Positions 1-35,054 of a stretch of 35,054 bases of DNA are shown in pieces. The stretch spans positions 1 through 35,054 of the forward strand of contig CALEAC010000116.1 of assembly GCA_937944095.1 (NCBI GenBank), given 5' to 3'. Under the pieces are notes generated by a model, which did not search any database, had not been told where the DNA came from, and saw only the letters and a program-made list of their open reading frames with translations. Made by a program: the position numbers and the translations under genes. The DNA is from an uncultured Saprospiraceae bacterium. Lineage in GTDB: Bacteria > Bacteroidota > Bacteroidia > Chitinophagales > Saprospiraceae. Numbering within the stretch: the first letter of the stretch is position 1; each line of letters opens with the position of its first letter.

Positions 1-1
1 C

Positions 2-247
2 ATACCACCACTGCCGGTTATGAAAACTCTATACGTTTCCGGAGGAAGAAAAGATAAGATATCCAAGGGTGATCTCGCTGGTCTATTTATGAAACAAGCG
101 GAATTAGAAAAAGACGAATTAGGCATCATCGAAGTAAAAGATGAATGTGCCTTTGTCGCAGTGATTCGAGACAAAGCAGAGCTTGTGGCAGAACAACTTA
201 ATAACGCACGCGTAAAGAAAAGAAAGGTTAGAGTCTATACAATATAA
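2..247 (+). CDS. DEAD-box RNA helicase, C-terminal fragment (DbpA-type RNA-binding domain)
   Basis: This is the 3' end of a longer gene cut by the window edge. The frame stays open upstream of the tracked ATG (residues IPPLPV precede it), so that ATG is very likely internal. The visible 80 or so residues match the small RRM-like DbpA RNA-binding domain found at the C-terminus of DEAD-box helicases: a beta strand (LYVSGGRKDKI), a helix with GDLAGLF, then a strand ending CAFVAVI and a basic tail (RVKKRKVRVYTI). In that family the domain anchors the helicase to structured RNA, classically 23S rRNA for DbpA, so a role in ribosome assembly or RNA remodelling is inferred. The helicase core lies outside the window and the exact paralogue (DbpA, CsdA/DeaD type) cannot be decided. 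Confidence 0.75.
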   Translation: MPPLPVMKTLYVSGGRKDKISKGDLAGLFMKQAELEKDELGIIEVKDECAFVAVIRDKAELVAEQLNNARVKKRKVRVYTI

Positions 248-331
248 CATGTAGCAGATCAGATTCATTAAATCAAAGTAGGAGCCTAGCCTAGTTATAA
301 TTAAAGTAAGAACTTACACCAGCTATATGAT

Positions 332-2197
332 TTACTTTATAATCACTTTCCTTGTGGAATAACTATGTGCTGTATTAATTTGTAGAAGATAAGTCCCAGC
401 TGATAAGTCGGATGAATCGATAGTCAATTGATGTACTCCTGAAGCGTAATACCTATGTGCTTCTGTTAGCACACTCTGCCCCTGTACATTATAGAGACTT
501 AGTTGAATAGTGGAGCCACGCTGTAGTTCGAAGTCCAAGGTAAAGTAACCTGAGGCTGGATTAGGCACAAGGCCAGTTATCACTAGGTCTTGGAATAATG
601 GAACTGCTTTTTCCTCGACTGAGACTCCATTCTTGTTGTAGAAATAAGCATAGACTGCAAGTCTACCATCAGCAGTTCTTCCGTCTGACCAGAATGGGAT
701 AGTATATTCGCCAACTGTTAGAATCTCATTATACTCTCCGATACCAAAATCATTATTAAGCTGCCCTATGGTACTAAAGTCAGTCGATAAAGAACTGACA
801 GAAAATTCTTGAGATATACCATCATTATCTGTTTGTCTGAGATAATAGTTCGTCTCCATACCTAAAGAATCTGTTCGCCGATCATACCAGCCACCAACCA
901 GTTCCCCAGCTTCTGTGACAGCTAGAGAATTATAGAACTGGTCCGTATCTATATCAGTGAGCTCAGAGAAGCGCTGAGGCTCGGTCCAGCTTATTCCACC
1001 ATCACTAGTGCTTAGATAGTACACACTAGCTGACGTATACGCTATAGAGTCAGTCGGCAGGCCAAAGGCTGTAAATGACACATACAGCGTACCATCTGTA
1101 TCTGTTCCAGACATATCGACCGCCATCTGTGGACAAGGGTAAGCTCTATTTGAACTAATACCAGGTATCGAAAAGTCACTAGTCCCAAAATCAGAGAAGA
1201 CAAACTCTGTTACTTTCTTTGCTGAGGAGTAACTGGCACCCCCATCTTCGGATCGAGAATAATATAGAGCATAGAGGTTTTGGTTTTCGTCTTCATCTGC
1301 AAGGAAAGTAACATGTACCTGACCTTTTCGATCTACTTCTAAAGTAACGAACTGAGAGATGATATGTGTAGAATCAGAAATTACAATAGCCATACTATCA
1401 AACGCTGTCTCATTAGGCAACTTACGACGCATTGTAATATCATATGTTGGCTCATTGGAAGCAAGGCCTAGCATGACATAACCCATATATAAATTTCCCT
1501 TATAGGGACTTTCCTTATTAACATCTCCTACGAGCCACTCCTTATCAGCAGCAGCTTCGAGATCTGAAAAAGCTAGGAGATCTGTAAATTGGTTAAGTTC
1601 AATTGGCTCATAATTGGTATTCCAAGATAAGCCTCCATCTTCGGAGTCAGCAAGATAGATTCCCCACTTACCCTCTGAAATAGCTTGATCTACATCCACT
1701 CTAAGCCACGATAGATAGAGCTTGCCCTTATCGTCATAAGCCAGCAGTGGATCACCACCACCTAGGGTAATGCGATTTAATTCATTCCCAGTAAAGTCAG
1801 ACAACAACCAGGTATCACCAAAATCAAAGGTCACATAAATACTAATAGTTAGAGCCTCAAAAATGTTATCTATATTATAACTCATTACTGCAACGACAAG
1901 ATGATCTGGGTCATTGGGGTCGACAATAGCATGTAGTTCCGACTCCACTTTTCCTTGCTTACTGATGAGCACTTCGCCATTAGCATTATGCTTAGATGAT
2001 AACGGTGAGCTCTCAGCATCATGCATCTCAGCGTTCGCCACCAAACGTTCAAAGAACCCTTCTATCATTTCGAACTTTTCGATGGCTACGACTCTGCCAT
2101 CTTGATGAGTAGGCATGACAAAATTTTCCTGCCCTGATAAAGAGGCTGCAGCTATAGTCAATAAAAACAAGCAAGTACTCCTGGATAGATAAGTCAT
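332..2197 (-). CDS. Secreted BNR/sialidase-like beta-propeller protein with T9SS sorting domain
   Basis: A roughly 620-residue exported protein. The tracked ORF begins at 2266, but I choose the internal ATG at 2197. It gives a clean signal peptide (LFLLTIAAASLSGQ), and the upstream extension would run through a TAnnTTTG promoter box 5 nt before this ATG. The body has repeated Asp-box-like patterns (for example SEDGGLSWN, SEDGGASYS, STSDGGISWTEP), typical of BNR/sialidase-fold propellers. No sialidase catalytic set could be confirmed, so enzymatic activity is not claimed. The last 80 residues (VPNPASGYFTL ... LSAGTYLLQI ... KVIIK) form a type A T9SS C-terminal sorting domain, predicting export across the outer membrane and surface attachment or release. 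Monocistronic: it is separated from queG by about 140 bp. Confidence 0.8.
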   Translation of the reverse strand: MTYLSRSTCLFLLTIAAASLSGQENFVMPTHQDGRVVAIEKFEMIEGFFERLVANAEMHDAESSPLSSKHNANGEVLISKQGKVESELHAIVDPNDPDHLVVAVMSYNIDNIFEALTISIYVTFDFGDTWLLSDFTGNELNRITLGGGDPLLAYDDKGKLYLSWLRVDVDQAISEGKWGIYLADSEDGGLSWNTNYEPIELNQFTDLLAFSDLEAAADKEWLVGDVNKESPYKGNLYMGYVMLGLASNEPTYDITMRRKLPNETAFDSMAIVISDSTHIISQFVTLEVDRKGQVHVTFLADEDENQNLYALYYSRSEDGGASYSSAKKVTEFVFSDFGTSDFSIPGISSNRAYPCPQMAVDMSGTDTDGTLYVSFTAFGLPTDSIAYTSASVYYLSTSDGGISWTEPQRFSELTDIDTDQFYNSLAVTEAGELVGGWYDRRTDSLGMETNYYLRQTDNDGISQEFSVSSLSTDFSTIGQLNNDFGIGEYNEILTVGEYTIPFWSDGRTADGRLAVYAYFYNKNGVSVEEKAVPLFQDLVITGLVPNPASGYFTLDFELQRGSTIQLSLYNVQGQSVLTEAHRYYASGVHQLTIDSSDLSAGTYLLQINTAHSYSTRKVIIK

Positions 2198-2202
2198 AAG
2201 GG

Positions 2203-2210
2203 CAAATTTA
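2203..2210 (-). promoter_or_regulatory. TAnnTTTG -7 box 5 nt before the ATG of the BNR protein
   Basis: The minus strand reads TAAATTTG, a match to the Bacteroidota housekeeping-sigma -7 consensus TAnnTTTG. It ends 5 nt before the ATG at 2197. No good TTG -33 element is visible; the nearest is a TTA about 20 nt upstream. The spacing implies transcription starting at or very near the start codon. Confidence 0.45.
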
Positions 2211-2336
2211 TAAATGCAACGGTGATCGGTTAACAGTCGAGACCTTAGACAAGTAAAATAATACACTTGCTACACTCCTCTGTTACTCTAAATATAAGAA
2301 ATAGATCAGATCTCATAGCTTATATAAGGCAGCTAA

Positions 2337-3278
2337 TCACGACATTTCTGTATCAGGCCTGATCGCTTTGATATTCCGCTGTAAACCCGCGAAACCAGTC
2401 CGTCTAACAGCACTTCCTACAAATAATGCATCAAATTTTTCTTGCGTAAGTCCTGCCCAGTCCTCAGACTCCATCGCTTCTAACATCTCGGAGGGCAAAA
2501 ACTTCGATTCATTGTGCGGCTTAGAGAATTTATTCCAAGGGCAAACATCCTGACAAATATCACAACCAAAGATCCAGTTTTCCATCTTCGATTTATATGC
2601 TTCTGGTATTTGATCCGCTTTGAGCTCTATTGTGAGATAGGAAATACACTTACTGGCATCGAGGGTATAGCCCTCTTCGGCTATTGCCTCTGTCGGACAA
2701 GCAGAAATACATCGAGTGCAGGTTCCACAGTGATCTGAGATGGGCACAGTGTACTCTAGAGGTACATTGAGAAGTAATTCAGCTAGAAAAAAATACGAAC
2801 CTTTCTTTGGATTTATAATTAAGCCATTCTTGCCATACCATCCCAAGCCGGCACGCTTAGCCCACTCTCTTTCCATGATAGGGGCACTGTCTACACATGC
2901 CCGACCGCTAACCCCGGGTAGCTCATCTTGGATAGTTTGCAGTAACTGTTTTAATTTTTTTCTTAAGAGCTTATGATAGTCTTTACCATATGCATACTTG
3001 GCGATCTGAGGGCCTTTATCTGTGAGCGTCTGCTCAGGGAAATAATTATAACTTAAGCAAACGACAGATTGTGCATCAGGCAGTAGTTTCTGAGGGTCTA
3101 TACGCAGTTCGTAATGATTCTCTAAGTAGTGCATCTGACCTTGGTATCCCTGGGCAAGCCAATCCTTGAGCCGGTCTCCTTCGTCATTTAGTGTGGCCAC
3201 TTTGGCGAAGCCTACTTCATCGAAGCCGAGTTCGATTGCTTTGGTACGAATAAGGTCTGATCTCTCTTGTAAGCTCAT
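2337..3278 (-). CDS. queG: Epoxyqueuosine reductase QueG
   Basis: QueG catalyses the last step of queuosine synthesis, the cobalamin-dependent reduction of epoxyqueuosine to queuosine at position 34 of GUN-anticodon tRNAs. At 313 residues it is typical for the Bacteroidota family. Visible hallmarks are the VDSAPIMERE active-site segment (Asp130 candidate), GLGWYGKNGL, the first ferredoxin motif CGTCTRCISACP (Cys184/187/190/194) and the second cluster with CDICQDVCPWN (Cys239/242/246), which together bind two [4Fe-4S] clusters. The start ATG overlaps the stop codon of the upstream DUF389 gene by one base (TAATG), which fixes the start and suggests translational coupling. It is a cytosolic enzyme; no other queuosine genes lie nearby. 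Confidence 0.95.
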   Translation of the reverse strand: MSLQERSDLIRTKAIELGFDEVGFAKVATLNDEGDRLKDWLAQGYQGQMHYLENHYELRIDPQKLLPDAQSVVCLSYNYFPEQTLTDKGPQIAKYAYGKDYHKLLRKKLKQLLQTIQDELPGVSGRACVDSAPIMEREWAKRAGLGWYGKNGLIINPKKGSYFFLAELLLNVPLEYTVPISDHCGTCTRCISACPTEAIAEEGYTLDASKCISYLTIELKADQIPEAYKSKMENWIFGCDICQDVCPWNKFSKPHNESKFLPSEMLEAMESEDWAGLTQEKFDALFVGSAVRRTGFAGLQRNIKAIRPDTEMS

Positions 3279-4657
3279 TATTCGATGATCAGTATTATAC
3301 TATCCTTTTTGGTCTTAATCTTAAGCCAATCAGTCAGTTTCTCTATCTCGTTTGGGTTGGGCGCTAAAGTGAAACTCGTATACGCAATCACCATTGTATC
3401 TATGCTCTCATCTACCAGGTCTCGAAAGATATTATCTGAGATAGAAAATTCTTCTAATTCAGGAAAAACAGATTTGGCTTCGTTAGAGAAGGCGACGACA
3501 TCGAAACTATTTTCTTCGAGACGGTGGATTTGGCTCTGTAACGCTCGGATGATACTATCCTTTTCATTGAAAACCTCAGTGGAATTATCTCTATATTCTT
3601 CCATGTAATTCTTAAGAGAAGCAAGATCCTCCTCTCCGACAACGTCAGCACCTTGGTAGATGATCAGCTTGCTTTTTTCGCCTAACTTTTGTCTGAAAAG
3701 ATTCTTGATTAATGCCAGTTCCTCCCCTTCTACTCTATCTCCGAAAAGCGTGACTTCGAAAATGCTCGCGTCTTGACGATAAGTCTTTACCTTCTTGATC
3801 ACAGTCCGGCCTGTGGGGTTGATAACCTCCCTGACAAATGATTCACAACTCTGCTCGAATACTGTCTTTTTGACCACATTAAAGGCCGTATAAATACTAG
3901 GAATAATCGTTGCTATGACGATAAAGGCTATATATGTTTTTACTCGAGCTTCTCTAACAGAATCCTCGAATTGCTTCTTACGATAGCGAAGCAACCTGAC
4001 GATAAAATAGGTGGATAGACTTATAAAAACACAATTGATACAAAAGAGATAAAGAGCACCAAAGAAGAAGCCCCATTCGAACTGGGCCAAGCCGTAGCCA
4101 GCTGTACAGAGTGGCGGCATCAGTGCAGTAGCAATCGCCACACCTGGTACAGCATTACTCTTCTCCTTCCTCGAACCAGCAACGATACCAGCTGTTCCGC
4201 CAAAAAAAGCAATCAGAACATCATAGAAATTAGGTGCAGTCCTCGAAATCAGTTCTGACTGGGCATCATCTAAGGGTGATATCCAGAAATACAAAGCAGA
4301 AGCTAAGACACTCATTAACACAGCAATGCCTAAATTCTTTGCTGCTTTGACTATCAGTTGGAAATCATTGATACCCATTCCTAAGCCGATACCCATTATT
4401 GGACCCATAATCGGTGAGATAAGCATGGCACCGATTATAACTGCTGTTGAGTTGACATTCAGACCAACTGAGCAGACCAATATAGCAAAGATGAGAATCC
4501 AGAGATTTGCCCCCTTGAATATTATGCCTTTCCTGATTTCCTTCTTCGCATCGCGCTCATGAGCGTTGTCAATATCTCGAAGATCAAATAGCTCCTTGAG
4601 CCAAGACTGAATATCCTTACCTAAATTATTATTCTGCTGTGTCGATGACTGACTCAT
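3278..4657 (-). CDS. DUF389 family integral membrane protein
   Basis: A roughly 459-residue membrane protein of the widespread but uncharacterised DUF389 family. I prefer the ATG at 4657 (MSQSSTQQNN) over the tracked 4708 start, because the extra N-terminal residues are not family-like. The N-terminal third holds the conserved core: a soluble helix with DAKKEIRKGI, then membrane segments with NVNSTAVIIGAMLISPIMGP and IATALMPPLCTAGYGL. The Pro- and Gly-rich ISPIMGPIMG motif is diagnostic. Five or six transmembrane helices are followed by a C-terminal soluble half of about 230 residues with alternating strands and a coiled-coil-like helix (IRALQSQIHRLEEN). Function is unknown; family members are sometimes suspected of transport. 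It is co-transcribed and translationally coupled with queG, although no shared pathway is evident. Confidence 0.85.
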   Translation of the reverse strand: MSQSSTQQNNNLGKDIQSWLKELFDLRDIDNAHERDAKKEIRKGIIFKGANLWILIFAILVCSVGLNVNSTAVIIGAMLISPIMGPIMGIGLGMGINDFQLIVKAAKNLGIAVLMSVLASALYFWISPLDDAQSELISRTAPNFYDVLIAFFGGTAGIVAGSRKEKSNAVPGVAIATALMPPLCTAGYGLAQFEWGFFFGALYLFCINCVFISLSTYFIVRLLRYRKKQFEDSVREARVKTYIAFIVIATIIPSIYTAFNVVKKTVFEQSCESFVREVINPTGRTVIKKVKTYRQDASIFEVTLFGDRVEGEELALIKNLFRQKLGEKSKLIIYQGADVVGEEDLASLKNYMEEYRDNSTEVFNEKDSIIRALQSQIHRLEENSFDVVAFSNEAKSVFPELEEFSISDNIFRDLVDESIDTMVIAYTSFTLAPNPNEIEKLTDWLKIKTKKDSIILIIE

Positions 4658-4771
4658 ATGCAATTTCTTAGCTGCACAAAATTGTATGTTTATTATATCA
4701 AATTCCAATCAGTAGCGGAAGACGACACATAATCAGCCTAAAAAACTCAGGAATATATGAATCCATATAAA

Positions 4772-5215
4772 CTAGCGCCTCTTAGCGAAGAAATCCTTAA
4801 GCATAGTCCCACAATTATCATGGCAAATACCATATTCGAGCTTTGTATCAGGATGTAAGAGTTCCTTGCCGTAAATCATGAATCCGCCTTTATCGTCAGA
4901 CGCACCATAGACGAGTTTTTGCACACGTGCCCACTTTAGTGCACCAGCGCACATGATACAGGGCTCTAAGGTCACATAAATCGTACAATCTGTCAGAAAC
5001 TTGGAACCCAAGTAATTGGATGCAGCTGTTATGGCTAAGATCTCAGCATGTGCCGTAATATCCTCTAATCTCTCGACCTGATTATGGGCCTTAGCAATCA
5101 CAACATTATTACAGACAACAACAGCCCCTACAGGTACTTCCCCAGAGGAAGCCGCGATTTCTGCTTCCTGTATCGCCTTTTTCATGAAATGCTCATCAGA
5201 AAATACACTCAACAT
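4772..5215 (-). CDS. tadA: tRNA adenosine(34) deaminase TadA
   Basis: TadA converts adenosine to inosine at the wobble position of tRNA-Arg(ACG). The 147-residue protein starting at 5215 (MLSVFSDEHF) matches family length. The tracked ORF adds 24 hydrophobic residues from 5287 that are not part of the family, so I reject that start. Motifs: AHAE (His56 zinc ligand, Glu58 proton shuttle) and PCIMC (Cys86, Cys89 zinc ligands), plus the SGEVPVGAVVV substrate-binding strand near residues 24-34. The FGxx-type C-terminal region (DDKGGFMIYG) also fits TadA rather than guanine deaminase or cytidine deaminase. It is cytosolic, probably monocistronic, and preceded by a structured leader region. Confidence 0.93.
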   Translation of the reverse strand: MLSVFSDEHFMKKAIQEAEIAASSGEVPVGAVVVCNNVVIAKAHNQVERLEDITAHAEILAITAASNYLGSKFLTDCTIYVTLEPCIMCAGALKWARVQKLVYGASDDKGGFMIYGKELLHPDTKLEYGICHDNCGTMLKDFFAKRR

Positions 5216-5487
5216 TATGATATAGATTAGAGTAAAATAAAAAAACGATTGTCCGTAATGATACCAATAGCTGACCACCATTTCCATTCTTGCCCTCTAA
5301 CTCCCTGAAGGGCAACTTCAGCCCGAGCCATGGATACCCTTTTTGGGGATTATGGGTGAGCAGGGCATTATCAGAACCTCTAGCTAAGATTTAGGATACT
5401 CAGATAAAAAAAATGGAGTTGCCTAGTTAGCAATCCCACAACTATAACTTTGCTTATTCAAATATAAGGTACAAACCCAATCAGACA
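5216..5487. other. Intergenic region upstream of tadA with alternative stem pairings
   Basis: No gene is visible in this stretch. It holds overlapping inverted repeats. CTGAAG (5305-5310) pairs with CTTCAG (5316-5321) around a 5-nt loop. TGCCCT (5291-5296) can pair either with AGGGCA at 5309-5314 or with AGGGCA at 5362-5367, and these options are mutually exclusive. A CCC/GGG hairpin with a T5 loop lies at 5337-5347. Promoter-like boxes occur on both strands: TATATTTG on minus (5459-5466), and TTG-N23-TAACTTTG on plus (5419-5452). A minus-strand transcript from the first box would place the stems in a roughly 240-nt tadA leader. No known riboswitch class was recognised. Confidence 0.35.
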
Positions 5488-5491
5488 TAAA

Positions 5492-5523
5492 AAAAGGGGA
5501 ACACAGTGAAGCATTCCCCTTTT
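5492..5523 (-). terminator. Rho-independent terminator after the 230-residue T9SS protein
   Basis: A 10-bp perfect stem, AAAAGGGGAA (5492-5501) against TTCCCCTTTT (5514-5523), has a 12-nt loop. On the minus strand it is followed by a T run (5489-5495). It lies just 3' of the stop codon at 5542. The symmetric A/T flanks could let it act in both directions. Confidence 0.8.
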
Positions 5524-5541
5524 AACATATATTTTTTAAAA

Positions 5542-6234
5542 TCAGTCCTTGATCAATCTTTTAGTTGTTATTACTTGACCTTTGTTATCATATAAACTAA
5601 GGTAGTATATACCTTTCTGGAAGCTTGTCAGGTCATAAGATGCATCTGTCTTATGGTTATACGTCTGAACCTTCTTACCAACGAAATCAAATAAATTCAT
5701 CATGCTGACATCACTATTATTAGTCACCTTAAAGTAGTTTGCCGCTGGGTTAGGGTAGATACTCACAGTTGTATCGACTAAAGCATCAGAGATAGAAGAT
5801 CCACCTTGTATCTCATAATCAATTCTAAGCACACCATATTCGATCGAGCTATCTTCTGCATCGTACAATCTAAAGTTGATGTGACCAACACCCTGAACGC
5901 CTTTGTGGTCGAGTGTTACTTTAAAAAAACCGACTACTGATTCACCTGACCCTATGAAATTAGGCTCCGAAGGAGGACAAGTTTCTGTCCCTGGTCCATA
6001 ACAAAGATTGGCATCACAGATAGTGAATTGCCACTCTTCTGGAATATCAGCTCTATCTACAGTCCATAGAAATGGAGCCTCTCCAGCTGAATTATTGAAT
6101 ACATCGAACTTTGCATCTATCCGACTATCATCAATGCTACCTGTAACCTCAATGCTTTCTGGATTGATGTCCAGGTTCTGACCAACTAGTGAAAAGGATA
6201 AGCAAAGGCTAACTAAGAGTATAAGTTGTTTCAT
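5542..6234 (-). CDS. Small secreted protein with T9SS sorting domain, unknown function
   Basis: A 230-residue exported protein. The N-terminus is a good signal peptide (MKQLILLVSLCLSFSLVGQ). The mature part (residues 20-140) is a beta-rich domain with an Ig-like or ASPM/SPD-2-like feel: alternating hydrophobic strands, DVFNNSAGEAPFLWTVDR, and a short Cys pair region CDANLCYGPGTETC that may form disulfides. Residues 150-230 form a type A T9SS sorting domain (IYPNPAANYFKVTN ... LTSFQKGIYYLSLYDNKGQVITTKRLIKD). I do not recognise a specific function; binding or adhesion is a guess from domain style. It is monocistronic, with a strong terminator downstream and a divergent guaB upstream. Confidence 0.8.
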   Translation of the reverse strand: MKQLILLVSLCLSFSLVGQNLDINPESIEVTGSIDDSRIDAKFDVFNNSAGEAPFLWTVDRADIPEEWQFTICDANLCYGPGTETCPPSEPNFIGSGESVVGFFKVTLDHKGVQGVGHINFRLYDAEDSSIEYGVLRIDYEIQGGSSISDALVDTTVSIYPNPAANYFKVTNNSDVSMMNLFDFVGKKVQTYNHKTDASYDLTSFQKGIYYLSLYDNKGQVITTKRLIKD

Positions 6235-6363
6235 AGTAATATTTATTTGACCTGGATAAAATTAAACATTTTTCATATTTAAAAGCTTAAGAATTGGTGA
6301 ATTGTCTTAAAAAAACACAAAACAAGCTCATAAAAGACGATTTCTAATCTAATTGAGATTTCT

Positions 6364-6371
6364 TAGATTTG
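6364..6371 (+). promoter_or_regulatory. TAnnTTTG -7 box immediately before guaB
   Basis: TAGATTTG matches the Bacteroidota -7 consensus and ends 3 nt before the guaB ATG at 6375. No TTG at the expected -33 distance was found. If functional, the guaB transcript would be leaderless or nearly so. Confidence 0.4.
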
Positions 6372-6374
6372 CGG

Positions 6375-7844
6375 ATGGATACAAAGATTAAAGCACCATT
6401 TCTGGAATCATTCACTTTTGATGATGTTCTTTTGGTCCCTGCTTACTCAGAAGTTCTGCCCAGAGATGTCTCCCTTAAGACCAAGATTACTAAAGATCTC
6501 GCACTCAACATTCCGATAGTTTCTGCTGCGATGGACACGGTTACGGAATACAAACTGGCTATAGCGATGGCTAGAACCGGTGGTATAGGTCTGATTCATA
6601 AGAACATGAGTATTGCAGACCAGGCGGAGCAAGTTAGGAAGGTCAAACGATCAGAAAGCGGTATGATTATCGATCCAGTCACCCTGGGTGCTGATGCATT
6701 AGTAGCTGATGCTCAGAGACTTATGAAAGTACATAAGATTGGCGGCATCCCAATAATAGATAAAGATGGTAAGCTGATCGGTATCCTTACTAATCGAGAT
6801 CTAAGATTCGAAACAGACCCTAAGCAAAAGGCTAAGGATCTCATGACGAAAGAAAACCTGATTACTGCACCCGAAGGAACAACCCTAGAGGAAGCTAAAT
6901 CAATCTTGCAGAAACATAAGATCGAGAAACTTCCTGTTGTAACCAAGGACAACATCTTAGTCGGACTCATTACGTATAAGGATATCCTCAGAGTCCAGGA
7001 CTACCCTAATTCTTCTAAGGACATCCATGGCCGATTGCTGGTCGGTGCTGCTGTGGGTGTTACCGCCGACACACTAGAACGTATGGAAGCCCTTATCAGC
7101 ATGGATGTCGATGTGATAGCGATAGATACAGCCCATGGTCACTCATTAGGTGTTCTCAATATGGTCAGAGAAGCCAAAGCCAATTTTCCTGACATACAGA
7201 TTATTGGGGGCAATGTAGCGACCGCCGCCGCCGCCAGAGCCTTAGTCGAAGCTGGCGCTGATGGTGTCAAGGTAGGTATAGGACCAGGATCTATATGCAC
7301 CACAAGGATTGTAGCCGGTGTCGGTGTCCCGCAACTTACAGCCATCATGGAAGCCGCCAAAGGGGTAAAAGGTACAGGGATACCCATCATAGGGGATGGC
7401 GGGATTCGGTACACTGGCGACATAGGTAAGGCAATCGCTGCTGGTGCAGATTGTATTATGGCTGGCTCCCTATTCGCTGGGACGGAAGAAGCGCCAGGCG
7501 AGACAATCCTATATCAAGGCCGAAAATTTAAAGTATACAGGGGCATGGGCTCACTCGGCGCGATGCAGATTGGCTCTAAAGACAGGTACTTTCAGGATAT
7601 GGAAAGCGATGTAAAAAAGCTAGTCCCAGAAGGTATCGAGGGGCGTGTCCCATATAAAGGCACCTTATCAGAAGTCATGGTCCAATATCTCGGCGGACTA
7701 AGAGCTGGTATGGGTTATGTCGGAGCAAAGGATATTTCTACTCTGAAGAATGCTCAGATGGTCAAAATATCAGCTTCTGGCATTCATGAAAGCCATCCTC
7801 ACAACATCAATATCACCAAGGAAGCGCCTAATTATACTCGATAA
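6375..7844 (+). CDS. guaB: Inosine-5'-monophosphate dehydrogenase
   Basis: GuaB oxidises IMP to XMP with NAD+, the committed step of guanine nucleotide synthesis. The 489-residue length is standard. The track starts at a TTG (6369); the ATG two codons later is preferred, since family members begin just before the [16 protein letters not shown] motif. Domain order: TIM-barrel start (residues 1-90), a CBS pair (about 95-205, EALI-type regulatory module), then the rest of the barrel. The catalytic loop [16 protein letters not shown] places the nucleophile at Cys308. The IMP phosphate-binding region [13 protein letters not shown] and the flap (GRVPYKGTL) are intact. It is cytosolic and stands alone between divergent or convergent neighbours. 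Confidence 0.97.
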
Positions 7845-7968
7845 ATGCAATAAGGAATACAATTGACCAAGGACGGACGGAGGACGGAATAAGAGGAACG
7901 GTTAACGGTGAGCAAGCATAGAATTAGGGGCTAACAGGAAAACGAGAGCTTCCATGTTTGTGATGTAA
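7845..7968. repeat. Short purine-rich intergenic stretch with GACGGA repeats
   Basis: The 124 bp between guaB and the convergent DCC gene contain three closely spaced GACGGA units (ggacggacggaggacgg, about 7872-7888) in a strongly purine-rich plus strand. No terminator-like stem was identified. Confidence 0.3.
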
Positions 7969-8370
7969 CTAAGTGATGAATCTATCTCTTGGGAAATTCA
8001 CTTGTAGAGCACATGCATCACTCTGTGTAACAATACTCTGTCGATTCGCAGCGACCTTAGTATAGACCCAATCTCTTATCCATCTAGGCACGACTCTGAA
8101 TACGCCCAATAAACTGAGGGGTGGTGATAACCAACTACAAATCCTTATAGCGGCTGTGCTATCGGAGTAGATTACACCTTGGTCGATGAGTATAACCGAA
8201 TCTGGATTATTAGGTAACGCAAATTGCTGTTGTAGAGACTTATAAGGGTGACTCTGCGATGAGATGAAAAGCAGCTCAGAATTCTTTTCGTGATCTAAGA
8301 TAAAACGGACCGTCCTGTTACAAAAGTCACAGGTGCCATCAATAATGACTACCGGCTGCTTTAGTTCCAT
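7969..8370 (-). CDS. DCC-family thiol-disulfide oxidoreductase (DUF393)
   Basis: A 133-residue protein of the DCC (DUF393) family, named for the N-terminal DxxCxxC motif. Here it reads DGTCDFCN with Cys14 and Cys17. It is predicted to have a thioredoxin-like fold, and members are assumed to be thiol-disulfide oxidoreductases, though substrates are mostly unknown. The family pattern continues with FILDHEKNSELLFISSQS (residues 24-41), DSVILID, the SDSTAAIRIC segment and a C-terminal RVVPRWIRDWVY. No signal peptide is seen, so cytoplasmic action is likely. It lies 4 bp downstream of the lipoprotein gene, so the two are almost certainly co-transcribed. Confidence 0.88.
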   Translation of the reverse strand: MELKQPVVIIDGTCDFCNRTVRFILDHEKNSELLFISSQSHPYKSLQQQFALPNNPDSVILIDQGVIYSDSTAAIRICSWLSPPLSLLGVFRVVPRWIRDWVYTKVAANRQSIVTQSDACALQVNFPRDRFIT

Positions 8371-8374
8371 GTTC

Positions 8375-9322
8375 TCACTTCTTCTTTTTCATCTTAGTGA
8401 CTTCCTTTTTATAGAAGTCATAATGGCCTTTATCTCTGAGGAAGTTCTCTAGCCTCGCTTTGAGTACTTCATCCTCAGAAGCATTGAGACTCTGGATAAC
8501 TTCAGTCAGATCCTCTCCGAGGATACCTCTCTTCCGCAAAGAATAAGACCAATAAATCAAGAATGCGATGATCGCAAATGAAAAAATCGCAAAGTAATAG
8601 GCGTTCTGCCTTACCACCCTAAGAATATCAGGGATAGGTTCGGCCAGATTAATGTTAGACTGGACATCTGCTGCCAAACTGATGATACTGTCCCTAAGCT
8701 CTTTACTCAGCAATTCTGTACTAAGCTTATGAGATAAGGGTCTTAAGTCTAGATTAGCCACTGCAACATTGACAAAAGCCGTCATACTATCTCTCAAGGA
8801 AGCTGAGAAAACTTGCTCGACAGACTTATCTATGCCATGTAGCTGCTTATCCAGATCACGAAATACTCTGTCCAGACTCTTAGTGAGACTATGCTCTAAG
8901 CCCTCTATTGCCGCAGAAAAATCACTTTCTGCATGCTGAGAAGTGGCAGTTAGAAAAGCTTTCAGTTCATGTTCGACTTCCTTATTAATCAAGTTATCGA
9001 CGACACCTCTTGAGAATTTCTTCCCAGGTGTTCTGGTATCAAGATTTCTGAATACTTCATTCAGTTTGTCCTCTATATTTTCTGCTAGACGCTCACTTAA
9101 CACTTGCAATGAGGTATCAGCTGAAGGGGATGCAGATCCTGACAAAGCGCCTTCCATAGCAGCCCTAGTCATATCCTTAATCTTGGACTCTGAAGTCAAT
9201 TCATCTATGCGACTACTGATTTTCTTAGCTGAACCAACACCGATACGGCCTGGTTGGAACAGCGCACAACTACTTATACAGCTGAAAATAATAAGTATGA
9301 AGATGAGTTTAGAGATTCGCAT
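8375..9322 (-). CDS. Predicted lipoprotein with a C-terminal membrane anchor, unknown function
   Basis: About 315 residues from the ATG at 9322 (MRISKLIFILIIF), chosen because it gives a clear lipoprotein signal with a plausible lipobox ISSC; the tracked start adds only three residues. The mature region (20-220) is almost entirely alpha-helical and polar, with repeated segments such as IEGLEHSLTKSLDRVFRDLDKQLHGI that look like coiled-coil or amphipathic repeats. A single strong transmembrane segment follows near residues 235-255 (YYFAIFSFAIIAFLIYW), then a basic cytoplasmic-style tail ending KEVTKMKKKK. A lipid anchor plus a transmembrane helix suggests a protein bridging or lining the envelope. 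I recognise no named family. It is first in a two-gene operon with the DCC oxidoreductase. Confidence 0.7.
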   Translation of the reverse strand: MRISKLIFILIIFSCISSCALFQPGRIGVGSAKKISSRIDELTSESKIKDMTRAAMEGALSGSASPSADTSLQVLSERLAENIEDKLNEVFRNLDTRTPGKKFSRGVVDNLINKEVEHELKAFLTATSQHAESDFSAAIEGLEHSLTKSLDRVFRDLDKQLHGIDKSVEQVFSASLRDSMTAFVNVAVANLDLRPLSHKLSTELLSKELRDSIISLAADVQSNINLAEPIPDILRVVRQNAYYFAIFSFAIIAFLIYWSYSLRKRGILGEDLTEVIQSLNASEDEVLKARLENFLRDKGHYDFYKKEVTKMKKKK

Positions 9323-9328
9323 GTAACA

Positions 9329-9336
9329 CAAATTTA
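9329..9336 (-). promoter_or_regulatory. TAnnTTTG -7 box before the lipoprotein-DCC operon
   Basis: The minus strand reads TAAATTTG, ending 6 nt before the ATG at 9322. This is a full -7 consensus match without an obvious -33 TTG. It supports the chosen start and predicts a very short or absent leader. Confidence 0.4.
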
Positions 9337-9530
9337 TACCATTGTGCAGCTAGAGTCCACTTATTAATTAGGTGACAAATGAAGGTTTATATCGAAAAAC
9401 AGCCCTTATTGAATACAAATATCTGGCTTATCGCATGCAAGCCTATTAATATTATGCATTCGTGCCAATAACTAGCTATTTGTTTTGGATTAATTAACTT
9501 TTACCTTATCTTAAACTAAAATCTAGCACT

Positions 9531-9959
9531 ATGATGAATAAAGAAGTCAGGAGCATCATGACCAAAGATCCCTTGGTCGCCTCCCCAGAACAATCCATTA
9601 AGGAAGTTACAGCACTGTTATTAGCAAAAAAAATGCAACAAATACCTGTTGTCAAGGATGGTATATTACTAGGTCTAATCACCTCTTATGACTTATGGCG
9701 CAAGACGAACCAAGACCTCGGAGAAGCCCAACTGGTCCAAGATGTGATGACAACCAATGTTCTGACAATAGCCCCAAAAGATAAAGTTGGTACTGCGGCA
9801 CAATTATTTGCTGACAAGCGATTCAAAACGCTGCCAGTTGTCAATCTGGATAATGAGCTCAAAGGTGTGGTGACAGCCTTTGATGTCATAAGACAAGCTT
9901 ACCTCTCCGAGTTTCCGCAGCCTAGTTTGTACCGTGAGGAATTCCTTCAGAATAGCTAG
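9531..9959 (+). CDS. Stand-alone two-CBS-domain protein
   Basis: A 142-residue protein made of a tandem CBS pair (Bateman module) and little else. CBS1 covers about residues 5-60 (VRSIMTKDPLVASPEQSIKEV ... IPVVKDGILLGLITSYDLWR) and CBS2 about residues 72-130 (VQDVMTTNVLTIAPKDKVGTA ... LPVVNLDNELKGVVTAFDVIR). Such modules bind adenine nucleotides (AMP, ATP, SAM or c-di-AMP) and often regulate a partner protein. No partner is encoded next door. The second Met (9534) is an equally plausible start. It is cytosolic and monocistronic, followed by a strong terminator. Confidence 0.88.
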   Translation: MMNKEVRSIMTKDPLVASPEQSIKEVTALLLAKKMQQIPVVKDGILLGLITSYDLWRKTNQDLGEAQLVQDVMTTNVLTIAPKDKVGTAAQLFADKRFKTLPVVNLDNELKGVVTAFDVIRQAYLSEFPQPSLYREEFLQNS

Positions 9960-9997
9960 CGATACAATATTAATACAAACGGTTATGCATATATCAC

Positions 9998-10032
9998 AAT
10001 GAGGGTGACTCTGATCATCCTCATTTTTTTTT
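9998..10032 (+). terminator. Rho-independent terminator after the CBS gene
   Basis: An 11-bp stem with one G-T wobble, AATGAGGGTGA (9998-10008) against TCATCCTCATT (10015-10025), has loop CTCTGA and a T tract to 10032. It lies 39 bp after the stop codon. Confidence 0.85.
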
Positions 10033-10064
10033 AGTACCCAACAGCTTCACCTTTCAGACTTGTA

Positions 10065-10212
10065 CTATTGAATTTTATACCCGATACTCAATCCAATTCG
10101 AGTAGCTGTAGCAGCTTTTTCAGACACTCTATAATTTAGGTGCTTTGAGCAGACCACTTTTTATAATTATTATAAAGAGTCATAACAAAACTTCGACTGT
10201 CACCATACTATT
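10065..10212 (-). pseudogene. Decayed C-terminal fragment of an outer-membrane beta-barrel protein
   Basis: On the minus strand, a 31-codon frame ending at 10065 reads like the final strands of a Bacteroidota outer-membrane barrel: NYRVSEKA, then TATRIGLSIGYKIQ and stop. It alternates hydrophobic and polar residues and ends on a G-Y-x-I-type strand. Just upstream, in a different frame, is another strand-like piece (YGDSRSFVMTLYNNYKKW), as expected after a frameshift. Stop codons lie between and before them, and no start is visible. The rest of the 9960-10349 gap shows only the terminator at its left and the padR regulatory region at its right. The alternative is chance coding-like sequence. 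Confidence 0.35.
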
Positions 10213-10296
10213 GCAAAATCAGAAATGATTTTAGCTGGTACCATAATTCTGGCATATCTGTCGAAGATTTGTCCTCATTGGTCTGATTAGCATGCC

Positions 10297-10331
10297 ATAA
10301 AAGGTTCTATGTATTGCATAGTACCTTTTAT
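10297..10331. promoter_or_regulatory. Inverted repeat overlapping the padR promoter (candidate PadR operator)
   Basis: The arms are 15 bp with a single mismatch, ATAAAAGGTTCTATG (10297-10311) and CATAGTACCTTTTAT (10317-10331), around a 5-nt spacer TATTG. The repeat covers the promoter's -33 TTG (10314-10316) and ends just before the -7 box. It is dyad-symmetric, long, and placed where a dimeric winged-helix repressor would block transcription. The core ATGTATTGCAT resembles reported PadR-type operators. PadR family regulators are commonly autoregulated, so this is the likely self-binding site. Confidence 0.6.
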
Positions 10332-10345
10332 TATACATATCTTTG
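10314..10345 (+). promoter_or_regulatory. Bacteroidota-type promoter of padR-pspC
   Basis: TTG (10314-10316), a 21-bp spacer and TATCTTTG (10338-10345) fit the -33/-7 consensus TTG-N(17-23)-TAnnTTTG. The padR ATG at 10350 follows after 4 nt, so the mRNA is predicted to be leaderless or nearly so. This is the best-formed promoter in the window. Confidence 0.6.
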
Positions 10346-10349
10346 AGGT

Positions 10350-10682
10350 ATGAATACAGATAACACAAAAGCACAAATGAGGAAAGGGTTGCTTGAGTTC
10401 TGCGTCTTATCGCTAGTCGACGAGATGGAGATGTATCCATCAGACATCATCAAGAAACTGAAAGCTTCTCAAATGATTGTTGTCGAAGGCACACTCTACC
10501 CCCTACTTAGTAGATTACTCAAAGCAGAATTAGTTAACTACAACTGGAAAGAAAGCACATCAGGGCCACCCAGAAAGTACTACCAGATTACAGACGGAGG
10601 GCAGAAAGTACTCGAAGACCTAACCAGTTCATGGAATACTCTACAGAAAGCAGTCAATAAAATCATCAAACAATCCAAATGA
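10350..10682 (+). CDS. PadR family transcriptional regulator
   Basis: A 110-residue winged-helix protein of the PadR-s1 type. Motifs: KGLLEFCVLSLV (helix 1), MYPSDIIKKLKASQMIVVEGTLYPLLSRLLKAELV (recognition helix and wing), then SGPPRKYYQITDGGQKVLEDL, the classic PadR GPPRKYY-type wing. The C-terminus supplies the dimerisation helix. In many bacteria small PadR proteins sit directly upstream of PspC or bactofilin genes and repress them, with induction by envelope stress or drugs. Its stop overlaps the next gene's start (ATGA), indicating translational coupling. An inverted repeat over its own promoter suggests autoregulation. Confidence 0.93.
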   Translation: MNTDNTKAQMRKGLLEFCVLSLVDEMEMYPSDIIKKLKASQMIVVEGTLYPLLSRLLKAELVNYNWKESTSGPPRKYYQITDGGQKVLEDLTSSWNTLQKAVNKIIKQSK

Positions 10683-11290
10683 AAAAAGTAGAAAATATAA
10701 ATCTAGGTGGAATCAAATTCACAATAGACGAAGATGCTTTTCACGAATTAAGCAGATATATGGATGCCATAGAGAGGCGCTTCACTGGCTTCGATGGTAA
10801 AAAAGACATCGTAGATGATATAGAAATCAGGTTAGCAGAATTATTCCAAGAAGACAAACAGGGCGGTGACATCATCTCTAATTCTAAATTAGCTAGAATT
10901 CAAAAAATAATGGGGATGCCTAAGGAATTCGGTGATGATTATTATGCAGCAGAAACTATGACAGAGCATGTGCAAAAGCGTCTCTTTCGAGATGAAGATG
11001 ACAAAGTTGTCGCTGGTATTGCCTCAGGGCTGTCAGCTTACTATGGTATCAATAATCCCTTACTTATCAGAGCAGTCTTTGTCTTCTTTGCCTTAGGAGG
11101 AATCGGTATCCCACTCTATCTTCTATTGTGGATCTTCGTCCCAAAAGCGAAGACCACCGCCGACAAATTAGCAATGCACGGCGAAGCGATTAATATCGAA
11201 ACCATAGGTACTTACGTAGAAGATAGCATCTCAGAAATCAAAGAGACTATAGAAGACTTAGGCAAGAACTTCAAAAAGAAAATGAATTAA
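10679..11290 (+). CDS. PspC domain membrane protein
   Basis: A 203-residue protein. Residues 1-95 are a soluble N-terminal region common to Bacteroidota PspC proteins (INLGGIKFTIDEDAFHELSRYMDAIERRF, DDIEIRLAELF). The PspC domain follows at about 96-155: RLFRDEDDKVVAGIASGLSAYYGI, then a transmembrane segment (LIRAVFVFFALGGIGIPLYLLLWIFVP). A short amphipathic C-terminal tail follows. PspC proteins act in envelope-stress sensing (phage-shock response) at the inner membrane. It is co-transcribed and coupled to padR through a 4-bp overlap, so the regulator probably controls it. No PspA or PspB homologue is in the window. Confidence 0.9.
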   Translation: MKKVENINLGGIKFTIDEDAFHELSRYMDAIERRFTGFDGKKDIVDDIEIRLAELFQEDKQGGDIISNSKLARIQKIMGMPKEFGDDYYAAETMTEHVQKRLFRDEDDKVVAGIASGLSAYYGINNPLLIRAVFVFFALGGIGIPLYLLLWIFVPKAKTTADKLAMHGEAINIETIGTYVEDSISEIKETIEDLGKNFKKKMN

Positions 11291-11409
11291 CAGACAAATG
11301 TTTCAATTCCTATAACTAACCTAAACTCTATAGATGAAAGAATTGCTCACAGTTCTGATCTCACTGATAAGGAACGATAGAATAGATTATTACTTCTAGA
11401 ATTAAAATC

Positions 11410-11447
11410 AAGAGGCTGTCTCGTAAGTATGAGTTCAGCCTCTTTTT
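11410..11447 (+). terminator. Rho-independent terminator downstream of pspC
   Basis: A 9-bp perfect stem, AAGAGGCTG (11410-11418) against CAGCCTCTT (11436-11444), has an inner CTC/GAG pairing and a T run ending at 11447. It sits 120 bp after the pspC stop and may also stop leftward transcription from the CotH operon. Confidence 0.7.
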
Positions 11448-11650
11448 GTATAATTTACCTTTTTAGCCCCTTATATGAGAGGTGTTCAAATATGGAAATC
11501 TCAGAGCATGGATTTCATTATGAGACTTCCTCCTTCCTTTTTTCTACTAATGCTCTAATATTAATAACTAAGACCTGGTTATTCTTAACACCTTGTAATG
11601 AGCCCTCAAGTGCATACCATACAGCTGCTCATTTCATATCAATCGTAAAA
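11448..11650. other. Intergenic stretch without a convincing gene
   Basis: Together with 11291-11409 this makes a 360-bp gap between convergent pspC and CotH. The 76-codon plus-strand ORF in the track (11429-11659) starts inside the terminator, has no family-like sequence and looks spurious. I see no further repeat or promoter. Confidence 0.5.
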
Positions 11651-14584
11651 CTATCTTAGCACACAGATAAGTTGATTTTCTCTTTGGCCATCTATGCTCA
11701 GTACCAAATCATACCAGCCAGCAGGGATAACTAGTTCATCTAAGGATAATTTTATTTGATGCAAACCAGCATTATATGTTCCAGATAATTTTTCGAAGTC
11801 AGTTACCCTAGCACCTAATGCTGATACTAACTCAAAATGAATATCAGCTGTTTCTGCTAAGCCAAATTCTATATTAATCTGACCTTGTGTCGGATTAGGA
11901 TAAGCAATAAGATCTGCTAATAAACTTAGCTCACTAACAGAAGTAGACTCAGGCACAAATACTGCTGTCAAGGTATCTGAATCACTCAATTCTAAAAAAG
12001 CTCTCTTGTTATTCACATCTGGCCCTACAATAATATTATCGCCATACTCCCAGTGACTGAACATGTATTCAGCTTCATACTCATTGAAGATATTCGCTCT
12101 GATACTATTCTGTACCCCACCGAAATAATGACCTGTCCATGGAAGATCCTCGACATCTAGTGTATTCAGATCAATCTCTCCGATACCTGGTGGCCTCACT
12201 TGTAGTGTCAGGTCATACGGACCATCCAGATCATCGAAACATGACACTGCACCTGCTCCAATTAGCTCACATCTTTCGTTAATGAAATCTTTGAGTCGAT
12301 CTACATTACGCTCCCACTGACTGAGTGTGCCACCCCATCTATCTATCTGCCTAGGCATCTCTGGTTCTATAATAGCAAGCATACTGTCTAGTGTGGTATT
12401 CATATTCTCACAGGAAAATACAGTACTCATTAGATCTGCATAACGCTGGTAATATAATTGCTTGAAATCTGGACTTTCATCTAACAGCTTAATCAATATC
12501 TTTTCGTGTTTGCCGACATTACCAGCTATCTGGTCTGAGGCATCTTCAGTAAAAGCAACGATATCATCATAAAAAAGCTGACAGGTCTCGTCCCATTCTG
12601 AATCACAACATTCTGGCACAAACTCGATTAATAACAGAAAAGCTGCAGTATCGAGTGGCATAGGAGCTGTCTCATTCTGAATGGTCAGGCACTCTGGAAA
12701 TAGATTGCTGACGCTACCATTAGTCTCAATCTCTTCATATAACGCTTCACAGTCTTCATCCCACTGAAACTGACAACAAAATTCATCTGCTTCTATCACT
12801 GCGAGAAATATACTGTCTGTAGGCAGGTAGGGGCATTCACCAGTCAAGATGGTAGAACAATTCTCTGGGTCATCTATTCCTCCAAATCCAAAAGACTGCT
12901 CGAAGAACACGTCTATAGAATCTGAGATCGCATAGATATCACAGGGTTCAGCATCAGGGCTGATATTAGGCACGCCAGTATAATTAATATAATAATCAAA
13001 GGTTGCATCTAAGTCCCACATAATATAACCCCATTTCTTGTGCCCACCATCTGGATCGAGACCTCTCCACCATCCTGTATTGTAATTTAACCAATCTGAG
13101 GCCACGACATTCTGATTGATTAGAAAATAATCTATTAACGAAATCATATTAAGACTATCCTCTGCAATCTTATAGTTATCAGGGATACTCATATCATTAT
13201 CAAGAATAAAATCTCGTAGACCTTCCCAATTAGAAAGCGCTTTCTCACCACCATATTGCAACTCAGTTGTACCCCAGGTCGTTAGATACTCTAAATCATA
13301 TTTTCCCTGACCATAATGGAAGTCTGTATAATCGTGATCTACTGGTCTATCCCTCAGACCATAGACACCCCAGTACTGGCCATTAAGGAATACGATGACA
13401 CGTTCTACTGATCGACCATCTAATTCGAGGCCACCTTCTAGACCAAGGACTTGCACATACTCATCTCGGATATGGGTACTGCCATTATGGAAACCATCAC
13501 TAATTGCTGGGTAATTGTCATCACCAGAATTTCTGAACATGAATTTCTGAAAGTTCTCTCTTTCTGAATTACCAAATAGCTTGGCGTTCAAATCCTTAGT
13601 ATAGCCCATTTCATCTCGAGTTACCCAATCTAAACTACGATGATCCAGAGCCCATGAATCTTGGCCATGACGATTAAGTGATCCGAAAGCAACAGCTTCT
13701 AAGTCTTTATTAGCATTGAAGTATTCCAAAGATCCGATTGGTATATAGGAATCATCACCGTTTGCTAATTCTATCACATTGTCTGCACCTACAGAAAAGA
13801 CTGGAAGTGTAAATGATTCATTTACAAAAAAGGTCTTGAAGTCCATTTTGCCAGGTAACAGTAGCTCGTTACTGTATGCTCTAGCTTTTACAACTGTAGA
13901 TTCAGAGACCTCTAATGGTTCAGTATATTCTCTAGAGTTGCCAGTCGGATTAGTCCCATCGATAGTATATCTAAGAATAGCAGATGAATCATTATTCATA
14001 ATAGTTACGACTAGAGTACTATCATAGAAGCCTGCCTCTTGTTCGATAGTGGGTGTTTGTGTATAACCGTCATACTGCTCTGTACCTAAATTAGATTCGC
14101 CATAACTTGGCGTCGTACATATCTTCCAATTCTCAGCTCCATCAGTCGTTCGACATATAGAATGCTCTACTAGAGTTATCCCAAGTGGATGTGACTCCAT
14201 GACGATTCCATCGATATCGGCTAATTGTACGACCTCATTATCTTTCGTCTGAGTTAATTTGAAATTAGTGTGATACTCTTCATTAAAAACACCGTCTCTT
14301 CCAGAGCATATAAAAACTAAAAAACCCTTCCCCTCTATTATTGTCCCAACAGGCATTTGCCATTTTGTTACTTTAGCTACTTTATCTGATAGATACCAAC
14401 CACTTAGATCGACTGCTTCCTCGCTCGTATTGTATAATTCTATCCAGTCCTCAGTTCTATCGAAGCTATCTACGAAGTTATTCAGATTAGCAGCTGAATA
14501 TTCATTAATCACAACCTGGCCCTGGATAGATAAAAAGAAAAACACCATGGTGACAACAAAAACCCCTTTTGATAAATTTTGCAT
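11651..14584 (-). CDS. Secreted CotH-kinase family protein with lamin-tail, CHB_HEX_C-like and T9SS domains
   Basis: About 977 residues from the ATG at 14584, which gives a clean signal peptide (VFVVTMVFFFLSIQGQ); the tracked start at 14626 would overlap the upstream gene. Domain order: a lamin tail domain (about 24-130: VVINEYSAANLNNFVD, DWIELYNTS, VDLSGWYLSD); a chitobiase-type C-terminal repeat (about 160-245: ILRYTIDGTNPTGNS); a CotH domain (about 290-740: HGQDSWALDHRSLD, VFLNGQYWGVYGLRDR, WGYIMWDLDATFDYY); and a T9SS sorting domain (last 80 residues). CotH proteins are secretory, Fam20C-like kinases. A Cys-rich insertion of about 120 residues splits the C-terminal part of the CotH domain and contains two CCx3WDxxC motifs. 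It is last in a four-gene operon with DUF4956, HlyD-like and TolC-like genes. Confidence 0.85.
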   Translation of the reverse strand: MQNLSKGVFVVTMVFFFLSIQGQVVINEYSAANLNNFVDSFDRTEDWIELYNTSEEAVDLSGWYLSDKVAKVTKWQMPVGTIIEGKGFLVFICSGRDGVFNEEYHTNFKLTQTKDNEVVQLADIDGIVMESHPLGITLVEHSICRTTDGAENWKICTTPSYGESNLGTEQYDGYTQTPTIEQEAGFYDSTLVVTIMNNDSSAILRYTIDGTNPTGNSREYTEPLEVSESTVVKARAYSNELLLPGKMDFKTFFVNESFTLPVFSVGADNVIELANGDDSYIPIGSLEYFNANKDLEAVAFGSLNRHGQDSWALDHRSLDWVTRDEMGYTKDLNAKLFGNSERENFQKFMFRNSGDDNYPAISDGFHNGSTHIRDEYVQVLGLEGGLELDGRSVERVIVFLNGQYWGVYGLRDRPVDHDYTDFHYGQGKYDLEYLTTWGTTELQYGGEKALSNWEGLRDFILDNDMSIPDNYKIAEDSLNMISLIDYFLINQNVVASDWLNYNTGWWRGLDPDGGHKKWGYIMWDLDATFDYYINYTGVPNISPDAEPCDIYAISDSIDVFFEQSFGFGGIDDPENCSTILTGECPYLPTDSIFLAVIEADEFCCQFQWDEDCEALYEEIETNGSVSNLFPECLTIQNETAPMPLDTAAFLLLIEFVPECCDSEWDETCQLFYDDIVAFTEDASDQIAGNVGKHEKILIKLLDESPDFKQLYYQRYADLMSTVFSCENMNTTLDSMLAIIEPEMPRQIDRWGGTLSQWERNVDRLKDFINERCELIGAGAVSCFDDLDGPYDLTLQVRPPGIGEIDLNTLDVEDLPWTGHYFGGVQNSIRANIFNEYEAEYMFSHWEYGDNIIVGPDVNNKRAFLELSDSDTLTAVFVPESTSVSELSLLADLIAYPNPTQGQINIEFGLAETADIHFELVSALGARVTDFEKLSGTYNAGLHQIKLSLDELVIPAGWYDLVLSIDGQRENQLICVLR

Positions 14585-14618
14585 AATACTTTTTAGTCTA
14601 AATAATACTTGGACAGTT

Positions 14619-15860
14619 CTAACCAAAACGTTGCATTAGCCTACATCTTTTATTTAAAAAATTAGTCTGTGGGAATTTATAAATCAGACCTTTTGCCAAA
14701 AGATACTTGACGTAACTCTCTAGAATTAACTCTTCCCTCTTAAGTACACCCCTTTTTATTTGAATCTCAATATCACGCAATTCCATTCTAGCAATAAGGT
14801 GGGGAAACTCAGTCATATTGAGGTCTGTCGTCTCAGCTATCTTTTTCTGTGTTTCAGCATAGTGAGTATAGGCATGATATTCTGATATAAGTAAATTTAA
14901 CTCTGACTGAATCTCGTTCAGCTCCTTTCTTTTTTCTTCTAAAACAGAACGCAGTTCATATTCTTCTTCTAATTTCTCGAGAGCTAATTCATTGCGCTTT
15001 CTTAGGTTAGTATTCTTAGTTGGAATATTAATTCCTAGACCAAGAGAAAGCTCCCTAGCTAGACTTAGACTATTCTTTTCTGCATAATTAAGCTGTACAA
15101 AATCTAATACCTTCTTTGATTCATTTTCTTCTTGCCTAATTTCATTTTCGACTATAGCTAGTTGGTTTGACTGCATCGTTTCTTTAGTTGACCCTACATC
15201 TATAGTGCTAAGCTGTACTACGAATTTATGGAGTTCATCTATAGACCACCAACCACTTCTAGCTAGTACAGGAAGTTCATTAGAGACTAAGATCTCTAGT
15301 CTATTCCATATACTCTGAAGCTCAAGGTTGATCTTAATGCTATCTAGTCCCAATTCAGCAACCTGGTTTCTTAACTTATATAGTGAAGCGAGGTCAGTCG
15401 ATTCAGACTGAGCTATTTTATATTCAAGTATTTTTAACCTATCAGCTAACAGGTCACTAGATAAGTGAATAAGTTCTTGCTGCGCTTGTAAGTAATAGAC
15501 ACTTATGACATCTCGATACCTATTATAGATCAGTGATTCGAGTGACCTCTTCTCTAATAAACTAAGATTAGCTAGCTGCAATCTGAATTGTTCTCTACTA
15601 TAATCAGTGCTAGCGAAATCAGCGAAACTCAAGCGAAATGAATATCGCTGCTGACCTAGATCCCATTCGTCAGTTTCTGTTCTGAATTCCATTTTCTCTA
15701 AGAGGGCAGTTGTCTTCATAGATTCTAAATCCATAGAATCAGAATGGCTCTGCTCTATCCTACCCAACATCATTAATTGATCTGAGTCTATTTGTCCAGT
15801 AACCGTGAAGTGACTCAGCTGACACAGTATAGCTAGAAATAGAAAGATGCTATTTCTCAT
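14619..15860 (-). CDS. TolC-like outer-membrane efflux protein (divergent)
   Basis: A 413-residue protein with a signal peptide (SIFLFLAILCQLSHFTVTGQ). The mature part is nearly all long alpha helix rich in Leu, Glu and Gln, with two halves of similar layout (about 60-200 and 225-400), as in the TolC/OEP fold of helical hairpins with short beta segments. RNQVAELGLDSIKINLELQSIWNRLEILV resembles the OEP periplasmic hairpin. Similarity is weak, so the assignment rests on architecture plus context: it overlaps the upstream HlyD-like gene by 11 bp. It is somewhat short for TolC (usually 420-480). It would form the outer-membrane channel of a tripartite assembly. Alternative: a periplasmic coiled-coil protein. 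Confidence 0.6.
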   Translation of the reverse strand: MRNSIFLFLAILCQLSHFTVTGQIDSDQLMMLGRIEQSHSDSMDLESMKTTALLEKMEFRTETDEWDLGQQRYSFRLSFADFASTDYSREQFRLQLANLSLLEKRSLESLIYNRYRDVISVYYLQAQQELIHLSSDLLADRLKILEYKIAQSESTDLASLYKLRNQVAELGLDSIKINLELQSIWNRLEILVSNELPVLARSGWWSIDELHKFVVQLSTIDVGSTKETMQSNQLAIVENEIRQEENESKKVLDFVQLNYAEKNSLSLARELSLGLGINIPTKNTNLRKRNELALEKLEEEYELRSVLEEKRKELNEIQSELNLLISEYHAYTHYAETQKKIAETTDLNMTEFPHLIARMELRDIEIQIKRGVLKREELILESYVKYLLAKGLIYKFPQTNFLNKRCRLMQRFG

Positions 15861-16890
15861 GCCCTATATCTTTACTCGTTGCGGTGGCTGTTCTGTATGC
15901 AGCCAGAGAAACTTTCTCTTTTTGAAGGAAGGGATTATCTTGAGGTATGCGTATGAGTATCTCTCTACCGTACGTTTTGACCTCGGGCATCTTTCGCATT
16001 CGTTCGGGGATTTCCACTATCCGATTACCTAGTCCAATCACTTTACCTCTAATCGTCATATCCGGATTAGTTGTAGATGAGATTTCCAACTCATCACCCA
16101 TATCCACTTCTAATAACTGACTCTCATGCACAAAGCCCTTGACTAAAGTAGGTTGCGGTTTGTAGAAATTAATTAAGGTTCGGAACGACTGAATATTTTC
16201 TCCTTCCTTGCAGAGTATATTGCCGATGATGCCATTTTCAGGTGCCACTATCTTGAGCTGCCCTTGTTGCAATTCCACAAATGATTTTTGCTGTTCTATC
16301 TTTTTCTTTTCCTGAATAGCAGGCCATTTTAGGTCATTAATCTGTTCTTCTAGCTGAGAGACCTCTATTTGTGCCTCCGCTTTTTCCTGTATCTTCTTAA
16401 GTTCTATCTGCTTTATTTTTTCTTCCAAAGGCCTGGTCTTTACCTCACTGGATGACTCCTGTTCTAAGCCCAACTTTTCGAGTAGACTATTATGAGTGGC
16501 CAGCTGAGCTTCATACTCTTGTATCTGAAGGTCAAAGAACTCCAACCTATTCGCCTTCATGGTCTCTATTAATTCGATTCGATCTAACAGCCTTTTCTTC
16601 TTTAACTCCAGTTCCTTATCGATATAAGCTAAGTCTGTTTCAGATCGAGCCAACGCCACATCGACTTCTGCTCTACTAACTAACATGAGCAGGTCACCAG
16701 CAAGAACCTGCTGCCCTGGAACAACCAAAATCTGCTCTATGTAAATGTCCTTATCATGATTAATCTCTGTCTCCTTATTCTCGGCAAAGCCATAGAAGAA
16801 GACACTATCTGTACTAATGGAGTTCTGTAAATAATACCATCCGACGCAGAGAGGTACGAAAAGTATATATAGTAAATTCGGTTTCTTCAT
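15850..16890 (-). CDS. HlyD/membrane-fusion-protein-like periplasmic adaptor
   Basis: A 346-residue protein with one N-terminal membrane anchor (LLYILFVPLCVGWYYL). Then come a biotinyl-lipoyl half-motif (VVPGQQVLAGDLLMLVSRAEVDVA, about 52-76), a long coiled coil (about 75-210), the second lipoyl half (KIVAPENGIIGNILCKEGENI, about 216-236) and a beta-barrel domain (VKGFVHESQLLEVDMGDELEI). This order is diagnostic for adaptors of tripartite efflux and type I secretion systems. It overlaps the TolC-like gene by 11 bp and starts 8 bp after the DUF4956 gene. No ABC, RND or MFS pump lies nearby; the only inner-membrane partner in the operon is DUF4956, which is unusual. Confidence 0.85.
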   Translation of the reverse strand: MKKPNLLYILFVPLCVGWYYLQNSISTDSVFFYGFAENKETEINHDKDIYIEQILVVPGQQVLAGDLLMLVSRAEVDVALARSETDLAYIDKELELKKKRLLDRIELIETMKANRLEFFDLQIQEYEAQLATHNSLLEKLGLEQESSSEVKTRPLEEKIKQIELKKIQEKAEAQIEVSQLEEQINDLKWPAIQEKKKIEQQKSFVELQQGQLKIVAPENGIIGNILCKEGENIQSFRTLINFYKPQPTLVKGFVHESQLLEVDMGDELEISSTTNPDMTIRGKVIGLGNRIVEIPERMRKMPEVKTYGREILIRIPQDNPFLQKEKVSLAAYRTATATSKDIGHEK

Positions 16891-16898
16891 TTACCTAA

Positions 16899-17594
16899 TT
16901 ATATCCTATCAAATTGTCGTTCAGAAAAACTTAGACCCTGCACTTTTACGCCTGATATAGCTTGAAGTTCTGAAATAAGCTTAGAGCTATCATTGATATT
17001 CTTCATGTATATTCTGTATTCCTTCCCTATCAAGTTGGCTTTAAGCTCACTAGTGTAATACTTATACTCAGTCATCCTATAATTAGTTGTATATCTCTTG
17101 ATGATTTGCTCGATCTCTTTATTCTGTGCAGCACTTTTGGGATATTGCAGTTTTAGATCCCCTGGAAAAGTTGCCTTTCTAGAAAAAGGAGAAAGTCGCA
17201 ATAGAAAAGCAGTCGTACAAAATCCAATGGTACCACAGATTGCGATAGTAAAACCAAAGACACCACAGGCGATGCCAGCTGCTATAGCACTGAACATAAA
17301 GACTATATTCCTGGGGTCTCTAATTGTTGTTCTGAACCTGATGATAGACAAGGCGCCCAGCATCCCTAATCCTCTTGCGACACTATCCCCGATTGCTTGT
17401 AAGATCGTGGCGGCCACTATCGTCACTAATACCATCGCTTGTAAAAAATGATTAGGGCGATCTAAACCCTTACTGGTCTTCTCATATGTAAAGGCAATCA
17501 TAATCCCAAGTATAAGTGAACAGCTTACCGTCAATAAGATGGCTACTAAGGTCGGATTCTCAGAATTGTATTGTAATGATGTTATATCAAACAT
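16899..17594 (-). CDS. DUF4956 integral membrane protein
   Basis: A 231-residue membrane protein of the DUF4956 family. Four hydrophobic segments fill residues 15-150. The signature ARGLGMLGALSIIRFRTTIRDPRN lies between the second and third, with a conserved basic/acidic RFRTxxRDPR stretch somewhat reminiscent of MgtC-like proteins. The C-terminal 80 residues form a soluble domain ending GVKVQGLSFSERQFDRI. Biochemical function is unknown. From memory, DUF4956 genes often neighbour CotH kinase genes and VTC (polyphosphate polymerase) domain genes; here CotH is present but no VTC gene is visible. It is the first gene of the four-gene operon and probably its inner-membrane component. Confidence 0.85.
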   Translation of the reverse strand: MFDITSLQYNSENPTLVAILLTVSCSLILGIMIAFTYEKTSKGLDRPNHFLQAMVLVTIVAATILQAIGDSVARGLGMLGALSIIRFRTTIRDPRNIVFMFSAIAAGIACGVFGFTIAICGTIGFCTTAFLLRLSPFSRKATFPGDLKLQYPKSAAQNKEIEQIIKRYTTNYRMTEYKYYTSELKANLIGKEYRIYMKNINDSSKLISELQAISGVKVQGLSFSERQFDRI

Positions 17595-17655
17595 CTAGTC
17601 GATATTATATTAATGATGAGGTTGTACATAGTCTGAACTAAAACAAACACACTTA

Positions 17656-17682
17656 CTTGCATGAAGGTAAGCCTTAAGCAAG
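17656..17682 (-). terminator. Weak hairpin downstream of the molybdopterin operon
   Basis: CTTGC (17656-17660) pairs with GCAAG (17678-17682), and inner AAGG (17664-17667) pairs with CCTT (17672-17675). It lies about 50 bp after the oxidoreductase stop on the minus strand. The following sequence is T-rich but without a clean T run, so termination is uncertain. Confidence 0.3.
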
Positions 17683-17729
17683 ATAGTCTTAATAATCTAA
17701 ACCTGTATTAAGCAATTTTGGGCAGTAAA

Positions 17730-20573
17730 TTACAAATAGTAAGTACTCTTATCAGGCTTGAGTGGCCTTTTGAACCATAACGGTCGACGTAAACCATCTG
17801 GACCTGGAGCAGGTCTTGTCATTGCTAGCCACTGGCGATAGTTTTCCATGGATTTCTTGGTATCCACCACGATATCCCCGTATTTCTCATCCGGGCCTGG
17901 CTTCTCTATCCTAACACGCTGATGCCAGCAATGCATCCCAGAAATTGGATCAGGGTGTACAGCATGGGTTATATTCTGATGGACACCGCCATCCATCCAG
18001 AAGATTCTTTTACTATCCTTATCCTCACTGAGGAATGGTTTGATACCAGACTTCGTATTCATACGATAGACGCCATCTCCTTCATTAGCGATACCGACTG
18101 TATTAGTCGACCAGCTGTTGCCTTTATCTTGCTCACGCTTCCATCTACCCAGGTGATGAGAACAAGCAACCACACCTGGCTTCATCCCTTCTGTGACCCA
18201 GACCTTATCGATGAAGTAACCTATATCCGTATTCATTTTGACGAGACTACCAGTCTGAAAGCCCCACTTAGCGGCATCCTTAGGGTGCATCCAAATTGGA
18301 TTCCTATTGCTGATCTCCATCAGCCACTTAGCACTACCTGATCGTGAATGGATTAGCGTCGGTAATCGGAAGGTCGGTACTAAGACATATTCGCCTATAG
18401 ACTTATCTAATTTTTCATTGTGTATATGTGACTTGATATATGTCGGTGTGGCGTATTCGCCCCAACCCCAGTCCACCATCGTCTGACTGAAGATTTCGTT
18501 CTTCATTGTCGGTGTCGGAAATCCTAAGCGTGGCTCTCCATCCACCTGAATAGCTATGTTCTTACCATCCTTAGAATAAATACCTGTCTTCTCATCTAAA
18601 TCTGCACCAGCTAATTTCTCGTCACTGATCACATTTTCATTTTTCTTATAGGTATGTTTCTCTACTTCAAAGGCACCATACTTACGCATGTAGCCGAGTT
18701 CTGTCAGACCTTCCTTGGCCGCCGCAGCTGGTAGGTTAGGTGTATGCTCGAAGATATACTGGTAATATTCGTCTATCGTGATTTTCTCTCCTGGCCTGTA
18801 GGGAGACATGAAATGCTCACGTATCCCTAAACTACCGTCAGGATCTATCCGCCAACTCAGTTCTATCCAGAACTCATCTTCTTCCCATACTTCACCTGGA
18901 TTGCTCTCATAGGTGAATTGTACTTCCTTGCCTGCTCGTCTAGCAGCTTCACGCAAGACGGGTTGTCGGAAAGCGATCCACTTACCAGAATGTGTCGCAT
19001 AACTATTCAGATCATGCCGTTCCGCGCTATGCCCCATCGGCAAGACCATATCAGCAAAGAAAGCTGTCTCATTCCATATAGGCGTCATAGCGATATGACA
19101 ACCGAATAAGCTCTCATCCTTGTAGGCTTCCATCCAGACAAAACCATCAGGATAGGTCCAGACTGGGTTAAACACACGTGAAAAATAAGTATCCATATAA
19201 CCTCTGCCATCCTTAAGCATATGAGGCAGAAGGAAACTCATCTCATACATTGCTAAGGGATATTCCTTAGGGAAATGTAGTTCATTCCAGAACTTCTGTC
19301 CCGGTGGCACGCTATGAAACTGTGGCTTAAACTTACTCCATGAATTAGGTGAAGTACCACCAACTGTACCGACACTACCAGTAAGTACATTAAGAAAATG
19401 CAATGCTCGACTCACACACCAACCACCTAAGTTACCACTGGAGGCACTTCGCCAATTATGTGTCGAAAACTTTTCGCCAGCCTCTCCGATTAATACGGCG
19501 ACGTCGCGAACGACGGCGGCTTTGACACCACTCTCGCTTTCTGCATATTCTGGTGTATATTCAGCGTATTCCTCTATTAGTTTTTCTATAAACATCTCAA
19601 AAGTGACGTCAGCTTGTGGATGTTTCTTCTCTAGGTATTCGTCCCAATTGACCCACTTTTCTAAGTAGTCACGATTATATAATCCTTGCTCTAGTATAAT
19701 CTTAGCCATGGCTAACAGGACAGCGGCTTCCGTCCCAGGATAAGTCGGCATCCAATAATCAGACATGGAAGCCGTATTCGATAACCGTGGATCCATGGTT
19801 GCCAGCTTAGCACCTTTCATCTTAGCTTCGATAATACGCTGCGCATGTGGATTGAAGTAATGTCCACTTTCCAGATGGGCTGAGATTAAAAGTATAAATT
19901 TTGCATTAGCATGGTCTGGACTAGGTCTGTCATGTCCGTACCAGATATTGTAACCAAAACGTGCACCAGAAGAACAGATATTAGTATGACTATTGTGGCC
20001 ATCTATACCCCAAGCCTGAAGGACACGATTAGCATAACCTTCGTGACCTGGTCTACCTACATGATAAGCAATTTCGTTATGTCTTTTTTCTTGTAGAGCT
20101 TTTCGAATTCTTGCTGCGATGGTATCTAATGCTTCATCCCAAGTGATCTTCTCCCAGTTACCTTCACCACGTTTACCTACCCTCTTTAATGGATAAAGGA
20201 TACGCTCGGGATCTGTAATCTGATTAATTGTTGCTGGGCCTTTGGCACAATTCCGACCTCTACTACCTGGGTGGTATGGATTCCCTTCGAATTTCCTAAT
20301 CTCACCCTTTTCCTTATCGACATAAGCAGTCAGTCCACAAGCACTCTCACAGTTAAAGCAAGTCGTCGGTACTAAAGTATACGCTTTCTTCTCTTTCTTA
20401 GGCCAACTGGTCGCTTCGTACTCTTCCCAGTGATCCCACTGATCCATTGGAGGAAAATTCTCAAGTGAAGTCTGAGTCATCCTATCCAATAATGGATCTC
20501 TCTCCTTCTGTAAGTCAGGAATCAGCTTAAGTGACTCCGCTATCTTTTCTATAAATGATCTCTTTGTCCCCAT
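17730..20573 (-). CDS. Molybdopterin oxidoreductase catalytic subunit, SoeA/PsrA-like, no Tat signal
   Basis: A 947-residue DMSO-reductase-superfamily enzyme. The N-terminal [4Fe-4S] motif is CFNCESACG plus Cys109 (Cys72/75/79/109). HTNICSSGARFGYNIWYG places Cys200 as the likely molybdenum ligand. TMDPRLSNTASMSDYWMPTYPGTEAA and the C-terminal cofactor-binding domain are all present. No twin-arginine signal is seen (it begins MGTKRSFIEK), so it should act on the cytoplasmic side, like the sulfite-oxidising SoeA and unlike periplasmic polysulfide or thiosulfate reductases. It lies 2 bp downstream of the fused Fe-S/NrfD subunit gene and in an operon with a persulfide-dioxygenase-like gene, so sulfite oxidation is the favoured role. 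Polysulfide or another oxyanion as substrate cannot be excluded. Confidence 0.8.
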   Translation of the reverse strand: MGTKRSFIEKIAESLKLIPDLQKERDPLLDRMTQTSLENFPPMDQWDHWEEYEATSWPKKEKKAYTLVPTTCFNCESACGLTAYVDKEKGEIRKFEGNPYHPGSRGRNCAKGPATINQITDPERILYPLKRVGKRGEGNWEKITWDEALDTIAARIRKALQEKRHNEIAYHVGRPGHEGYANRVLQAWGIDGHNSHTNICSSGARFGYNIWYGHDRPSPDHANAKFILLISAHLESGHYFNPHAQRIIEAKMKGAKLATMDPRLSNTASMSDYWMPTYPGTEAAVLLAMAKIILEQGLYNRDYLEKWVNWDEYLEKKHPQADVTFEMFIEKLIEEYAEYTPEYAESESGVKAAVVRDVAVLIGEAGEKFSTHNWRSASSGNLGGWCVSRALHFLNVLTGSVGTVGGTSPNSWSKFKPQFHSVPPGQKFWNELHFPKEYPLAMYEMSFLLPHMLKDGRGYMDTYFSRVFNPVWTYPDGFVWMEAYKDESLFGCHIAMTPIWNETAFFADMVLPMGHSAERHDLNSYATHSGKWIAFRQPVLREAARRAGKEVQFTYESNPGEVWEEDEFWIELSWRIDPDGSLGIREHFMSPYRPGEKITIDEYYQYIFEHTPNLPAAAAKEGLTELGYMRKYGAFEVEKHTYKKNENVISDEKLAGADLDEKTGIYSKDGKNIAIQVDGEPRLGFPTPTMKNEIFSQTMVDWGWGEYATPTYIKSHIHNEKLDKSIGEYVLVPTFRLPTLIHSRSGSAKWLMEISNRNPIWMHPKDAAKWGFQTGSLVKMNTDIGYFIDKVWVTEGMKPGVVACSHHLGRWKREQDKGNSWSTNTVGIANEGDGVYRMNTKSGIKPFLSEDKDSKRIFWMDGGVHQNITHAVHPDPISGMHCWHQRVRIEKPGPDEKYGDIVVDTKKSMENYRQWLAMTRPAPGPDGLRRPLWFKRPLKPDKSTYYL

Positions 20574-20575
20574 CC

Positions 20576-22183
20576 CTAACTCAGTGCTATTCTTTGTGGT
20601 GCTTCCACCCAGATATGATTATTGAAATAGATACCTACTAGCATCAATATACCAGCTATACTGGTGACTATCGGTGAAGCGCCTAGGAACATCAGAATAG
20701 CTAACGGTATAACATTACCTACCATAATAGTTCCTAGCCAAAAGGGCAACTTGTAACGACCAGTCAGTATCATGGATACAACTGTCTTAGCGTCCTTAGT
20801 TGGATGGGTTATCGTTAGTTCTAATAACAGTGTGAATAAGTTAATTGTCATTGCGATAACCGCAGTCCACTTTAGAAAACTCATCCAAGTCTCAGTATGT
20901 ATTGTCCCTAGTGTAAAAAAGAAATAAATCGCTACACCAGCCATAACAGAATGGACTAACATATGTATGGCCATCGTCGGTGATTGCCAGAAGTCTCTGC
21001 CTTTTGCCTGAGCAAAAAGAAAAGCTGTATATACGGCAACGACAGTAGCAACAACAGCTGTTATGACATAAATGAAGCTGTAATTATCAAACCAGCTAAA
21101 ATACTGAGCCATTAATATTAAGGTCAATAGACCGCCATAGATGGTTATAGCATAGCCTCCTTTGACTAACCAGGACCCCCACTGAGGTCTTAGCAGTACA
21201 TAGGCAAATCGCTTAGGTTGATCTAGGTCCATTATAAGTAATAGCCCAGTTATCGCGAGGAAAACAAGCCCGACAATAGCGCCTGCACTCCATAAGAAGT
21301 TCTCGACTATACCCCCATGAAAAAGCAAAGCAAAGACTGGCACTAATAACATACCCGCAGAAATAGCTTTGGTCCAAACATAGGCACTGACTTCCCAACC
21401 CCATAGAATACCCTTATCGGGTGTATTGTAGACCTCCTTACTTTTTCCCATCACGACTTCGACAGTTCTAGGGGCTTTTTCTGGTTTAGGAGCCGGTGCC
21501 AGAGACATCAACTCACTGATGACATCCGAATTAGTATATGCTAATTTTTCTGCTTCCTTGACAAAGTGGCCAACACCTAAAGATTGCGACCCCCATAAAC
21601 TTCCATCTGATTTTTCGCTGCTACTAGGAACCAGTGAAGCATCATCTGCATCTATATAAAAGAGATTAGGCTGAGTTGCCTTTTCTGGTTTTCTTGTTTT
21701 GACAGTTTGCCTAGCCAGTAATTGAGCAATCTCAGTTTCTGGGTTTTCCATATCACCAGATATAATCGCGTGTTCTGGACAGACAACAACACAGGCTGGT
21801 TCTAGTCCGACATCGACACGATGTGCGCAATAATTACACTTAGCGGCAGTACTTGTATCCGGATCTATATATAGCGCATCGTAAGGACAGGCCTGCATAC
21901 ATGACTTACAACCGATACATCTATCCTTATCGAAATCCACAATACCATCAGGTCTAACAAACAGGGATTCTGTCGGACAGATTTCTACACAGGGTGCATC
22001 TGTACAGTGATTGCATCGCATGACTGAGAACAATCGCCTCGTATCGGGAAAAGTCCCCTTCTCCACTTGCTTAACCCAGGTGCGATTAACGCCCACAGGT
22101 ACTTGGTGCTCTGACTTACAGGCTGTTGTACAGGCGTGACAGCCTATACACTTCCTGTTATCTATAATAAATCCGTACTTCAA
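20576..22183 (-). CDS. Fused electron-transfer subunit: four-cluster ferredoxin plus NrfD-like membrane anchor
   Basis: At 535 residues this protein combines two subunits that are usually separate. Residues 1-145 form a DmsB/PsrB-type ferredoxin with four Cys sets (CIGCHACTTAC, CNHCTDAPCVEICP, CIGCKSCMQACP, CNYCAHRV...CVVVCP), enough for four [4Fe-4S] clusters. A variable linker of about 110 residues, rich in Ser, Pro and Ala, follows. Residues 262-535 form an NrfD/PsrC-like module with about eight transmembrane helices for quinone exchange. Electrons from the molybdenum subunit would pass through the clusters to menaquinone. No signal peptide is seen, so the clusters face the cytoplasm. It is 2-3 bp from both neighbours, so it is one operon. 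Confidence 0.88.
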   Translation of the reverse strand: MKYGFIIDNRKCIGCHACTTACKSEHQVPVGVNRTWVKQVEKGTFPDTRRLFSVMRCNHCTDAPCVEICPTESLFVRPDGIVDFDKDRCIGCKSCMQACPYDALYIDPDTSTAAKCNYCAHRVDVGLEPACVVVCPEHAIISGDMENPETEIAQLLARQTVKTRKPEKATQPNLFYIDADDASLVPSSSEKSDGSLWGSQSLGVGHFVKEAEKLAYTNSDVISELMSLAPAPKPEKAPRTVEVVMGKSKEVYNTPDKGILWGWEVSAYVWTKAISAGMLLVPVFALLFHGGIVENFLWSAGAIVGLVFLAITGLLLIMDLDQPKRFAYVLLRPQWGSWLVKGGYAITIYGGLLTLILMAQYFSWFDNYSFIYVITAVVATVVAVYTAFLFAQAKGRDFWQSPTMAIHMLVHSVMAGVAIYFFFTLGTIHTETWMSFLKWTAVIAMTINLFTLLLELTITHPTKDAKTVVSMILTGRYKLPFWLGTIMVGNVIPLAILMFLGASPIVTSIAGILMLVGIYFNNHIWVEAPQRIALS

Positions 22184-22186
22184 TGC

Positions 22187-23605
22187 TTAATTTGTCTGTA
22201 GTGTAGAACAAGATCCTTCTATCGTAAGGTCAGAAGTTTTTATTTTATCAAAGCTGCCAATTACATTAGTCAACTTCTCAAAGCCTTTGCTTAATAAAAT
22301 AGAAGCCGCAACTGTAGATCGATAACCGCTCCGACAATGTATATAATAAGGCTGATCAATTGCTAATTCTGAAAAATCGGATTTAGCAAAATAATCGAGC
22401 GGCATATTAATAGGCGTCATATGTGCTGCATCATATTCTCCAGGCTTACGCACATCGATAACTTCGCGGTCTGGGTTAGTCTTGTATATATCTATAAAGT
22501 CTTCTACCTCTAGAGTTTCCAGTCTACTCACTTTTTTGTTGCTACTTTCCCAAGAGCTGAAACCGCCTTTGAGGTAACCTATGGCGTTATCATAACCCAC
22601 TCTGGCTAGTCTTCTGACGGTTTCTTCTTCCCGACCCTCAGGACAGACAATCGCTATTTTCTGTTTCAGATCTGTAATCAACGCACCGACCCACGGGGCA
22701 AAACTGCCATCGAGTCCAACGAACAGAGAACCAGGAATATGTCCCCGGACAAAAGCCCATCGCTCTCGAACATCTAGTATCAGCACTGAATCATCTTTCC
22801 TAAGTGTATCGAAATCCTCTATACTTATAGCTCTTAGACCTTGAGCCATAACCTGATCTAGAGAGCCATACCCTTTTTTATTGAGTGCTGCATTCTTAGC
22901 AAAGTATTGTGGAGGCATCATCAGACCATCGGTCACTTCAGCTATGAACTCAGCCTTAGTCATATCTGGTCTTAATGCATAATTGGTCTTCTTCTGATTA
23001 CCCAGCGTATCCCAAGTCTCACTGCTCATGTTTTTGCCACAGGCTGAGCCAGCACCATGCGCAGGATAGACTATGACGTCGTCTGGCAGAGGCATAATCT
23101 TAATTCTCAAGCTGTCATACAGCCAGCCAGCTAAGTCCTCTTGGGTGAGGTTCGTCGCCTTCTGAGCAAGGTCAGGTCGACCGACATCACCTATAAAGAG
23201 TGTATCTCCAGTGAATATGGCATGTTCCTTACCCTCTTCATTAAGCAAAAGGTAGGTCGTACTTTCTGGCGTGTGTCCTGGGGTATGAAGAACTCGAAAA
23301 GTTAGTTTTCCGACTTTAAACTCATCACCGTCAGTTGCCATGTGTTTTTCGAAGTCTGTTTCTGCTTTAGGACCATAGATGATTGTTGCACCTGTCTTAG
23401 CTGCTAGATCTAGGTGACCCGAAACGAAATCTGCGTGAAAATGAGTCTCAAAGATGTATTTAATCTTAACACCTTTCTCTTGGGCACGCTGGATATATGG
23501 ATAGGATTCCCGTAAAGGGTCTATTACGGCTGCTTCGCCATCAGATTCTATAAAGTATGAACCCTGAGCAAGGCAGTTGGTATATATTTGTTCTATATGC
23601 TTCAT
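22187..23605 (-). CDS. MBL-fold persulfide-dioxygenase-like protein with two rhodanese domains
   Basis: A 472-residue cytosolic protein. The N-terminal metallo-beta-lactamase domain (1-245) has THFHAD (His55, His57, Asp59), TPGHT (His111), FTGDTLF (Asp134) and YPAHGAGSACG (His183), a pattern typical of ETHE1-like persulfide dioxygenases and related BlrH-type proteins. Rhodanese domain 1 (about 262-355) has CPEGRE with Cys321. Domain 2 (about 368-460) has the full catalytic loop CRSGYRS with Cys424. Expected chemistry: oxidation of glutathione or low-molecular-weight persulfide to sulfite, with sulfur transfer by the rhodanese parts. It is first in the operon with the molybdenum enzyme, which could consume the sulfite. 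A 9-bp palindrome lies about 20 bp upstream of its start. Confidence 0.88.
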   Translation of the reverse strand: MKHIEQIYTNCLAQGSYFIESDGEAAVIDPLRESYPYIQRAQEKGVKIKYIFETHFHADFVSGHLDLAAKTGATIIYGPKAETDFEKHMATDGDEFKVGKLTFRVLHTPGHTPESTTYLLLNEEGKEHAIFTGDTLFIGDVGRPDLAQKATNLTQEDLAGWLYDSLRIKIMPLPDDVIVYPAHGAGSACGKNMSSETWDTLGNQKKTNYALRPDMTKAEFIAEVTDGLMMPPQYFAKNAALNKKGYGSLDQVMAQGLRAISIEDFDTLRKDDSVLILDVRERWAFVRGHIPGSLFVGLDGSFAPWVGALITDLKQKIAIVCPEGREEETVRRLARVGYDNAIGYLKGGFSSWESSNKKVSRLETLEVEDFIDIYKTNPDREVIDVRKPGEYDAAHMTPINMPLDYFAKSDFSELAIDQPYYIHCRSGYRSTVAASILLSKGFEKLTNVIGSFDKIKTSDLTIEGSCSTLQTN

Positions 23606-23623
23606 AGCCGATTAATAAGTGTC

Positions 23624-23645
23624 TAAACTTAAGATTTTAAGTTTA
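23624..23645. promoter_or_regulatory. Perfect palindrome upstream of the sulfur operon (candidate operator)
   Basis: TAAACTTAA and TTAAGTTTA, 9-bp perfect arms around GATT, lie 18 bp before the ATG at 23605. On the minus strand TAAGTTTA in one arm is one base from the -7 consensus TAnnTTTG, so a bound repressor could block the promoter. No regulator gene is adjacent. The high A/T content makes the match less specific than its length suggests. Confidence 0.45.
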
Positions 23646-23716
23646 AAAAAAATAATCAGATACTTCTATAGACAAAAGTAGGTCAATAAGTCTATTAAGC
23701 CCAAATATTGGGTTAA

Positions 23717-25129
23717 TTAGGCAATTCCAGCTTGAAGTGACTCATGCGCTTCATCAAGCAGTTGTCGGACAGCAGCGTGATCAGGTCCATGAGCATATAC
23801 TCTTAGGACTGGCTCAGTGCCCGAGGGCCTCACCATAATCCATTCGTCTTCGGAAACAAAGAACTTATAGCCATCTAAGGCTTCAGTTTTAATCACTGGT
23901 CTATCACCAATTTGGGTGATATGTCCAGCTTTGCACTGATCCATAATCGCTAATTTCTTAGATTCTTCGATATGGAGATCATCTCGATCAAACTTGAACG
24001 GCCCGACTTTAGCATAGATATCATCTATCAACTGGGCAAGTGACTTACCTGTCTTAGCCATGAATTCCATGATTACAAGACCAATCCAGATGCCATCTCT
24101 TTCTTTGATATGACCTTTGACAGCGAGACCGCCTGACTCTTCGCCACCGACGAGTACATCTTTTTGGGTCATGATCTCAGCAATGTATTTGAACCCAATC
24201 TTAGTTACTTCGACATCGAGGCCATATTGCTCAGCCAACTTCTGCATCTTATTTGTCACAGAGAAAGTGATGATGACCTTTCCATCATAAGCTTTATGTT
24301 CTTTGAGGTAGTATAGTAGCAATAATAAGATATGGTGTGAATCCACAAATTCACCTGAAGCGTTATATAGACCTATCCTGTCTGCGTCACCATCGTTAGC
24401 AAGACCCAAATTGAGGTCCTCATTATTCTTTAAAGCTGCTGATAATTCGCCTAGGTTTCGATGAATAGGCTCGGGTGCCTGACCATGAAAGGAGGGGTTA
24501 TATTCGCAGTGCAGTAGATGAGCGTCCGGAAATAGTTTCTTTATCACATTCTGTCCAGCACCATACATTGCATCATAGGCCAGCTTGATATTAGATGATC
24601 TGATTAGATCTAGATCAAAGTTATCTTCTACATGCTTGAGGTAGAGGTCCTCTAGGTCCACATGCTCTAATAGGCCCTTTTTCTGATAAGTCTCTAGGGA
24701 TTCCATTCGGCCTAAGGCAGTCTCCGGTATGATTGCTTCTACTTCTGCTATATCACTTGGGATAGTCGGACCGCCATAGGCAGACTTCAATTTAAAACCG
24801 TTGTAGGAAGGTGGATTATGGCTGGCAGTTATGACAACGCCCATATCGGCTTTGAGCTTAACAACACCTAAGGAGACCATAGGCGTCGAGGCAAAGTGCT
24901 CGTCATAATAGACTTTGATACCGAAATTACACATCACCTGAGCAGCCGTCTTACTGAACATCGGCCCACCGAAGCGGCAGTCAAAACCCATGACGGCTGT
25001 TTTCATGCCCTTACTTACCATCCATCTAGCTGTAGCCTCAGCTACTCGCTTGACGTTATAGACTGTATAATCTTGTGCTATGATTGCACGCCAGCCATCC
25101 GTCCCGAATTTGATCGTTGCTTTATTCAC
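23717..25129 (-). CDS. Phosphoglucomutase/phosphomannomutase family protein
   Basis: A 470-residue alpha-D-phosphohexomutase. It begins at a GTG: the codon two before it is a stop (TAG), and the family's FGTDGWR motif starts at residue 8, so no other start is available. Active-site serine is Ser103 in TASHNPPSYNGFK. The metal loop is DGDADRIG, the sugar-specificity loop GGEESGG, and the phosphate-binding loop RPSGTEP near the C-terminus. The enzyme interconverts hexose 1- and 6-phosphates for polysaccharide or glycolytic flux; glucose versus mannose versus glucosamine preference cannot be fixed by eye. A short AGCCCAA-ATA-TTGGGTT hairpin just past the stop (23698-23714) may be a weak terminator. 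Confidence 0.93.
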   Translation of the reverse strand: MNKATIKFGTDGWRAIIAQDYTVYNVKRVAEATARWMVSKGMKTAVMGFDCRFGGPMFSKTAAQVMCNFGIKVYYDEHFASTPMVSLGVVKLKADMGVVITASHNPPSYNGFKLKSAYGGPTIPSDIAEVEAIIPETALGRMESLETYQKKGLLEHVDLEDLYLKHVEDNFDLDLIRSSNIKLAYDAMYGAGQNVIKKLFPDAHLLHCEYNPSFHGQAPEPIHRNLGELSAALKNNEDLNLGLANDGDADRIGLYNASGEFVDSHHILLLLLYYLKEHKAYDGKVIITFSVTNKMQKLAEQYGLDVEVTKIGFKYIAEIMTQKDVLVGGEESGGLAVKGHIKERDGIWIGLVIMEFMAKTGKSLAQLIDDIYAKVGPFKFDRDDLHIEESKKLAIMDQCKAGHITQIGDRPVIKTEALDGYKFFVSEDEWIMVRPSGTEPVLRVYAHGPDHAAVRQLLDEAHESLQAGIA

Positions 25130-25218
25130 CCTCTATCTATGGAATTGTTCTACAATAAAGCACCAAGGTAAAGCCACTTTTAACTATAAGCAAATTGAAT
25201 AGTCTGGCAACAGTTAGA

Positions 25219-25230
25219 ATTAGGCCTAAT
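25219..25230. repeat. 12-bp palindrome after the collagen operon
   Basis: ATTAGGCCTAAT, a perfect palindrome, lies 9 bp after the last collagen-like gene on the minus strand. With no loop and no T run it is a poor terminator. It could be a protein-binding site or chance. Confidence 0.25.
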
Positions 25231-25239
25231 AAGAAAATA

Positions 25240-25893
25240 TTAACCTAGATCTATCCAGTCAGTGCCATCATAATATCTGAAGCCTGGCAGGTTATCATAA
25301 CGGTTAGTCCCATCGTCTAGGTATATCAGACCTATTTCTGGAGCAGTTGGTGGTATCGACAACCTTTCCATAACTGGGTTCCCGGGTACTCCCAGTGAAC
25401 CAGTAGGACCTCTCAGACCTGTTTGGCCTGATGCGCCCGCAGCAGCTTGCGGGCCCTGAGGGCCTTCCGGCCCTTGTGGTCCATCTGGACCATCAGAACA
25501 AGTAACATACCTAGAATTGATGCAAAACAAGACAGATGAAAAAGTCTGCGTCCCTAGGTTTCTTAGTCCTTTATTATCATTGAGGTCATATTCGACCTGC
25601 ATTAGTGGTGTGGCGCCTAACCAATCTATAGCTGAGAAACTGCCTTGAAGGCCGATTCCTTGGCCGACGTTGAATGCGATACTGCCATTACCATCGGTCG
25701 TAGTTAGATGACTTTCTCGGTAGAATATATCCTGTTGGTTGTTATCAGCTAAGATAGTGACGATGAACTCGACATCGACATTCTCTAAGGCAGCTGACTG
25801 ATCATCTAGCAAAAGTCCTTGGTAGGTGAATGCCTCATATTGAGCAGTTGCCTGCAGGCTTAGAAGTATTAGAATTGCTACTATTAGTCTCAT
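25240..25893 (-). CDS. Collagen-like secreted protein, chain C
   Basis: A 217-residue exported protein with signal peptide LIVAILILLSLQATAQ. Residues 18-130 are the beta-rich head common in Bacteroidota exported proteins (FTYQGLLLDDQ ... FNVGQGIGLQGSF ... IDWLGATPLMQVEYD). A G-x-y tract of about 13 triplets follows ([15 protein letters not shown] ... GVPGNP) with one break, AAA replacing a G-x-y triplet in its middle. It ends in a short C-terminal module ([10 protein letters not shown] ... WIDLG) shared with the two upstream genes. There is no T9SS sorting domain. It is the last gene of the operon, starting 15 bp after chain B. Surface fibre or adhesin is the likely role. Confidence 0.8.
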   Translation of the reverse strand: MRLIVAILILLSLQATAQYEAFTYQGLLLDDQSAALENVDVEFIVTILADNNQQDIFYRESHLTTTDGNGSIAFNVGQGIGLQGSFSAIDWLGATPLMQVEYDLNDNKGLRNLGTQTFSSVLFCINSRYVTCSDGPDGPQGPEGPQGPQAAAGASGQTGLRGPTGSLGVPGNPVMERLSIPPTAPEIGLIYLDDGTNRYDNLPGFRYYDGTDWIDLG

Positions 25894-25908
25894 CTTATTT
25901 TCTTTTTT

Positions 25909-26592
25909 TTATAGGTCTATCCAGACACCATTATTGTTATACCTTAACCTAGGCTTACCATCAGCGGTATTGGTGCCATCATCGACATAGAACTTTCCTG
26001 TCGTTGGGACCGTATCCGTCATCCTAAGTCCCGTATCGAATCCGTCATGTCCAGGTTTACCATTTATTCCTTGTGGCCCTTGCGGACCAGATGCCCCAGT
26101 TGCGCCTTGTGGTCCCTGTGGTCCTTGTGGCCCCTGAAGACCTTGCTTTCCAGCAACCCCCATACCACCTAATGCATTGGCAACTTGAGCATATGGCACT
26201 GTTAATATTTCTTGGGAACCTAAGTATTTTCCTTGGCTATATAAGTTAATGAAATACCTTTTATCGACATTCTGATTCACGTAGGACAAAAACTGCTGTC
26301 TGGCATATCTACTGGATAACAATTGGATTGAGAAAAAACCAGATTTTGTCAACTCTACAGTTTTGTTTTCAGAGTGCACCAATTGTCCTAGTGTACTATC
26401 AATTGTAATACTCACATTTATTTGTCTTCTTAGTTCACTAGGATTATTACTGACTATATCATCAAAAATCACAAAGCCATTGAAGGTGATTTGTTGTGGT
26501 ATATTTTCTGCTACATCACATACTGGTCTAACCTGTCCAGACAAGCTACAGTTTATGACAAAAACGGATATAATTAAGATTAATTTTTTCAT
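25909..26592 (-). CDS. Collagen-like secreted protein, chain B
   Basis: A 227-residue exported protein with signal peptide KKLILIISVFVINCSLSGQ. The head domain (residues 20-145) is divergent from chains A and C but keeps the plan, ending ILTVPYAQVANALGG. About 15 uninterrupted G-x-y triplets follow (for example [19 protein letters not shown]), then the shared C-terminal module (FYVDDGTNTADGK ... WIDL). Gln and Pro dominate the x and y positions, usual for bacterial collagens that lack hydroxyproline. The gene lies 9 bp after chain A and 15 bp before chain C. Sharing of operon, tract length and C-terminal module suggests that the chains assemble together. Confidence 0.82.
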   Translation of the reverse strand: MKKLILIISVFVINCSLSGQVRPVCDVAENIPQQITFNGFVIFDDIVSNNPSELRRQINVSITIDSTLGQLVHSENKTVELTKSGFFSIQLLSSRYARQQFLSYVNQNVDKRYFINLYSQGKYLGSQEILTVPYAQVANALGGMGVAGKQGLQGPQGPQGPQGATGASGPQGPQGINGKPGHDGFDTGLRMTDTVPTTGKFYVDDGTNTADGKPRLRYNNNGVWIDL

Positions 26593-26601
26593 CTGTAAAA
26601 G

Positions 26602-27279
26602 TTATATATCTGACCACTGGCCATTAATAAATTGTCTGAAACCCACCTTTCCATCAGCCCTATTCGTTCCATCGTCTAGGTAGAGTTCGTTCTCGACAGG
26701 TAATTCTGGAGGTATAGTTGTCAACCTCAACATATCCATGCCTGCAACGCCATCTATACCAGCAAACCCTTGAGGTCCTATTGCACCCGTTGCACCTGTG
26801 GCGCCTTGTGGACCCTGCGGGCCTTCTGGACCTTGTGGTCCATCTGCTCCATCTGCACCAGGGCAACCTTGCAAGCACGTAGTCCTCAATGAAAAAAGAG
26901 CATAGGGCACTGAAAGTAATTTGGTGCCACCATTAGAAGAAAAATCTGAAAATGCGTTGGGCTTAAATTTTATTTCTACATACATCGGTTGGGACCAGTC
27001 TAGTTCTCTAAATTCTATTGACTGCGGTTCGCCTTGACCGATTGCCAATGATAATTCTCCATTCAGACCTGTCCGAGTACTATGAAGCTCACTATACACT
27101 TCATTGCCGGAGTTACTCGTCTCTCGGAGAATCACCTGAACCTCTGTATCCAGCGCAATAAGCTTGTCGCCATTTCTATCTTCCAGGACAGTCTGATAGG
27201 GTATCGATTCTACCTGTGCAGATAGTAAACTTGCCATACTACAAACAATAAAAACGAACCATTTAACAATATTTATCAT
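26602..27279 (-). CDS. Collagen-like secreted protein, chain A
   Basis: A 225-residue exported protein with a signal peptide ([14 protein letters not shown]). The head (22-130) is the common Bacteroidota domain [15 protein letters not shown] ... [11 protein letters not shown] ... [16 protein letters not shown] ... [11 protein letters not shown]. About 15 G-x-y triplets follow ([18 protein letters not shown] ...), flanked by a Cys pair (CLQGC) just before the triple-helix region, which could form inter-chain disulfides. The shared C-terminal module [16 protein letters not shown] closes the protein. It starts 9 bp after the stop of the large surface protein gene and is probably translated from the same mRNA. 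Confidence 0.83.
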
Positions 27280-27288
27280 GACAAATTT

Positions 27289-28857
27289 TTATTGATGATT
27301 GAATAAGACTAGTTTTTCTGTATGCCTGTAAGTCCCCTTACTTATTTCTAGAAGATAGGTTCCACTAGTCAATTGTGTGGCATCTATCTTTCTGGAATTT
27401 CTTTTCTGATATACAGGACGGCCACTCAAATCATAGAGTCTGACCTGATCTACTACTTCACTTAGGTACACGATACCGTTAGATGGGTTAGGGTAGGCAA
27501 ATATATCATGTGACGAATCCATTAGTTCTTCAGTGGCTACTATCGGGTATTCGTCCACCATAACAGACCGTGTTGTATTTGTTATTATAGCAGGGTTCCG
27601 GTCAAAGTAAATGTAACCCGTGTTTTGTATTTCTGTATCAAGTGGTAAACCCTCTATCGTTCGGATTCTAAACATCACTTGTCCGTTACTGCCTGCCTCA
27701 TTAGTTGTACTGTCAGGGAGAAAGATATTTTTGAATTGGAACTGGATAATATTCTCTTGGGTTTCTGGAAAAAGAATCTCAAGTTCTCTCGGATGAGAAG
27801 TATAGATGAGATTGAATGTACTTAAATCCAGATGCTCACTCAATGTATCTATGACAACAACATCATCAGCATAATCGTTACCCGTATTCTGAAATCTAAT
27901 CGTATAGACCAGCTCATCCTCTAACAGTGCAAGATTATCTTCTCTGTCTGGCGACACCAACTTATCATTAGGGTCATAGGAGCACTTCAGCTCTTGGGAG
28001 AAACACTCTTCTGCCTTACTGCCATTTTCGAGATCAATCCAGGCTGTACTTTTATAAATAACGCCTACATCCTCTGGCTTCTCTACATCTGGGGCAGTTA
28101 ATTGATAGTGAAGCACAACAATCCTTCCCGGTGTGACATCTACAATCCAACCAACCTTATGGTCATCAATAAAAACATCAGGTACATCCCTAAAGTATAT
28201 ACTCTCTGGATCGATGCGCTCATCTATGGCCAGATAGACTGTATCTTTATAGGAGACACAACCATAATTCATGACGCAAACTCGATAATTGACCTCATTA
28301 AAACACTTGAATTTTTCAGAGGCCATCTTAAGTCCTGGCTCCACACAATCATCGTCTATTCTAACGCCAAAAAGCACTGATACATATTCTGTATCATCGT
28401 CTATAATCACTGTAACAAGCTCATCAGTGGTCAACTCATGTCTAGAGTGAGATCTAACATAACCAAAGTCAAAGCGCCCAGTAGGTGCACTGAACGAGAT
28501 GCCTTCCTGCTTGAAAATATTATATGCATCAGATCCGTCTAAAGTGAATCGGCCTTGTTGCAAGAAATTCTCATCGAAGTCCTTATTACCATCTTCATTT
28601 TCATCAAGAAAAAAACGGACCTGAATTATTGCTTCTTCCGTCGCTGTACTGATTTCAGAACTGAGGACGCCTTGTCTTATTGTCAACTGATCACCGTCCA
28701 TGGAGGTAACAATGGGTTCGCCGACGCTATAATGAAAAGTCTCGTCAGTCTGATTAACTGTACCACCGAGGGCGGAAAAAGTCGAGAAGCCTAATTTCTG
28801 CCCCATGACAGATCCTGTTATCATCAGGAAGAGAAATAAGAGTAAGTTAGATTTCAT
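27289..28857 (-). CDS. Large secreted protein with DUF11/DUF7619-like repeat and T9SS sorting domain
   Basis: A 522-residue exported protein with signal peptide NLLLFLFLMITGSVMGQ. Residues 20-65 carry the 'FSxxGGxxxxxxxxFxYSVGEP' opening frequent in Bacteroidota surface proteins. A Ca-binding-like DENEDGNKDFDEN loop (about 95-107) follows. The central part has CSYDPNDKLVSPD (about residue 295), diagnostic of the DUF7619 conserved-repeat region, followed by a DUF11-like beta-sandwich (YTIRFQNTGNDYADDVVVIDTL). The last 75 residues are a T9SS sorting domain (AYPNPSNGIVYL ... LTSGTYLLEISKG). It is first in an operon with three collagen-like genes and may be the anchor or partner of that fibre. 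Biochemical role unknown. Confidence 0.82.
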   Translation of the reverse strand: MKSNLLLFLFLMITGSVMGQKLGFSTFSALGGTVNQTDETFHYSVGEPIVTSMDGDQLTIRQGVLSSEISTATEEAIIQVRFFLDENEDGNKDFDENFLQQGRFTLDGSDAYNIFKQEGISFSAPTGRFDFGYVRSHSRHELTTDELVTVIIDDDTEYVSVLFGVRIDDDCVEPGLKMASEKFKCFNEVNYRVCVMNYGCVSYKDTVYLAIDERIDPESIYFRDVPDVFIDDHKVGWIVDVTPGRIVVLHYQLTAPDVEKPEDVGVIYKSTAWIDLENGSKAEECFSQELKCSYDPNDKLVSPDREDNLALLEDELVYTIRFQNTGNDYADDVVVIDTLSEHLDLSTFNLIYTSHPRELEILFPETQENIIQFQFKNIFLPDSTTNEAGSNGQVMFRIRTIEGLPLDTEIQNTGYIYFDRNPAIITNTTRSVMVDEYPIVATEELMDSSHDIFAYPNPSNGIVYLSEVVDQVRLYDLSGRPVYQKRNSRKIDATQLTSGTYLLEISKGTYRHTEKLVLFNHQ

Positions 28858-28951
28858 AAGAATTCATCTTGTCCCTATTCATCTATTAATTAGCCAGAAG
28901 GTCACTCTAATTTGTAATTAATGTTTACATATTAATAATTTATTTAATATG

Positions 28952-28959
28952 TATATTTG
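28952..28959 (+). promoter_or_regulatory. TAnnTTTG -7 box before pcm
   Basis: TATATTTG ends 6 nt before the ATG at 28966. It overlaps the TTG that the ORF track takes as the start, which argues for the downstream ATG. No -33 TTG at the expected distance was found. Confidence 0.4.
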
Positions 28960-28965
28960 AGCTTC

Positions 28966-29607
28966 ATGGACAATTACAGGCATAAAGGGCTCCGTCGCAG
29001 ACTCATCAATACGCTAATAGAGAAAGGCATCACTCAGGAAAGAATATTGCAGGTCATGAATCAGATTCCGAGACATTTGTTTCTAGATTCTGCATTTGCG
29101 GACCAAGCTTATCTGGATAAGGCCCTTCCTATAGCAAAGGACCAAACGATCTCACAACCATATACTGTAGCTGTACAGACCCAGCTTATAGATCCACAGA
29201 CTGAGGACCGTATACTGGAGATAGGGACTGGTTCCGGATATCAGGCAGCTATCCTCTCGCAATTATGCAAAAAAATCTACTCGATAGAAAGACACGAGCA
29301 GCTATACACAAATACCACACTACTACTTAAAAAACTAGGCTATACAAAAGTCATCACCTTGCTAGGAGACGGCTACTTAGGGTCACCTCGTCACGCGCCT
29401 TTTGATAAAATTCTTATAACTGCAGGAGCAGATGAGATACCATCAGCACTACTCATCCAACTTAAGGTAAATGGGAAAATGGTTATACCAATAGGTGATG
29501 GTGAGGTCAAGGTTATGAAAACGATCACGAAGATTAGCGATACGGAATACACTGAGGAAGTGCATGGTCAGTTCAGATTTGTTCCATTTCTGAAAGGGAC
29601 GACCTGA
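28966..29607 (+). CDS. pcm: Protein-L-isoaspartate O-methyltransferase
   Basis: Pcm repairs age-damaged proteins by methylating L-isoaspartyl residues with SAM. The 213-residue protein from the ATG at 28966 matches family length; the tracked TTG start at 28957 overlaps a promoter box. Motifs: HLFLDSAFADQAYLDKALPI (38-57), QTISQPYTVAVQTQLI (60-75, substrate-side), SAM motif I ILEIGTGSGYQAAILSQL (83-100), and the later GDGYLG and FDKILITAGADEIPSALLIQLKVNGKMVIPIG segments. It is cytosolic and monocistronic, divergent from the collagen operon, with a bidirectional terminator downstream. Confidence 0.95.
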   Translation: MDNYRHKGLRRRLINTLIEKGITQERILQVMNQIPRHLFLDSAFADQAYLDKALPIAKDQTISQPYTVAVQTQLIDPQTEDRILEIGTGSGYQAAILSQLCKKIYSIERHEQLYTNTTLLLKKLGYTKVITLLGDGYLGSPRHAPFDKILITAGADEIPSALLIQLKVNGKMVIPIGDGEVKVMKTITKISDTEYTEEVHGQFRFVPFLKGTT

Positions 29608-29619
29608 ACAAAAAAAATA

Positions 29620-29643
29620 GAGGACAGCAAACTGCTTGTCCTC
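29620..29643. terminator. Bidirectional terminator between pcm and the DUF4197 gene
   Basis: GAGGACA (29620-29626) pairs with TGTCCTC (29637-29643). Extra GCA/TGC pairing with a one-base bulge tightens the loop. An A run on the left and a T run on the right flank the stem, so it can end both convergent transcripts. Confidence 0.8.
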
Positions 29644-29676
29644 CATTTTTAATTACTCAATCTATATAACAAAAAC

Positions 29677-30420
29677 TCAATCTCTTCTTTGGTCCTGCTT
29701 TGCAAATACTTCCTGCAATAACGGACTGGTTCTTTGGGATACATCCTCTCTGATGAGAACCTCTTTCTTAGCTATCAATTCGAATAAACCATAAATGGCT
29801 TTCTTAGTCACGTGATCCGTCAAGTCGGTGTTGACATCTTTAGTCAGAGGAATCTTATTGTATTTTTTTGCTACTGTGGTCCAATATTCTGTGGCTCTGA
29901 CCTCCATTAGGGCGCTTTCTATAACTGGACTGAAGTCGCTGTATAATTTCCTATTGGCTTGCTTATCTAGATATCTCGTCGCAGCATCCTCTTCTCCCAT
30001 TAATATTTGCTGGGCATCGCGAAATGACATCTGCTTTATTGCTGAGACAAATATCGGTGTCGCACTCTTAACTGCTAATTCTGCCGCCTCATTCATTTTA
30101 GCAACCATCTTCTGCTCGACATCTTGGAAGCCAGGAACTTTACTCAGTGTACTGATAACTTTGCTCGCCTCTTCGGGTACCAAAATCTTATATGGGCTAT
30201 CGAGGTAACCTTTTTCTGCTGCTAAGCGCTCGACTGCAGACCCTACACCTTCTTCTAATGCTTCCTTCAGTCCACCTGCAATATCGATTTGCTGACCACT
30301 GCCGATATCTTTAAGTGCCTGAGCACTGGACTTAGCCTGATCTAGCAGTTTACCGAATTGTGCATCTGCAGTTGACATAAAGAAGAAATATCCAATAAAA
30401 AAGACGATTAAGGTTTTCAT
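29677..30420 (-). CDS. DUF4197 family exported protein
   Basis: About 247 residues from the ATG at 30420; the track starts two codons earlier at a TTG. The signal peptide is TLIVFFIGYFFFMSTADAQ. The mature helical protein matches the DUF4197 family: IAGGLKEALEEGVGSAVERLA, FVSAIKQMSFRDAQQILMGEEDAATRYLD, and a C-terminal VTKKAIYGLFELIAKKEVLIREDVSQRTSPLLQEVF. Most Proteobacteria and Bacteroidota carry one copy, of unknown function, in the periplasm or as a lipoprotein; here there is no lipobox. It is monocistronic and ends at the terminator shared with pcm. Confidence 0.9.
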   Translation of the reverse strand: MKTLIVFFIGYFFFMSTADAQFGKLLDQAKSSAQALKDIGSGQQIDIAGGLKEALEEGVGSAVERLAAEKGYLDSPYKILVPEEASKVISTLSKVPGFQDVEQKMVAKMNEAAELAVKSATPIFVSAIKQMSFRDAQQILMGEEDAATRYLDKQANRKLYSDFSPVIESALMEVRATEYWTTVAKKYNKIPLTKDVNTDLTDHVTKKAIYGLFELIAKKEVLIREDVSQRTSPLLQEVFAKQDQRRD

Positions 30421-30434
30421 ATCCAATTGTTAGT

Positions 30435-30468
30435 GATATAACCGATCTCGGATCAGATTAGTTATATC
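30435..30468. promoter_or_regulatory. Inverted repeat between two divergent genes
   Basis: GATATAAC (30435-30442) and GTTATATC (30461-30468) are perfect 8-bp arms around 18 nt that contain the palindrome CCGATCTCGG-like core. It lies 15 bp upstream of the DUF4197 ATG and 110 bp before the divergent nucleosidase-like gene. It could be an operator or a 5' UTR hairpin. Confidence 0.35.
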
Positions 30469-30577
30469 TGTCCTATCGAATTAATCTAGATTTAACAAGT
30501 TTAATCATATTAGTTAACTCACTTATATGATAACATTTATAAGGGTTTGGAGCAATTTTTGAACAAGTTAATTAATT

Positions 30578-32272
30578 ATGTCAGAAGTCTCCAAAAAAAC
30601 GACCAGAGCTCAAATCTCAAGAGCCGCTATCCAACGACTTAGTATAGCGATGAGACACCTACTGATTAGAGGTTCATACAAGCCACTAGGGATATCAGGA
30701 GAAGCGATGATCAAGGCAATGCTAGACCTCGAACCAGAGATATATGGCACCATAGCTGATCCGGAAAAAGTCGAACTCAATGGCCTGCTGTATATTTTTC
30801 AGAGATTACCGCAAGGGATCGAAGAGTGCCGATATATTAGGTTAATCAGTAAAGAAGGCTATGAGTCGTCTTCATTCAAAGCCATCGTGCCAGCCAAACG
30901 TAGGCGTAATTGCTTTAGGATAGATGTGACAGAGATGAAGATAGAGATGACTAGAGGTAGAAGTGATGTGTATGACGTGCTGACTCATCTTACCTTTATG
31001 TACATAGAGGCAGAGAAGATTAGAAGAAATGCATTAGACCATAAGGGTCGGAAAAGAAGGGAGTGGATCTTACTAGAAGAAAATATAAGTGCACTTGCAG
31101 CAAAAAAGAAGGTGGATGAAAAAGTGGGTTATTCTTATCTAAGTACACTCTTAGGAAGGACTTATGCTGAGACAGCAGAATTGGCCAAGGTATTCGCGTC
31201 TACGTCTAAAGTGAATAACCTCTTTAATATTGTCTACTGGTTAGGGCACCACAGCATACAAGAATTTCATGAGAATGAAGATAGAGAAATCAGCTTTTCT
31301 CCTGCATTAAGAGAGAAAATAGGTGAGCATCTCTACGGCACCATCTGGGCACAAAACCTCAAGAAGCTACTACATGACAACCAATTATTAGCTAGGCCAC
31401 TCCATATTATCAGTGCTAACCTGCATAGTGTCATGAATACACTTTTTGCTAGACCAGCACTTGGTAAGAATAAGAAAGGGGACAACTTCGATGCCCTCAT
31501 CGAAATGCTCTCAAAAAATGAAAATCAGAGCACAAGAGACAAGGTTACTAAGTATGCTAAACGTCATGGCATGCACGAACTCAACGATAAGTCAGGTACA
31601 AACATCGGGGTCCAAATTTTTGATTGCAACAAGATTAAGAAAGAAGACTTACCAGTAGCCTTACAAGCGACTTATGATAGCCAATTAAGTAAGAATGCAC
31701 TAATCGTTGTCATGGATTATGCTTTCGGAGAGCAAGCCTATGAATGCATGGATGAATTGCTCAAACCCTATGAGTTAGGCCAAGAAAAGATCCCACTGGA
31801 CGTCCAATCAATCAATATCATGGGTAAGGCTGGTATTCTAGCAGGAAATAAGGGAGACATCATGATCCCCAACGCCCATGTATTCGAAGGTAGTGCAGAT
31901 AATTATCCTGTACTTAATGCATTAAGCGCTGCTGATTTCGAAGATTCCGGTCTAGGTGTCTACTCGGGATCTATGATTACGGTGCTGGGTACCTCCCTAC
32001 AAAATCGTGATATCCTGAGGTATTTCCTGAAGTCATCATGGAAAGCGATCGGTTTAGAGATGGAGGGCGCCCATTATCAGAAGGCTATCCAAGCTGCTAG
32101 TCGCATAAGAGACAACATCAGTCAGAACGTTACAATCAGATATGCCTATTATGCTTCTGATAACCCTTTAGAGACTGGTAGCACGCTTGCTTCTGGAGGT
32201 CTCGGTGTAGAAGGCGTCAAGCCGACCTACGCCATTACTCACGCCATACTCAAAGGTGTTTTCCTGCAATAG
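30578..32272 (+). CDS. Bacteroidota-specific protein with C-terminal nucleoside-phosphorylase/AMP-nucleosidase-like domain
   Basis: A 564-residue cytosolic protein. From memory it resembles the Bacteroidota family annotated as DUF6909. Residues 1-335 are a largely helical, basic region (KAIVPAKRRRN, AEKIRRNALDHKGRKRREW) that I cannot assign. Residues 340-564 show the layout of the NP-I (purine nucleoside phosphorylase/MTAN/AMP nucleosidase) superfamily: GKAGILAGNKGDIMIPNAHV (416-435), GSMITVLGTS (464-473), the ribose-binding GLEMEGAHY (492-500), and ASDNPLETG (526-534), where Asp528 matches the catalytic Asp of the superfamily. SDNPL is close to the SDKPL of AMP nucleosidase. A nucleotide or nucleoside glycosidase role is inferred. 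Monocistronic. Confidence 0.7.
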   Translation: MSEVSKKTTRAQISRAAIQRLSIAMRHLLIRGSYKPLGISGEAMIKAMLDLEPEIYGTIADPEKVELNGLLYIFQRLPQGIEECRYIRLISKEGYESSSFKAIVPAKRRRNCFRIDVTEMKIEMTRGRSDVYDVLTHLTFMYIEAEKIRRNALDHKGRKRREWILLEENISALAAKKKVDEKVGYSYLSTLLGRTYAETAELAKVFASTSKVNNLFNIVYWLGHHSIQEFHENEDREISFSPALREKIGEHLYGTIWAQNLKKLLHDNQLLARPLHIISANLHSVMNTLFARPALGKNKKGDNFDALIEMLSKNENQSTRDKVTKYAKRHGMHELNDKSGTNIGVQIFDCNKIKKEDLPVALQATYDSQLSKNALIVVMDYAFGEQAYECMDELLKPYELGQEKIPLDVQSINIMGKAGILAGNKGDIMIPNAHVFEGSADNYPVLNALSAADFEDSGLGVYSGSMITVLGTSLQNRDILRYFLKSSWKAIGLEMEGAHYQKAIQAASRIRDNISQNVTIRYAYYASDNPLETGSTLASGGLGVEGVKPTYAITHAILKGVFLQ

Positions 32273-32375
32273 CGTCGATTATTCTCAATAAATAATAATT
32301 TTCAAGGATTTATTTTGACCAAATTTTGGTACTCAGTCAAATAGTTGTATATTTATACTAATCAAACAATTATGT

Positions 32376-32500
32376 ATGGTGTCACCATGCCGGATTCCGC
32401 AGGTCAGCGACCTGCACCCCAAAAGACATGTGGAATAATTCCTGTTTGGCCAGGTGTACGATTAATATCGATTACACAAAAAGTATAACAGACAAACAGG
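32376..32500 (+). ncRNA. Structured intergenic region, candidate small RNA or REP-like element
   Basis: Part of the 450-bp gap after the nucleosidase-like gene. Elements in order: palindrome ATGGTG-T-CACCAT (32376-32388); hairpin GCAGGTC-AGC-GACCTGC (32399-32415), followed by ACCCC; an 8-bp stem CCTGTTTG (32441-32448) with CAAACAGG (32493-32500); and, nested inside it, GTGTA-CGAT-TAAT-ATCG-AT-TACAC (32454-32477). A strong terminator follows 46 nt later. A 38-codon ORF (32372-32488) covers the same bases but looks like chance. The tight 3-nt-loop hairpin followed by ACCCC is also reminiscent of REP elements mobilised by HUH transposases. The first 100 bp of the gap show nothing. Confidence 0.4.
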
Positions 32501-32546
32501 TAGTAATAGACCCAGATCTTTATTCCTGTTCTTAAAAAGAATCACG

Positions 32547-32574
32547 CCGAACTAGCTCCTAGTTCGGTTTTTTT
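32547..32574 (+). terminator. Strong rho-independent terminator
   Basis: CCGAACTAG (32547-32555), loop CTC and CTAGTTCGG (32559-32567) form a perfect 9-bp stem, followed by seven T (32568-32574). It is oriented for plus-strand transcripts: either a long 3' UTR of the nucleosidase-like gene (275 nt) or the candidate small RNA just upstream. Confidence 0.85.
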
Positions 32575-32677
32575 ATGGAAGAAAACTGTGTTCGAAGATT
32601 GCAATTATTGGAACGCTGTGTGTATTCAAAAAATAATTTCAATGCTATTCAATTTCTTGCAGAGTTGTCTTTATGAT

Positions 32678-32705
32678 AATATTACAAATATTACGTGGTA
32701 ATATT
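32678..32705. repeat. Three AATATTAC half-sites after the Abi gene
   Basis: AATATTAC occurs directly at 32678-32685 and 32687-32694 and inverted (GTAATATT) at 32698-32705, 20 bp past the Abi stop codon. The outer copies form an 8-bp stem on the minus strand without a T run. It may be a weak terminator or protein-binding sites. Between it and the terminator at 32574 there is only a 33-codon ORF without support. Confidence 0.3.
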
Positions 32706-32725
32706 TTGCACTCTGTAACAATGAG

Positions 32726-33667
32726 TCAATTTATAAACTTTTTCCAAAGCGCTTGTCCTTTCCAATTTTCAGGAAATCCCATATGATTTAGATCCACAAC
32801 CTCATATTTACTGAATAGGTCCATCAATTGATAACCATATTTACTGCATGGGTTCACAGATTCAAGACAATATATTATTGCACAGATGACGGCATAGACT
32901 TTAAGTTCTTTGTCCTTAGTATCTTTGTTTTTTTCTTCATTTTCCCATCTATCTATCCATGGTTTCTTTGGAGATTTGATCCAGGCTGGACTTATTGTTA
33001 GTTTCCTATTCCATAACCTACTATGGTGTGCACATATGTTCCTAACATATACAAAGGTTTCTACCCAAGAAATCAATACACTGTGATGGAGGCCAAAACT
33101 TTTGGCAATCGGTATTAGGTCTTTAAAGTCAGCTGTATTTTTTAAGATGCCTAGTAAGGAATTGAAAGTTAAGAGCTCAAAGGATTTCCATGAAGGAGGC
33201 ATAAACTGATTATAGTTTTTCTTGTATCTGACTATGAAATCTTGTTTAGTCTCATCTGAAGTGGTTGCTATTTTATTTAGCAGCTTAAGGTAGCCTTGAT
33301 AATTCTTAAACGCAGATGAATCCTCATACCAGAAACCTGAATTGTATTTAATCGAGAAATGATAAATTATCTGTGTTCTTATAGCGATTTCAATTTGCTC
33401 GATAGCCTGAAAAGTAATAGTACGGAAGTCGCTATCAAACTGATACAACTTAAACGCAGTATCAAAGGTGGCGCCGTCTTTGAAAATTTCGTCTTTCTTG
33501 GGCTCTGCCAATAAAGGGAACCAATAATTACTGAGACGGTTGTAACTTATGTAGGTTAGGATTTTTTCAGCTCTTTCCTCATTTAAAATGGAAAGATTTC
33601 TTTCTTTGAGCAGAGCCACTTGATTTCTGAAAGTCTTTGGTGTCTTTGTGTATTCTGTCTTGGCCAT
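32726..33667 (-). CDS. Abi_2 (AbiD/AbiF-type) HEPN abortive-infection protein
   Basis: A 313-residue protein from the ATG at 33667 (MAKTEYTKTPKTF); the tracked TTG start at 33739 falls in a promoter-like box. Family features: TFRNQVALLKERNLSI near residue 12; ILTYISYNRLSNYWFPLL (37-54), the classic Abi_2 signature; then FDSDFRTITFQAIEQIEIAIRTQI (77-100); and YVRNICAHHSRLWNRKL (207-223), whose Arg209-x4-His214 is the HEPN RNase motif. Family members are phage-defence or toxin-antitoxin RNases that arrest the cell. No protein antitoxin is encoded beside it; instead the flanks hold strongly structured DNA. It sits alone in an islet between housekeeping-type genes, which suggests horizontal acquisition. 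Confidence 0.9.
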   Translation of the reverse strand: MAKTEYTKTPKTFRNQVALLKERNLSILNEERAEKILTYISYNRLSNYWFPLLAEPKKDEIFKDGATFDTAFKLYQFDSDFRTITFQAIEQIEIAIRTQIIYHFSIKYNSGFWYEDSSAFKNYQGYLKLLNKIATTSDETKQDFIVRYKKNYNQFMPPSWKSFELLTFNSLLGILKNTADFKDLIPIAKSFGLHHSVLISWVETFVYVRNICAHHSRLWNRKLTISPAWIKSPKKPWIDRWENEEKNKDTKDKELKVYAVICAIIYCLESVNPCSKYGYQLMDLFSKYEVVDLNHMGFPENWKGQALWKKFIN

Positions 33668-33687
33668 GAGAGGTATAGATACAGAAA

Positions 33688-33744
33688 ACCCCCAAAAAAT
33701 GCACATCGTAGAGAGGTCCGGGGGGTATTGATAACACAAATATA
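33688..33744 (-). promoter_or_regulatory. Abi promoter box and G/C-run hairpin in the leader
   Basis: The minus strand carries TATATTTG (33737-33744), a -7 consensus match about 70 nt before the Abi ATG. The predicted leader contains ACCCCC (33688-33693 plus strand) opposite GGGGGT (33721-33726), a 6-bp stem enclosing 27 nt. On the mRNA the G run is followed by TTTT, so it could act as a weak attenuator. No clear -33 TTG was found. Confidence 0.4.
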
Positions 33745-33779
33745 CGCAATGAAGCTATACTATGTATTACTTTAATTTA

Positions 33780-33938
33780 CAATGAAAACTGTGTATCCTC
33801 AATCATACCAGTAGCTTAAAACTGACAAACGAAATTTGATTGATTTTCTAATTCTGATGGAAAAATGAACCATTAACCCTTAAAACACAAAGTTTTCATT
33901 GACATTCTGAACTACTGGTAAGGTAGCGGATACACAGT
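33780..33938 (-). ncRNA. Candidate structured (pseudoknot-capable) RNA or inverted-repeat element upstream of the Abi gene
   Basis: No gene is convincing here, but three long perfect complementarities occur in 160 bp. Stem 1 is ACTGTGTATCC (33788-33798) with GGATACACAGT (33928-33938). Stem 2 is TACCAGTAG (33806-33814) with CTACTGGTA (33912-33920), nested inside stem 1 with 7 unpaired nt on each side. Stem 3 is CAATGAAAACT (33780-33790) with AGTTTTCATTG (33891-33901), which crosses stems 1 and 2 and so would form a pseudoknot or a competing fold. The strand is uncertain; minus is chosen to match abi. The symmetric 27-nt arms could alternatively be the terminal inverted repeats of a small MITE. 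Confidence 0.5.
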
Positions 33939-34178
33939 AATAGAATAATAAGGAAATTACCACAGTCATAATAGACCCTAACGGTGGTCTGCTTTTTAAC
34001 AGATTCTTTTACTACGGGCTCCTTTACAAGAGGCTTAGCTACAAGAGCTAGTTGTTCTGCTTCTGCTACTGTGGCAAAGGATGCTGTTTGTCTATTAACT
34101 ATTGCTACCTCTTCTTTGATACTGAGGCTATTATTTCTTTACAAAAAAAGGATGCACATAATGCACCCCAAAATGACT
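33939..34178. other. Islet spacer without a recognisable gene
   Basis: The 103-codon plus-strand ORF in the track (33984-34295) has low-complexity Ser/Thr/Ala sequence in this part and no family resemblance. On the minus strand a 70-odd-codon open frame (containing VAEAEQLALVAKPLVKEPVVKE) has no start codon. Both may be debris of a former gene. TGCACATAATGCA near 34154 is a small dyad. Confidence 0.4.
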
Positions 34179-34269
34179 AACACCCTTGATCTTTCGGAAA
34201 GATCCGTAAGTAGAATTTCCAGCATTGGAAAAATGGGGGTGTTGGTAAGGAGGGGTAAGCTTATAACTG
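34179..34269 (+). pseudogene. Possible winged-helix gene remnant, also able to fold as a three-way junction
   Basis: Two readings compete. As protein, the plus frame ends LDLSERSVSRISSIGKMGVL, VRRG and a C-terminal SWYPFV, which looks like the last helix-turn-helix and wing of a DNA-binding domain (LSERTVxR..xxLxxxGxLxRxG..W) with the front missing. As RNA, AACACCC (34179-34185) pairs with GGGTGTT (34237-34243), enclosing two hairpins: GATCTTT-CGG-AAAGATC (34188-34204) and TTTCCA-GCAT-TGGAAA (34216-34231). A terminator follows at 34271. I cannot choose between them. Confidence 0.3.
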
Positions 34270-34270
34270 A

Positions 34271-34308
34271 AAAAAGCTGGTATCCTTTTGTCTAGATACC
34301 AGCTTTTT
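34271..34308. terminator. Bidirectional rho-independent terminator
   Basis: AAAAAGCTGGTATC (34271-34284) and GATACCAGCTTTTT (34295-34308) make a 14-bp perfect stem with a 10-nt loop and A/T flanks on both sides. It lies 10 bp after the Bax inhibitor-1 family stop on the minus strand, and also at the end of the plus-strand element at 34179-34269. Confidence 0.88.
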
Positions 34309-34318
34309 GATTTTTAAT

Positions 34319-35054
34319 TTAGTCCGTTTGTAGTTTACTAAGTAGTCTCAGGAATTCGATATAGAGCCAGACTATAGTGAATAGCAGTCCCATTCCGAAG
34401 AACCATTCGTAGTGTTTGGCAACTTGTGATTGCTCGCCTTTTTCGAAATTATCAAAATCCAAGAGTAGATTCAGCGCTGCAACACCTATGATAACGACAC
34501 TAATTCCAATACCAAGTGGTGTAGAGTCATGTATATAAGGGACTGTAAAGCCCGCAAATGACCCTATCCAACTAATCAGATAGACGATCATAATGGCGCC
34601 TACCGCCATGCTCACTGCCATTCTGAATTTCTTAGTGACTGGTATAATTCCAGTCTTATGTACAATCAACATAGACAACAAAGTTGCCAAGGTTAAGCTG
34701 ACTGCATGAAAAATTATATTGTCGTACTGAGCAGCAAATGCTACCGATAAGGTCCCGACGAAGAGGCCCTTCAGTATGGCATATAGTGGTGCCATTGTAG
34801 GTGCTAGATGTGGCTTCATCGAAGTGAAAAAGAAAACAGCAGCACCTCCTAGTGCGCCTATGGGCATGAATATTTGCATCGGAAAAGTGTAACTGTAAAC
34901 AGTCGTTATACCGAGTATTGCTACTAGAATAAGTGTCTTAGATACAGCACCACTCACTGTCATATGATCGGCTTCGATGAAGTGGCCTCCAGTTCTTTTT
35001 TTCTCAAGGCTTATAACCTTAGCTTTAGCTATGGCCTTATCATTGAGCATGGGG
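34319..35054 (-). CDS. Bax inhibitor-1/YccA family membrane protein (5' end cut by the window)
   Basis: At least 244 residues with about seven transmembrane helices. Family features: MTVSGAVSKTLILVAILGITTVYSYTF (about 30-56), LYAILKGLFVGTLSVAF, and a C-terminal LLLDFDNFEKGE acidic loop followed by WFFGMGLLFTIVWLYIEFLRLL, as in the Bacteroidota YccA-like subgroup (BI-1, proton-sensitive calcium-leak proteins). The tracked Met at 35050 is probably internal: the frame continues upstream with a Pro codon, and homologues usually have a short N-terminal NP-x-L segment before this point. The true start is likely beyond the window. It is monocistronic as far as visible. Confidence 0.88.
   Translation of the reverse strand, partial: PMLNDKAIAKAKVISLEKKRTGGHFIEADHMTVSGAVSKTLILVAILGITTVYSYTFPMQIFMPIGALGGAAVFFFTSMKPHLAPTMAPLYAILKGLFVGTLSVAFAAQYDNIIFHAVSLTLATLLSMLIVHKTGIIPVTKKFRMAVSMAVGAIMIVYLISWIGSFAGFTVPYIHDSTPLGIGISVVIIGVAALNLLLDFDNFEKGEQSQVAKHYEWFFGMGLLFTIVWLYIEFLRLLSKLQTD

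Follow-up and report, generated by a model that had tools for sequence, protein, structure and literature searches.

Known AbiF systems

Toxicity, RNA binding and neutralisation have been demonstrated experimentally for relatives of the AbiF protein described here (PMC12373285). In Clostridioides difficile, the abiF motif of phage phiC2 forms part of the tested antitoxin RNA RCd22, and disruption of a single base pair in each of its motifs abolished neutralisation (PMC12373285). A double mutant of the residues R210 and H215 of PbAbiF was reported to be inactive (PMC12373285). For PbAbiF, toxicity, RNA binding and neutralisation are summarised in PMC12737573. Cas13 is proposed to descend from AbiF and its RNA; a first-pass annotation of the DNA studied here had mentioned such a link for the Abi_2 family, and it is supported. 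The kind of system is already described, and the window, a stretch of 35,054 nucleotides from an uncultured Saprospiraceae bacterium, adds a new, ordinary example. The locus is in all likelihood an AbiF/abiF-RNA toxin-antitoxin module, judged from its sequence, with a hairpin at 33678-33726 as the antitoxin RNA.

The AbiF protein and its genomic context

The abiF gene (32726-33667, minus strand, ATG at 33667) encodes an Abi_2/AbiD-F HEPN protein of 313 aa. Its product matches the Pfam family Abi_2 (PF07751) with an E-value of 4.5e-48 over positions 1-184 of the 184 in the profile, and the AbiD model of PADLOC with an E-value of 4.3e-72. PbAbiF (PDB 8VZ6) matches it over the full length (E 1e-51, residues 12-309). 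The catalytic motif reads R209-N-I-C-A-H214, as the first-pass annotation had given it (R209-x4-H214), and R209 and H214 align with R210 and H215 of PbAbiF. This HEPN RNase motif, RNxxxH, is retained by all AbiF homologues checked. No protein antitoxin was found beside abiF, as had been noted before; a 103-aa ORF at 33984-34295 has no Pfam match.

A second Abi_2/AbiD protein is encoded in the source genome (contig C152 of G000, L118:3091-3966, minus strand). Its gene begins 4 nt past a gene for an MmeI-type IIG restriction-methyltransferase; a MerR-like gene and a serine recombinase come next. Upstream of this second gene, no abiF RNA was found.

In four genomes of the same genus (G005, G001, G011 and G012), the genes for a Bax-inhibitor and a DUF6909 protein are close neighbours without abiF between them. 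In the window the two genes are separated by 2 kb, which contain abiF, its RNA and a repeat described below. The absence of abiF between these neighbours in the four genomes suggests that the module was gained locally, between the baxI and DUF6909 genes. The interval corresponding to 32273-34318 is much shorter in same-genus genomes, where a small secreted-looking ORF replaces abiF, and G003 carries yet another gene at the equivalent place. Just beyond the end of the Bax-inhibitor gene, the window contains a perfect inverted repeat of 14 bp (34271-34308), which encloses a 10-nt loop and is flanked by A/T runs; it looks like a two-way terminator.

A conserved hairpin RNA immediately upstream of abiF

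The comparison covered the 420 nt located 5' of the gene in 26 abiF homologues or fragments. Nearly all of the close homologues, and also many of the distant ones, have a hairpin immediately 5' of abiF, which measures about 50 nt and runs into a U-rich stretch. In the window this hairpin spans about 49 nt (33678-33726, minus strand), lies on the same strand as abiF and ends 10-11 nt before the ATG at 33667. Its outer stem P1 is formed by 33720-33726 and 33688-33694 and its inner stem P2 by 33716-33718 and 33702-33704, both on the minus strand; the stems enclose the conserved loop CUCUCUACGAU, and a U-rich tail follows. The box TATATTTG (33737-33744, minus strand), a promoter element of the Bacteroidota -7 type (TAnnTTTG), is found 10 nt 5' of the hairpin. 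Such a box is present in 16 of 21 hairpin copies, almost always with the same 10-nt spacing, and a copy from Burkholderiaceae carries a TATAAT box where the others have TAnnTTTG. The fixed position of the box suggests that the transcript begins at the foot of the hairpin. A terminator scan did not call the window's hairpin, because its loop is longer than the 8-nt limit of the scan.

Compensatory changes in the hairpin are strong. The MAFFT alignment (A1) puts the 3' arm in the wrong place in some rows, so the pairs were counted manually as well, in 14 distinct sequences with 10 pairs each, leaving out one degraded (L028) and one atypical (L025) copy. In this count 133 of the 140 cells were paired, compared with 109.8 ± 2.9 after shuffling, and none of 2000 shuffles reached 133. 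Changes on both sides were seen in 7 of the 10 pairs. In the model-fitted alignment, the covariation score was 0.391 against 0.166 ± 0.020 for shuffled alignments, and it did not exceed 0.133 once partners had been slid. The conservation includes the single-stranded letters of the loop in addition to the stem.

Our own model R1 scores the window's hairpin with 53.9 bits, a value which is not independent since this hairpin was included in both models, R1 and R2; independent of their training are the hand count and the scores of the Rfam family RF03085. RF03085 was the only Rfam family to match in a 141-nt scan of 33640-33780. Its alignment to the window's hairpin takes in all 37 positions and scores 15.3 bits, short of the gathering cut-off of 37 bits; the score corresponds to an E-value of 2.3 over 4227 families and about 5e-4 for RF03085 alone. 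This low score explains why Rfam misses the window's copy: no family was found at the gathering score in the whole window, or at E ≤ 1 in 33500-34300. Most copies in this bacterial order are likewise missed, and the cut-off is passed in just 2 of 101 related genomes. The equivalent hairpin is marked by RF03085 at other abiF loci with 57.4 (L020), 47.6 (L008), 35.6 (L017) and 30.7 bits (L006). With its P1 and P2 stems and the conserved loop, the window's hairpin is homologous to members above the cut-off. In addition, the second-round model finds the abiF motif 5' of abiF in phage phiC2 (19.9 bits). By its sequence and fold, we identify the hairpin at 33678-33726 as an AbiFr-like abiF RNA (RF03085), the motif of the tested antitoxin RCd22.

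The window carries a single copy of this motif, with two irregularities. The innermost P1 pair is C-U and therefore broken, unlike in the closest relatives, and the outer pair of P2 is G-G throughout the window's sub-clade. As one-base-pair disruptions inactivate RCd22, the window's copy might be weakened.

Distribution of the abiF RNA among relatives

Across 149 related genomes, model R2 scored 39.8 bits or more at 19 sites; the source genome has a single match. Fourteen of the 19 precede an Abi_2 gene or its remnant on the same strand. Two further matches precede an eroded abiF (L116 on contig C22 of G102 and L117 on C79 of G061); in both, the RNA looks intact though the toxin gene has decayed. 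The remaining three (L062:1500-1547, L064:1501-1545 and L071:1500-1559) have no abiF nearby. The hairpin of L062 stands 5' of a small ParE-like toxin-antitoxin pair, and that of L071 directly adjoins an AbiH gene of the opposite strand.

A stem with a U-rich tail directly 5' of abiF could also be a purely cis-acting leader, that is, an attenuator or terminator or a translation-control element of abiF and not a protein-binding RNA that acts in trans. RCd22 does lower the expression of abiF in cis as well (PMC12373285). The conservation, however, covers the loop letters and not the stem alone, and the RNA persists at loci with a decayed or missing abiF (L116, L117, L062, L064 and L071). Moreover, a homologous RNA co-purifies with AbiF and neutralises it in trans (PMC12373285), and the structure of PbAbiF was solved together with its RNA. 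We therefore consider a leader function alone very unlikely and prefer an antitoxin RNA that would act on the protein. The persistence of the RNA would fit solo antitoxins that guard the cell against incoming AbiF modules: in this Bacteroidota order, the abiF RNA may have split into several sub-types that Rfam misses, and genomes with an eroded abiF, or none, may retain the RNA by itself. We put this forward as a tentative and rather unlikely proposal.

A dispersed repeat upstream of the promoter

The first-pass annotation had described a different structure at 33780-33938, consisting of three perfect complementarities, and proposed it as a pseudoknot-capable RNA antitoxin. The three pairings are exact: 11 bp between 33788-33798 and 33928-33938; 9 bp between 33806-33814 and 33912-33920, nested within the first and set off from it by an internal loop of 7 nt on either side; and 11 bp between 33780-33790 and 33891-33901, crossing the nested pair. 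They also exceed local chance. When the remainder of the window was divided into 1728 tiles of 159 nt, 99 of them contained a perfect inverted match of 9 bp or longer and 6 contained one of 11 bp or longer; the stretch at 33780-33938 has three, two with 11 bp and one with 9 bp. It folds strongly on both strands, and RNAfold gives z = -3.4 for the minus strand and z = -4.5 for the plus strand; as the plus-strand fold is the more stable, the sense of abiF is not favoured. It lies upstream of abiF, as an antitoxin RNA might. It is not directly upstream, as had been stated, since 112 nt separate the nearest stem arm from the ATG at 33667, and the conserved promoter box and the hairpin sit in between.

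Comparison with related genomes points to another origin. A segment of about 150 bp (33787-33938, no strand assigned) recurs five times in two genomes of the same genus: G003 has three of these copies and G005 the other two, all 77-86% identical over about 150 bp. All six copies end at CTGTGTATCC...GGATACACAG, which form terminal inverted repeats, and their flanks are unrelated. The five other copies are intergenic, and no abiF was found within about 1.5 kb on either side of them. Conversely, the repeat is absent from the 420 nt upstream of all 26 abiF homologues or fragments examined. The nested stems can also be explained as the terminal inverted repeats of this segment. They show no covariation among the copies, with 82.1% of cells paired compared with 81.6% after shuffling. 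The crossing pairing fares no better: its first arm (33780-33790) is mostly flanking DNA, as the repeat ends at 33787/33788, its second arm (33891-33901) lies within the repeat, and the other copies show no more pairing at this stem than shuffles do (63/500). An RNA antitoxin encoded at 33780-33938, upstream of the conserved promoter box, is thus extremely improbable. The earlier reading was right about the system and wrong about the element: an AbiF toxin gene with an upstream RNA is present, and the partner is the hairpin at 33678-33726, which fell within the span considered at the time (33668-33940) and was left undescribed.

We conclude that 33787-33938 matches a MITE-like dispersed repeat, unrelated to AbiF and inserted 5' of the promoter of the abiF RNA. 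A MITE with many copies elsewhere in the genome had been considered before; copies elsewhere do exist, in the two sister genomes, and the source genome itself has a single one. By eye, no clear target-site duplication was seen at the six old copies, and a non-exhaustive search found no parent transposase, which leaves its mobility putative. Conserved inner blocks and stable folds in the six copies would also suit a structured non-coding RNA that is specific for the genus and not mobile. The copies number six only, their stem changes are mostly uncompensated, homology stops at the terminal inverted repeats, and the strand opposite to abiF gives the somewhat better fold. Such an RNA therefore appears unlikely, and we retain the dispersed repeat as the preferred reading. 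An integron attC site, an idea that came from the shape of the element, was dropped as no R-box-like ends were seen. The plasmid collection gave no DNA match. G009 (contig C24, L036:1481-1526) has a near-perfect palindrome of 40 nt which is made up of sequence from the repeat's right end (CTGTTTATCCTCAATCATAC...) and is possibly a related minimal element.

Proposed function of the module

The protein family, the catalytic motif, the covarying hairpin fixed before abiF, the promoter box and the nature of the repeat were established at the locus itself; RNA-protein binding, toxicity and neutralisation are carried over from experiments on relatives. By this analogy, the short hairpin RNA very probably keeps the AbiF RNase toxin silent. 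Transcription would start at about 33731 from a promoter at about 33737-33760 on the minus strand. The nascent RNA is predicted to fold at once into a stem of 6-7 bp and an inner stem of 2-3 bp with the conserved loop, and to end in the U-rich tail, giving an RNA of about 50 nt as the putative antitoxin. Part of the transcription may read through into abiF, so that toxin and antitoxin would come from one transcription unit. The RNA would bind the AbiF dimer and cover the HEPN active site (R209/H214), which would switch the RNase off. Once this balance is upset, with phage infection as the presumed trigger, unbound AbiF would be expected to cut single-stranded RNA and growth would stop. The module would be type III-like, with neutralisation by binding of the RNA to the toxin as in relatives (PMC12373285).

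As most abiF RNAs of the Saprospiraceae type escape the public model, these findings may guide the choice of RNAs in future surveys. They also call for caution in such surveys, since a striking but unrelated repeat beside abiF can pass for its antitoxin. For structure-function work, the window supplies a compact natural variant with a single motif (49 nt) and a covariation set.

Comparison with described systems

The repeat shares with MITEs the length of about 150 bp, the terminal inverted repeats, the intergenic and dispersed location and the lack of coding sequence. It differs by its few, diverged copies, without a clear target-site duplication or a transposase that could be found. With lactococcal AbiD/AbiF (AbiD model of PADLOC, E 4.3e-72), the window's protein shares the family; the lactococcal systems are plasmid-borne and phage-tested, whereas the AbiF described here is chromosomal and known from sequence. 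PbAbiF-AbiFr (8VZ6) is homologous over the full length of the protein (E 1e-51) with aligned catalytic residues and differs in taxon and sequence, in a comparison that is based on the protein chains.

The RNA agrees with RF03085 in its place before abiF, the P1/P2 layout, the loop CCUCUC-ACGAUG and the CA after P2. Around P2, RF03085 has AAGC/GCUC, whereas the sub-clade of the window has GGAC/GUGC, and the window's copy reaches 15.3 bits against the cut-off of 37. RCd22/AbiF of C. difficile phi027/phiC2 (PMC12373285) shares the Abi_2/AbiF HEPN protein, the RNxxxH motif and an abiF motif that lies directly upstream in the same orientation. RCd22 measures 100-130 nt, contains the abiF motif twice and has a separate terminator (PMC12373285), whereas the window has one motif of about 49 nt with the U-rich tail directly after it. 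Finally, the RCd22 system is located in the lysis module of a prophage, and that of the window is chromosomal.
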